The notes under the pieces were generated by a model that saw only the letters and a list, made by a program, of their open reading frames with translations, was not told where the DNA came from and did not search any database. From Zetaproteobacteria bacterium CG1_02_55_237 (GTDB lineage: Bacteria > Pseudomonadota > Zetaproteobacteria > Mariprofundales > Mariprofundaceae), in assembly GCA_001871195.1 (NCBI GenBank), contig MNXA01000036.1:1-47404 (forward strand): 47,404 nt of DNA, in the 5' to 3' direction. The position numbers were made by a program, and so were the translations under genes. Positions 1 through 47,404 of the stretch are shown here, piece after piece (position 1 is the stretch's first letter; every line of letters begins with the position of its first letter).

Positions 1-206
1 TCGGTGAGTCGCAACACCTCGTCCACCGGGGCACACCGGCTGGATGCTTGCGTCAAACGCTTGTCCATCAACCCAGCTTCGCCTTCCCCCTGATAACGCT
101 CTACATAACGCCGGAAGTTACGCTCGCTCATGCCGAGCAGTCGTCCCGCCTCTTCCTGGGTCAACTGGCCTCTCTGCCAACCACCATATGCCTCATCAAA
201 TCTCAT
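1..206 (-). CDS. ISNCY family transposase, N-terminal fragment
   Basis: Sixty-eight N-terminal codons of a transposase that runs off the left edge. The protein begins MRFDEAYGGW and contains a helix-turn-helix of the kind found in ISNCY/IS1202-group transposases (LTQEEAGRLLGMSERNFRRY, residues about 15-34), which binds the element's ends. The ATG at 206 is preceded by a strong AGGAGG eight bases upstream. The missing parts are the DDE catalytic core and the C-terminus. A C-terminal fragment of the same family lies at the other window edge on the same strand. Family assignment rests on remembered family sequence, not a search. Confidence 0.85.
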   Translation of the reverse strand, partial: MRFDEAYGGWQRGQLTQEEAGRLLGMSERNFRRYVERYQGEGEAGLMDKRLTQASSRCAPVDEVLRLT

Positions 207-316
207 CTTCCTGACCTCCTGTAACACTGTCGTTCGTCTCATCTCTGATTACCTCTCGGGTAATCTTCAGACCGGACAACTTATGAGCTACTGATGAGGA
301 CAGGTTATGTGCTGCC
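1..316 (-). mobile_element. ISNCY-type insertion sequence, left-hand copy (truncated by window edge)
   Basis: The 5' part of an insertion sequence, containing the transposase N-terminus and the outer end of the element. The proposed terminal repeat, read inward from 316, begins GGCAGCACATA. Two copies of a TGTCC motif follow, the inner one TTGTCCGG at 274-281. The start of the right-hand copy (from 47109) has the same organisation: GGCAACAAATA, then TTGTCCGG twice. These subterminal TTGTCCGG motifs are probably transposase binding sites. The exact boundary and any target duplication cannot be fixed, because the rest of the element lies outside the window. Confidence 0.75.
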
Positions 317-336
317 GACAAGACCATTCGAACCGC

Positions 337-366
337 TTGACAGCCTGTTGTTGATTGGCATTATTC
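337..366 (+). promoter_or_regulatory. Promoter of tRNA-Gly
   Basis: A perfect -35 TTGACA (337-342) is followed after 18 bases by TTATTC (361-366), about 12 bases before the mature tRNA 5' end. The stretch ATTGGCATTATTC recurs upstream of tRNA-Leu in the same position. The discriminator GCCTCCCTTA is GC/pyrimidine-rich, as is typical of stringently controlled stable-RNA promoters, and the initiator tRNA promoter has a near match. Confidence 0.6.
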
Positions 367-377
367 GCCTCCCTTAA

Positions 378-453
378 GCGGGAATAGCTCAGTTGGTAGA
401 GCGCAACCTTGCCAAGGTTGAGGTCGCCGGTTCGAACCCGGTTTCCCGCTCCA
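378..453 (+). tRNA. tRNA-Gly (anticodon GCC)
   Basis: A 76-base cloverleaf. The acceptor stem GCGGGAA pairs with TTCCCGC and a genomically encoded CCA ends at 453. The anticodon stem CAACC/GGTTG encloses the loop TTGCCAA, giving anticodon GCC, and the T loop is GGTTCGAACCC. All arms pair without mismatch. It is the first of three tRNA genes before the DUF190 gene. Confidence 0.97.
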
Positions 454-461
454 TATCAGTC

Positions 462-488
462 GGGGGGCATTTCGCCCCCCACTTTTTT
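462..488 (+). terminator. Rho-independent terminator-like hairpin after tRNA-Gly
   Basis: GGGGGGC (462-468) pairs with GCCCCCC (474-480) across a five-base loop and is followed by ACTTTTTT. This is a textbook intrinsic terminator. It sits only 14 bases before tRNA-Cys, so tRNA-Cys must depend on readthrough, RNA processing or an unseen promoter. Confidence 0.75.
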
Positions 489-502
489 AAGTGGTTCATA
501 AC

Positions 503-577
503 GGCAGGGTGGCTCAGTGGTACGGCGGAGGACTGCAAATCCTTTATTCGCGAGTTCGATTCTCGCCCCTGCCTCCA
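503..577 (+). tRNA. tRNA-Cys (anticodon GCA)
   Basis: A 75-base cloverleaf. Acceptor GGCAGGG pairs with CCCTGCC, followed by T and an encoded CCA (575-577). The anticodon arm GAGGA-CTGCAAA-TCCTT gives anticodon GCA, with one G-T pair at the base of the stem. The T arm is GCGAGTTCGATTCTCGC. It lies between the terminator-like hairpin after tRNA-Gly and tRNA-Leu. Confidence 0.97.
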
Positions 578-678
578 CTTTTCACCCATTCAACCATTCT
601 TTCAGCACCTCAGCTTCACCCTGTAAAATAACATTTCCTTGTCTCAGCTCATTTTTTGGTCAATCATCACGAATTGGC

Positions 679-708
679 TTGCCCTGTCGGTCGGCATTGG
701 CATTATTC
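679..708 (+). promoter_or_regulatory. Promoter of tRNA-Leu
   Basis: TTGCCC (679-684), an 18-base spacer and TTATTC (703-708). Geometry and the 13-base sequence ATTGGCATTATTC are shared with the tRNA-Gly promoter. It lies 14 bases upstream of tRNA-Leu and may also serve the DUF190 and Crp/Fnr genes behind it. Confidence 0.5.
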
Positions 709-722
709 ACGCGCCAGACAAG

Positions 723-809
723 GCCGGGATGGCGGAACTGGTAGACGCACAGGACTTAAAATCCTGAGAACGTATGTTCGTGCGGGTTCGATTCCCGCTC
801 CCGGTACCA
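723..809 (+). tRNA. tRNA-Leu (anticodon TAA)
   Basis: An 87-base class II tRNA with a long variable arm. Acceptor GCCGGGA pairs with TCCCGGT (one G-T pair), then A and an encoded CCA end at 809. The anticodon arm CAGGA-CTTAAAA-TCCTG gives anticodon TAA. The DUF190 gene starts 31 bases downstream with no terminator between them, so co-transcription is likely. Confidence 0.97.
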
Positions 810-839
810 ACATCTGAACAGGTAGGCATGGAGGGAAAC

Positions 840-1166
840 ATGCAGGATGCCCTTTTTTTACGTATCTATCTGAGCGAATCGGATCGACTCAATGGAGAGC
901 CTGCCATGCAGGCTGTCCTTGAGTTGTGCCGCGAGGCAGGTCTTACCGGTGTGAGCGTCATGCGCGGCATCGAAGGCATGGGCCTGCACGGTATCCATAC
1001 CAGCACATTCCTCTCCTTATCCAGCGATTTACCGCTGATCGTCGAGGCCATTGATTCCCGGGCAAAGATCGAACGGGCCATCGGCATGCTCAGACCACTT
1101 ATCGGAAATCGCCTGCTGGCCACCTGGCCGGTCTCGGTGATGCGCAAACAGGGAGTAAATGCATGA
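840..1166 (+). CDS. DUF190 family (PII-like) protein
   Basis: A 108-residue protein with the DUF190 pattern: an N-terminal strand with LRIYLSESDR, then a helix, then GLTGVSVMRGIEGMG (residues about 35-50), and a C-terminal strand. DUF190 proteins adopt a trimeric PII-like ferredoxin fold and are thought to sense small molecules; the ligand here is unknown. The frame opens further upstream, but those starts fall inside tRNA-Leu. The ATG at 840 is preceded by GGAGGG at good spacing, so I chose it. Its stop overlaps the start of the Crp/Fnr gene by four bases (ATGA), implying translational coupling. Confidence 0.85.
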   Translation: MQDALFLRIYLSESDRLNGEPAMQAVLELCREAGLTGVSVMRGIEGMGLHGIHTSTFLSLSSDLPLIVEAIDSRAKIERAIGMLRPLIGNRLLATWPVSVMRKQGVNA

Positions 1167-1846
1167 AAGAAATTATTGGCACCGTTCCACTGTTTTCCGA
1201 ACTCGATGAGATAGAGCTTGCAGCTATCAGCACACTGGTCAGCAGCAAACACGTGGGCAAAAACTCCATTGTCGTGCAGGAAGGCGAATCCGGCGATGCG
1301 ATGGCCATCATTCTCAGCGGGGCGGTCAAGGTGTCGCAATATGCTTCCGACGGGCGTGAAGTCGTTCTTTGTCTGCTGGAGAAAGGCGACTTCTTCGGTG
1401 AAATGGCGCTGCTCGATACCGAGCCGCGTTCGGCCACCGTCACCACCATGGAAGAGTCCGAACTCGGTTTCATCCGGCGCAAGGATTTCGCCCGCCTGAT
1501 GCTGGAAATGCCCAGACTGACCAGTAAATTATTGGCCGAAATCACCCACCGCCTGCGTCGCACCAACCTGGTGCTGGCTCATATCAGCACCATGGATGTA
1601 AGCCATCGCCTGTATGCCTACCTCAACGATTACTGTGAACAATACGGCAGACTGCGCCCGGACGGCCGCATCGAGATCAAGCTGCCAACGCATCAACTGG
1701 TAGCCGACCAGCTTTCCACCAGCCGCGAAACCATTTCGCGCGCCATCAGCGCCCTGACGAAAGACGGCGTTATCATCCCTCTGGCCGGACGCGGACGCGT
1801 TAAAGTCGATGTTGCCGCACTGGATCAAAGGATCGAAGACTTCTAG
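1163..1846 (+). CDS. Crp/Fnr family transcriptional regulator
   Basis: 227 residues. An N-terminal cyclic-nucleotide-binding barrel spans about 5-125, with the phosphate-binding cassette GEMALLDTEPRSATV at 79-93; its Arg-Ser pair matches cNMP binders. A dimerisation helix follows (about 126-160), then a winged helix-turn-helix at about 177-198 (HQLVADQLSTSRETISRAIS). There are no N-terminal cysteines of the Fnr iron-sulfur type, so an oxygen-sensing Fnr role is not supported. The ligand and target genes cannot be read from sequence. GGGAG lies seven bases before the ATG, inside the end of the DUF190 gene. The start overlaps that gene's stop. Confidence 0.92.
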   Translation: MKEIIGTVPLFSELDEIELAAISTLVSSKHVGKNSIVVQEGESGDAMAIILSGAVKVSQYASDGREVVLCLLEKGDFFGEMALLDTEPRSATVTTMEESELGFIRRKDFARLMLEMPRLTSKLLAEITHRLRRTNLVLAHISTMDVSHRLYAYLNDYCEQYGRLRPDGRIEIKLPTHQLVADQLSTSRETISRAISALTKDGVIIPLAGRGRVKVDVAALDQRIEDF

Positions 1847-1868
1847 GCGCCCCTCCCCTTTTCAGAGC

Positions 1869-1896
1869 TTGACACTATGCCATCAGTGGCTAATGT
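1869..1896 (+). promoter_or_regulatory. Promoter of initiator tRNA-Met
   Basis: TTGACA (1869-1874), a 16-base spacer and TAATGT (1891-1896). The sequence between the -10 and the tRNA, TTCGGCCTCCCTGACGCGGG, closely resembles that before tRNA-Gly (TTCGCCTCCCTTAAGCGGG). This suggests a shared discriminator for growth-rate or stringent control. Confidence 0.65.
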
Positions 1897-1909
1897 TCGG
1901 CCTCCCTGA

Positions 1910-1984
<75 letters not shown>

Positions 1985-1994
1985 AACAAACAAA

Positions 1995-2026
1995 GGGCTC
2001 ACAGCTAAACACTGTGAGCCCTTTTT
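1995..2026. terminator. Bidirectional intrinsic terminator
   Basis: GGGCTCACAG (1995-2004) pairs perfectly with CTGTGAGCCC (2012-2021) across a seven-base loop, followed by TTTTT. The left flank is A-rich (AAACAAACAAA), so it can also end leftward transcription from trhP at 2088. Confidence 0.9.
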
Positions 2027-2087
2027 GTTTGTGCTTCCCAGACAGAGCTTGCTGCCAATCAGTCCTTTTCCCCACACGAACAAATTC

Positions 2088-3446
2088 CTATTTTTTTGGC
2101 AGGTTGACCGTTAGCAGAGCATGCGGGTCAGGTTTCACCGGCACAGGGATTTTAACCTGATAGCCACTACCGGGAGCCTCATGCATCGGATTGCCGGTAC
2201 GGGCATCATTGATGGCTTCAAGTATGAACGTGCTATTACCTTTCGGATCAATCAACTCGATGCAATCGCCCACTGCGAATTTATTTTTCACCATCACTTC
2301 GGCCAGCTTGCTCTTTTCGTCATAAGCGACTATTTCGCCGATAAAACGCTGCACATCGGAGTCTGAGCTGCCGGTTTCGTAGTTCTGGCTGGCAGAACTG
2401 CGCTTGCGGGTATAAAAGCCGTCGGTGTAACCCCGGTTGGCCAGCGCATCAAGCTGGTTGAGCAGGGATTCATCAAATGGCCGGCCGGCCAGCGCATCGT
2501 TTATGGCCTGTCGATACACCTGCGTGGTACGGGCCACGTAATAATACGATTTGGTACGCCCTTCGATTTTTACTGAATCAACGCCGATGCTCACCAGGCG
2601 TTCGACATGCTGAACAGCGCGAAGATCCTTTGAATTCATGATGTAAGTACCATGCTCATCTTCAAAGATTGGCATTTGATCATTCGGGCGTTCCGATTCG
2701 GTCAGCATGTAAACCTGATCAGCCAGCGGGTGACGCTCTACGTCACCGCAGTCGGCAAACGGCTGTGCATTCATGCCATTGAGCACTTGTATCGGAATAA
2801 CATCGCCGCTGACATCTTCGGATGCCGCTTCGATGCCGTATTCCCAACGACAGGAATTGGTGCATGAACCCTGATTGGCATCTCGGTGATTAAAATAACC
2901 GGATAACAGGCAGCGCCCTGAATGGGCCATACATAAAGCGCCATGTACAAATACTTCCAGCTCTATGTCCGGGCACTGCTGGCGGATTTCCTCGACCTCA
3001 TCCAGGGACAGTTCACGTGACAAAATAATGCGGGACACACCCACCGATTGCCAGAATTTTACTGCCGCCCAGTTCATCGTATTGGCCTGCACAGAGAGGT
3101 GAATCGGCATTTCGGGCCAGCGCTCACGTACCATCATCATCAAGCCGGGATCGGCCATAATCAGCGCATCGGGTCGCATATCAATCACCGGCTGCATATG
3201 TTCCAGATAGCGTTTCAGTTTACTGCTATGCGGCAACAGATTACTGGCAACAAAAAACTTCTTCCCTAAAGCATGCGCCTCATCAATACCGGTCTTCAGG
3301 TTCTCCAGCTGGAAATCATTGTTGCGCACCCGCAAGGAATAACGCGGCTGTCCGGCATAAACGGCATCTGCTCCAAAGGCGAATGCATACCGCATATTTT
3401 TGATCGTTCCGGCCGGAGCCAGCAACTCAATAGATGTATGTGTCAT
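2088..3446 (-). CDS. trhP: TrhP/YegQ-type peptidase U32 family tRNA hydroxylation protein
   Basis: 452 residues, matching the YegQ/TrhP class. The peptidase U32 signature is intact at residues 164-182 (EVFVHGALCMAHSGRCLLS). Cysteines 172, 179, 195 and 199 form the conserved set that binds an iron-sulfur cluster in this family. The N-terminal TIM-barrel part starts ELLAPAGTIKNMRYAF. E. coli TrhP acts with prephenate-dependent chemistry in 5-hydroxyuridine formation at tRNA position 34; the family is not a protease there. Its start overlaps the stop of the small upstream gene by four bases, and transcription ends at the hairpin near 2000. Confidence 0.9.
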   Translation of the reverse strand: MTHTSIELLAPAGTIKNMRYAFAFGADAVYAGQPRYSLRVRNNDFQLENLKTGIDEAHALGKKFFVASNLLPHSSKLKRYLEHMQPVIDMRPDALIMADPGLMMMVRERWPEMPIHLSVQANTMNWAAVKFWQSVGVSRIILSRELSLDEVEEIRQQCPDIELEVFVHGALCMAHSGRCLLSGYFNHRDANQGSCTNSCRWEYGIEAASEDVSGDVIPIQVLNGMNAQPFADCGDVERHPLADQVYMLTESERPNDQMPIFEDEHGTYIMNSKDLRAVQHVERLVSIGVDSVKIEGRTKSYYYVARTTQVYRQAINDALAGRPFDESLLNQLDALANRGYTDGFYTRKRSSASQNYETGSSDSDVQRFIGEIVAYDEKSKLAEVMVKNKFAVGDCIELIDPKGNSTFILEAINDARTGNPMHEAPGSGYQVKIPVPVKPDPHALLTVNLPKK

Positions 3447-3667
3447 TTACTAGCGCTCATAACAGCCAAGTCTAGAGCAAGCCAAGATAAGTGCGACCTA
3501 CTATGTGTAAGACATTGGAGAGCTTGGATTACCTTAATGAGTTCGCCCTTCTCCATATTTTCATAATCGGGAAGACCAAGTTCTTTCGCGCGTCTGCGTA
3601 TTTTCTCTATCGGAACCAAACCCCTTCCCCCACGTTTCGTCACTGATGTATTTATTGGTTGTAGCAT
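3443..3667 (-). CDS. Small protein with Rho N-terminal-like / SAP-like helix-extended-helix
   Basis: Up to 74 residues. The core IEKIRRRAKELGL followed by EKGELIKVIQ resembles the Rho_N motif (about 35 residues), a small nucleic-acid-binding helical module. The N-terminal ~20 residues are basic. The ATG at 3667 has no clear ribosome site. A TTG just before the Rho_N core, preceded by a G-rich stretch, is an alternative start. The gene lies between the DUF2726 gene (21 bases upstream) and trhP (four-base overlap), so it looks like a real operon member. The function is unknown; nucleic-acid binding is an inference from the motif. Confidence 0.6.
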   Translation of the reverse strand: MLQPINTSVTKRGGRGLVPIEKIRRRAKELGLPDYENMEKGELIKVIQALQCLTHSRSHLSWLALDLAVMSASK

Positions 3668-3688
3668 CGTTTGCTTAGGGGCGTTCCC

Positions 3689-4396
3689 TTATTGTGAAGC
3701 AACCTTGAGAGGAATAACGGTTTTGCAGACTGGATACGCTGTACAGGCCAGAAAATAGGTTCCTGCATATTTACCCTTCGTTGCTTTTTTCCGCACCATG
3801 GCCGAAGAGCATTTTGGACAAAACTTTGGGGCCTGAGCGTTATCGGGAGAAGTAATGACTGGCTCCGACTGCTGGGTTGGTAAGGCTAGCTTTTGCTCAA
3901 GCGAAAGCCCCAGAGCTTTTTGCAATTGCATGGCTATTTCTCTGCTGGAATAGCTGGCGCGAGCCTTGATACGAAGCAAGGGAAGTTCCGCTTCCTTGAA
4001 GGCCTGATTGATAAAGTTGTCGCGTTCAATTCGTTTGGCGGCCCGGTGCGAACTATCATCCAGTTCTATGCCTGCAACGATGCTCAAGTCACCCGGATCA
4101 CAAAGAACAAAGTCACAGTGTTTGGATTGAATTTTATTTTGTGCGCTCTGCCGTTGACCATTGCTTAACAAACCCTTCTTCACGGTAAGAAGATCAGCAA
4201 GCCTTACATGTCCAAAAATTTCGTATCGATCGCCGACTGCCTGCTTGAGAACACCGTAAAAAGATCGCTCAGCCTTGGTGAAAAGCTGTCCCTTGCGCGC
4301 ATACGGCAATGCACCGGTTGTTGATGCGCCCTGTAGTTTCCTGACAAGAAACAGAACAAGTGCTGCAACAATAATAATAAAGAAAAGAAGCCGCAT
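3689..4396 (-). CDS. DUF2726 protein with N-terminal membrane anchor and C-terminal zinc finger
   Basis: 235 residues. A single hydrophobic helix (about 3-18) is followed by a DUF2726 region (about 36-160) with conserved-looking HCDFVLCD (93-100) and ELDDSSH (111-117). The D/E-x-D/H pattern recalls restriction-endonuclease-like folds, though activity is unproven. The C-terminus carries a topoisomerase-type zinc finger with Cys 193, 196, 218 and 224 (CPKC...C.....C). The frame opens earlier, but the ATG at 4396 has a G-rich AGGGGGG three bases upstream and starts exactly at the membrane helix. Divergent from lemA. Related proteins join DUF2726 to nucleic-acid-binding fingers, so a membrane-tethered nuclease or DNA-binding protein is conceivable. 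Confidence 0.8.
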   Translation of the reverse strand: MRLLFFIIIVAALVLFLVRKLQGASTTGALPYARKGQLFTKAERSFYGVLKQAVGDRYEIFGHVRLADLLTVKKGLLSNGQRQSAQNKIQSKHCDFVLCDPGDLSIVAGIELDDSSHRAAKRIERDNFINQAFKEAELPLLRIKARASYSSREIAMQLQKALGLSLEQKLALPTQQSEPVITSPDNAQAPKFCPKCSSAMVRKKATKGKYAGTYFLACTAYPVCKTVIPLKVASQ

Positions 4397-4561
4397 GATC
4401 CCCCCTGCCTTACTCCTAAGGCCCCCTGACGGCCCAGTGTAGCCAGATATTTTTAGATGTATATCCACGCTGGAACCATCCAAGGGAACAGGCCATTTCT
4501 GCTTGCCGGACAATCCCGGATGAAGATAGTCTGTAGCTATAGCGGAACACGGGAGGGATTT

Positions 4562-5113
4562 ATGGAATTCTTGATATTTTTGGGTTTGATTGTTGTCATC
4601 CTCATCTGGGCAATAACCATCTACAACGGCTTTGTCGCCCTGCGGGCAAGCAAGGATGCTTCCTGGTCCGATATCGATGTGCAGCTCAAGCGACGCTACA
4701 ATCTGATTCCGAACCTCGTGGAAACGGTCAAGGGCTACGCCAAGCATGAAAAGGAAGCGCTCGAACGGGTCACCAAGGCACGCCAGATGGGCGTGGATGC
4801 ATCATCGGTTCAGGATCAGGCCAAGGCCGAAACCTTCCTCACCTCCGCCCTGAGGCAGGTATTCGCCCTCGCCGAGGCCTACCCCGATCTGAAGGCCAAC
4901 ACCAATTTCCTTGATCTGCAGAATCAACTCAGCGAAATCGAGGATGCCATTCAGAACGCGCGGCGCTACTACAATGCCGTCGTGCGCGACTACAACACGA
5001 AGGTGGACTCCTTCCCCGATCTCATCGTCGCCCGGATGATGAAGTTCGTCACCGCCGATTTCTTCGAACTCGACGACAAGGAACAGCGGAGCGTACCGAA
5101 GGTTTCCTTCTAA
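4562..5113 (+). CDS. lemA: LemA family membrane protein
   Basis: 183 residues. One N-terminal transmembrane helix (about 3-22) is followed by the family signature IYNGFVALR...W.DIDVQLKRRYNLIPNLVETVKGY. The remainder is an extended helical bundle facing away from the membrane start. The ATG at 4562 follows GGAGGG at good spacing and removes an unlikely 35-residue extension. Its stop TAA shares a base with the ATG of the DUF2207 gene. LemA plus DUF2207 pairs are common in bacteria; the joint function is not established. Confidence 0.93.
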   Translation: MEFLIFLGLIVVILIWAITIYNGFVALRASKDASWSDIDVQLKRRYNLIPNLVETVKGYAKHEKEALERVTKARQMGVDASSVQDQAKAETFLTSALRQVFALAEAYPDLKANTNFLDLQNQLSEIEDAIQNARRYYNAVVRDYNTKVDSFPDLIVARMMKFVTADFFELDDKEQRSVPKVSF

Positions 5114-7077
5114 TGACCCTTCGCCGGAATAAGCAGGGCCGGCGATCCTTGCTGCGGCTATGGCTGTTCCCGCTTATTCTGGTTTTATGCAGCACCTCTG
5201 CCCGTGCCGAGGCCATCCTCAACTACGAAGTGGACCTCGTTGCCACGGCCGAGGGCGGACTGATCGTCAAGGAACATATCGACTACGACTTCGGAACACT
5301 GAGCCGCCACGGCATCTACCGCGATATTCCGAATACCGTGCCGGCCGCATGGGGCGGACGCAGAACGATGCACTTCCACAATGTCAGCATCCAGCAGGAC
5401 GGCCGGACCGCGCAATGGAAGGAATCCTCAGTCAGTGGCGATGCGGGTCCGATGGTTCGCTACCGCATCGGAGACCCGAACCGAACCATCAGCGGCCAGC
5501 ACAGCTATGACATCAGCTACTGGGTGGATGATGCCTTGCTACCAACGGGTGAGCGCGATGCGTTCCGCTGGAATGCCATCGGCACCGGATGGAAAATACC
5601 TATCAAAAGGGCAACAGTCTGGCTGGCTCTACCGGATGAGCTGAAAGGCCGTTCCGACCTTAACTATGACTTCTTTACCGGCATCTGGGGCTCGAAACAC
5701 CGCAACGCTTATGCCGACTGGAATGGCACAGAGGGCACACTCAGCGTGACCACATCAGGAACACTTGCCCCGCACGAAGGCCTGACCGTGGAAGTGAGTT
5801 TTCCGGCAGGAGCCATTGCGGCAACGGCACACCCATCTGCGGGCGGAATGTTTGCGATGACCCTGACCCGCATGTGGGCCTGGCCTCTGATGCTGTTGCT
5901 TCTCGGGCTGGCATGGTGGCATTGGCATCAAGTGGGACGCGACCCTGAAACCGGTCCTGTTGTCGTGCGCTACAAACCGCCGAAAGGCCTGGATGCTGCG
6001 GAAGCGGGCCTGTTGCTCGATCAATCGCTCGATGATGCCGACCTGACCGGCAGTATTGTTGAGCTGGCGCGCGACGGTTTCCTGAAAATCGAGCACCCGG
6101 AAAAGGATGGTATTGTTCAAAAACTGATGGGTAAAGGCAGCCCCACCCTGGAATCCCTTATGCCCGAATCAACCTGGGCCGAGCTCCCCGTTTATAAACA
6201 CCACCTGCTGAGATGCCTGTTCAGCTATGAGAAACGCTATACGCCCGGCGGTACGGAAACGGAGGCCAGGGTCCAGATCAGAAATTCATGGCTCGACAAG
6301 GCAAAAAATTGCATTCGGGATGCCGCTGTTGAACACCGTCTGTTTCCCGAGAAACCAAAAGAGGTACGTAAGACCTATCTGATCCGCTCCGCACTCATCT
6401 CAACGCCGGTTTTGCTGCTGGCTGTCTGGCTCTCACCCCTCTTGCAGAGTGCCAGAATGGATCTGGCAGGCTTATTGGGCCCTATCATTGTATATCCGGT
6501 GATCCTGTTAAGAGCATATGTTCTGGTGCGTGGCAGAAGGGTGCAGCAGGCATTGCTGGTGATTGGCGCCCTGATAGTACTCCCCCTCATTTTCTGGCCC
6601 ATCATGCAAACATTCAGCATTGGCCTTTCCGATTTATTGCCCCTGTTCGCCGATCCCCTTATGCCCGCCCTGATCCTGACGCTCGGCCTGAGCTTTTTCG
6701 CCTGGCAGATGCCGCGCCGCACCCTGATAGGCGCACGCGTGCTGCGCGAGTTGCTTGGCTTCCGGGAATTCATGCGGCGGGCGGAGGCGCCGCGCCTGCG
6801 CGCCCTGCTCAAGGAAGACCCGCATTACTTCGAGCAAACCCTGCCCTACGCCGTACTGTTCGGACTGGTAGCCGAATGGTCGGCGCACTTTGAAGGTCTT
6901 GTCGCCATGCCGACATGGTACGAAGGTGGCCACATCACCTATCTGGGACGCGACATCCGCAGCCTGAGCAGTACCGGCATCTCATCCTCGCCACCACCTA
7001 GCAAGAGCGGCGGCATGTCCGGTGGCGGCGGTTTCTCCGGCGGCGGCGGTGGCGGCGGTGGCGGCGGCTCCTGGTAA
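5113..7077 (+). CDS. DUF2207 membrane protein with glycine-rich tail
   Basis: 654 residues. A signal peptide (about 1-32, ending TSARAEA) precedes an extracytoplasmic DUF2207 beta-rich domain (about 35-235) with the typical opening EAILNYEVDLVATAEGGLIVKEHI. A transmembrane helix lies near 252-265. A cytoplasmic part follows, then a group of hydrophobic helices between about 425 and 530. The protein ends in a Gly-Ser tail of about 20 residues ending in SW, as is usual in the family, where the tail often reads GGGGFSGGG. It is translationally coupled to lemA by a one-base overlap. Confidence 0.88.
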   Translation: MTLRRNKQGRRSLLRLWLFPLILVLCSTSARAEAILNYEVDLVATAEGGLIVKEHIDYDFGTLSRHGIYRDIPNTVPAAWGGRRTMHFHNVSIQQDGRTAQWKESSVSGDAGPMVRYRIGDPNRTISGQHSYDISYWVDDALLPTGERDAFRWNAIGTGWKIPIKRATVWLALPDELKGRSDLNYDFFTGIWGSKHRNAYADWNGTEGTLSVTTSGTLAPHEGLTVEVSFPAGAIAATAHPSAGGMFAMTLTRMWAWPLMLLLLGLAWWHWHQVGRDPETGPVVVRYKPPKGLDAAEAGLLLDQSLDDADLTGSIVELARDGFLKIEHPEKDGIVQKLMGKGSPTLESLMPESTWAELPVYKHHLLRCLFSYEKRYTPGGTETEARVQIRNSWLDKAKNCIRDAAVEHRLFPEKPKEVRKTYLIRSALISTPVLLLAVWLSPLLQSARMDLAGLLGPIIVYPVILLRAYVLVRGRRVQQALLVIGALIVLPLIFWPIMQTFSIGLSDLLPLFADPLMPALILTLGLSFFAWQMPRRTLIGARVLRELLGFREFMRRAEAPRLRALLKEDPHYFEQTLPYAVLFGLVAEWSAHFEGLVAMPTWYEGGHITYLGRDIRSLSSTGISSSPPPSKSGGMSGGGGFSGGGGGGGGGGSW

Positions 7078-7108
7078 TCGCCGAAGACTTTAACTATCGG
7101 TCCCACTT

Positions 7109-7219
7109 GTAGCTAAGCCGGACCGTTCACTTGCCCGGCGGGGACTTGCGCAAAAAGAGGGGGATTCATTCCCGGTTTGCGCCCGACGACAAGTGAACGG
7201 GCCGGGAATTCGCAGCTAC
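7109..7219. repeat. Long imperfect palindrome with nested hairpin
   Basis: CCGGACCGTTCACTTG (7118-7133) is inverted at 7190-7205 as CAAGTGAACGGGCCGG with one mismatch. GTAGCT/AGCTAC flanks the arms (7109-7114 and 7214-7219). Inside is a second inverted pair, GCGCAAA/TTTGCGC. No ORF here shows coding character. It follows directly on the DUF2207 gene and may act as its terminator or be a dispersed palindromic repeat. No second copy was noticed in the window. Confidence 0.7.
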
Positions 7220-7224
7220 CCGTG

Positions 7225-7344
7225 GGTGCCCTTTCTTGCTTCTTTTTGACTCAGGGCATCTATGCCCCTCGCCCTGCGGGCGCCCTACGGGCGTCCAATT
7301 CAGTAGACAGTCGAATTGTGGGCACGCAAAGAAGAAGCAACACC
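7225..7344. repeat. Intergenic palindromic repeat (REP-like)
   Basis: The arms GGTGCCCTTTCTTGCTTCTT (from 7225) and GCAAAGAAGAAGCAACACC (ending 7344) are inverted and near-complementary. Inside are two smaller inverted pairs: GCCCTGCGGGC and AATTC...GAATT. The TTCTTGCTTCTTT...AAAGAAGAAGC arms resemble dispersed intergenic repeats of many proteobacteria. With the neighbouring palindrome it fills the 335-base gap between the DUF2207 gene and ettA, leaving about 70 bases for the ettA promoter. Confidence 0.65.
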
Positions 7345-7412
7345 CGCCCCGCTGTTCGACTGCAGCCATTCTGCTATCCTGCGCAGCCCTATTAAATCAC
7401 CGGAGTATCCTT

Positions 7413-9083
7413 ATGGCCGATTATCAGTATATCTACACCATGCAAGGCGTTGGCAAGACCGTCGCCGGCAAGCGTGAAATCCTCAAGGATATTTATCTCT
7501 CCTTCTTCCCCGGCGCCAAGATCGGCGTGCTGGGCTTAAACGGCGCAGGTAAATCCACACTGTTGCGCATCATGGCGGGGCTGGATGAGGACATCATCGG
7601 CGAGGCACGCCCTGCCCCCGGCATCCGTATCGGCTTTCTCTCGCAGGAACCGGAACTGGACCCGGCCAAGGATGTGCGCGGCAACGTCGAGGAGGCGGTG
7701 CAGCCAATGAAGGATGCGCTGGCTGAGCTTGATGCAGTTTATGCGGCTTATGCCGAACCTGATGCCGATTTTGATGCTATTGCAGCCAAGCAGGCAAAGC
7801 TGGAGGCCTTTATTGAGGCCGGCGACGGCCATAACCTTGATCGCAAGCTTGATGTCGCCGCCGATGCCTTGCGCCTGCCCGACTGGGATGCGGATGTAAC
7901 AAAACTCTCCGGTGGCGAACGCCGCCGTGTTGCCCTGTGCCGCCTGCTACTTTCCAATCCGGATATGCTGCTGCTCGATGAGCCAACCAACCATTTGGAT
8001 GCCGAATCGGTAGCCTGGCTTGAGCGCTTCCTGCATGACTATCCCGGCACCGTGGTAGCTGTGACCCATGACAGATACTTCCTCGATAATGTAGCCGGCT
8101 GGATTCTGGAACTGGATCGCGGTCGGGGTATTCCATGGGAGGGTAATTACTCCTCATGGCTGGAGCAGAAAGAAAAACGACTGGGCATCGAAGAAAAGCA
8201 GGAAACCGCGCGCCAGAAAGCCATGCAACAGGAGCTTGAATGGGTGCGCGCTGGCGCCAAGGGACGGCATGCTAAATCCAAGGCCCGCTTGAAGGCCTTC
8301 GATAACCTGGCTAATAAGGACGTGCAGGAGCGCAACGCCACCAAGCAGATATTCATTCCGGCCGGTGAACGTCTGGGCGATACCGTGGTGAAGGCGGAAG
8401 GCGTGTGCAAATCCTTCGGCGACCGCATGCTGGTGGAAAATCTCACCTTCAACCTGCCGCGTGGTGGCATCGTCGGCATCATCGGTGCCAATGGCGCGGG
8501 CAAGACCACTCTGTTCCGCATGCTGACCGGGCAGGAAAAACCGGATAGCGGCACCCTGAGCATTGGCGAAACCGTGCAATTCTCCTATGTGGATCAGTCG
8601 CGCGATGCGCTCAATGGCGACAACAGCGTCTGGCAGGAAATCTCCGGCGGTTCGGATTCGATTTATCTTGGCAAGATCGAGGTTTCCAGCCGCGCCTATT
8701 GCGGCCGCTTTAACTTCAAGGGCGGCGATCAGCAGAAGCAGGTCAAGGCACTCTCGGGTGGCGAGCGCAACCGTGTACATCTGGCCAAGATGCTGATGAG
8801 CGGCGGCAATGTGCTACTGCTCGATGAGCCGACCAATGATCTGGATGTGGAAACCCTGCGCGCCTTGGAAGAGGCACTGCTCGATTTCGCCGGTTGCACC
8901 GTGGTTATCTCGCATGATCGCTGGTTCCTCGACCGTATCGCCACACATATTCTGGCCTTCGAGGGCGAGGGTCATGTCGAATGGTTTGAGGGTAACTTCG
9001 CCGACTACGAAGAGGACAAGAAGAAACGTCTGGGCGAAGACGCCACCCAGCCGCACCGCATGAAGTACAAGCGCTTAGCGTAA
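7413..9083 (+). CDS. ettA: Energy-dependent translational throttle protein EttA (ABC-F)
   Basis: 556 residues, the length of E. coli EttA (555). Two ABC ATPase domains are joined by the ABC-F linker. Walker A motifs are GLNGAGKST (41-49) and GANGAGKTT (about 357-365). Signature motifs are LSGGERRRVALCRLLL and LSGGERNRVHLAKMLM, and the Walker B motifs read LLLDEPTNHLDAES and LLLDEPTNDLDVET. EttA binds the ribosomal E site and gates entry into elongation according to the ATP/ADP ratio. There are no membrane segments. The frame opens 59 codons earlier inside the repeat; ATG 7413 has GGAG eight bases upstream and begins with the typical MADYQYIYTM. Confidence 0.97.
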   Translation: MADYQYIYTMQGVGKTVAGKREILKDIYLSFFPGAKIGVLGLNGAGKSTLLRIMAGLDEDIIGEARPAPGIRIGFLSQEPELDPAKDVRGNVEEAVQPMKDALAELDAVYAAYAEPDADFDAIAAKQAKLEAFIEAGDGHNLDRKLDVAADALRLPDWDADVTKLSGGERRRVALCRLLLSNPDMLLLDEPTNHLDAESVAWLERFLHDYPGTVVAVTHDRYFLDNVAGWILELDRGRGIPWEGNYSSWLEQKEKRLGIEEKQETARQKAMQQELEWVRAGAKGRHAKSKARLKAFDNLANKDVQERNATKQIFIPAGERLGDTVVKAEGVCKSFGDRMLVENLTFNLPRGGIVGIIGANGAGKTTLFRMLTGQEKPDSGTLSIGETVQFSYVDQSRDALNGDNSVWQEISGGSDSIYLGKIEVSSRAYCGRFNFKGGDQQKQVKALSGGERNRVHLAKMLMSGGNVLLLDEPTNDLDVETLRALEEALLDFAGCTVVISHDRWFLDRIATHILAFEGEGHVEWFEGNFADYEEDKKKRLGEDATQPHRMKYKRLA

Positions 9084-9113
9084 GTGTCCTGAGAACAGAA
9101 AAAGGAGTTTGCG

Positions 9114-9884
9114 ATGAATAGTCCTGTGGTTGTTATTGGAATCGGCGAGATCGGATCGGTATTCGCGCGCGGATTCATGCGCCTTGGCTATCCGATTGTG
9201 CCGGTCACACGCGACATGAATCTGGCTGTGGTGGCCGAGGAGGTGCAGGAGCCGGAAGCCGTGATTGTGGCCGTTGCCGAAAAAGACCTGCATGCCACGC
9301 TGGCCGACCTGCCGGATGTATGGCGCAAGCATCTGGTGCTGTTGCAGAACGAACTGCTGCCGCGTGACTGGCAGCAACACGGGCTGGCAGATCCGACGGT
9401 TATCTCCGTCTGGTTCGAGAAGAAGAAGGGCATGGATTCCAAGGTGGTGATTGCCTCACCTGCTTACGGCGAATTCGCGTCCTTGCTCAAGGATGCACTG
9501 GGCAGTCTCGACATCCCGGTGTGCGAACTGGCGGATGAGGATGAGTTGCTCTTCGAACTGGTGCTGAAGAACCTCTACATCCTGACCACCAACATCGCCG
9601 GCCTCGAATCAGGCGGCAACGTGCGTCAGCTGTGGCTGGAGCACAACGATCTTGCATGTTCCGTTGCCGGTGACGTGCTCGATATCCAGGAGTATCTGAC
9701 CGGTCAGGAACTGGACAGGACTGCGCTGATTGAAGGCATGCTGCGCGCCTTCGACGGCGACCCCGAACACGGCTGCATGGGCCGCTCCGCCCCCGCCCGA
9801 CTGGCACGCGCTTTGAGCATCGCCGACGATGCAGGACTGAAAGTGCCCACCCTGCGCAGAATCAATAAAGCAAAAAAGACCTGA
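9114..9884 (+). CDS. NAD(P)-binding Rossmann protein, ketopantoate-reductase-like
   Basis: 256 residues. The N-terminal dinucleotide-binding fold has GIGEIGSVFARGF (about 9-21). A mostly helical C-terminal half contains NLYILTTNIAGLESGG (about 152-167), where 6-phosphogluconate/ketopantoate-type dehydrogenases keep substrate-binding Lys and Asn residues. The sequence suggests a small oxidoreductase of the ApbA/PanE-like superfamily; the substrate cannot be named. AAAGGAG lies eight bases before the ATG. The FAD-dependent dehydrogenase follows 23 bases later on the same strand, so the two may form an operon with ettA upstream. Confidence 0.65.
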   Translation: MNSPVVVIGIGEIGSVFARGFMRLGYPIVPVTRDMNLAVVAEEVQEPEAVIVAVAEKDLHATLADLPDVWRKHLVLLQNELLPRDWQQHGLADPTVISVWFEKKKGMDSKVVIASPAYGEFASLLKDALGSLDIPVCELADEDELLFELVLKNLYILTTNIAGLESGGNVRQLWLEHNDLACSVAGDVLDIQEYLTGQELDRTALIEGMLRAFDGDPEHGCMGRSAPARLARALSIADDAGLKVPTLRRINKAKKT

Positions 9885-9907
9885 TTGGCCTCGGCGAGGA
9901 TGCGGTA

Positions 9908-11557
9908 ATGACAGAGCGCTACATCATCGCCAACCTGAACGTCGGACTGGACGAGAATGACTCTTCCGTTCAGGCCCGGCTTGCCAAGCAGCTTGGCATT
10001 CAAACATCGGATATCCTTAGCTTCACCCGCGTGCGCAAAGGGCTGGATGCGCGCAAGAAACTGGATATCCACTTCGTCTGTTCCTACGAGTTCACCCTGC
10101 CTGCACCCCTGCCGGACAAATTGGTCAACGATCCGGCCATGCAATTACGCAGCATCGAGGCATCTGCTCTCGATGCCCCTGCCCTTCCTGTTAAACAGAG
10201 CGACGACCGACATGCCATCGTAGTCGGTGCAGGCCCTGCCGGCCTGTTTGCTGCACTCGAACTGGCCGAGCGCGGTATGCGCGTCACCCTGCTGGAGCGA
10301 GGCCAGCCAGTGGAAAAGAGAATGCGCGATATCGGCAGGCTGCGTTCGCGCGGTGAGCTGAACACCGAGAGCAACATCTGCTTCGGCGAGGGCGGTGCCG
10401 GCACCTATACCGACGGAAAACTGTACACGCGCATCAAGAGTCCGCTCGTGCGCAATGTGCTGCACACCTTCGTGCGCTTCGGCGCGGCGCAGGACATCCT
10501 GATCGACGCCCACCCGCATCTGGGCACCGACAGGCTGGTAAGAATTGTCCGAAACATGCGCACGCATCTCGAAACACTGGGCGTGGACTATCGCTTCGGC
10601 TCACGCGTCGATGCGCTGGTCACCAATGGCGACAGGGTTTGCGGCGTACGGGTCGCGGACGCCGACGCCAATGGGAACGAATCTGAAACCGAAATTGACG
10701 GCGATTGCGTAGTTCTCGCCACCGGCCATTCGGCCCGCGACACCTACGAACATCTGCACAAGCTAGGCATCCATCTGGAGGCCAAGGCCTTCGCCGTCGG
10801 GGTGCGTGCCGAGCATCCGCAGGCACTGATTGATAGCATCCAGTTCGGTGCCAAGGCCGGTCATCCGGCACTCGGTGCCGCTGAATATGCCGCTACGCAT
10901 CAGGTAGAGGACAAGCATCTCGGCCAGCGCGGTGTATATTCCTTCTGTATGTGCCCGGGCGGGCTGATCGTGCCCTCGCCCACCGAAGCAGGCGGCATGG
11001 CGGTGAACGGGATGAGCAACGCCAAACGCTCCGGCGAATTCGCCAATTCGGGGCTGGTCGTGCAGGTCACCCCCGAGGATATCGAACGTCACGGCATCGC
11101 AGCACACCCTCTGTCCGGCGTGCACTTCCAGCGCGAGATTGAGCGTGCCACCTATAAGTTTGCTGGAAACCAGTATGCCGCCCCCGCCATGCGCCTGACT
11201 GATTTCGTGAACAGAAAGCCAAGCGGCAGCCTCGCTAACTGCCGCTTCAAGCCTGCCGCCATCCCAGCCGATCTGTGGGAATTGCTTCCTGCTTGGATCA
11301 CATCCCCGCTGGCAGAAGGTATCAAAGGCTTCGACCGCCGCATGCGCGGTTATCTCACAGACGAGGCCAACCTGCTGGCCAGCGAAACCCGCACCAGCAG
11401 CCCGGTGCGCATCAGCCGCGACGACAGCATGCAAAGCGTGTCCCTCAAAGGCCTGTATCCTGTTGGTGAAGGCGCAGGCTATGCCGGTGGTATCGTATCG
11501 GCGGCGGTTGACGGCCTGAAGGCCGCTGAAAAGATCCTTGCCAAACCTGCGGGTTAA
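9908..11557 (+). CDS. NAD(P)/FAD-dependent dehydrogenase (COG2509 type)
   Basis: 549 residues. An N-terminal alpha/beta region (about 1-90) precedes the FAD-binding GAGPAGLFAALELAERG (from 107) and the conserved block NICFGEGGAGTYTDGKLYTR (about 161-180). The C-terminus is GAGYAGGIVSAAVDGLKAAE, the second FAD contact. COG2509 proteins are uncharacterised FAD-dependent dehydrogenases related to geranylgeranyl-reductase-like flavoproteins; the substrate is unknown. GAGGATGCGG precedes the ATG. The last ~45 codons are echoed, degraded, at 12105-12212. Confidence 0.88.
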   Translation: MTERYIIANLNVGLDENDSSVQARLAKQLGIQTSDILSFTRVRKGLDARKKLDIHFVCSYEFTLPAPLPDKLVNDPAMQLRSIEASALDAPALPVKQSDDRHAIVVGAGPAGLFAALELAERGMRVTLLERGQPVEKRMRDIGRLRSRGELNTESNICFGEGGAGTYTDGKLYTRIKSPLVRNVLHTFVRFGAAQDILIDAHPHLGTDRLVRIVRNMRTHLETLGVDYRFGSRVDALVTNGDRVCGVRVADADANGNESETEIDGDCVVLATGHSARDTYEHLHKLGIHLEAKAFAVGVRAEHPQALIDSIQFGAKAGHPALGAAEYAATHQVEDKHLGQRGVYSFCMCPGGLIVPSPTEAGGMAVNGMSNAKRSGEFANSGLVVQVTPEDIERHGIAAHPLSGVHFQREIERATYKFAGNQYAAPAMRLTDFVNRKPSGSLANCRFKPAAIPADLWELLPAWITSPLAEGIKGFDRRMRGYLTDEANLLASETRTSSPVRISRDDSMQSVSLKGLYPVGEGAGYAGGIVSAAVDGLKAAEKILAKPAG

Positions 11558-11564
11558 AACAGAA

Positions 11565-11584
11565 GGGGCCGGATAACCGGCCCC
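11565..11584. terminator. Hairpin terminator between convergent genes
   Basis: GGGGCCGG (11565-11572) pairs perfectly with CCGGCCCC (11577-11584) over a four-base loop. The T-run on the plus strand is weak (TTAT). The position is right for ending the FAD dehydrogenase and, leftward, the broken cytochrome gene. Confidence 0.6.
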
Positions 11585-11607
11585 TTATCGCGATCAACGC
11601 GGAGGTA

Positions 11608-11978
11608 TTACTTCAGAGTCTTCAGGAAGGCGATAACCTCGTCCGCCTTCTCGCCCTTGACGCGCTGCGTCGGCATCTTGGTCCGCTTACCGTCAGCCTT
11701 GGCCACTGCTCCGGAATCCTCCATCCATGCCTTCAGGGTATCCTCGTCCCAGGAAAAGTCCGCATTCTTCAGGTAGTCACCATACTTATAGTCTTCAAGA
11801 GAACCTGCCTTGCGCCCAATAATTCCGAACAGGTTGGGACCCATCCTGTTACTGCCGCCCTTGTCGAAGGTGTGGCAAGTCTTGCCTTACTTTCCGCTCC
11901 GGCTGCCACAGCCTCGCTAGCTGTAAAACCGCCGAAAACGACTACTGCTGCTGTTGCGATCATCAGAGATTTCTTCAT
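11608..11978 (-). pseudogene. Broken class I cytochrome c gene
   Basis: The ATG at 11978 has AAGGAG five bases upstream and opens a good Sec signal peptide (MKKSLMIATAAVVVFGGF, then ASEAVAA). The frame then shifts. In the other frame the sequence reads G-K-T-C-H-T-F-D-K-G-G, followed by NRMGPNLFGIIGRKAG and a normal C-terminus ending EVIAFLKTLK. This is a mitochondrial/cytochrome-c2-like class I domain. The first heme cysteine of CxxCH is missing: glycine stands there, and the usual ~10 residues between signal peptide and heme motif are gone. An out-of-frame deletion around 11886-11895 explains both faults. A sequencing error alone would not remove the codons. Confidence 0.8.
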
Positions 11979-12104
11979 TGGAACTCCTTGTTTGCTGATG
12001 TAGTTAGGCCTTGCCGACACGACATCACGCCGATCAACGCGGCCTGCCCTGCTTCATATCCATAACTATAGTGCGGTTAGCTGAACTGAAGCTTAACAAG
12101 CAAA

Positions 12105-12212
12105 CAAGAACCAATATCCACCAGACGTCCAGTACGCATAGGCCCTAAAGACAGCTTACAAAGCGTGTCCCTGAAGGGTCTCAAAGCCGGTGAAAAGATT
12201 CTCAGCAATTAA
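12105..12212 (+). pseudogene. Degraded copy of the FAD dehydrogenase 3' end
   Basis: The frame ending at TAA 12212 reads RRPVRIGPKDSLQSVSLKG then LKAGEKILSN. The intact gene at 9908-11557 has SSPVRISRDDSMQSVSLKG then, 23 residues later, LKAAEKILAK near its end. The remnant therefore aligns on both sides of a deleted ~25-residue block. The deletion endpoints fall at GGCCTG-like words present twice in the intact gene. There is no start codon or upstream domain. The broken cytochrome gene lies between the intact gene and this remnant. Confidence 0.75.
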
Positions 12213-12279
12213 ATTAATAACAGAGTAGTATAGAAACTCTGGCACGGCTTATAGCAACGTCGTCAGGTACATGGTTTTC

Positions 12280-12315
12280 ATCAATGTGTTGATTATTATA
12301 TTATGATTCTATAAT
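12280..12315 (+). promoter_or_regulatory. Promoter and palindromic operator candidate upstream of the SQR-like gene
   Basis: TATAAT at 12310-12315 is a perfect -10. GTTGAT (12288-12293) lies 16 bases upstream as a -35. The -35 is half of the palindrome ATCAA-TGTG-TTGAT (12280-12293), well placed for repressor or activator binding. The order of the half sites is the reverse of the Fnr consensus, so an Fnr site is not claimed. Confidence 0.55.
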
Positions 12316-12384
12316 GTGTCGCACTGGAACTACGAAAAGGGGTGAAGATTTACGCTGCCCTGAACAACGCTGGAGGAAATGAAT

Positions 12385-13842
12385 ATGGCACGAGTCGTTA
12401 TCCTGGGAGCCGGTATTGCGGGACACACCGCCGCCCGCTACCTGAGCAAGTGGATTGGCAAGAAACACGAGGTCGTTGTGGTTTCCCCCAACGCCAAGTG
12501 GAACTGGATCCCGTCGAACATCTGGGTCGGCGTGGGCGATATGACCGAGGAGGATGTGACCTTCGACCTGAAGCCGGTGTACGACAAAGCTGGCGTCACC
12601 TTTCATCAGGCCAAGGCGATCTCCATCCACCCAGAGGGAAGTGCTGACAGCGAATCCCCCTTCGTCACCGTCGAGTTCACCGACGAGGCGCGTGCGGGCC
12701 AGGAAGACACCCTCACCTATGATTACCTGATCAACGCCACGGGACCTAAGCTGAACTTCAACGCCACCCCCGGCCTCGGCCCGGATAATGGCTACACCGT
12801 GTCCGTGTGTACCGCCAAGCATGCCCTGGAGGCCAACGAAAAGCTGCACGAGCAGATCGAGGCCATGAAGAAAGGCGAAGAGCGCACCTTCGTGATCGGC
12901 ACCGGCCACGGCATGTGCACCTGTCAGGGCGCGGCCTTCGAGTACACCTACAATGTGGACCACACGCTGCGCGAGGCCGGCGTGCGCGACAAGGCACGCA
13001 TCATCTGGATCAGCAACGAGTACGAACTGGGTGATTTCGGCATGGGCGGCGTGCATATCAAGCGCGGCGGCTATGTGACCAACGCCAAAACCTTCTCCGA
13101 ATCGCTGATGGTAGAGCGCGACATCGAGTGGATCACGCGTGCCCATGTCAACAAGATCGAACCGGGCAAGATTCACTACGAGCTGCTCGACGGCAGCATG
13201 GGCGAACTCCCGTTCGACTTCTCGATGCTCATCCCACCCTTCGCCGGCGTGGGCCTGAAGGCCTTCGATAAGAAAAGCGAGGACATCACCGGGACCCTGT
13301 TCGCCCCGAATGGCTTCCTGAAGGTGGACGGCGACTACACACCGCGCCCCTACGAGGAGTGGAGTGCCGAGGACTGGCCGAAGACCTACCAGAACCCGAT
13401 CTACAAGAACCTGTTTGCCATCGGCATCGCGTTCGCCCCGCCGCACCCGATCAGCAAACCGATGAAGAGCACCAACGGCACGCCGATCAGCCCCACCCCG
13501 CCGCGCACCGGCATGCCGTCCGCCGCCATGGCCGTCAACGTGGCCAAGAGCATCCGCGACATGGTCAATGGTGCCGAGAAGCCGACCCACCATGCCTCCA
13601 TGGCTGAGATGGGTGCTGCCTGCATGGCCTCCACGGGTTCGCATTTCTTCCGCGGTAGTGCCGTTTCGATGACCGTCTACCCGGTGGTGCCAGACTTCGT
13701 GAAGTATCCGGCATACGGCCGCGACCTGTCCCTGACCACCGGCGAAGTCGGTCTGGCCGGCCACTGGATGAAGTACGTCCTGCACTACACCTTCATGTAC
13801 CAGTCGCAGATGAAGCCCGGCTGGTCCTACATGCCGGACTAA
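12385..13842 (+). CDS. Sulfide:quinone oxidoreductase family flavoprotein
   Basis: 485 residues. The N-terminal FAD motif is VVILGAGIAGHTAARYL (4-20). Three cysteine positions match the SQR pattern: Cys142 (SVCTAKHA), Cys178/180 (GHGMCTCQGAAFEY) and Cys413 (MGAACMASTG). The last two sites correspond to the redox-active pair that passes sulfide electrons to FAD and then quinone. No transmembrane helix is visible; SQRs attach to the membrane face through an amphipathic C-terminus, here rich in aromatics. Of two adjacent ATGs, the one at 12385 sits eight bases after GGAGG and is preferred over 12379. A quinone reductase with another donor cannot be excluded. Confidence 0.8.
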   Translation: MARVVILGAGIAGHTAARYLSKWIGKKHEVVVVSPNAKWNWIPSNIWVGVGDMTEEDVTFDLKPVYDKAGVTFHQAKAISIHPEGSADSESPFVTVEFTDEARAGQEDTLTYDYLINATGPKLNFNATPGLGPDNGYTVSVCTAKHALEANEKLHEQIEAMKKGEERTFVIGTGHGMCTCQGAAFEYTYNVDHTLREAGVRDKARIIWISNEYELGDFGMGGVHIKRGGYVTNAKTFSESLMVERDIEWITRAHVNKIEPGKIHYELLDGSMGELPFDFSMLIPPFAGVGLKAFDKKSEDITGTLFAPNGFLKVDGDYTPRPYEEWSAEDWPKTYQNPIYKNLFAIGIAFAPPHPISKPMKSTNGTPISPTPPRTGMPSAAMAVNVAKSIRDMVNGAEKPTHHASMAEMGAACMASTGSHFFRGSAVSMTVYPVVPDFVKYPAYGRDLSLTTGEVGLAGHWMKYVLHYTFMYQSQMKPGWSYMPD

Positions 13843-13869
13843 ACCAGAATACGAATCGAGGAGAGAGAC

Positions 13870-14031
13870 ATGCCAAAATCAACCAACCGTGAGCCCTATC
13901 AGCAGACCTATTACCCGCCCACGCCGACGGGTTTCACCCGCTACATGCGAAATTCGCTACCGTGGCAGTTCATCCGCTTCATCATCATCAACGTGAAGAT
14001 GCTCAGGCTGATGATGAACTCGCAGCACTAG
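13870..14031 (+). CDS. Small 53-residue protein downstream of the SQR-like gene
   Basis: The ORF starts ATG 13870, preceded by GAGGAGAGAGAC, and ends TAG 14031. The N-terminal half is Pro/Tyr-rich (QQTYYPPTPTGFTRYM). The C-terminal half is hydrophobic and basic (PWQFIRFIIINVKMLRLMM), like an amphipathic membrane-surface helix. It lies 27 bases after the SQR-like stop, inside the same transcription unit and before a hairpin. No family is recognised. A role as membrane anchor or small subunit of the flavoprotein is an inference from position and composition. Confidence 0.7.
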   Translation: MPKSTNREPYQQTYYPPTPTGFTRYMRNSLPWQFIRFIIINVKMLRLMMNSQH

Positions 14032-14049
14032 GCGCGGTCTAGCAAACGC

Positions 14050-14079
14050 ATCGGGGCCGGACGAAAGTCTGGCCCCGAT
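14050..14079. terminator. Hairpin between convergent SQR-like operon and recJ
   Basis: ATCGGGGCCGGAC (14050-14062) pairs with GTCTGGCCCCGAT (14067-14079) with one mismatch over a GAAA tetraloop. The following T-tract is weak (TGCTTT). It lies 18 bases past the 53-residue gene and 45 bases past the recJ stop on the other strand. Confidence 0.7.
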
Positions 14080-14124
14080 TGCTTTGCTGCCGGCCATCCC
14101 GGGCCATCTCGGCCACCTGCAACA

Positions 14125-15810
14125 CTATTCCAGCGCAATAGCATCCTCGACGACGAACTGCACGGCGCCGTTGCCGCGATAATCGTCGAGTTGGAGCTGG
14201 CCGAGCAGGGAAACAGCGCAGCCGGGTTGCAGGGGTTGGGCAAAGCCGTTGGCACCAAAGATGATGCAGTCCAGCCAGCCGGTTCCATCACTGACCTTCA
14301 GGCGGGACACGCCGCCCTTCATGTCGCGGCGGTCGGCGATGTGAATATCCTCCAAGAGCCAGGAGCAGGCCGGATTACCGCGACCCAGGGGCTCGAAGCG
14401 GGCCAGACGTTCGGCAAGCCCTGCGTGCATTGCACCAAGACCCAGAACCCCGTCCACGGGCTGCTCCAGATGGTTGGCCGCATCGCCCGCCTGCCCTTCT
14501 ATAGCTGCACCGAACGCGGCAACGAAAGCATCCCACGACCCTTCCTTAATCCCACCACCCCCGGCACCGGCATGACCGCCGAAGCCGTCGAGATGCTCGC
14601 TGCAGGCATTGAGCAGGTCCCCGATATGAAAGCCGGGCATACCACGTAGTGAAACCCGGACACAGCCATCCGGAGTGACGAAACCGACAGCGGCAGGCCT
14701 GCCGTGTTTGCGGGCCAGACGACCAGCCGCAAGGCCCACCACACCGGCATGCCATTCGGCATCCCAGGTTGCGAGAACATCTGAACCGGCGAGTTTGGCT
14801 TCCGCCTGCTTGAACACCTCGGCTTCGACCAGCCGCCGTTGCTTGTTCGATACATCCAGCTCTGCAGCAAGGGCAAGAGCTTCATCCTTATCCTGTGTGG
14901 AAAGCATGCGCATGGCGGCTTCACCGTGCTGCATACGGCCTGCCGCATTGATTCTGGGAGCAAGATAGAAGCCGATGGTTTCGGCGCTCACCGTCTTGTT
15001 CACGCGGGCCACATTCATCAGGGCACGCATGCCGATGGATGGCTCGGTATTCAGCTTTTGCAGACCGTGGTACACCAGAATGCGATTCACCCCGACCAGA
15101 TCCATGACATCGGCCACAGTAGCCACGGCGACGCGGTCCAAAAGGGAGCGCAGATCGAAGTCGGGTCTTGCGTCTTTGTCGGACAACACCTTCCACACAG
15201 CCATCAGCAGGAAAAAGGCTACGCCTGTGCCGCACAGCTTGCGGTCTGCAAAGCCACAGTCAGCTCTGGCCGGATTGAGCAGTGCATATGCTGGAGGAAG
15301 AACCTCCTCGGGCAGATGATGATCGGTGACCATCAGGTCCATGCCGGCCTCTACCGCTGCCGCACAAGCATCCATGCAGGTTGTTCCCGTATCCACACTG
15401 ATACCAACGCGGATGCCGCGCCCTGCTGCTTCCAGCACCGGCTCCACGCCGATGCCGTGACCATCGTCGGCGCGATGCGGAATGGAGAATGTGACAGCAG
15501 CCCCGGCAGCGCGCAGGGCTTCAACCAGAATCGCCGTACCATTTACCCCATCGGCATCGAAATCGCCGAACACATGAATCGGTTCGTTTTGTTGAATCGC
15601 CACAGCCAGTCGGTTCGCCGCCTTGTCCATATCCTGCATGGCAAAAGGATCGGGCAGATCGGCCAGCCTCGGGGTAAAGAAGGCATCGGACTCGTTCATA
15701 CCCCTTGCCGACAGCAAACCCTGCCACGCAGACAAGGGATCATCGGCATGCAGCGACTTACTGCGCCACACCAGCTTGCGCCCGCGCAGGGTTTTCTGCT
15801 CAGGCAGCAT
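14125..15810 (-). CDS. recJ: Single-stranded-DNA-specific exonuclease RecJ
   Basis: 561 residues (E. coli RecJ 577). DHH phosphoesterase motifs are in order: FGDFDADG (81-88), SVDTGTT (138-144), and VTDHHLP (161-167) with the DHH triad. The DHHA1 motif GGHAGAGGG lies near residue 415, and a C-terminal OB-fold ends the protein. RecJ degrades single-stranded DNA 5' to 3' in RecF-pathway recombination and mismatch repair, in the cytoplasm. Its start overlaps the end of the rpfE-like gene by 11 bases. This places it as the last gene of the tatA-to-recJ leftward block. Confidence 0.96.
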   Translation of the reverse strand: MLPEQKTLRGRKLVWRSKSLHADDPLSAWQGLLSARGMNESDAFFTPRLADLPDPFAMQDMDKAANRLAVAIQQNEPIHVFGDFDADGVNGTAILVEALRAAGAAVTFSIPHRADDGHGIGVEPVLEAAGRGIRVGISVDTGTTCMDACAAAVEAGMDLMVTDHHLPEEVLPPAYALLNPARADCGFADRKLCGTGVAFFLLMAVWKVLSDKDARPDFDLRSLLDRVAVATVADVMDLVGVNRILVYHGLQKLNTEPSIGMRALMNVARVNKTVSAETIGFYLAPRINAAGRMQHGEAAMRMLSTQDKDEALALAAELDVSNKQRRLVEAEVFKQAEAKLAGSDVLATWDAEWHAGVVGLAAGRLARKHGRPAAVGFVTPDGCVRVSLRGMPGFHIGDLLNACSEHLDGFGGHAGAGGGGIKEGSWDAFVAAFGAAIEGQAGDAANHLEQPVDGVLGLGAMHAGLAERLARFEPLGRGNPACSWLLEDIHIADRRDMKGGVSRLKVSDGTGWLDCIIFGANGFAQPLQPGCAVSLLGQLQLDDYRGNGAVQFVVEDAIALE

Positions 15811-16708
15811 CGATCATCTTTTTCAGTTGTGTGATTAAACCGGCCTCGGATTTTAAGGCTTTCGCCTGCCAGCCCTTGGCAAACCTTGGCAACAGGGCTT
15901 TGCGCAACAGCACGGCGTGCCCTGCACCAGCCAGCACCACGGCCTGCGGCAGCTTTTCCTGAGACAACAGCGCCGGCAGCCGCTCGGCCTCGCTGATGAC
16001 GAGTTCCGCTCCGTGATCATGCTGCAGCGATTGCAGAAATGGATTCAGCGTAGCTACCGGTGGCAGGCCGATGGGCAGCGTGGCCGGCAAGGTGCAGGCA
16101 CCCCACAGCCACAGACCACTGATATCCGGCTGGCCGGCACGTGTCGGCTGGCCTGTACTGTGGGTAACTACGTGCAGGCTCATCTGAATCTCGGCCAACA
16201 GGCGCATCAGACGTCCGCCATCGGGGCCTTCAGGATGGCGATTGGGCAGCAGGCCGCCGGCAATGGTGGCAAAGGAAACAGGATTGGCATCCACAGGCGT
16301 GTTGCAAGCCAGCAGCAATGCTGCACCAACGGCATGCAGACTCATACCTTCCTCCCCCAGCAATGGATTGAGTACCCCGCACAGCCAGCTTGCATCAGCC
16401 TCAGACCAGGCCAATTCCCCCTCCGCCATCAGACGCACCGTGTCGCGCCCCAATTGGGCATGATAGGGAGATGCCACCCAGACTTGGCGGGCCGAGGCGG
16501 GAAGATCGGGGCAGCGCGCTGCCAGCAGGGCTGCAGGACTGGCCTCTACCAGTGCCGCATACCAGGCAAGCGGGTTTTTTTCGACGCAGTGAAACCAATA
16601 CCGCCGCCGTTTGGTCAATTGAGGCTGCAAATCAATCAGGGATGGATGCAGAGAAAAACCGGCACCACCCGCCCCATGCAGGGCGTCACTGATCAACAGT
16701 AATTTCAT
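15800..16708 (-). CDS. RpfE-like / cofactor-independent phosphoglycerate-mutase-like protein
   Basis: 302 residues. The central motif SPYHAQLGRDTVRLM (about 81-95) and the C-terminal region resemble the conserved proteins encoded beside recJ in beta- and gammaproteobacteria, called RpfE in Xanthomonas or PGM-like (COG4255). The biochemical role is unknown. No transmembrane helix or signal is seen. The ATG at 16708 gives a normal MKLLLISDALHG beginning; a longer frame would start inside thrC's coding end, and no strong ribosome site marks either. Gene order thrC - this gene - recJ supports a conserved operon. Family placement is by pattern and synteny. Confidence 0.6.
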   Translation of the reverse strand: MKLLLISDALHGAGGAGFSLHPSLIDLQPQLTKRRRYWFHCVEKNPLAWYAALVEASPAALLAARCPDLPASARQVWVASPYHAQLGRDTVRLMAEGELAWSEADASWLCGVLNPLLGEEGMSLHAVGAALLLACNTPVDANPVSFATIAGGLLPNRHPEGPDGGRLMRLLAEIQMSLHVVTHSTGQPTRAGQPDISGLWLWGACTLPATLPIGLPPVATLNPFLQSLQHDHGAELVISEAERLPALLSQEKLPQAVVLAGAGHAVLLRKALLPRFAKGWQAKALKSEAGLITQLKKMIDAA

Positions 16709-16718
16709 AAGGGCCGGA

Positions 16719-17777
16719 TCAGGAATCGAGTGCCTTGCGTACAGCATCCTCGGTGGCGTCGATGGTCATCGGCTTGGGAACATTCTGCATTGCCGTATCC
16801 GGGTCTTTCAGGCCGTTGCCGGTCAGGGTGCAGACAATGGTTGCGCCCGGCTGGAAATAGCCGGCCTTGTTCAGCTTGATGACACCAGCCACGGAAGCGG
16901 CGGAGGCAGGTTCACAGAACACCCCTTCCATCGAGGCCAGCATACCGTAGGCCTCAAGAATCTCTTCATCGGTAACGGACTTGATCACACCGCCGGATTC
17001 GTCGCGCGCGGCCTCGGCCTGCTTCCATGAAGCGGGCTTGCCGATACGGATCGCCGTAGCGATGGTTTCCGGATTTTCCACCGGATGTCCGAGCACAATG
17101 GGGGCAGCACCGGCTGCCTGAAAGCCGATCATTTTCGGCAGACTCTTACTAATGCGCTTGTCGAAGTATTCCTTGTAACCCATCCAATATGCAGTGATAT
17201 TTCCTGCATTGCCTACCGGCAAAGCATGATAATCAGGTACAAAACCAAGCTCGTCGATAATCTCGAAGGAGGCTGTTTTCTGCCCCTGAATGCGGTACGG
17301 ATTCACCGAGTTGACCAGCGAAATTGAACCGTCGGCAGAGATCGTGCGCACCAGCTCCAGCGCATCATCGAAGTTGCCGCGAATCTGGATCACTTTGGCA
17401 CCGTAGCGCATACCCTGCGAAAGCTTGCCCAGGGCAATCTTGCCGTCGGGGATCAACACATAGGCTTCCATACCGCAGTTGGCCGCATAGGCGGCAGCCG
17501 AGGCGGAAGTGTTGCCGGTGGAGGCGCAGATTACCTTGCGCGAACCGGCGTTATAGGCCTGCGTCACAGCCATGGTCATGCCGCGGTCCTTGAAGGAACC
17601 GGTCGGATTCAGACCCTCGAACTTGAGGAAGATATTCAGTTCAGGATTGATGGCGTTCTTCAGATTCATCGACTCATGCAGCGGGGTGTTGCCCTCATAT
17701 AGGGTGATGACGGCATCGTCCTTGCCGATGGGCAGGAAGGCACGGTAGCGGTTAATGATTCCTTCGTATCTGGGCAT
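16719..17777 (-). CDS. thrC: Threonine synthase
   Basis: 352 residues, the short PLP-fold type II class. The PLP-binding lysine is Lys63 in [11 protein letters not shown], followed by [16 protein letters not shown], which binds the phosphate end of the substrate. It converts O-phospho-L-homoserine to threonine in the cytoplasm. It follows hom 17 bases downstream in the same direction, so the last two dedicated threonine steps are co-encoded. A homoserine kinase gene is not in this window. Confidence 0.96.
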
Positions 17778-17794
17778 GATCTTATTCCTCAGGT

Positions 17795-19117
17795 TTAGGC
17801 AACAGCCGATTCTTTACGCAGAATCAGCACATCGTCTTCTACGGCCGCAAGGCCGGTAATACGGCTGATCGCCGCCTGCATGTTTCCTTCGTTCGTCTCA
17901 TGGGTGAGCATGACAATCGGCACATTGTTGCTGGCATGACGCTCTTTCTGCACCAGAGCCTCCAGACTGATGCGATGATCGGCCAAGATCGAGGTGACTG
18001 CAGCAATCACCCCCGGCTGATCTTTCACCATCAGGCGAAGGTAGTATTCGCAAACAACATCGGCCATCGGCATGGTCGGGATCTCACGACGCGAGCTTTC
18101 GACAAAACCCATCGGCGGCGCCAGATGCGCAATTCCATCCGGGAAGCCGCTGGTAATATCCATGATATCGGCAACCACAGCCGAGGCAGTCGGACGTTCG
18201 CCTGCACCACGCCCGAAATACATGGTGTGCTCTACAAAATCGCCGGAAATCTGCACAGCATTGTAGGAATCAGATACCTGGGCAATCTGTGATGTCAGCG
18301 GCACCAGCGTCGGATGCACGCGCATCTCCACCTGTTCATTTTTGTCATCAAAGTGTGGCTTGGCAATGCCGAGCAGTTTGATGCGATAACCCATCTCATG
18401 GGTCGCGCTTATATCGGCAGCAGTGATTTTGCTGATCCCCTCAGTATAAACCTCATCGAATTTGATCTTCGAACCGAAGGCCATGGCGGCAAGAATGGAA
18501 AGTTTATGTGCCGTATCAATGCCTTCGACATCGAAAGTTGGATTGGCCTCGGCATAACCCAGCGCCTGTGCCTGTGACAGGGCCTCGGAATAATCCAGAC
18601 CTTCATGTTCCATCTTGGTGAGAATGAAATTGCAGGTGCCGTTAAGAATGCCGTAAACCGATTCAATCGCATTGGCAGCAAGTCCCTCACGCAGGGCTTT
18701 CATGCACGGGATACCACCGCCAACTGCAGCCTCGAAACCAATCTGCAATCCATTGGCGGCAGCTAGCGGGAAAAGTTCATCGCCATGCTTGGCAATCAGC
18801 GCCTTATTAGCGGTTACCACATGCTTGCCATTTTCCAGTGCTGTCTGCACAAAGGTGCGTGCCGGCTCATAACCACCGATCAGCTCAACCACCAGATCAA
18901 TATCATCGGCAGCAAGTATCTCCGTAGCATCGCTGCACAGCCGAACGCCGGTAAAATCAATGCCACGATCCCGATCAAGGAATTTGTCGGCAGCGGCCAC
19001 CAGGCGCACCTGCTTGCCAAGACGACGGCTGATCAGCTCTTTCTGTTCGATCAGGATGCGCGCCACACCGGTACCGATGGTACCCAGGCCCAGCAGCCCT
19101 ACTCTCAATTCTGTCAT
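17795..19117 (-). CDS. hom: Homoserine dehydrogenase
   Basis: 440 residues. The NAD(P)-binding [16 protein letters not shown] (7-22) is followed by the central catalytic region ([41 protein letters not shown]). A C-terminal ACT domain occupies about 355-430 ([19 protein letters not shown]) and is the usual site of threonine feedback inhibition. It reduces aspartate semialdehyde to homoserine, the branch point to threonine and methionine. It lies between alaC (31 bases upstream) and thrC. Confidence 0.97.
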
Positions 19118-19148
19118 AGCAAAAACTCCAATGGCTTAAACAAAAAAT

Positions 19149-20327
19149 CTACGCGCCGGAATTAAGGAACTGACGCATGCCGCGCAGCGCCTGCCTTGTC
19201 CGGTGCTCATTCTCGATCAATGCAATGCGTACATAATGATCGCCATAATCACCGAAGCCGATACCCGGCGACACGGCGACGCCGCCCTTCTCCAGCATCT
19301 GTTTGCAAAACTCCAGCGAACCCATGGCCTTGAACTGATCGGGAATCTCCGCCCAGATAAACATGCTGGCCTTCGGCTTTTCAGCCATCCAGCCCATCTT
19401 GTGCAGGCCATCAATCATCACATCCCTGCGCGACTGATACATCAGACGAATCTCTTCCACACAATCCTGCGGCCCGTTCAGCGCTGCACAAGCGGCAATC
19501 TGCAATGGCTGGAAGGTGCCGTAATCAAGATAGGACTTGATCTTGGCCAGGGCAGCAACGATTTCCTTATTACCGACCATGAAACCCATGCGCCAGCCCG
19601 GCATATTGTAGGTTTTGGACAGCGAATAGAATTCAACAGCCACATCCTTGGCGCCCGGCACTTGCAAAATCGACGGACACTTGTAGTCATCAAAGGTGAT
19701 TTCCGCATAGGCGATATCGGAGATCACAATCAGATCATTCTCCTTGGCAAAATCAACCAGCTTGACGTAAAAATCAAGGTCCACGACCTCAGCAGTCGGG
19801 TTGGACGGAAAATTCACCACCAGAATCTTCGGCTTGGGCCACGAATCCTTGACTGCCTTCTGAACTTCTTCGAAATAATCGAAGCCCGGGCCCATCGGCA
19901 CATGGCGGATATCGGCTCCGGCAATGATGAAACCGTAAGGATGAATCGGATAAGCCGGGTTCGGAGTCAGAATCAGATCGCCCGGCGAGGTAATGGCCAC
20001 AGCCAGATGTGCCAGCCCCTCTTTCGAACCGATGGTGGCAATGGCTTCGGTTTCCGGATCAAGATCGACATCGAACTTGTTCTTGTACCAGCCGCAGATA
20101 GCACGCCGCAGGCCTGGAATACCCTTGGATACCGAATAGCGATGATTGCGCCCGTCCTGAGCGGCCTCACACAGCTTGTCGACAATATGCTGCGGGGTCG
20201 GCTGGTCGGGGTTGCCCATTCCAAGGTCGATGATGTCATGCCCGGCATGGCGCAACTCCATCTTCAACTTGTTTACAACGGCAAACACATAAGGGGGAAG
20301 ACGCTTGATCTTGTCGAATTCACGCAT
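19149..20327 (-). CDS. alaC: Alanine transaminase (AlaC-type class I/II aminotransferase)
   Basis: 392 residues. The PLP Schiff-base lysine is Lys238 in [23 protein letters not shown] (172-181) and [13 protein letters not shown] are typical of the AlaC/AspC-like subgroup. The start [19 protein letters not shown] matches the family. ATG 20327 is chosen; upstream there is only a weak ribosome site, so the exact start is less certain. AlaC makes alanine from pyruvate and glutamate. Its position before hom and thrC is common in proteobacteria and once led to annotation as aspartate aminotransferase. Confidence 0.9.
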
Positions 20328-20442
20328 GGAAATTTCTAATGTCTCCCTGAATGGAGGATATTGAACGGATTGGCGAGTGTAGGGAGGGGACAAAAACCGG
20401 TCAAGGAATACACCAGTAAAATATTAGCCCGAGCATACCGAC

Positions 20443-21213
20443 TCAACCCTCACCTTTTGCTTCACTCTCACCAGCAGGCTCTACAACTGCCGCGGCATCA
20501 GGTTTCTGTCCGGCCCGGGCCAGAAGCAGGCCGATTTCAAACAAGATCAGGATCGGCAGTGCCAGCAGCACCTGCGAAATCACATCAGGAGGCGTCAGGA
20601 TTGCTGCGGCAATAAAAGCCCAGACAATCACATAACGCCGTTGACCGGCCAGCCTGTCGGGCGTGGTCAGGCCAAGACGCGTGGCCAGCACAAGGATAAT
20701 CGGTATCTCAAAACTAAGACCAAAGGCAAACAGCAGCTTCATGAACAGGGACAGGTACTCGCGCACCGCAGGCATCGCATGAATCTGGTCGGTGGCAAAA
20801 CCGAGAAAAAACTGAAAAATAAGCGGGAACACAATGTAGTAGGCAAATGCACCACCGATAAGGAACAGCACCACACTGCCGGCCACAGAGAAGGAAAAAA
20901 GCTTCCTTTCATGGCGATACAGTCCCGGTGCGACAAAGGCCCAAACCTGATAAAAGGTAATCGGCGAGGTAAGAAACAGGCTGCCCAGCAGGGCAATCTT
21001 CAGATAAGTGAAGAAAACATCCGGAGCGCCGAGAAATATCATCGGGGTACCAGCCGGCAAGGCTGCAAGCAGTGGTGCGGCCATGAAATTAAACACCGGC
21101 GCCGACCAGTTCATCAGAATGGCAACGCCCAGAATATAAACCCCGCCGGCAATCATCAGGCGGCGACGCAATTCTCTCAAATGCGGTAGCAGGCCACCTT
21201 CCATGTCGGCCAT
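20443..21213 (-). CDS. tatC: Twin-arginine translocase subunit TatC
   Basis: 256 residues, six transmembrane helices. The conserved N-terminal region is HLRELRRRLMIAG, and FAYYIVFPLIFQFFLGFA is the family pattern in the middle. TatC binds the twin-arginine signal of folded exported proteins. The stop and start codons of tatC and tatB meet at 21213. The Rieske protein in this window has an N-terminal RRNFLY motif and is a plausible client. Confidence 0.97.
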   Translation of the reverse strand: MADMEGGLLPHLRELRRRLMIAGGVYILGVAILMNWSAPVFNFMAAPLLAALPAGTPMIFLGAPDVFFTYLKIALLGSLFLTSPITFYQVWAFVAPGLYRHERKLFSFSVAGSVVLFLIGGAFAYYIVFPLIFQFFLGFATDQIHAMPAVREYLSLFMKLLFAFGLSFEIPIILVLATRLGLTTPDRLAGQRRYVIVWAFIAAAILTPPDVISQVLLALPILILFEIGLLLARAGQKPDAAAVVEPAGESEAKGEG

Positions 21214-21527
21214 CAGTTCGGCTTGACCTTGTCGTCCGGTGCGTCCGGAGATGCATCATCCGGCATGCGTACCGCATCACCGATCTCACGCGCAGTCACG
21301 TGGATACTGTCCATACCCTGTTCCACCTGGGCTTGTGCATCCTTGAGTGGTGCTGTGATAACAGCCGTTTCCCTGCTCAGCTCGCTGCGAAACTCATTTA
21401 TCCAGCCACGCCCACTGCGCACCCAACGTCCGATCTGCCCAAGAAACTCCGGCATGCGCTCAGGTCCAACCACCACAAAAAGCAGCACCCCGATGAGAAT
21501 CAGTTCAAAGAGCCCAATATCGGGCAT
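21213..21527 (-). CDS. tatB: Sec-independent translocase subunit TatB
   Basis: 104 residues. N-terminal transmembrane helix with the Glu and Gly-Pro hinge (PDIGLFELILIGVLLFVVVG, then PERMPEF), an amphipathic helix (about 25-60) and a charged tail. It partners TatC in the receptor complex. tatA ends 9 bases upstream, and tatC starts at its stop. Confidence 0.95.
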   Translation of the reverse strand: MPDIGLFELILIGVLLFVVVGPERMPEFLGQIGRWVRSGRGWINEFRSELSRETAVITAPLKDAQAQVEQGMDSIHVTAREIGDAVRMPDDASPDAPDDKVKPN

Positions 21528-21536
21528 GCCAGATCC

Positions 21537-21722
21537 CTATTCCTTCTTGTCCGCTGCCCCGCTGTCCATCTTCTCTGCGGGCGCATCATCCTTCATGGTC
21601 TTGCGGAAGTTACTGATGCCCTTGGCAAGCCCTGCACCAAGCTGTGGCAGCTTCCCTGCGCCAAACAACAGGATAACAATCAGCAATATGAGCAATAGCT
21701 CCGTGGTTCCGAGTCCAAACAT
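21537..21722 (-). CDS. tatA: Sec-independent translocase subunit TatA
   Basis: 61 residues. Transmembrane helix (about 4-20), hinge FGAGKLPQL, amphipathic helix [13 protein letters not shown] and an acidic/basic tail. It forms the pore of the Tat system. AGGAGAGG precedes the ATG at 21722. It is the first gene of the leftward tatABC-alaC-hom-thrC-rpfE-like-recJ block and diverges from the cytochrome gene at 22003. Confidence 0.95.
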
Positions 21723-21946
21723 AAGGTTCCTCTCCTCACCCTCTCTTGTGCATTACATCTTCTATGCAGAAGGGCTTTCGCTGCGGACTCTATCGCAAAG
21801 GGACAAAACAAAGCCAGTCAGGACAGTACCCACCATTTCATAGCCTTATCGCAGTGTGAAAAATGATTAAAAACAGGTGCTTGGGTGAAATTATGAAAAC
21901 GACGGGAAAGGCATCCCCTACTAAAAGACTCAACTATACGAATTCA

Positions 21947-21974
21947 TTGTTTTTTTTTATTCAGTTCCTATAAT
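21947..21974 (+). promoter_or_regulatory. Promoter of the membrane cytochrome gene
   Basis: TTGTTT (21947-21952), a 16-base spacer and a perfect TATAAT (21969-21974), 28 bases before the chosen ATG at 22003. The T-run in the spacer region makes it AT-rich compared with the flanks. Confidence 0.6.
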
Positions 21975-22002
21975 CCAGAAAACTTTTTAGGTGGTTTACC
22001 CA

Positions 22003-22743
22003 ATGCCCAAGTACAAACGTTTTTCCGATACCTCGGTCAGCGAGAAAATCCTCGATTCCATGTTTTTGATTACCATCGGCATCGGTTATCTCTTTGCCCT
22101 GATGAATCTTTACTACACCCATCAGGGGCGCGACGGCGAGCCTGGCCTGTCAGTCAGCGACGTGGTGATTGCCTATTATGGTAGCCATAATCAAACGCGC
22201 CTTGGCGCAGCCATCAATGGGCCGATGGAAGCCAATCTTCCCAACTCGGCAGCCAAGGAAATCATTCTCGACTGGATCAATCAGGGCGCAACGGAAGAAT
22301 CATTCAATGAAAGGGTCAAGCCGATCATGGATGAAAACTGTATCGCCTGCCATTCGGCGGAAAGCGGCATGTCCATCCCCGACTTCACATCCTATGCAAA
22401 TGTAGTACAGCTGACCAAAACAGATACAGGGGCGACCATCCCGGCTCTGGTGCGTGTATCGCATATTCATCTGTTCGGCATCGCCTTTATTCTGTTCTTT
22501 GTGGGCCGCATTTTCCTGCTCTGTGAGATGAACGTCTCACTCAAGCGCACCTACGTCGCCCTGCCCTTCATCTTCCTGTTATTGGATATTTCTTCGTGGT
22601 TCATCACCAAGATCATCCCTGAGTTTGCCTTTGTCGTAGTCGCGGCCGGTGGATTGGTAGGCGTGACATTCGGCCTGCAAATTCTTATCTGCCTCTATCA
22701 GATGTGGCTTTACAAGCCGAAATCCATCCCCGTTGAGATGTAG
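22003..22743 (+). CDS. Membrane-embedded monoheme cytochrome c-like protein
   Basis: 246 residues. TM1 about 18-38; a hydrophilic domain with CIACH (113-117) as the single heme-c site; then TM2 about 153-175, TM3 about 183-203 and TM4 about 207-236. RVSHIHLFG (151-159), at the start of TM2, holds two histidines that could be axial ligands or quinone-site residues. No known complex subunit is recognised. ATG 22003 has AGGTGG eight bases upstream and a promoter before it; the frame opens 12 bases earlier with GTG. It leads a rightward trio of cytochrome genes. An electron carrier between quinone and periplasmic cytochromes is an inference. Confidence 0.75.
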   Translation: MPKYKRFSDTSVSEKILDSMFLITIGIGYLFALMNLYYTHQGRDGEPGLSVSDVVIAYYGSHNQTRLGAAINGPMEANLPNSAAKEIILDWINQGATEESFNERVKPIMDENCIACHSAESGMSIPDFTSYANVVQLTKTDTGATIPALVRVSHIHLFGIAFILFFVGRIFLLCEMNVSLKRTYVALPFIFLLLDISSWFITKIIPEFAFVVVAAGGLVGVTFGLQILICLYQMWLYKPKSIPVEM

Positions 22744-22850
22744 AGGGGGCACAAATTAGACCTGCAGTGGAGAGGCTGCACCTTTTACCCTTCCGCCAAG
22801 AGTCTAGAATCACTCCATCAAACGTGGAGTACACACCAAAGGAGTAAACC

Positions 22851-23141
22851 ATGAAAAAAACATTTGCTATTATGATTGCAGCCGCCTGCCTAGGACTCGG
22901 TTCACAGGCCGCCATTGCCGGCCCTGACGGCGCCGCGATCTTCAAGAAGAAATGCGCTATGTGCCATGCAATCGACAGGAAAAAAACCGGCACGGCCGTG
23001 AATGCCATGAACAAGGACGCTGCTGTCCTCAAGGATGTAGTAACCAATGGCCGCGATGGCACCATGATGAAATCCTTCAGTAACAAGCTCAACGCCGAAG
23101 AGATCGATGCCGTGGTCGCTTATTTGGTAGCCAATCAGTAA
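22851..23141 (+). CDS. Small class I c-type cytochrome
   Basis: 96 residues. Sec signal peptide to about residue 23 (AAIA/GP). Heme site CAMCH (35-39), and a likely Met ligand at 72 or 73 (GTMMKSF). The C-terminal helix EEIDAVVAYLVAN closes a class I fold. It is a periplasmic single-electron carrier. AGGAG precedes the ATG, and an inverted repeat ACTCCA/TGGAGT (22812-22830) sits in the leader. It lies 107 bases after the membrane cytochrome and before the triheme cytochrome. Confidence 0.9.
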   Translation: MKKTFAIMIAAACLGLGSQAAIAGPDGAAIFKKKCAMCHAIDRKKTGTAVNAMNKDAAVLKDVVTNGRDGTMMKSFSNKLNAEEIDAVVAYLVANQ

Positions 23142-23169
23142 ATCTTCACGGTTTCTCTGTGTGAAATAG

Positions 23170-23202
23170 CTGCATAGCGCAAGCACCTCTTGCGCTATGC
23201 AG
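23170..23202. terminator. Perfect 14-bp stem hairpin after the small cytochrome gene
   Basis: CTGCATAGCGCAAG (23170-23183) and CTTGCGCTATGCAG (23189-23202) form a perfect stem over a five-base loop. The downstream T-run is poor (TTCTCT), so it may be a weak terminator or an mRNA-stabilising/processing element between the two cytochrome genes. Confidence 0.6.
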
Positions 23203-23251
23203 TTCTCTGGTCAATAGTTAGGTCTGAGATTTCAGAGGAAGGAGAGGATTT

Positions 23252-24073
23252 ATGCAACACAGGTTTATACTTGGGGCCGTACTTGGCCTGTTGATCATGC
23301 CGGCACTGGCCTCGGCATCCGACGACATCGACGGCAAGGCCCTTTACGCCAAGAATTGCGCATCCTGTCATGGCGCTAACGGTGAACCCACAGACATGGG
23401 TAAGAGCCTGAAGCCTTTCCCGGCGCGCAACCATCGTGCGATTGCCAAATATGTGGGCCGTGATGAACTGCGTCGTATTATCACCTACGGTGTTGAAGGC
23501 ACGGCAATGACCCCGAAGAAATACGCCCTTGATGCCCTCGAGATTGAAGCGGTCATTGATTATATCCAGACCTTCGATTACACGCCGAGCCTGGCCAATG
23601 GCAAGGCGCGCTTTAAGGCCGTCTGTATTTCATGCCATGGCACGGACGGACGTGCACAGACAGGCGTCGGAGCCAAGAATCTTGTGTATTCCAAGCTGGA
23701 TCTGGAAGGCATTGTGCACACCATGCGCTATGGCCGTGCGGGCACACTGATGACCAGCAAACGCCATCAGTTGAGCAATCCGGACATCGCCGATATTGCT
23801 AATTATGTTTATTCCCTGAGGTATCTGGCCAATCCGGCATCTGGCAAGACTCTGTATGCCAAGAACTGTGCCTCCTGCCATGCAACCCCTCGAGCCATCA
23901 AGCTTATTGGCAATGCTGCCGAGAAGCGCACAGTCGCTGATCTGGATGATCGTCTGCTGGATCTTCGTATCCGTCATGGCCGCCATGTGGATCGGGCCGG
24001 CGAGAAAGTCGCGCACCTCACCGACGATAACATTCAGGATTTGATCGCCTATATCCGCCATGAAGTGAAGTAA
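23252..24073 (+). CDS. Periplasmic triheme c-type cytochrome
   Basis: 273 residues. Signal peptide to about residue 22 (LASA). Three heme sites: CASCH (36-40), CISCH (125-129) and CASCH (206-210), each opening a repeated cytochrome domain of roughly 80-90 residues. Domain repeats share G-x-A-LYAKNCASCH and a Met-containing segment (AMTPKK; TLMTSK). It could carry electrons between the bc1 region, an iron or sulfur donor and a terminal oxidase; the partner is unknown. GGAAGGAGAGGA precedes the ATG. It ends at a strong bidirectional terminator. Confidence 0.88.
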   Translation: MQHRFILGAVLGLLIMPALASASDDIDGKALYAKNCASCHGANGEPTDMGKSLKPFPARNHRAIAKYVGRDELRRIITYGVEGTAMTPKKYALDALEIEAVIDYIQTFDYTPSLANGKARFKAVCISCHGTDGRAQTGVGAKNLVYSKLDLEGIVHTMRYGRAGTLMTSKRHQLSNPDIADIANYVYSLRYLANPASGKTLYAKNCASCHATPRAIKLIGNAAEKRTVADLDDRLLDLRIRHGRHVDRAGEKVAHLTDDNIQDLIAYIRHEVK

Positions 24074-24095
24074 TTCGTCAAATCATACCGCAATA

Positions 24096-24127
24096 AAAAA
24101 GGCCGGGATTTCCCGGCCTTTTTTTAT
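24096..24127. terminator. Strong bidirectional intrinsic terminator
   Basis: GGCCGGGA (24101-24108) pairs with TCCCGGCC (24111-24118), preceded by AAAAAA and followed by TTTTTTT. It serves the triheme cytochrome gene rightward and the SDR gene leftward. Confidence 0.93.
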
Positions 24128-24162
24128 TTCCCCGTAACAGGGTCAATACGCAGACACGCCAC

Positions 24163-24891
24163 CTACAAACGCAGCGCATCCTCAAGTTGCAGGGATTTTC
24201 CGTTCACCGCTTCGGATGATGCAGCAAGAATACGCAGGAAACCTTCAGCAGCACCCTCAGGCGTCGGCACCTCATTGGGATGCATACCACCATAGGCACG
24301 CTTGAACAGCGTGGTGCGCATCTTGCCGGGATTGAGTGTGGCAAAACGGTATGGCTTGTCTGGGTGCTCCATATGCCACATCGCTGCGGCATAACCCAGA
24401 GCACGCTTGGCCATGCCATAGCCATGCCAGTTGGGCAGATCATCGCTTAGCATATCGCAACTGGTGAAAATCACCGTTGCCGCCTCGGCACGGCGAAGCA
24501 AGGGCAACATGATCTGGGTAAGAAGATTCGGTGCCGCCAGATGGATATCCAGCATTTTTCTGAAATCATCCGCCTTCACGTACTGCAAAGGTGTGCAACG
24601 ATCCAGAGAGCCTGCGCAATGAATCAGCCCGTCCAGATGCGGCACCTGATCTTTCAGACTCAGAAAAAGCTTGCCGTAGCCATCAAACTTCAGCAGATCA
24701 AACGGGATACATAAACAGCGTCCGCCAGCCTTCTCCACCAGCATCTGGGTCTCGGCAAGAGCCTCTGCATCACGCCCCAGAGCAAGCACATTGGCCTTCA
24801 GGCCACCCAGAGCAACACAGATGGCTCGCCCAAGGCCGGAGGACGCTCCGGTAACCATAATGATAGATTGATCGTTAATGACTTTAGTCAT
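24163..24891 (-). CDS. SDR family oxidoreductase
   Basis: 242 residues, classical short-chain dehydrogenase/reductase. Cofactor motif TGASSGLGRAICVALGG (about 15-31) and active-site YGMAK (about 157-161), with Ser upstream in FTSCDML. The substrate is not recognisable. The RDD gene ends 19 bases... upstream of its start region on the same strand, so the two may be co-transcribed leftward. It converges on the triheme cytochrome gene at the terminator. Confidence 0.88.
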   Translation of the reverse strand: MTKVINDQSIIMVTGASSGLGRAICVALGGLKANVLALGRDAEALAETQMLVEKAGGRCLCIPFDLLKFDGYGKLFLSLKDQVPHLDGLIHCAGSLDRCTPLQYVKADDFRKMLDIHLAAPNLLTQIMLPLLRRAEAATVIFTSCDMLSDDLPNWHGYGMAKRALGYAAAMWHMEHPDKPYRFATLNPGKMRTTLFKRAYGGMHPNEVPTPEGAAEGFLRILAASSEAVNGKSLQLEDALRL

Positions 24892-24910
24892 GCCTGTGTT
24901 TCCCCGATTA

Positions 24911-25486
24911 TTAATTTTTGCTTCCGAAGGCGGCCCGACGAACGACGATGACGCCGGCCAACAGATCGTGCAATGCCTGCCTCTTTTCAGTCAGGGCAAG
25001 GCAAACGAGACTGACAAATGGCAGCAGTGCCACGGTCGCGTAAGCGGTGTTCTGAGTCTTTCCGGTCAGCATGGAAAGCAGGATAAAGCCTGCAGCCAAC
25101 CAGGTAGCCATAAGTACTGCAAAACGAATGCTGGCTGCAGCCAGCGTTGGAATGTCTCCACTATTGGCCATCACAACCGACAGACGCCATGGACGCATAC
25201 CTGTGGTTTCCCCTGTTCGCGTCCAGAAACCTACAAAATAGGCCCAGAAAACCGTCAGGGCCAACATGCCCTTTATCCATTGTGGCATCACGCCAAGGCT
25301 TTGTTCCGCCATCGTAACGGGAATAAACACAAGGAAAGCCAGTGCAAAGATAATGCCCAGATCGTAAAGTGAAGCGACAAGGCGCACCATAAACCCGGCC
25401 AGCACAGCCTGCGGTCGTGCGGCTGGAGCCTCCTTGCCTGCTCCCTGCCCTTTTGTCTGCTTAGCTTTTCCCACAACATCTCCCAT
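24911..25486 (-). CDS. RDD family membrane protein
   Basis: 191 residues. The RDD domain begins after a basic/polar tail: GFMVRLVASLYDLGIIFAL (about 36-54) carries the Arg and Asp of the family. A helix FWAYFVGFWTRTGETTGMRP follows, then TM helices to the end (EKRQALHDLLAGVIVVRR). About four transmembrane segments. Some RDD proteins transport ions or compatible solutes; function here is unknown. ATG 25486 lies two bases past the stop of the upstream membrane gene, which rules out the longer reading. Confidence 0.85.
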   Translation of the reverse strand: MGDVVGKAKQTKGQGAGKEAPAARPQAVLAGFMVRLVASLYDLGIIFALAFLVFIPVTMAEQSLGVMPQWIKGMLALTVFWAYFVGFWTRTGETTGMRPWRLSVVMANSGDIPTLAAASIRFAVLMATWLAAGFILLSMLTGKTQNTAYATVALLPFVSLVCLALTEKRQALHDLLAGVIVVRRAAFGSKN

Positions 25487-25488
25487 TG

Positions 25489-26106
25489 TCAGCGTAGAAA
25501 GACAACCGCCCAGGTTGCCATCTGGGCGTATACGGGAAAAATACCATAAGCACCCAGGATTGCATCGGGTAAAGGTGAAGCTGCCAGCAATACCCATAGC
25601 CATAAAATCACACCTGAAGCAGATGGTTTGAGAAGGATGGCAAAACTGGTCCAGCGCCTTGCAAGGCGCGGCAAGACCCACTCACCGAACAACATGCCGG
25701 GTAAAGGAAGCAGGTGAAGAAATAGCATGCAGAGATTAAAGAACATCAGCACCTTGGCCCACCAATGATGCAAGGGTGGAAGGCCCATGGCCGCCGGATG
25801 ACCGAGACTCCAGGCGTATAGCAGGAAACCGAGCGCACAAAGCAGGACATGGCCGGCCAGACGGGCAGCTGCGGCATGCAGGCCGGGATGTGCATAACGG
25901 GGTAGAGAAAAGATAACAGCACGCTGAAACATGATAGAGGCCAGCAAGGGAAGCCAGGCAGCTCTCCAGCTCAAGGGATAAAAGGCGTGCGGCATGGGCT
26001 TTGATATCAAACGCGCCTCAAGCATGCCAACCACACTTAGTGATATAAGCATGGGCAGGGAATAAAGAATGATTTGTCGGATAACGATTTCAAGCCAGGC
26101 TTCCAC
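25489..26106 (-). CDS. Polytopic membrane protein, degenerate site-2-protease-like
   Basis: 205 residues with five or six hydrophobic helices. FNLCMLFLHLLPLPGMLFGE (about 142-161) resembles the N-x-x-P-x-P-x-x-D-G motif of M50 (site-2) proteases, and AARLAGHVLLCALGFLLYAW (about 79-98) resembles their GPL-helix. The HExxH zinc-binding motif is absent and the motif aspartate is not seen, so a catalytic protease is unlikely. It sits just before the RDD gene. Identification is by motif resemblance only. Confidence 0.55.
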   Translation of the reverse strand: MEAWLEIVIRQIILYSLPMLISLSVVGMLEARLISKPMPHAFYPLSWRAAWLPLLASIMFQRAVIFSLPRYAHPGLHAAAARLAGHVLLCALGFLLYAWSLGHPAAMGLPPLHHWWAKVLMFFNLCMLFLHLLPLPGMLFGEWVLPRLARRWTSFAILLKPSASGVILWLWVLLAASPLPDAILGAYGIFPVYAQMATWAVVFLR

Positions 26107-26131
26107 GACTACGTATCCTTAAACGAACTGA

Positions 26132-26242
26132 TTATTTCTCACCACGATTCTTGGCCTGACGGTAGCGTTTGGTAGCAAAGAAGCCCGCCCACCAGCAAAA
26201 CGCAATAAAGGGTATCATGATCACCAATAGCATCCAGTCCAT
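26132..26242 (-). CDS. 36-residue single-pass membrane protein
   Basis: ATG 26242 is preceded by GGAGGG at eight bases, a very good ribosome site. The peptide begins MDWMLLVIMIPFIAFCWWAG (one transmembrane helix). It continues FFATKRYRQAKNRGEK, a basic cytoplasmic tail by the positive-inside rule. It lies between petC's terminator and the polytopic membrane protein gene. No family is recognised; small subunits of respiratory complexes have this build, but none is implied by sequence. Confidence 0.7.
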   Translation of the reverse strand: MDWMLLVIMIPFIAFCWWAGFFATKRYRQAKNRGEK

Positions 26243-26284
26243 CTAAATCACCCTCCGGTCTCACAATTTAAAGATACCTTGTTC

Positions 26285-26317
26285 TATTAAAAGAGAGGCC
26301 CGCACAGCGGCGGGCCT
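26285..26317 (-). terminator. Terminator of petABC
   Basis: AGGCCCGC and GCGGGCCT (26296-26303 and 26310-26317) form a perfect stem over a six-base loop. Read leftward, it is followed by CTCTTTTAATAG. It ends the petA-petB-petC transcript 30 bases after the petC stop. Confidence 0.85.
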
Positions 26318-26346
26318 TTCGAGATCAAAACCTGACTACTCAGGTA

Positions 26347-27039
26347 TCAATGCTTAACGTCTTTCCAGACCTCTTTCTTCAACAGGTACAGCACAATTGT
26401 CAGCAGGATCAGGAAAATCATGACGTATTTACCGATAGCATGACGTTCGTTCTGATGCGGATCGCCGATGAAGGTCAGGAAGGCAGCTACATCATTGGCC
26501 TGTGCTTCCAGTTCAGCGGTATCAGCCTCATCATGATCAAGCCAACCGAGAGGATCTGGCATGGCAATACGATGACCCGGGAAGTACTCGTTAAAGTTAC
26601 CATCCAGAATCTTGCCTTCAGGATCTTTCTCGAAGCCGGTCAGGATCGAGTACACATAATTCGCACCGCCACGACGGGCATTGACGATCAGTGAAAGATC
26701 AGGCGGAACCTTGCCGTAGGAAACAGTGGCATCTTCCGGGCTCAGATCAGTGATCAGCCCGGAGGTGATCGGCCTGTCGCCACGCAGTTCATCCACAGCT
26801 TCACGGGTAAGGCCAATCTCCGGATAATCAAGCAGACCCTTGTAGGTAACATACTTCGCCGAATGGCAACCCATGCATACCTCGGTAAACACCGTCAGGC
26901 CACGATTGATCTGCTCGTGGCTGGAGGCATCAACCTCGGCATGCTTCAGGGCTACACCACCTTCATTGGCCTGTACGCCAAATGGAAGGGCCAAGGCAAG
27001 GGACATACATGCTACTGTCAGTAATTGCTTCAGCTTCAT
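26347..27039 (-). CDS. petC: Cytochrome c1 of the bc1 complex
   Basis: 230 residues. Signal peptide to about residue 24 (GVQANEG). Heme site CMGCH (55-59). A C-terminal transmembrane anchor (VMIFLILLTIVLYLL) ends the protein. The family block RYGKVPPDLSLIVNARRGG is represented by YGKVPPDLSLIVNARRGGAN; the Met of the axial ligand is in GHRIAMPDPL. ATG 27039 has GGAGGA upstream inside the end of petB. It receives electrons from the Rieske protein and reduces periplasmic cytochromes, perhaps those encoded at 22.0-24.1 kb. Confidence 0.94.
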   Translation of the reverse strand: MKLKQLLTVACMSLALALPFGVQANEGGVALKHAEVDASSHEQINRGLTVFTEVCMGCHSAKYVTYKGLLDYPEIGLTREAVDELRGDRPITSGLITDLSPEDATVSYGKVPPDLSLIVNARRGGANYVYSILTGFEKDPEGKILDGNFNEYFPGHRIAMPDPLGWLDHDEADTAELEAQANDVAAFLTFIGDPHQNERHAIGKYVMIFLILLTIVLYLLKKEVWKDVKH

Positions 27040-27040
27040 G

Positions 27041-28258
27041 TTAAATCTCCTCCGGTAGCGGCTTCGTCTTCTCGAACTTGTGCACAAAGGGCAGCAAGAG
27101 GAAGAACGCAAAGTAGTATGCGGTTGTAATCTGTCCGATCAGCTTCAGCGTCGGGGTAGGAGCGGAATGACCGCAATAACCCAGAATAATCACCGTGACG
27201 AAGAACAGATATACCATCTGGCGGTAGACCGGGCGATAGCGTGCCGAACGCACCTTGCTGCGATCCAGGAAGGGCAGCAGGAACAGAATGGCCAGCGATG
27301 CGCCCATGGCTACCACACCCAACAGCTTGCTCTCAAAGGAGCGCAGGATGGTGTACCACGGAGTCAGATACCAGACCGGGGCAATATGCGGCGGCGTCTG
27401 CAGATTGTTGGCCGGCACATAGTTATCCACTTCGATAAAGTAACCACCCATCTGCGGATTAAAGAACACCACATAGCAGTAGAACAGCAGGAATACGCCA
27501 ACACCAAACGCATCCTTGATGGTGTAGTAAGGATGGAACGGAATCGTGCTCTTGCCTGCATGCACATCCAGACCTGTCGGGTTGTTGGAATGCACCACAT
27601 GCAGGGCATGCACATGGCCACCGACAATGGCTGCCAGCAACAGCGGGAACAGATAATGCAGCGAGAAGAAGCGATTCAGCGTTGGATCACCCACAGCAAA
27701 ACCACCGCGAAGCACCTCCTGCAGGAAGCCGCCGATCACCGGCAAGGCACCAAACAGGTTGGTAATCACGGTCGCACCCCAGAAGGACATCTGGCCCCAA
27801 GGCAGCAGATAACCGAAGAAGGCTGCGCCCTGCATAATCAGCAGAATCACCACGCCGATAATCCACAGCAGCTCGCGCGGACCCTTGTAGGAACCGTAAT
27901 ACAGACCCCGGCCGATATGCATATATACCACGACAAAGAAGGCTGAAGCGCCAACCGCGTGCATATAGCGAATCAACCAGCCGAAGTTCACGTCGCGCAT
28001 GATGCGTTCGACCGAATCAAAGGCCACTGTATAACCACCCATAGTCAGGGCGGCACTTGGCTTGTAGTACATGGCCAGGAAGATGCCGGTCAGAATCTGG
28101 AGAACCAGAACCAGCAGAGCCAGCGAACCGAAGTTCCACATGTAATTCAGGTTCTTCGGAACCTCATATTCTGTCAGCTGCGATTTGATAATCGCCTCGG
28201 CGCCTGTACGCTCGTCGATCCAGCCGAACAGTTTGGATTTCATTATTGTATCTAACAC
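27041..28258 (-). CDS. petB: Cytochrome b of the bc1 complex
   Basis: 405 residues, the full-length cytochrome b fusing b6 and subunit IV parts, with about eight transmembrane helices. The first pair of heme-binding histidines is seen in [12 protein letters not shown] and the second pair in [12 protein letters not shown]. The quinol-site [14 protein letters not shown] variant reads [22 protein letters not shown] 28258 is the likely start, because AAGGAGGGG lies at correct distance from it and too far from the ATG at 28243. It lies 19 bases after petA and 1 base before petC. Confidence 0.95.
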
Positions 28259-28277
28259 ATTCCCCTCCTTAGTCCGC

Positions 28278-28874
28278 TTAACCGATCATAACTTTCGTAT
28301 CAGTAAGATACGTATATGGCATCAAATGCAGATTATGCGGCGCAGGCGATCCATTGATCACGCGGGCCGATATATCGTACAGCGAGCCGTGACATGGGCA
28401 GTGCCAGCCTCCGGGCCAGTTCTCGGGAACCGAATCGCCCCATTCCTTGCGGCCGGCAGATGGCTTGAACAGCGGAATGCAGCCCAGATGGGTGCAGCTG
28501 GCCACAACAATCAGGTATTCCGGCTTGATGGCACGATATTTCCGGTTCTCCGGCGTCATCCACTCGGCGGAAACCTCTTCAATGGCCTCGGAATATGCAT
28601 CCTTGAGCATTTCATCATGCCCATCCACCTGCTTGAGCAATTCCTCGGTGCGATGCACAACAAACACCGGCTTGCCCTGCCACTGAATCACAACCAGCTG
28701 GCCGGCTTCAACAGTAGAAACATCATATTCGGTCTTGGATGCAGCCAGCGTATCAGCTGCCGGCAGCATACTGCCGATAAACGGCACGATCGTTGCGCCT
28801 GCCGCAACGGCACCCATGCCACCGGCGGCTACGTAAAGAAAATTACGCCGGGTATGGTCAAGTGTGTCACTCAT
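28278..28874 (-). CDS. petA: Ubiquinol-cytochrome c reductase iron-sulfur (Rieske) subunit
   Basis: 198 residues. N-terminal Tat-type segment [14 protein letters not shown] (9-22) and one membrane anchor. [2Fe-2S] ligands are in CTHLGC (127-132) and CPCHGS (159-164): Cys127, His129, Cys159, His162, with Cys132 and Cys161 as the disulfide. ATG 28874 is placed seven bases after AAGGAGGG, seven codons downstream of another possible start. A typical bc1 operon opener, and a likely substrate of the Tat system encoded nearby. Confidence 0.96.
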
Positions 28875-28937
28875 ATTTAATCCCTCCTTGGCCATGCGGC
28901 CCTTCCCTTCTTTTTAATACAGTTCAAACAAGTTCAA

Positions 28938-28973
28938 ACAAAAAAAAACAAATAGCGGACATATCATGTCCGC
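28938..28973 (-). terminator. Terminator of rpe
   Basis: GCGGACAT (28955-28962) pairs with ATGTCCGC (28966-28973) over a three-base loop. Read leftward, the stem is followed by TATTTG and a long T-run. It separates rpe from petA. Confidence 0.9.
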
Positions 28974-28981
28974 CATTGCAA

Positions 28982-29650
28982 TCAGGCGTTATCGGCCAAT
29001 TCGCGTAGTTCCTTGATGGCAGCCGCGTAATCAGGCTTGCCGTACACAGCAGAACCGGCAACAAAGGTATCGGCACCAGCAGCAGCCACTTCAGCCATGG
29101 TCGCCGTATTCACGCCGCCATCCACCTGAAGTCGCGCATCACAACCGGCATCATCAAGCATCTTGCGTGCTTCTTTGATCTTGTCGGTCACGGCATGGAT
29201 ATATGACTGACCGCCATAACCCGGGTTAACGCTCATCAAGAGCACCAGATCAACGCAGTGCAGCACGTGTTTGATGGTCGACACCGGTGTGGCCGGATTC
29301 AGGCTGACACCAGCCTTGGCACCGAGTGAACGAATGTATTGCAGTGTACGCTCAAGGTGAATGCAGGCTTCCTGATGCACGGTGACATAATCGGCACCGG
29401 CCTTAATGAAACCCTCCACCTGCGTGTCGGGATGATTGACCATCAGATGCACATCGATGGGCAGCTTGGTGTGCGGCCGTACGGCCTTGCACACATTGTC
29501 ACCGATAGTGATCGGCGGGACAAAGGAACCGTCCATCACATCGAAATGAATCCAGTCGCAACCACCAACATCGATGGCTCGTATTTCTGCGCCCAGATCG
29601 GCGAAGTCAGCGGATAAAATTGAGGGGGCTATTACAGTGCTTTTTTTCAT
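28982..29650 (-). CDS. rpe: Ribulose-phosphate 3-epimerase
   Basis: 222 residues. Family blocks in order: PSILSADFADLG (9-20), DWIHFDVMDGSFVPPITIG, DVHLMVNHP, MSVNPGYGGQ and LQVDGGVNTAT. Metal ligands His and Asp are within HFDVMDG, VHLMV and VDGGV. It interconverts ribulose-5-phosphate and xylulose-5-phosphate in the pentose phosphate and Calvin cycles. It lies downstream of the lipoprotein gene and ends at its own terminator. Confidence 0.97.
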   Translation of the reverse strand: MKKSTVIAPSILSADFADLGAEIRAIDVGGCDWIHFDVMDGSFVPPITIGDNVCKAVRPHTKLPIDVHLMVNHPDTQVEGFIKAGADYVTVHQEACIHLERTLQYIRSLGAKAGVSLNPATPVSTIKHVLHCVDLVLLMSVNPGYGGQSYIHAVTDKIKEARKMLDDAGCDARLQVDGGVNTATMAEVAAAGADTFVAGSAVYGKPDYAAAIKELRELADNA

Positions 29651-29674
29651 GGCGCATTTATAACGTCTTCATCT

Positions 29675-30400
29675 TCACTCGTCCAGCCCTGAAAGCCAAT
29701 TTGTCAGCTCGACGATCTGGTGGGGACTTAATGGCCCGCCCTTTTCCCGGGAGAAGGCCGGCATACGGCGGTCGATGCCATGTTGCAGGATTAAACGAAG
29801 AGCATCAACATCCTGCCCGCGCAGCTTCGGCGCGTACGCCCCCCTGCCCTCCACACCATGGCACATGGCGCAGACTGCAGCATAAATATCCTCGCCCTTC
29901 ACCTTGCCCGCAGCCGGGACAACATGACAGGCAGCGCATTTACCGCTGAAGATGCCACGCCCACTCATATCACCGGCATGCGGATTTTCCTTCACGCGCA
30001 GGGTAAGCCACGCCTCCTCCTTGTTCCCCAGCAGATCGATCACCGTGATCTTTTTGACGATATCCTCACCCTTGGCGGTCGTATCGATGCGCACATCTAG
30101 GGTGGTGAAACCACCCGGCGGCACTTCCTGGCTAGCCACGGAACCGACTGTACAACCACACTCTGAGTAGACCTCGGCGATATGCAAAGGCAACAGGCCC
30201 GTGTTGCGTACGAACAGAGTTGCCTGCGCTTCTTCCCCCTCCATCACACTGCCCATATCGAGATGCTGAGGTTGAATAAGAAAGGACTGCATCTCGATGG
30301 TCGGTGTTTTTACCACCTCCGAATCAGCGCGATGCGGGGGTGGTGACGTGCACCCCGAAAAAATCGACATGGCAAAAAGGAGTACAAACAACATGTGCAT
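29675..30400 (-). CDS. Lipoprotein with DUF1573 domain fused to a diheme cytochrome c region
   Basis: 241 residues. Lipobox-type signal MSIFSGC with Cys17. DUF1573 Ig-like domain about 42-115 carrying ECGCTVG (80-86; Cys81 and Cys83). Then a cytochrome c part with two heme sites, CAACH (155-159) and CAMCH (177-181), and a possible Met ligand in RRMPAFS (211-217). The two heme motifs are only 22 residues apart, so the first may be in a minimal loop. It starts at the sdhE stop (TGATG overlap) with GGAGGG before it. The context with sdhCDAB, sdhE and petABC suggests a respiratory redox partner; the function is unknown. Confidence 0.8.
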   Translation of the reverse strand: MHMLFVLLFAMSIFSGCTSPPPHRADSEVVKTPTIEMQSFLIQPQHLDMGSVMEGEEAQATLFVRNTGLLPLHIAEVYSECGCTVGSVASQEVPPGGFTTLDVRIDTTAKGEDIVKKITVIDLLGNKEEAWLTLRVKENPHAGDMSGRGIFSGKCAACHVVPAAGKVKGEDIYAAVCAMCHGVEGRGAYAPKLRGQDVDALRLILQHGIDRRMPAFSREKGGPLSPHQIVELTNWLSGLDE

Positions 30401-30654
30401 CAGTTGTTCCCTCCCTCAAGCCACGGGCGCAGAACCTCCGGCAAGGGCGTTTCAGCATGCATCATGGCAACCAATTGGGGCGTTTCCATGTCCATGAGCT
30501 GCTGTGCTGCCTGTATTACCGGCCCATCCCCACGGCTCAGTGCCGGCTCCAGCCGGGCCAGCCACTCCTCAAGCTCCAGCATACCGAGGCGCTTCAGGCG
30601 GTAACGCAACCTGCGCAACTCCATATCATGTGGAGAAGATTCACCTTGTGTCAT
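30400..30654 (-). CDS. sdhE: Succinate dehydrogenase assembly factor SdhE-like
   Basis: 84 residues with the helical SdhE pattern: RLRYRLKRLGMLELEEWL (about 15-32), then a loop and MDMETPQLVAMM (about 54-65). SdhE proteins help attach FAD to SdhA. The usual RGxxE motif reads LGxxE here, with Arg one place earlier. It lies five bases after sdhB on the same strand, overlapping the lipoprotein gene downstream; this position is usual for sdhE and supports the call. Confidence 0.8.
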   Translation of the reverse strand: MTQGESSPHDMELRRLRYRLKRLGMLELEEWLARLEPALSRGDGPVIQAAQQLMDMETPQLVAMMHAETPLPEVLRPWLEGGNN

Positions 30655-30659
30655 GTAAC

Positions 30660-31370
30660 TCAGGACTTACGGGCCAGCAGGGTCCGTTTGATATGGTTGA
30701 TGGCCGCCGTCGGGTTAAGGCCCTTGGGGCATGCCTCCATACAGTTCATAATCTGATGACAACGGTACAGTTTGAATGCATCTTCGAGGGCATCAAGACG
30801 CTGACCGGCCGCCTCATCACGCGTATCCCTGATCCAGCGGTCTGCCTGCAAAAGCGCTGCCGGCCCCAGAAAACGATTGCCGTTCCACCACCATGACGGG
30901 CAGGACGTGGTGCAGCAACCGCACAGCACGCATTCATACATACCATCCAGCGCCGCGCGTTCTTCAACCGATTGCAGGCGCTCATGCTCAGGCACCGGCG
31001 ACACGGCTTGCAACCATGGCTTGATGGAGCGGTACTGCTCGAAAAAGTGCGTGGTATCAACCACCAGATCGCGAATCACCTGCATGCTGGGCAATGGGCG
31101 CACTCGAATCGGCTGTTTTAGGCCAGCCACATCGGTGATGCAGGCCAGACCATTCACACCATTGATGTTCATACCATCGGAACCGCATACCCCTTCAGCA
31201 CAGGAGCGACGGTAAGTCAGGGTGCCATCCAGATTCCATTTGATGTAATTCAGTGCATCAAGCAACTTCATGCCGGGCTTCAATACAGGCACCTCGTAGG
31301 CCTGCATGGTCGGCTTGGCATCACCCTCAGGGTCGTAGCGATAGATTTCCAGGCGGATGGTTTCGCTCAT
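30660..31370 (-). CDS. sdhB: Succinate dehydrogenase iron-sulfur subunit
   Basis: 236 residues. The [2Fe-2S] site is CAEGVCGSDGMNINGVNGLAC-like (from about residue 57). The [4Fe-4S]/[3Fe-4S] sites are CVLCGCCTTSCPSWWW (about 142-157) and CHQIMNCMEACPKGLN (about 202-217). It carries electrons from SdhA to the membrane quinone site. sdhA ends at its start (31370), and sdhE follows. Confidence 0.97.
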   Translation of the reverse strand: MSETIRLEIYRYDPEGDAKPTMQAYEVPVLKPGMKLLDALNYIKWNLDGTLTYRRSCAEGVCGSDGMNINGVNGLACITDVAGLKQPIRVRPLPSMQVIRDLVVDTTHFFEQYRSIKPWLQAVSPVPEHERLQSVEERAALDGMYECVLCGCCTTSCPSWWWNGNRFLGPAALLQADRWIRDTRDEAAGQRLDALEDAFKLYRCHQIMNCMEACPKGLNPTAAINHIKRTLLARKS

Positions 31371-33166
31371 CAGTACACCCGTTCCTTCGGCGGGAAGGAT
31401 TCCACCGTCATCGGTTGCAGGCGCACCGGCTTGTAGTCGAGTTTGACCTTGCCATTCTTAATGCTGGCCAGCGTGTGTTGCAGCCATTTTTTATCGTCAC
31501 GCTTCGGATAATCGTCCCTCGCATGTGCGCCGCGCGATTCGCGCCTTGCCAGGGCACCGGCTGCAGTCACGCGCGCCAGTCCCATCAGATGTTCAAGCTC
31601 CAGCGCCTCGATCAGCTCCGTATTAAAAATACTGTTACCGTCTTCAATGCGTGCCGTATCAAGCTGTGCGGCGAGCTCATCAAGTAATTTAACACCTTCG
31701 GACATCACTTCCTCGGTGCGATAGACACTGAAATGTTCCTGCATGACGCTCTGCATGGCAGCGCGCAAGTCGGAAACCTTGATTCCCTCCTTGTTGCCTG
31801 CCGAGTCCAGCCAGCGCTGTACCCGCGCCACACCCGGCTGCCAGCAATCCGGACTGATGGCCGGATGGTAGCGCTGGTTGCGCAAACGCTTGTGTACCTG
31901 ATTGCCGCATGCCCGACCGAAGACCACGATCTCCAGCAATGAATTACCACCCAGACGATTGGCGCCATGCACTGATGCACAGGCCCCTTCCCCGATGGCG
32001 TACAAGCCAGGCATGACCGCTTCCTTGTCATCGGCCTTCGGACACACCACCTCGCCAAAACGATTGGTTGGCACACCGCCCATGGTGTAATGCATGGTCG
32101 GCTGCACAGGAATCGGCTCTTTGGTGCAATCCACACCGGCAAAACGCAGCGCCAGCTCGTGAATATTGGGCAACTTGGAAAGAATCAGCTCCTCGCCAAG
32201 ATGGTCGAGCTTGAGCAGCACATAATCCTTGTTCGGACCGCAACCGCGCCCCTCACGAACCTCCAGAGCGATGGCCCTTGAGACCACATCGCGACTGGCC
32301 AGATCGCCGGCCGTCGGCGCATAGCGCTGCATGAAACGCTCACCCTCGGAATTGAGCAGATAACCACCCTCGCCGCGCACACCCTCGGTAATCAGCGGCC
32401 CGACATCGGCAATGCCGGTCGGGTGAAACTGGAAGAACTCCATATCCTCAACCGGCAGTCCGGCGCGCAAGGCCAGGCCTCCGCCGTCACCGGTATTGAT
32501 ATGGGCATTGGTAGTAATCTTGTAGACGCGACCCGCCCCACCGGTCGCCAGAATCACTGCCTTGGCCTGAAACAGATGGTATTCGCCTCTGGCAATATCC
32601 CAGGTCATCACACCCTGACAACCATCATCATCAGTAATCAGATCAAGGGCAAAATATTCTTCATAGATATGCGTGCCGGAACGCAGGTTCTGCTGGTAAA
32701 GCGTATGCAGAATGGCATGTCCGGTGCGATCCGCTGCCGCACAGGTGCGTGTGGCCTGCCCGCCTTCACCGAATTCGCGCGACTGGCCGCCAAACGGACG
32801 CTGATAAATTGTGCCATTCTCCAGCCGGGAAAAAGGCACGCCCTGATGCTCAAGCTCATGCACAAGCAAGGGTGCTGCACGACACATATACTCGATGGCA
32901 TCCTGATCGCCGAGATAATCCGAACCCTTGATGGTGTCATACATATGCCACAACCAGTGATCGGAGACGATATTACCGAGAGCTGCATTGATGCCACCCT
33001 GTGCGGCCACCGTATGCGAGCGTGTTGGCAGCACTTTGGAAATCACTGCAACACGATGCCCGGCATCGGCCAGCTGCAAAGCGCAGCGCAATCCCGCGCC
33101 ACCCGCGCCGATAATCACCACATCGTGAAAGTGATGTTCAACCTTTTCAGAAGAAAGATATGCCAT
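31370..33166 (-). CDS. sdhA: Succinate dehydrogenase flavoprotein subunit
   Basis: 598 residues. FAD-binding [18 protein letters not shown] (about 20-37). The covalent FAD histidine is in [13 protein letters not shown]. The active site is [22 protein letters not shown]. Succinate is oxidised to fumarate. It is one of the four-subunit set sdhC-sdhD-sdhA-sdhB; the neighbouring sdhE would flavinylate it. Start and stop codons touch those of sdhD and sdhB. Confidence 0.98.
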
Positions 33167-33528
33167 TAACTACCCCAGGCCCAGGTCACGGAAAGCCACC
33201 AGATACCGAAGGCGGCAAGACCAATCATTACCGTCCCCATCAACGGAATACGCAGGGCGGCGAAATGCACGTAATCCTCAACAATGACCTTCACGCCAAG
33301 ATGGGCATGGGTCAGCAGGGCAATCAGCAGCAGGGTATGCAACATACGGCCGATATAGCCATCGACCAGATCGAGCAGCTGCATCTGATCCAGCGTTCCG
33401 TTGTATACGCTTAGCAACAGTACAAAAGCAGGCGGCAACAACAGCGCGACAACCACGGCAGTCAGGCGTTGTACATACCAGTCGCCGAGACCGTTATGCG
33501 CCGTACCGAAACGGTTGATTCCTAACAC
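33166..33528 (-). CDS. sdhD: Succinate dehydrogenase membrane anchor subunit SdhD
   Basis: 120 residues with three transmembrane helices. The pattern [23 protein letters not shown] is typical of SdhD, and [15 protein letters not shown] (about 79-93) carries the heme b-axial histidine region and the quinone-site Asp-Tyr pair. Short, poorly conserved subunit; identification relies also on position between sdhC and sdhA. Confidence 0.9.
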
Positions 33529-33532
33529 ATCA

Positions 33533-33925
33533 TCACCATAAAAAGCTCCCCAGCAGCAGTGCGGCCAGCACCCCGGCCCCCATGCTCACACGTGCCGTTA
33601 TGCGCATGGACTCACGCGCTTCAAACCAGCCGGCATCAAGCAGAATAAAGCGGATACCATTGACCATATGGTAAAACAGGGCCACGCCGGTGAACCACAG
33701 GATTAAACGCCCGGGCCATGCGTGCATCCAGTCGAGCATACGTGAAAAATCTTCGGGGGAGTTAGTCAGACCGGTCAGGAGGAAAAGGTAAACGGGGACA
33801 AACAAGGCCAGCACCATGCCGCTGGCGCGATGCGCGAGACTGGCCATCATGGGAATCTGCCAGCGATACACAGATAGTCGGGGTGAAAGTGGCCTGTTCT
33901 TCTCTGAATGTTTTATCGCCGGCAT
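33533..33925 (-). CDS. sdhC: Succinate dehydrogenase cytochrome b556 subunit SdhC
   Basis: 130 residues with three transmembrane helices. RPLSPRLSVYRWQIPMMASLAHRASG (shortened here: start RPLSPRLSVYRW, then SLAHRASG) matches the SdhC signature with the Ser/His/Arg quinone-site group. FYHMVNGIRFILLD (about 84-97) holds the heme b histidine. GGGAG precedes the ATG, and a promoter sits just upstream. First gene of the sdhCDAB-sdhE group. Confidence 0.93.
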   Translation of the reverse strand: MPAIKHSEKNRPLSPRLSVYRWQIPMMASLAHRASGMVLALFVPVYLFLLTGLTNSPEDFSRMLDWMHAWPGRLILWFTGVALFYHMVNGIRFILLDAGWFEARESMRITARVSMGAGVLAALLLGSFLW

Positions 33926-33948
33926 GGAGCTCCCTCAGTTATGGCCCT

Positions 33949-33977
33949 ATTCTATCACGCCGGGCAGGCAAAGTTAA
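33949..33977 (-). promoter_or_regulatory. Promoter of the sdh operon
   Basis: Read leftward, TTAACT (33972-33977), a 17-base spacer and TAGAAT (33949-33954). It lies in the 61-base gap between the nnrD stop and sdhC. Confidence 0.55.
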
Positions 33978-33986
33978 GAGGCACCA

Positions 33987-35477
33987 TCACAACATTGCAT
34001 CCCTGAGTTCAGCCACTTTATCCGGCAACTGTCCGGCGCGATGCCAGCCCTTCTCGTCGCCTGCCTTGGCATGCAGAGCAACACCGGCAGCCAGGGCTTG
34101 CTCCACAGGCATACCCTGCCCCAACAAACCGCCAAGCATGCCGCTAAGCACGTCGCCACTTCCTGCCGTAGCCAGACGGCTGCCGCCAAAAGGACATAAC
34201 CACAAACGTCCGTCGGGGGCACCTATCAGAGTTTGCGCACCCTTGAGCACCACCCAGCCCTGCAACAGATCAACCAGACGGCGCAAGGCTGCAGGTCTGT
34301 CCTGCTGCACCTGTGCAGCTGTACAAGCAAGCAGACGGCCTGCCTCGCCTGCGTGCGGAGTAAACACCGTGATGGCCTTTCGCCCGATAGCCAGGCTCTT
34401 CAGTTTATCCTGTGCAGCCAGCATATTCAGCGCATCGGCATCAAGCAGCAACGGCCGGTCGCTGCAAAGCAACATCCTCAAGGCCTCCTGCTGATTCAGC
34501 CCCCATCCGGGCCCTGCCACCACGGCATCGGCTTTTTTCCACGCTACAGGCCATGCTTCCGACGAGTCACTGTGTACCATGGCCTCAAGACTTGAAGAGG
34601 CAAGTAAGGCATAAACATCCTCAGGACAGACAATACTCACCAAGCCTGTGTGCACCGCCATGGAGCCCATGGCCGCCAACCTGGGGGCGCCTGTGAATCC
34701 CTGGGAACCACCGAACACCCATACATGCCCGAAACTTCCCTTATGCAAATCGGGCCGACTCGGCGGTGTGAGTGCCTTGAACACCTTCTCCCCCAGCACA
34801 TGTGTCTCGGCTGCAATCCCACTCAGGTCGATACCGATATCGGCAGGCGGCAACAGGTTGCCGTGATGCAGCCTCCCCTCGTCCAGCCAATGTCCCCATT
34901 TGATGGCGGTTATCGGCAGGGTCCACTCAGCCTTGATGGCGGCACCCATCACCTTGCCGTTATCGCTGTTGATGCCGCTTGGCATATCCACGGACAGCAC
35001 CGGTCGATCCGAGGTGTTGATAATCTCCACGGCCTCACGCATCCAGCCATCGAGATCACGATTCAGACCGGTCCCGAATATGGCATCCACCACCAGCATG
35101 GCGCGATTCAACCAGAACACGAGAAATTCCCGGTCGGATGTCTCGCAAGCCGGGCGAATCTTTGCCCCCGCCAGCTCGGCCATCCGCGCATGCTCTGCTG
35201 CATCCTCATCAAGCTCTGCCGGATCAGTAAGCGCCACCACGGTCACCCGCACATTGCGCTCTGAAAGCCACTTGGCCGCCGCATAACCATCGCCGCCGTT
35301 ATTGCCAGAGCCTGCAACAATCACGATACGGCCCGTATCCGGCGCAACCCACTGGGCCATGTCGGCCACGGCGCGTCCGGCAGCTTGCATCAACTCGAAG
35401 GCGGAAACACCACCGCTTATTGCAGCCTCATCCGCCTGTCGCATCTGCTCTGCTGTTAAAATGTGCTTCATATTCAT
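33987..35477 (-). CDS. nnrD: Bifunctional NAD(P)H-hydrate epimerase / ADP- or ATP-dependent NAD(P)H-hydrate dehydratase
   Basis: 496 residues. The N-terminal YjeF_N epimerase domain (about 1-215) has VVAGSGNNGGDGYAAA and VDAIFGTGLNR. The C-terminal carbohydrate-kinase-like dehydratase (about 225-490) has VAGPGWGL, LDADALN, TPHAGEAGRLL and GSGDVLSGMLGG. Together they repair damaged NAD(P)H hydrates in the cytoplasm. Two ATGs (35477 and 35471) are close; ribosome-site quality does not decide. It overlaps acpS by four bases, as is common. Confidence 0.95.
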   Translation of the reverse strand: MNMKHILTAEQMRQADEAAISGGVSAFELMQAAGRAVADMAQWVAPDTGRIVIVAGSGNNGGDGYAAAKWLSERNVRVTVVALTDPAELDEDAAEHARMAELAGAKIRPACETSDREFLVFWLNRAMLVVDAIFGTGLNRDLDGWMREAVEIINTSDRPVLSVDMPSGINSDNGKVMGAAIKAEWTLPITAIKWGHWLDEGRLHHGNLLPPADIGIDLSGIAAETHVLGEKVFKALTPPSRPDLHKGSFGHVWVFGGSQGFTGAPRLAAMGSMAVHTGLVSIVCPEDVYALLASSSLEAMVHSDSSEAWPVAWKKADAVVAGPGWGLNQQEALRMLLCSDRPLLLDADALNMLAAQDKLKSLAIGRKAITVFTPHAGEAGRLLACTAAQVQQDRPAALRRLVDLLQGWVVLKGAQTLIGAPDGRLWLCPFGGSRLATAGSGDVLSGMLGGLLGQGMPVEQALAAGVALHAKAGDEKGWHRAGQLPDKVAELRDAML

Positions 35478-35884
35478 AGCCCCGCCCCCCCGGATTTTGA
35501 CCTTTCCAGCGACTCGGCCACGGCAAAGGCCATAGCCACGCCATCATCATCGGTCAGCGATACATGCACCGTATCCACACCGAGTCTTCGTGCAGCATCG
35601 GCCGCACCATCATGCAAAAAAACCTCCGGCTTGCCGGATGCCTGATGAATGGTTTCGATATGTTTGGGTGCCACACCCTGATGGAATCCCGTTCCCAGAG
35701 CCTTGGCAACAGCCTCCTTGGCTGCAAATAGCATGGCCAGGCGGCGCGCTGTATTGCCTCTTGCTTCAGCCTGACGCAGCTCATGCTCCGTATACACCCG
35801 CTGCTCGAATCGCACCCCGAATCGCGCCAATGCCTGTGCAACGCGTGAGATCAGCAATCGGTCTGTGCCAATGCCGACAATCAC
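35474..35884 (-). CDS. acpS: Holo-[acyl-carrier-protein] synthase
   Basis: 136 residues. GIGTDRL (4-10) with the Mg-binding Asp, and the family block RRLAMLFAAKEAVAKALG with Glu and Lys. It transfers phosphopantetheine from CoA to acyl carrier protein. Overlaps pdxJ by four bases and nnrD by four bases; the pdxJ-acpS order is classical. Confidence 0.96.
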   Translation of the reverse strand: MIVGIGTDRLLISRVAQALARFGVRFEQRVYTEHELRQAEARGNTARRLAMLFAAKEAVAKALGTGFHQGVAPKHIETIHQASGKPEVFLHDGAADAARRLGVDTVHVSLTDDDGVAMAFAVAESLERSKSGGAGL

Positions 35885-36591
35885 CTGCGCATCACATCCT
35901 TGAAGTCACGCACCGCACATTCCAGCCCCTTGAACACAGCATCGGCGACAATCGCATGGCCGATATTCAGACCCTCAATCTCGCGAATGGCGACAATTGC
36001 CGGGGTATTCTCCAGTGTCAGTCCGTGTCCGGCATGCACAATAAGGCCAAGATCGGCAGCCAGCTTGGCTGCGGCAACGATACGTGCCAGCTCTTCGCGC
36101 TGTGCTGTGCCGGAAAGGTTGGCATAGTGCCCGGTGTGCAATTCAATCACCGGCGCGCCAATGGCATGTGATGCCTTCACCTGTGCCGCATCGGGATCAA
36201 TAAACATCGACACACGTGAACCGGCCTCCGTCAGGCAAGCCACCACACTGGCCAGTCGAGCCTGATGTGCTGCCACGTCGAGTCCACCCTCGGTGGTCAA
36301 CTCCTCGCGCTTTTCCGGCACAAGACAGGCGGCAAGCGGCTTAAGCTTGCAGCAAATAGCCACCATTTCATTGCTTGCCGCCATCTCCATATTCAGGTGC
36401 AGGCCGGGCATTTCCGCCAGACGATGCATATCATCATCAACGATATGCCGCCGGTCCTCGCGCAGATGTGCCGTAATACCATCCGCCCCTCCGGCCAGAC
36501 ACAGGCCGACAGCCGCTACAGGGTCCGGATAGGTGGTTTTGCGCGCCTGCCTTAAGGTGGCGATATGATCGATATTAACGCCCAGATGCAT
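35881..36591 (-). CDS. pdxJ: Pyridoxine 5'-phosphate synthase
   Basis: 236 residues. Opening LGVNIDHIATLRQARKT (3-19), TAHLREDRRHI, and later ELHTGHYAN and HAGHGLTLEN are PdxJ hallmarks. It condenses 3-amino-1-hydroxyacetone phosphate with deoxyxylulose 5-phosphate to make vitamin B6. It lies 25 bases after recO. Confidence 0.97.
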   Translation of the reverse strand: MHLGVNIDHIATLRQARKTTYPDPVAAVGLCLAGGADGITAHLREDRRHIVDDDMHRLAEMPGLHLNMEMAASNEMVAICCKLKPLAACLVPEKREELTTEGGLDVAAHQARLASVVACLTEAGSRVSMFIDPDAAQVKASHAIGAPVIELHTGHYANLSGTAQREELARIVAAAKLAADLGLIVHAGHGLTLENTPAIVAIREIEGLNIGHAIVADAVFKGLECAVRDFKDVMRR

Positions 36592-36616
36592 CTTTCCTCC
36601 GATACTTTGAAATTGT

Positions 36617-37282
36617 CTAAACCACGTTCATCGGCCTGATTCCATGCCGTCGTAAAACATCCTGTATCATCCGGGCCCACATCGTCAAATCCGCTGCCGA
36701 CAACTTAACCCGCGCTGAGGTCATTACTGCCGGCACGGCACGGCGCAAGCCGGGATTGAGCATCTCACCGCCACCGCAGACCTTACAGCGACATTCCGCC
36801 TCAGACCAGAAAAGCTGCTCGCTGGCCGAACCGCACTGCCAGCAATGATCCAGTGGCCCGAGCAGGCCATGATCATCAAGCAGGGACCACACGCCGGCCA
36901 GCATACCGTCCTGCGGAGAGCGGGTCGCAAGCAGGCCGAAGGCACGCTGCAACTCATCAAAGCCCTGCGGATCACCCTCCTGAAAAATGTGCGCGGCCAC
37001 AGCACAAAGCTGCAACCCTTCCGGGCTATGCGCCCCATTCACCATTTCCACACCACGATCGACATCCACCAGCGTACCCATACCGGTACGCCCCGGGCGC
37101 CAGGTGAGATGCAGCATATGCAGTGGTTCAAGGCTTGCCCGGAACGGGCTTTTGGGACGTCTGGCACCGCGTGCCATCAATGTCAGTCTGCCGTGGCTCT
37201 GGCCCAGAACATGGATGATGTAGGAGCTGTCGCCATAGGCAATCCGCCGCAGCAGGAAGGCAGCATCCTGCAGTTCAACCAT
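36617..37282 (-). CDS. recO: DNA repair protein RecO
   Basis: 221 residues. N-terminal OB-fold (about 1-80; FLLRRIAYGDSSYIIHVLG), helical middle, and a zinc site with CWQCG (about 139-143) and CRCKVCGG (about 156-163). RecO loads RecA together with RecR on SSB-coated single strands. The ATG at 37282 has AGGA about nine bases upstream; a TTG two codons earlier is possible. It follows era 15 bases downstream. Confidence 0.93.
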   Translation of the reverse strand: MVELQDAAFLLRRIAYGDSSYIIHVLGQSHGRLTLMARGARRPKSPFRASLEPLHMLHLTWRPGRTGMGTLVDVDRGVEMVNGAHSPEGLQLCAVAAHIFQEGDPQGFDELQRAFGLLATRSPQDGMLAGVWSLLDDHGLLGPLDHCWQCGSASEQLFWSEAECRCKVCGGGEMLNPGLRRAVPAVMTSARVKLSAADLTMWARMIQDVLRRHGIRPMNVV

Positions 37283-37303
37283 GTTCAAATATTCCTGACG
37301 GAA

Positions 37304-38239
37304 TCAACCGTCGAGTCCCAGATCCTGTAGTCTCCCCGGATTATCAAACCAGTCGGGTTGCACCCGAACCCACAGTCTTAGATCAATATGGCAATCAAAC
37401 AGGGTCTCCAGACCTTTGCGCGCACGGGTGCCGATCGACTTCATGCGCTCCCCGCCCTTGCCGATGACCATCGGCTTGTGGCGTTCGCTGCCGACCAGAA
37501 TCGCAGCCTCAATGGACATGCCGTTCTCATCCTCACCGAAGGCCTCGATCTCCACGGCTGTCTGAAAGGGAATCTCCTGCTGCATGGCAAGAAACACCTG
37601 CTCGCGAACATATTCGGCAGCCAGTTGTCGCTGGCTTTGGTCGGTAAACCAGTCGGCAGCATAAATCGCCGGCGCCACAGGCAGCCGGGCAACGAGTTCC
37701 TTGAGCAGCGAATCCACCTGCTCGCCCCTTCTGGCGGAAAGCGGGATATAAGCCACAGCATCCGGATCGAGCTGCTGCACCTCGGCCAGACGCGGCAGCA
37801 GGGAGCGACCGGCCACCTGATCCACCTTGTTGAGCACATGCAGGCGCGGCTGCTTGAGTCGGCCACTGGCAAACCCCGTAATCAATTCTCTGGTAGCACG
37901 GTCCAGCGGCTTGGATACATCCTGCATGATCACCAGCACATCGGCTTCTTCGGCTGCGGCATAGGCCACGCGCACCATATTGCGATTAAGCTGCTTCTCG
38001 CCCTTGTGGATACCGGGGGTGTCGACAAACACGATCTGGGCGTGCTCATCGGTATGGATACCCAGAATGCGGTGGCGTGTGGTTTGCGGCTTGGGTGTGA
38101 CAATGGCCACCTTGGCCTTGATGATGCGATTCATCAGCGTGGATTTGCCGACGTTCGGCCGACCTAAAAGGGCCACCGTTCCACAGCGATAATCCGGATT
38201 CTGAGAGTCCGGGAGATTTAAGGATTCAGTTTCTTCCAT
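37304..38239 (-). CDS. era: GTPase Era
   Basis: 311 residues. G1 GRPNVGKST (about 27-35), G3 DTPGIH (about 74-79), G4 NKVD (about 136-139). The C-terminal KH domain has the RNA-binding VIGKGGERMKSIGTRAR. Era binds the 16S rRNA 3' end and matures the 30S subunit. It begins 22 bases inside the end of rnc. Confidence 0.97.
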   Translation of the reverse strand: MEETESLNLPDSQNPDYRCGTVALLGRPNVGKSTLMNRIIKAKVAIVTPKPQTTRHRILGIHTDEHAQIVFVDTPGIHKGEKQLNRNMVRVAYAAAEEADVLVIMQDVSKPLDRATRELITGFASGRLKQPRLHVLNKVDQVAGRSLLPRLAEVQQLDPDAVAYIPLSARRGEQVDSLLKELVARLPVAPAIYAADWFTDQSQRQLAAEYVREQVFLAMQQEIPFQTAVEIEAFGEDENGMSIEAAILVGSERHKPMVIGKGGERMKSIGTRARKGLETLFDCHIDLRLWVRVQPDWFDNPGRLQDLGLDG

Positions 38240-38895
38240 GCCTGCTTTGCCGCCTCGGATTCTGCTGTTTTTTTACGCTCGCCAACACCATGCCCCAAAT
38301 CCTCGCCGCGCACCAGACAATGCGCCGAAAAGCGCGGGCTGTGCTCAGTGCCATGATCGTTGACCACATACTCGGGCAAGCCCCAATTCTGGGCCTGGGT
38401 GTATTCCTGTAGGCGCGTTTTGGCGTCGCGTCCGTCCGCCTTCCCTGCCCCGGCAAGTTGCGACTGCCATGCCTGCACCACAATTTGTTGTACAAGCGGC
38501 CAGCCGGCATCGAGAAACAACGCGCCGATCACCGCCTCGACGGCATTGGCACAGATGGACTCCGAGCGCACCTTCCCTGCGGCATTGCGTTCACCGGGGC
38601 CGACGACAAGCAGGGAATCAACATCCCATAGCCTGGCCACCTGCAGCAGACCGGCGCGACAGACAAGTGCAGCCCGCATGCGGGTAAGCTTGCCCTCCTC
38701 TTCGATGGGGAAGCGTCGGTATAACTCTTCGGCGATAATCATGCCGAGCACTGCATCGCCAAGAAACTCGAGTCGCTCCATATGCGGCAATTCGGCGGAT
38801 GTATGGGTCAGGGCCTGTTGCAGCAGGCTGGCATCGCGAAAGCTATGACCGAGTTGGGACTCCAGTCGGGATGCGCTTGTGACTACGTCGTTCAA
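38218..38895 (-). CDS. rnc: Ribonuclease III
   Basis: 225 residues. The catalytic signature ERLEFLGDAVLGMII (about 40-54) holds the metal-binding Glu and Asp. A double-stranded-RNA-binding domain lies at the C-terminus (KTRLQEYTQAQNWGLPEYVV onward). It processes rRNA and other RNA. lepB ends 15 bases upstream, and era overlaps its 3' end. It is in the usual lepB-rnc-era order. Confidence 0.97.
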   Translation of the reverse strand: MNDVVTSASRLESQLGHSFRDASLLQQALTHTSAELPHMERLEFLGDAVLGMIIAEELYRRFPIEEEGKLTRMRAALVCRAGLLQVARLWDVDSLLVVGPGERNAAGKVRSESICANAVEAVIGALFLDAGWPLVQQIVVQAWQSQLAGAGKADGRDAKTRLQEYTQAQNWGLPEYVVNDHGTEHSPRFSAHCLVRGEDLGHGVGERKKTAESEAAKQAWKKLNP

Positions 38896-38910
38896 TGTCA
38901 GATCGATGCC

Positions 38911-39597
38911 TTACTCAACCAGATGGCCGAGACGCTCCCAGCGCACCTTCTGAGCATGACCGTCCCAGGACCACCAGACGATGGCTGCATGGCCGACCAG
39001 AAATGACTGCGGCACATAGCCCCAGAATCGGGAATCTCTGGAATTGTTGCGATTATCGCCAAGCACGAAGAACATGCCTTCAGGCACCTTCCATGCGCCG
39101 TCACGAATCGAATAATCCTTGCGCAGCACGGCGTGCTCCACATCGAACAATTTCTCTGTGAAGCGTTCGGAAACATCCGCCTCGCCATCAGCCAGGAAAT
39201 AGGTACGCCGGCCTTCGAGGGTCAACGGCATTTCCACGCCATTAACGGACAGCTTGTTGTCGGTATACTCAATCATATCGCCGGGCAGGCCGATGATGCG
39301 CTTGATGTAGTCCTTGCTGCGATCCTCGGGAAAATCAAACACCGCCACATCGCCGCGCTTGGGCGGATGCGCGAAAAACTGCATATCAGTGAAGGGAATA
39401 CGCAGGCCGTAGGGGTAGCGCAGCACGAAAATATAATCGCCGACTTCCAGCGTCGGCACCATGCTCGACGAGGGAATCTTGAACGGTGCGACTACGAAGC
39501 TGCGCACCAGAATGGCGATAATCGCCACCACCAGCAGCGACTCCAGCCATTCGCGCCATGCCGGTTTTTCTTTCTTGGATGAAAAATCTGATAACAC
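38911..39597 (-). CDS. lepB: Signal peptidase I
   Basis: 228 residues. One N-terminal transmembrane helix (about 17-36). The catalytic Ser is in SSSMVPTLEVGDYIF and the general-base Lys in KRIIGLPGD, with the conserved GDNRNNSRDSRFWG near 160-174. It removes signal peptides at the membrane, serving the secreted cytochromes of this window. The start is GTG 39597, sharing a base with the lepA stop and preceded by GGAG. Confidence 0.95.
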   Translation of the reverse strand: MLSDFSSKKEKPAWREWLESLLVVAIIAILVRSFVVAPFKIPSSSMVPTLEVGDYIFVLRYPYGLRIPFTDMQFFAHPPKRGDVAVFDFPEDRSKDYIKRIIGLPGDMIEYTDNKLSVNGVEMPLTLEGRRTYFLADGEADVSERFTEKLFDVEHAVLRKDYSIRDGAWKVPEGMFFVLGDNRNNSRDSRFWGYVPQSFLVGHAAIVWWSWDGHAQKVRWERLGHLVE

Positions 39598-41420
39598 TAA
39601 CTCTCCTCGCCCAGCCTGAGCACAGCCAGAAACGCCTCCTGCGGCACTTCCACACTACCAATGGACTTCATGCGTTTTTTGCCTGCTTTCTGCTTTTCCA
39701 GCAATTTGCGTTTGCGCGTGATGTCGCCGCCATAGCATTTGGCGGTCACATTCTTGCGCACGGCCTTAACCGTCTCGCGGGCCAAGATACGGCCACCAAT
39801 CGCTGCCTGCAAGGGAACATCAAACTGCTGCCTCGGTATCAACTCGCGCAGTTTCTTCACCAGCTCACGACCGCGCGACTCGGCAATCGAGCGATGCACA
39901 ATCAGGGAAAGCGCATCCACCGGCTCCGCATGCACCAGGATATCGAGCTTGACCACATCACTGGCCTGAAATTCGGAGAGCTCGTAATCCATCGAGGCAT
40001 AGCCACGCGATAGCGATTTCAGCCTGTCGTAAAAATCAATCACCATCTCGGCCAGTGGCAGCATATAGGTCAGCATGACCCGCCCCTGCCCGATAAAGGT
40101 CATATTCTGTTGAATGCCGCGCCTTGTCTGACACAGCTTCATCATCACGCCGACAAACTCTTCCGGCATAAAGATGTTAGCCTTCACCATCGGCTCTTCA
40201 ATGCGGGCAATGGTCACCGGATCGGGAAACTCGCTGGGGTTGGAGGTCTCAAAGCTGCTGCCGTTGGTCAGCGTCATACGATAAATCACGCTCGGCGCCG
40301 TGGTGATCAGATTCTGATCATATTCGCGCTCCAGCCGCTCCTGCACAATCTCCATATGCAGCATACCGAGGAAGCCGCAGCGGAAGCCAAGACCCAGCGC
40401 CGACGAGTTTTCAGGCTCGAAGGTGAAAGCCGGATCGTTGAGATGCAGTTTTTCCAGGGAATCGCGCAGATCGGCATAATCGGCCGAATCCACCGGATAC
40501 AGGCCTGAGAACACCATGGGCTGCGGCTCGCGGTAACCAGGCAGCGCTTTCTCGGCAGGGTTGCGCAACAGAGTGACGGTGTCGCCCACCTTCAAATCGG
40601 CCAGTTGTTTGATACCGGCAATCATAAAACCCACCGTACCCGAGCCCAATTGCGGCACGGAAAACGGTGCCGGCAGAAACACACCCACATCCTGTATCTC
40701 GTAGGCAGCAGCCGTGGTCATCGACATCAGACGAATCTTGTCGCCCTTCTTCATCACACCGTCGAACACGCGCACGAGAGCTACAGCGCCGACATAGGAA
40801 TCGAACCACGAATCGACCACCAGTGCGCGCAGCGGCCGCTCATTGTGATTCTTCGGCGGAGGAATGCGCAGGGCAATGGCTTCGAGCACATCATGAATGC
40901 CCTCACCTGTCTTGGCGGAGACGGCAATCGCCTCGGAGGCATCCAGCCCGATCACATCCTCGATTTGCCTTTTGGCCTCTTCGATATCGGCACTCGGCAG
41001 GTCGATTTTGTTGATCACCGGAATGATTTCCAGATTATTTTCCAGCGCCAGATAAACATTGGCCAGGGTCTGCGCTTCCACGCCCTGTGTGGCATCGACA
41101 ATCAGCAGCGCGCCCTCGCAGGCCTGCAGCGAGCGTGACACCTCGTAGGCAAAATCCACATGCCCGGGTGTGTCGATCAGATTGAAGGTGTAGATCTGCC
41201 CGTCGTTTGCCTTGTATTGCAGGGTGGCAGTCTGCGCCTTGATGGTGATGCCGCGCTCCTGCTCCAGATCCATCGAATCGAGCACCTGCTTCTTCATCTG
41301 ACGCTCGGCCAGCGCACCCGTTTCCTCGATCAGACGATCGGCAAGGGTTGATTTGCCATGGTCGATATGGGCAATAATGGAGAAGTTTCTGGTTTTCTGT
41401 TGGGCGTCTAGTTCGATCAT
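39597..41420 (-). CDS. lepA: Elongation factor 4 (LepA)
   Basis: 607 residues (E. coli 599). GTPase motifs AHIDHGKST (about 17-25), DTPGHVDF and NKIDLP. LepA-specific C-terminal domain with [20 protein letters not shown]. It acts on the ribosome during elongation or initiation. First gene of the leftward lepA-lepB-rnc-era-recO-pdxJ-acpS-nnrD cluster, divergent from korA. Confidence 0.97.
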
Positions 41421-41478
41421 CGGGCGGCAGTGTAGCGGCGCATCTGCTTATGTGCCAATACATGCAAACAATGCTTAT

Positions 41479-41506
41479 TTGCCCTTGCGACACGGCCTGC
41501 TACACT
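41479..41506 (+). promoter_or_regulatory. Promoter candidate of korAB
   Basis: TTGCCC (41479-41484), a 16-base spacer and TACACT (41501-41506), 40 bases before the chosen korA ATG. It lies in the 125-base gap between the divergent lepA and korA genes. Confidence 0.45.
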
Positions 41507-41545
41507 CAGATCAAGATACAGCTCACCGGGACAGAACATATAAGC

Positions 41546-43255
41546 ATGCCGAGAAATAACCTGATCATCCGAATCGCCGGCGACGGAGGCGAAGGCATCA
41601 TCTCTACCGGCGATTTTATCGCTGCTGCCTGTGCCCGCTCGGGGCTTGAGGTATACACCTTCAAAACCTTCCCCGCCGAGGTGCGCGGCGGCTACGCCAT
41701 GTATCAGGTACGTACCGGAAGCGAAGCGCTGCACAATCCGGGTAACACCTTCGATATCTTCTGCGCCCTGAACAGCGAGGCGTATGAAATCAATCGTGAG
41801 CGCCTTCTGCCCGGCACGGCAGTGGTTTATGACGACAGCTTTTCTCCGGAGATTCCCGAGGGTGTGCATGCCTATCCCATCCCGATGACCGTAACCTCCA
41901 AACAACTGGGATTGAAAAAGGCCAAGAACATGGTGGCGCTCGGTGCCCTGTCCCACCTCTTCGGCATCCCCGCCAAGGCCCTGAAGATGGTGCTTGCCGA
42001 TACCTTCGCCTCCAAGGGTGAGGATGTGGTGCAGGCCAATCTGGCGGCCTTTGAGAAGGGGGCGGAGCATGCGGAAGAACTGAGCAAAACGGATGACTGG
42101 CGGCTACCCGAAGGTAGTGAGGTCAAGGACGTCATTATGCTGTCAGGCAATGAGGCCATCGGCCTTGGTGCACTGATTGCGGGACTGGGTTTCTATTCGG
42201 CCTATCCCATTACACCTGCCAGCGAGATTGCCAAATATCTGGCCGTGAACCTGCCCAAGATGGGTGGAACGCTGATTCAGGCCGAGGATGAAATTGCCTC
42301 GATTTCGCAGGTGGTCGGCGCATCCTTTGCCGGCAAAAAGGCCATGACCGCCACCAGCGGGCCGGGCCTGTCGCTGATGAGCGAGATGCTGGGCTTTGCC
42401 TTCATGAGCGAAACCCCGGTGGTGGTGGTCAATGTGCAGCGCGGCGGCCCTTCCACAGGCCTGCCCACCAAGCATGAGCAATCCGATCTGTTCGCCGCCG
42501 TATATGGCAGCCACGGCGATGCCGCGCGCATCGTGCTCTCGGTGGAAAATGTGGCCGACTGTGTCTCGATGAGCGTGGATGCACTGAATCTGGCCGAAAC
42601 CTATGCCTGCCCGGTTATTCTGCTCTCCGAAAGCTCGCTGGCCTTTTCATCGCAAACCATCGCAGCACCAGATCCGGATAGCATCGAAGTAGTCGAACGC
42701 AAACGCTGGGATGGTGAAGGCGAATACCAGCGTTATGCCATGACCGAGGATTTCATCTCGCCCATGGCCGATCCGGGCACGCCCTGCGCCCTGCATATCG
42801 CCACGGGACTGGAGCACGATGAGGTTGGCACGCCGAACTATGCGGCAACCAACCACGAGGCCATGAATGCCAAGCGCTTCGATAAACTTAAAGCCCTGCC
42901 GGATGCATACAGGCCCGTCGAGATTGATGGCAAGGCAAAAGAGCAGGCCGATGTCGGCATTATTGCCTGGGGCAGCACCATCGGCGTGGTGCGCGAGGCC
43001 ATTGCACATCTGAAAGCCGATGGCGTGCATGTGAAGGGTTTTTATCCCAAGCTGATCTGGCCGATGCAGGTGGCACAGTTCGAGGCCTTCGCCAAAACAT
43101 GCAAGACCGTGCTGGTCGTCGAGGTCAACCATCAGGGGCAACTGGCGCAGCTCATCCGGGCGCAGACCGCGATCAAGCCCGTATCGCATGCCGTGTGCAG
43201 CGGTCTGCCATTCACGCCGAAGCAGATCGGGACCAAGGTCAGGGAACTGCTATGA
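41546..43255 (+). CDS. korA: 2-oxoacid:ferredoxin oxidoreductase subunit alpha (gamma-alpha fusion)
   Basis: 569 residues. N-terminal gamma domain (about 1-185) with GDGGEGIISTGDFIAAACA and FPAEVRGGYAMYQVR. Alpha pyrimidine-binding domain (about 195-420) with YPITPASEIA, QAEDEIASI and TATSGPGLSLM. C-terminal CoA-related domain. With KorB it would convert 2-oxoglutarate (or another 2-oxoacid) and CoA to the acyl-CoA with ferredoxin reduction, or the reverse carboxylation. The substrate is not decided by sequence. ATG 41546 begins the typical domain; the ribosome site is weak. Ends in ATGA overlap with korB. Confidence 0.9.
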   Translation: MPRNNLIIRIAGDGGEGIISTGDFIAAACARSGLEVYTFKTFPAEVRGGYAMYQVRTGSEALHNPGNTFDIFCALNSEAYEINRERLLPGTAVVYDDSFSPEIPEGVHAYPIPMTVTSKQLGLKKAKNMVALGALSHLFGIPAKALKMVLADTFASKGEDVVQANLAAFEKGAEHAEELSKTDDWRLPEGSEVKDVIMLSGNEAIGLGALIAGLGFYSAYPITPASEIAKYLAVNLPKMGGTLIQAEDEIASISQVVGASFAGKKAMTATSGPGLSLMSEMLGFAFMSETPVVVVNVQRGGPSTGLPTKHEQSDLFAAVYGSHGDAARIVLSVENVADCVSMSVDALNLAETYACPVILLSESSLAFSSQTIAAPDPDSIEVVERKRWDGEGEYQRYAMTEDFISPMADPGTPCALHIATGLEHDEVGTPNYAATNHEAMNAKRFDKLKALPDAYRPVEIDGKAKEQADVGIIAWGSTIGVVREAIAHLKADGVHVKGFYPKLIWPMQVAQFEAFAKTCKTVLVVEVNHQGQLAQLIRAQTAIKPVSHAVCSGLPFTPKQIGTKVRELL

Positions 43256-44142
43256 ACAAGGAAGAAGTTGTGAGTGATACGATTCCTATCAAACCCATGC
43301 GCCCCAAGGACTACGAATCGGGCGTGCATCCGGTGTGGTGTGCCGGCTGCGGCAACTACGGCGTGCTCTCCGGCGTATACCGTGCGCTGGCTGAGTTGAA
43401 TATCGACCCGACCAATCTGGTCAATGTATCGGGCATCGGCTGCTCCTCACGCCTGCCCTACTTCCTCAAGGCCTACAAGATGCACACCCTGCACGGGCGT
43501 GCCGGCCCCGTGGCCACAGGCGTACAGCTGGCGCGGCCGGATCTCGACGTGCTGGTGTCTGGCGGCGACGGCGACGGCTTCTCCATCGGCGGCGGTCACA
43601 TGCCGCATCTGGCACGCACCAATGTGAATCTCACCTATGTGCTGATGGATAATCACATCTACGGCCTGACCAAGGGGCAAAGCTCGCCCACCTCACGCCG
43701 CGATATGAAGGCCTACACCACCCCCTACGGCGGTATCGAGGAACCGATGCGCCCATTGCTCTATATGCTCACCTACGGCGCCACTTATGTGGCCCAAGCG
43801 TACTCCGGCAATGCCAAGATGTGTGCCGAGCTGATCAAGGGCGGTCTGGAGCATAAGGGCTTTGCCTATATCCATATCCTCAGCCCCTGCATCACCTTCA
43901 ACAAGGTCGATACTGCCGATTACTTCAAGGGCATCATCAAGGATATTCCGGAAAAGCACGACATAAGCGATCTGCACAAGGCCATGCACCTGATCTACAA
44001 GTTCAAGGACAAGGAACCTGTCGGTCTGCTCTACAAGAGCCACCGCCCGACCCTGGATGTCATCATGGCCGACCTCGTCAGGCAGGCTGGTGGCTCGAAG
44101 CACTACGACATCCGCAAGATCATCGATCAAGCGCGCCCGTAG
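43252..44142 (+). CDS. korB: 2-oxoacid:ferredoxin oxidoreductase subunit beta
   Basis: 296 residues. Four cysteines for the proximal [4Fe-4S] cluster are in WCAGCG, GIGCSS and LSPCITF. The thiamine-diphosphate motif is GGDGDGFSIGG with DNHIYGLTKGQSSPTS. It forms the TPP/electron-exit subunit with KorA. The frame opens farther upstream inside korA, but ATG 43252 overlaps the korA stop and starts MNKEEVV. Its last 80 bases are repeated exactly at 46433-46512. Confidence 0.93.
   Translation: MNKEEVVSDTIPIKPMRPKDYESGVHPVWCAGCGNYGVLSGVYRALAELNIDPTNLVNVSGIGCSSRLPYFLKAYKMHTLHGRAGPVATGVQLARPDLDVLVSGGDGDGFSIGGGHMPHLARTNVNLTYVLMDNHIYGLTKGQSSPTSRRDMKAYTTPYGGIEEPMRPLLYMLTYGATYVAQAYSGNAKMCAELIKGGLEHKGFAYIHILSPCITFNKVDTADYFKGIIKDIPEKHDISDLHKAMHLIYKFKDKEPVGLLYKSHRPTLDVIMADLVRQAGGSKHYDIRKIIDQARP
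44063..44142 (+). repeat. 80-bp direct repeat, left copy (3' end of korB)
   Basis: The final 80 bases of korB, including the TAG stop, match 46433-46512 at all 80 positions in the same orientation. The identity begins TCATGGCC and ends GCGCCCGTAG. Bases outside the repeat differ at once. The two copies are offset by 2370 bases and enclose one gene. Confidence 0.97.
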
Positions 44143-44222
44143 TCTTATCCCCGGAAGACTCAGTCAGACAAGACCCATCTTTAAGAGAAAGGATTCGAAC
44201 ACCTATTAGGGTTGGGTCATAC

Positions 44223-44251
44223 TTCCAAAGGTGACAGCCATAGACTATAAT
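44223..44251 (+). promoter_or_regulatory. Promoter candidate of the patatin-like gene
   Basis: Perfect TATAAT at 44246-44251 with a poor -35 (TTCCAA, 44223-44228) 17 bases upstream. It is inside the segment between the 80-bp repeats, so the gene would bring its own promoter. Confidence 0.45.
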
Positions 44252-44288
44252 CAGTGCTGACGAGGGATGACACACCGGGGGGGGAAAC

Positions 44289-46421
44289 ATGCCATCGAAT
44301 AATACAAATCAACTCCAGACAAACTCATTGGCTGCGAAAATGCGCGCTTTTTCATATTGCCTGAATCGCGGTCGTTTCAGCATCGTTGTGCTGGCCATCG
44401 GCCTGGGCCTTCTGTTGAGCGATCAGGGGCAGGATCTGCTGATTGGCGATGTCGAGGACGGCAAGATTTGGCAGGACCTGCTGGCGGCAACCGCCTGGGC
44501 CTTCAGCATATGGGGCTGGTGCCGCCTGCTGCTCGATATCCGCTATCATGAGCCGCCGTCCTGCACAGCTTGCTATAACTACTGGCGCAAATGGATGCCG
44601 CGCCTGCTCGGCTCGCTGGCTTTTGTTGTCCTCGCATTTGCTGCGTTCTCTGCCGGGCAATATGCCCTGATGGGATACACCATAGGTGCACTCATAGGCT
44701 TTAGTATCTTTGTCACAGGGCGACGTCGTGCGCAACACAAGGTAGCGACGGCCCTTGGCCGATCCAATTTCAATTTCACCAGGGCAGCGGCAGTCAGACT
44801 CGAAATCAATGATATCGGCATTGAAGATAAGCCTCCCTATTCAAGTTTCGTGGGGGCGCTCGGCGTATCCAGCCCGGCCCAACTCTTCAAGCCCAAACAC
44901 TGGAAGCTCTGGCGTACGGCCCTTGCGATGCTGCTGTTCGCATCCTTTTTGCTTCTGGCCGCCTGGGGCAATCTTGACCCGGTCTCGCAGGGTTCCTATT
45001 TTGGCGCACTCATCCTGTTCTTTATCTGGGGGGCCACCTGGTTACCGGTTGGCAGCCTGATGAGCTACGCAGCCGATAAAAGAGGCCTGCCGCTGCTGAC
45101 ACTTCTTCTGCTTGTCGCTCTGATCTCCAGCTTCTGGAATGACAACCATGAGATTCGCAAATTCGAGAACGGAGTGACAGTCAATGATCGTCCGACCGTT
45201 TCCCAGGCGCTTGAAAATTGGGCCACGGCCAACAAGCTTTCTGCTGAACAGGAAACCCCCTTTGTGGTGGTTGCCACTGCCGGTGGCGGCATCCGCGCCG
45301 CCTATTGGACAGCCACCGTGCTGGGCGACCTGCATGAGAAATCCGCGCAGTTCGCTGAGCGAAATTTTGCCATCAGCGGCGTTTCGGGCGGTTCTGTTGG
45401 CGCGACCGTTTACCGCGCTCTTCTCGAAGTTCCAGCACAGCAGCTCAAGGAACCCTGTTTGCAGGACGGCGTGATGAAATGCACCCAGCGCATTCTGGGA
45501 CACGACTTTCTCGGGCCGAACACCTCGGCCATGCTCTATCCTGATCTGGCCCAGCGATTCTGGCCCTTCCCCTGGTTTCCTGACCGCGCGAAAGCTTTGG
45601 AACAGGGTTGGGAGAGAGCTTTTTATGAAGAAACCGGGATCGACGTGCTGAACACCAGCATAGGCAAACTGGGTGCAAAGGCAGGTACCCCGATGCTGTT
45701 TCTCAATGCCACCTGGGCCGATAACGGCAGGCGCATTGTGGCCAGCAACCTGCGCTTCGGAAGCGAGGATGAAGAAGAGAGGAATACATTCGCCCGCGCC
45801 AAAGATCAGCTGGTGATCCTCGAACGCGATATTCGCATGTCCACAGCGGCGCATAACAGTGCCCGCTTCCCGATGGTCAGCCCGCCGGGCATGTGGAAGC
45901 AAAAGGATAAAATCGCAGGTCGTTTGCAGGACGGTGGCCTGTTCGAGAATTATGGCGCCGAGACTGCATTTGAGATTCTCGACCTGGCCTGCAAGAAGTT
46001 CTCCTGTAACGGGGAAACGCCCAATGGAAAGCAGAGGATCAAACCTGTCGTGATTCTGATCAGCAGCGACCCAGGGTTGCCTCCGGATCTGGCTGAAAGT
46101 CCAACAGACTATGAACCTGTCCGGTTCGGTTACGAGGTACGCTCTACCTTCAAAACCTATGAGAAGGTACGCAGCGGTCGTGCTGCGGAGGAAGCCAGCC
46201 GACTGGAAGCGTGGACCAGAAATGACAACAAAGGCGAGTTTTATCACTTCCGCATGTGCAAGACAGAAGGCGCAGGACAACCTCCGCTCGGCTGGTACCT
46301 GTCCAAATCAGCCCAGAAAACAATTCAATCCTACCTGCTTGATGTAGAGGGAACGGCGCCGGATTGCCGCAAGGTCAATCAGGAAAACGAAAGCTTGCTC
46401 ATTGAAACGCTGAAACTTTAG
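44289..46421 (+). CDS. Membrane-bound patatin-like phospholipase
   Basis: 710 residues. N-terminal half with about six or seven transmembrane helices (near 30-47, 60-82, 105-125, 127-145, 208-226, 236-257 and 267-283). C-terminal patatin domain with oxyanion motif GGGIRAAYW (332-340), nucleophile elbow GVSGG (364-368, Ser366) and DGG (548-550, Asp548), the Ser-Asp dyad. It should cleave acyl esters of lipids at the cytoplasmic membrane face, if active. No cyclase, kinase or other defence partner is adjacent. A G-rich stretch precedes the ATG. It is the only gene between two exact copies of the korB 3' end. Confidence 0.82.
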   Translation: MPSNNTNQLQTNSLAAKMRAFSYCLNRGRFSIVVLAIGLGLLLSDQGQDLLIGDVEDGKIWQDLLAATAWAFSIWGWCRLLLDIRYHEPPSCTACYNYWRKWMPRLLGSLAFVVLAFAAFSAGQYALMGYTIGALIGFSIFVTGRRRAQHKVATALGRSNFNFTRAAAVRLEINDIGIEDKPPYSSFVGALGVSSPAQLFKPKHWKLWRTALAMLLFASFLLLAAWGNLDPVSQGSYFGALILFFIWGATWLPVGSLMSYAADKRGLPLLTLLLLVALISSFWNDNHEIRKFENGVTVNDRPTVSQALENWATANKLSAEQETPFVVVATAGGGIRAAYWTATVLGDLHEKSAQFAERNFAISGVSGGSVGATVYRALLEVPAQQLKEPCLQDGVMKCTQRILGHDFLGPNTSAMLYPDLAQRFWPFPWFPDRAKALEQGWERAFYEETGIDVLNTSIGKLGAKAGTPMLFLNATWADNGRRIVASNLRFGSEDEEERNTFARAKDQLVILERDIRMSTAAHNSARFPMVSPPGMWKQKDKIAGRLQDGGLFENYGAETAFEILDLACKKFSCNGETPNGKQRIKPVVILISSDPGLPPDLAESPTDYEPVRFGYEVRSTFKTYEKVRSGRAAEEASRLEAWTRNDNKGEFYHFRMCKTEGAGQPPLGWYLSKSAQKTIQSYLLDVEGTAPDCRKVNQENESLLIETLKL

Positions 46422-46432
46422 CTGAAGCCCTG

Positions 46433-46512
46433 TCATGGCCGACCTCGTCAGGCAGGCTGGTGGCTCGAAGCACTACGACATCCGCAAGATCATCGATCAA
46501 GCGCGCCCGTAG
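46433..46512 (+). repeat. 80-bp direct repeat, right copy (korB 3' end fragment)
   Basis: Exact 80/80 copy of 44063-44142. It lacks any upstream korB sequence, ribosome site or start, so it is a non-coding remnant. It begins 12 bases after the patatin-like gene's stop and ends 85 bases before the hemerythrin start. Confidence 0.97.
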
Positions 46513-46597
46513 CCGGAGAAATAGGCATGATGAATATATTGACCCGATGCGGATCAGATTTATGTGCTAGAATTGTTACAAGTTAATCGGAGAGTAA

Positions 46598-47017
46598 ATG
46601 ATGGAAACGAAACCTTGGGGAACCGAATGGGCAGATGCGCTCAGTATGTCCAATCCGGAAATTGATGCCGAGCACAAGCATTTCATCGATCTGGTCAACA
46701 TGCTCAATCAAGAAATCGCCAGTCAGCAGCGCGATAAGGACAACATCCTGCGCATCATGAAGCTGATTCTGGATGATGCGCTTGCCCACTTCGCGCATGA
46801 GGAACGATTATTCAAGGAAAAAACTTACCCGAAGGCTGTCGAGCACGCCCAAATCCATAAGGAACTCATCAAGGGAATCAAGCAGGGTCTGGAAGATATC
46901 CGTAATACGGATCATATCAGCCGCTGGGTTGAGGTTGGTCTGGCAATCGAGAGCGCTCTGGTTACCCATCTGGTGGAAGAGGACACCAAATACATCGATT
47001 ATCTGCGAACGGAATAA
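46598..47017 (+). CDS. Bacteriohemerythrin
   Basis: 139 residues with the full di-iron ligand set: His26 (DAEHKHF), His64 and Glu68 (HFAHEE), His83 and His87 (YPKAVEHAQIH), His124 and Asp129 (THLVEED). It is a cytoplasmic four-helix bundle that binds oxygen reversibly, for storage, delivery or sensing in microaerophiles. CGGAGAG precedes adjacent ATGs at 46598 and 46601; either may start. A possible -10 TAGAAT lies at 46568-46573. Single-domain, with no fused signalling part. Confidence 0.95.
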   Translation: MMETKPWGTEWADALSMSNPEIDAEHKHFIDLVNMLNQEIASQQRDKDNILRIMKLILDDALAHFAHEERLFKEKTYPKAVEHAQIHKELIKGIKQGLEDIRNTDHISRWVEVGLAIESALVTHLVEEDTKYIDYLRTE

Positions 47018-47108
47018 ATCGCCACTGAAACACCCTCGCTGGCTGACAGTTATTCCTTTACTGCATGCCTTCCTAGGCAATCGGCGCCCACCAAACATTC
47101 GATGTGTT

Positions 47109-47404
47109 GGCAACAAATAGAGTTGTCCGGTTTTAGAGCACAAGGGTTGTCCGGTTTGGTTTTGGTTCATATTGCTGCCTTCAGCCTTGGTAGTGGTAGT
47201 TCCGGCTTGCTGGCCTTGGGCTTCAGAAGAGGCTGAAACTCGGCGAGTTTTCTTGGCCCGTGGAAGATGGCCATGCTGCCATCGGTATAGCAGTGAACAC
47301 GCACTCTGGCTTTGACATAATGGTGTCGGTATTCATTGCTGGGGATTTGCAGGGTTCTGCCCTCAAAGCTGACGGTGTTGTCTTTGTTGACTGTGCGTTC
47401 GTGC
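47109..47404 (-). mobile_element. ISNCY-type insertion sequence, right-hand copy (truncated by window edge)
   Basis: The 3' end of the insertion sequence, starting with GGCAACAAATAGAG and two TTGTCCGG motifs (47122-47130 and 47146-47153) before the transposase stop. Orientation is the same as the left-hand copy. If one element were cut by both window edges, about 290 transposase codons would be missing between the two pieces. Confidence 0.75.
47167..47404 (-). CDS. ISNCY family transposase, C-terminal fragment
   Basis: The last 79 codons of the transposase, entering from the right edge and stopping with TGA at 47167-47169. HERTVNKDNTVSFEGRTLQI and HYVKARVRVHCYTDGSMAIF with FHGPRKLAEF are the conserved C-terminal region after the DDE core in ISNCY-type transposases. 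A Pro/Lys-rich tail ends the protein. The start and catalytic triad lie outside the window. Confidence 0.85.
   Translation of the reverse strand, partial: HERTVNKDNTVSFEGRTLQIPSNEYRHHYVKARVRVHCYTDGSMAIFHGPRKLAEFQPLLKPKASKPELPLPRLKAAI

Follow-up and report, generated by a model that had tools for sequence, protein, structure and literature searches.

A patatin-like gene between identical copies of the korB 3′ end in a zetaproteobacterium: a possible att-flanked cargo without integrase

Introduction

CIMEs are att-flanked elements that have lost their integration and transfer genes (PMC5704250), and in Dehalococcoides 15 ssrA islands are devoid of an integration module (PMC3146451). Between recombining att sites, identity usually extends over 2–60 bp (PMC4701971). 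Here we describe a locus of Zetaproteobacteria bacterium CG1_02_55_237 (GCA_001871195.1), contained in the 47,404-nt stretch of contig MNXA01000036.1 that was analysed as a whole and is called the window below. As in CIMEs, cargo lies between direct copies of the 3′ end of a target gene, with the target intact and no integrase present (PMC5704250), but the locus at korB differs in comprising a single gene, 2.3 kb and an 80-nt repeat, and in that no helper ICE or IME was seen to reside there. In the ssrA islands, too, cargo modules are enclosed by copies of the 3′ end of a gene, and some lack an integrase; these islands are arranged in tandem at the tmRNA gene, with 20-bp repeats and with siblings that encode serine recombinases (PMC3146451), whereas the korB locus is one module at a protein gene, for which no integrase-bearing sibling was found. 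In the literature consulted on such elements, korB was not met as an integration target.

Results

The last 80 nt of korB, including the TAG stop codon at 44140–44142, recur on the same strand with 80/80 identity and a start-to-start spacing of 2370 nt (Table 1), and a similarity search of the genome returned exactly these two copies. The right copy is an orphan korB 3′ end without a start of its own. Both the offset direct copies and the arrangement of an intact korB on the left with an orphan fragment on the right, which had been claimed in an earlier note made from the sequence alone, were thereby confirmed. The final base of the korB stop codon is the exact end of the repeat. Beyond its limits the bases differ between the left and right copies, both upstream (...GGATGTCA|TCATGGCC versus ...AAGCCCTG|TCATGGCC) and downstream (TAG|TCTTATCC versus TAG|CCGGAGAA).

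Table 1. Features of the korB locus, in window coordinates
Feature	Coordinates	Strand	Remarks
korB, 2-oxoacid:ferredoxin oxidoreductase beta subunit, TPP domain	43252..44142	+	intact; Pfam TPP_enzyme_C, PFO_beta_C
Left repeat copy, putative attL core	44063..44142	+	last 25 sense codons of korB, stop codon and the two bases before them; 80/80 to right copy
Leader of inserted gene	44143..44288	+	TATAAT at 44246-44251; G8 tract 44277-44284, 4 nt before ATG
710-aa patatin-like ORF	44289..46421	+	N-terminal hydrophobic segments, C-terminal patatin-type domain
Spacer, patatin stop to right repeat copy	46422..46432	+	11 nt
Right repeat copy, putative attR core, orphan korB 3′ end	46433..46512	+	80/80 to left copy
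Hemerythrin gene, first gene right of duplicated stretch	46598..47017	+	PF01814, E=1.8e-9

Exact direct repeats of at least 22 nt with a spacing within 15 kb were then counted in a 441-kb sample of the same genome (the window and a further 394 kb from other contigs). The others were 22–29 nt long or else tandem and of low complexity, the sole other one above 30 nt being a 48-nt low-complexity tandem at 33-nt spacing. Since no comparable repeat longer than 29 nt occurs in the sample apart from this tandem, a chance origin was rejected; the 80-nt repeat is real as sequence and uncommon for the sampled genome. Comparison with the congener G002 revealed 67 of the 80 positions to be identical (84%), against 73 of 90 in the stretch of korB immediately preceding. 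Being as close to G002 as the rest of the korB end, the repeat is native to the genus and bears no sign of a foreign attP, which we rejected as its source. Core inverted repeats of the tyrosine-recombinase type (arms of 7–13 nt with at most one mismatch, spacer of 4–12 nt) were absent from the 80 nt, and the inverted repeats found at the locus were weak, none of them standing at the element ends.

Between the copies (44143–46432) lie a 146-nt leader, an ORF of 710 codons and 11 nt. The claim that a patatin-like gene with its own −10 stands alone here was upheld in that one ORF fills the interval behind a perfect TATAAT, but no −35 passed the promoter scan. The leader resembled neither the DNA downstream of korB in relatives nor, beyond chance, plasmids or phages. 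Slippage in the G8 tract four bases ahead of the ATG could alter the ribosome-binding spacing; runs of at least eight G or C number only three in the 441-kb sample.

The ORF product matched Pfam PF01734 with E=1.5e-4 and 22.5 bits, below the gathering score of 27.7. Its likeness to patatin-like phospholipases lies in the GGGxR, GxSxG and DGG motifs, which follow each other in the right order (GGGIR at 332, GVSGG at 364 with S366, and DGG at 548 with D548) and supply the Ser-Asp dyad and glycine-rich oxyanion motif of that family; it differs by the sub-gathering score and by an N-terminal hydrophobic region, in which about five hydrophobic segments (residues 106–284) precede the catalytic part. 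All three motifs are invariant across the window ORF and two aligned Thiodiazotropha homologues (44% identity over the alignment). To judge from these motifs and segments, the catalytic dyad is apparently intact and the product is probably a membrane-anchored lipase. A search of solved structures by sequence returned nothing relevant, and an AlphaFold model built from three sequences (pLDDT 40) was too poor for fold assignment. PADLOC gave a weak match to a phospholipase effector (E = 0.0014), and on the Azospirillum lipoferum plasmid AZO_p2 (L122) a distant homologue stands directly behind the gene of a large SIR2-family protein; together these are a hint of a defence role, no more.

The codon usage of the patatin-like gene is host-like (GC3 0.637 versus 0.634 ± 0.056), implying either a donor of similar composition or a residence long enough to adapt. 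A search of 60 relatives gave no counterpart of the gene, no more than two distant homologues came from a draw of 399 genomes of the phylum, and the closest relatives found for the protein were from Thiodiazotropha (41–44% identity). Around the Thiodiazotropha genes no near-identical flanking repeats were detected, those found being 20–23 nt long and at most 85% alike. Plasmids held distant homologues only; phages and IMG/VR gave no match, and the genome itself contained no second patatin remnant.

korB is present in five of the 74 genomes of the family, its own genome counted, and shares 82–84% amino acid identity with korB of G008, G079, G084 and G094. Its downstream neighbour varies by genus: judging from their translations, a toxin-like PIN-type gene follows in G008, a CrcB-like gene in G079, and a large oxidoreductase gene in both G084 and G094. 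Hemerythrin was not beside korB in the relatives examined, no DNA downstream of korB in G008, G079, G084, G094, G002 or G086 was shared with the right flank of the window, and an empty site (korB-TAG-CCGGAGAAATAGG, then hemerythrin) was not seen in any relative compared. Hence the proposal that the korB–hemerythrin junction be compared among relatives was answered on one side, the patatin insert being missing from them, but yielded neither an empty site nor a shared right flank.

None of the other three members of the genus has an intact korB. In G002 (L020 1-7385, contig C9) korA and the greater part of korB are gone. What survives is a korB 3′ remnant of about 170 nt immediately downstream of the lepA promoter region; directly after it come two genes of defence type, the first for a DrmD-like helicase and the second TmtA-like. 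The lepA promoter region and the remnant are joined by a run of ten C. In G086 a decayed korB 3′ remnant stands alone, and the congeners G001 and G003 have no korAB beside lepA. An attR-like partner for the G002 island was sought without any match beyond chance; of the best two candidates, one (18/18 nt) falls in a Mu-like phage region of contig C15 and the other on C5, and both look fortuitous. What adjoins the korB end thus varies across the family, as would fit an integration site, though gene loss by itself might also account for it.

Neither an integrase nor an integrase remnant occurs between the repeats, where one ORF fills the interval, nor are there transfer genes, as in CIMEs; an autonomous IME or ICE would bring its own integrase. 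The absence of an integrase asserted earlier thus holds between the repeats and on to the right end of the contig, but the genome as a whole has four PF00589 genes, among them two phage-type integrases, at groEL and near tRNA-Ser. Beyond the two copies the genome contains no korB-type att site, and therefore none beside any of the four, and our searches of IMG/VR turned up neither a korB-end core nor a korB-bearing provirus. Elsewhere, a 97-aa C-terminal tyrosine recombinase piece on G002 contig C25 (L092 5364-5657) appears to resemble a truncated integron integrase, and G002, G008 and G086 also have full-length recombinase candidates whose catalytic match is longer.

The groEL element (6.9 kb; G000 contig C28, L055 5502-12432) serves as a control within the same genome. 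It is bounded by an 18-nt direct repeat of the groEL end, ATGGGCGGCATGATGTAA, which ends exactly at the groEL stop codon. Besides an integrase with arm, middle and catalytic domains it carries a replication-type protein; a YagK/YfjJ domain is present in one of its proteins, and a 444-aa ORF matches nothing in Pfam. Like the korB locus, it thus combines a protein-gene 3′-end repeat stopping at the stop codon with an intact host gene; it differs by having the integrase and the replication-type protein and by its shorter repeat (18 versus 80 nt).

With no changes in 80 nt, the rule of three bounds the divergence of the copies at about 3.7% (95%), which, set against the 84% identity to G002, places the event after the split from that congener unless conversion has reset the copies. 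The description of the event as recent is therefore tenable as younger than the G002 split, but weakly so, as conversion could reset the bound, and it does not imply an ongoing event.

Discussion

We tentatively read positions 44063–46512 as an att-flanked single-gene cargo without integrase, comparable to a CIME, and give this reading a probability of roughly 0.45. Site-specific integration of the tyrosine-recombinase type, with a presumed recombinase, would have taken place in the korB 3′ end; the arriving element would have carried a copy of that end, which would have kept korB complete, while the end that it displaced would now form the right copy. The present layout would accordingly run from attL (the left 80 nt, completing korB) through the patatin-like lipase gene to attR (the right 80 nt), the integrase having been lost or, as in CIMEs, always supplied in trans. 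On this reading the element would once have been circular and may still be able to excise, and its gene would encode an active lipase.

The strongest argument for integration is the end of the repeat at the stop codon, which fits restoration of the gene end by a copy borne on attP, whereas a random duplication would rarely end there. The groEL control, the absence of the patatin-like gene from the sampled relatives and the variable korB junction in G002 lend further support. Against it stand the length of 80 nt, beyond the 2–60 bp usual for att identity (PMC4701971), the lack of an integrase or integrase remnant between the repeats, the host-like codon usage and the identical, genus-native copies, as well as the lack of a korB-type att at the four PF00589 genes, of comparable repeats around the Thiodiazotropha homologues, of an attR-like partner in G002 beyond chance matches and of a korB-bearing provirus in our IMG/VR searches. 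The integration proposed in the earlier note is partly supported, by a geometry that duplicates a gene end and leaves korB intact, by the lack of the insert in the sampled relatives and of an integrase between the repeats, and by the groEL precedent; the circular DNA, helper dependence and excision that the note envisaged are putative, and duplication in situ is a serious rival. Should the locus prove to be att-flanked cargo, korB would be added to the protein genes used as landing sites at their 3′ ends; the locus would also illustrate the small size that a passenger of this kind can have, and would offer a marker for finding the missing recombinase.

Duplication without a recombinase, somewhat unlikely when taken by itself, is a close second. 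Here the patatin-like gene would already have stood behind korB, or been brought there by illegitimate repair, and template switching would have placed a copy of the korB 3′ end behind it; alternatively, a tandem of repeat-patatin-repeat-patatin would have lost its second patatin gene. Two identical, genus-native copies are explained at least as well by such a duplication inside the genome, the host-like codon usage and the site free of recombinase agree with it, and the orphan korB 3′ ends of G002 and G086, where korB is gone, indicate that rearrangement here is not unique. It requires, however, that the copied piece end by coincidence exactly with the stop codon, and the genome offers neither a second patatin remnant nor, over 441 kb, a comparable dispersed duplication. 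If plain duplication is the answer, the locus cautions that a duplicated gene end is not always the scar of an integration.

An insertion of the Campbell type is unlikely. A non-replicating circle bearing a korB 3′ end and the patatin-like gene, acquired for example by transformation, would have entered by one crossover through about 80 nt of homology; 80 identical nt are within reach of RecA-dependent recombination, and the outcome would be the observed order with korB intact and no integrase needed. Such a donor would need the patatin-like gene already linked to a piece of the korB 3′ end that reaches to the stop codon and no further, and searches of plasmids, phages, IMG/VR and relatives did not find one. 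Taken together, integrase-independent duplication and Campbell-type insertion are as likely as the CIME-like reading. Very unlikely, in our view, is a minimal one-gene mobile cassette that targets korB 3′ ends with the help, in trans, of a recombinase whose gene lies elsewhere; in this genus the korB end would then receive defence-type cargo of more than one kind (patatin here, the DrmD/TmtA-like genes in G002).

Least probable among the alternatives weighed is an effect of assembly, by which a korB–hemerythrin stretch and a separate 2370-nt circle (the 80 nt plus the patatin-like gene), or some other arrangement, were linearised into the present order. The draft assembly comprises 54 contigs, and the repeat is close to common assembly k-mer sizes; where a graph enters and leaves a single 80-nt node by two paths each, only spanning reads can tell the integrated form from the circular one. 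Paired reads normally span 80 nt, however, the assembly otherwise breaks at the multi-copy insertion sequence instead of misjoining, and a true extra circle would still leave the element real. A transposon or insertion sequence with target-site duplication was rejected, there being no transposase and no terminal inverted repeats, and 80 nt being far longer than usual transposon target duplications.

The right flank is visible for about 0.9 kb past the right repeat copy, up to the contig end, which lies inside an insertion sequence. Window positions 47105–47404 are the end of this insertion sequence and include a 78-aa fragment without Pfam match. The insertion sequence is found at 40 places in the genome with 99–100% identity, and at 35 of these the match covers about 300 nt. 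Nearly all copies are located at contig ends, and a large recent expansion of this insertion sequence explains most of the assembly breaks.
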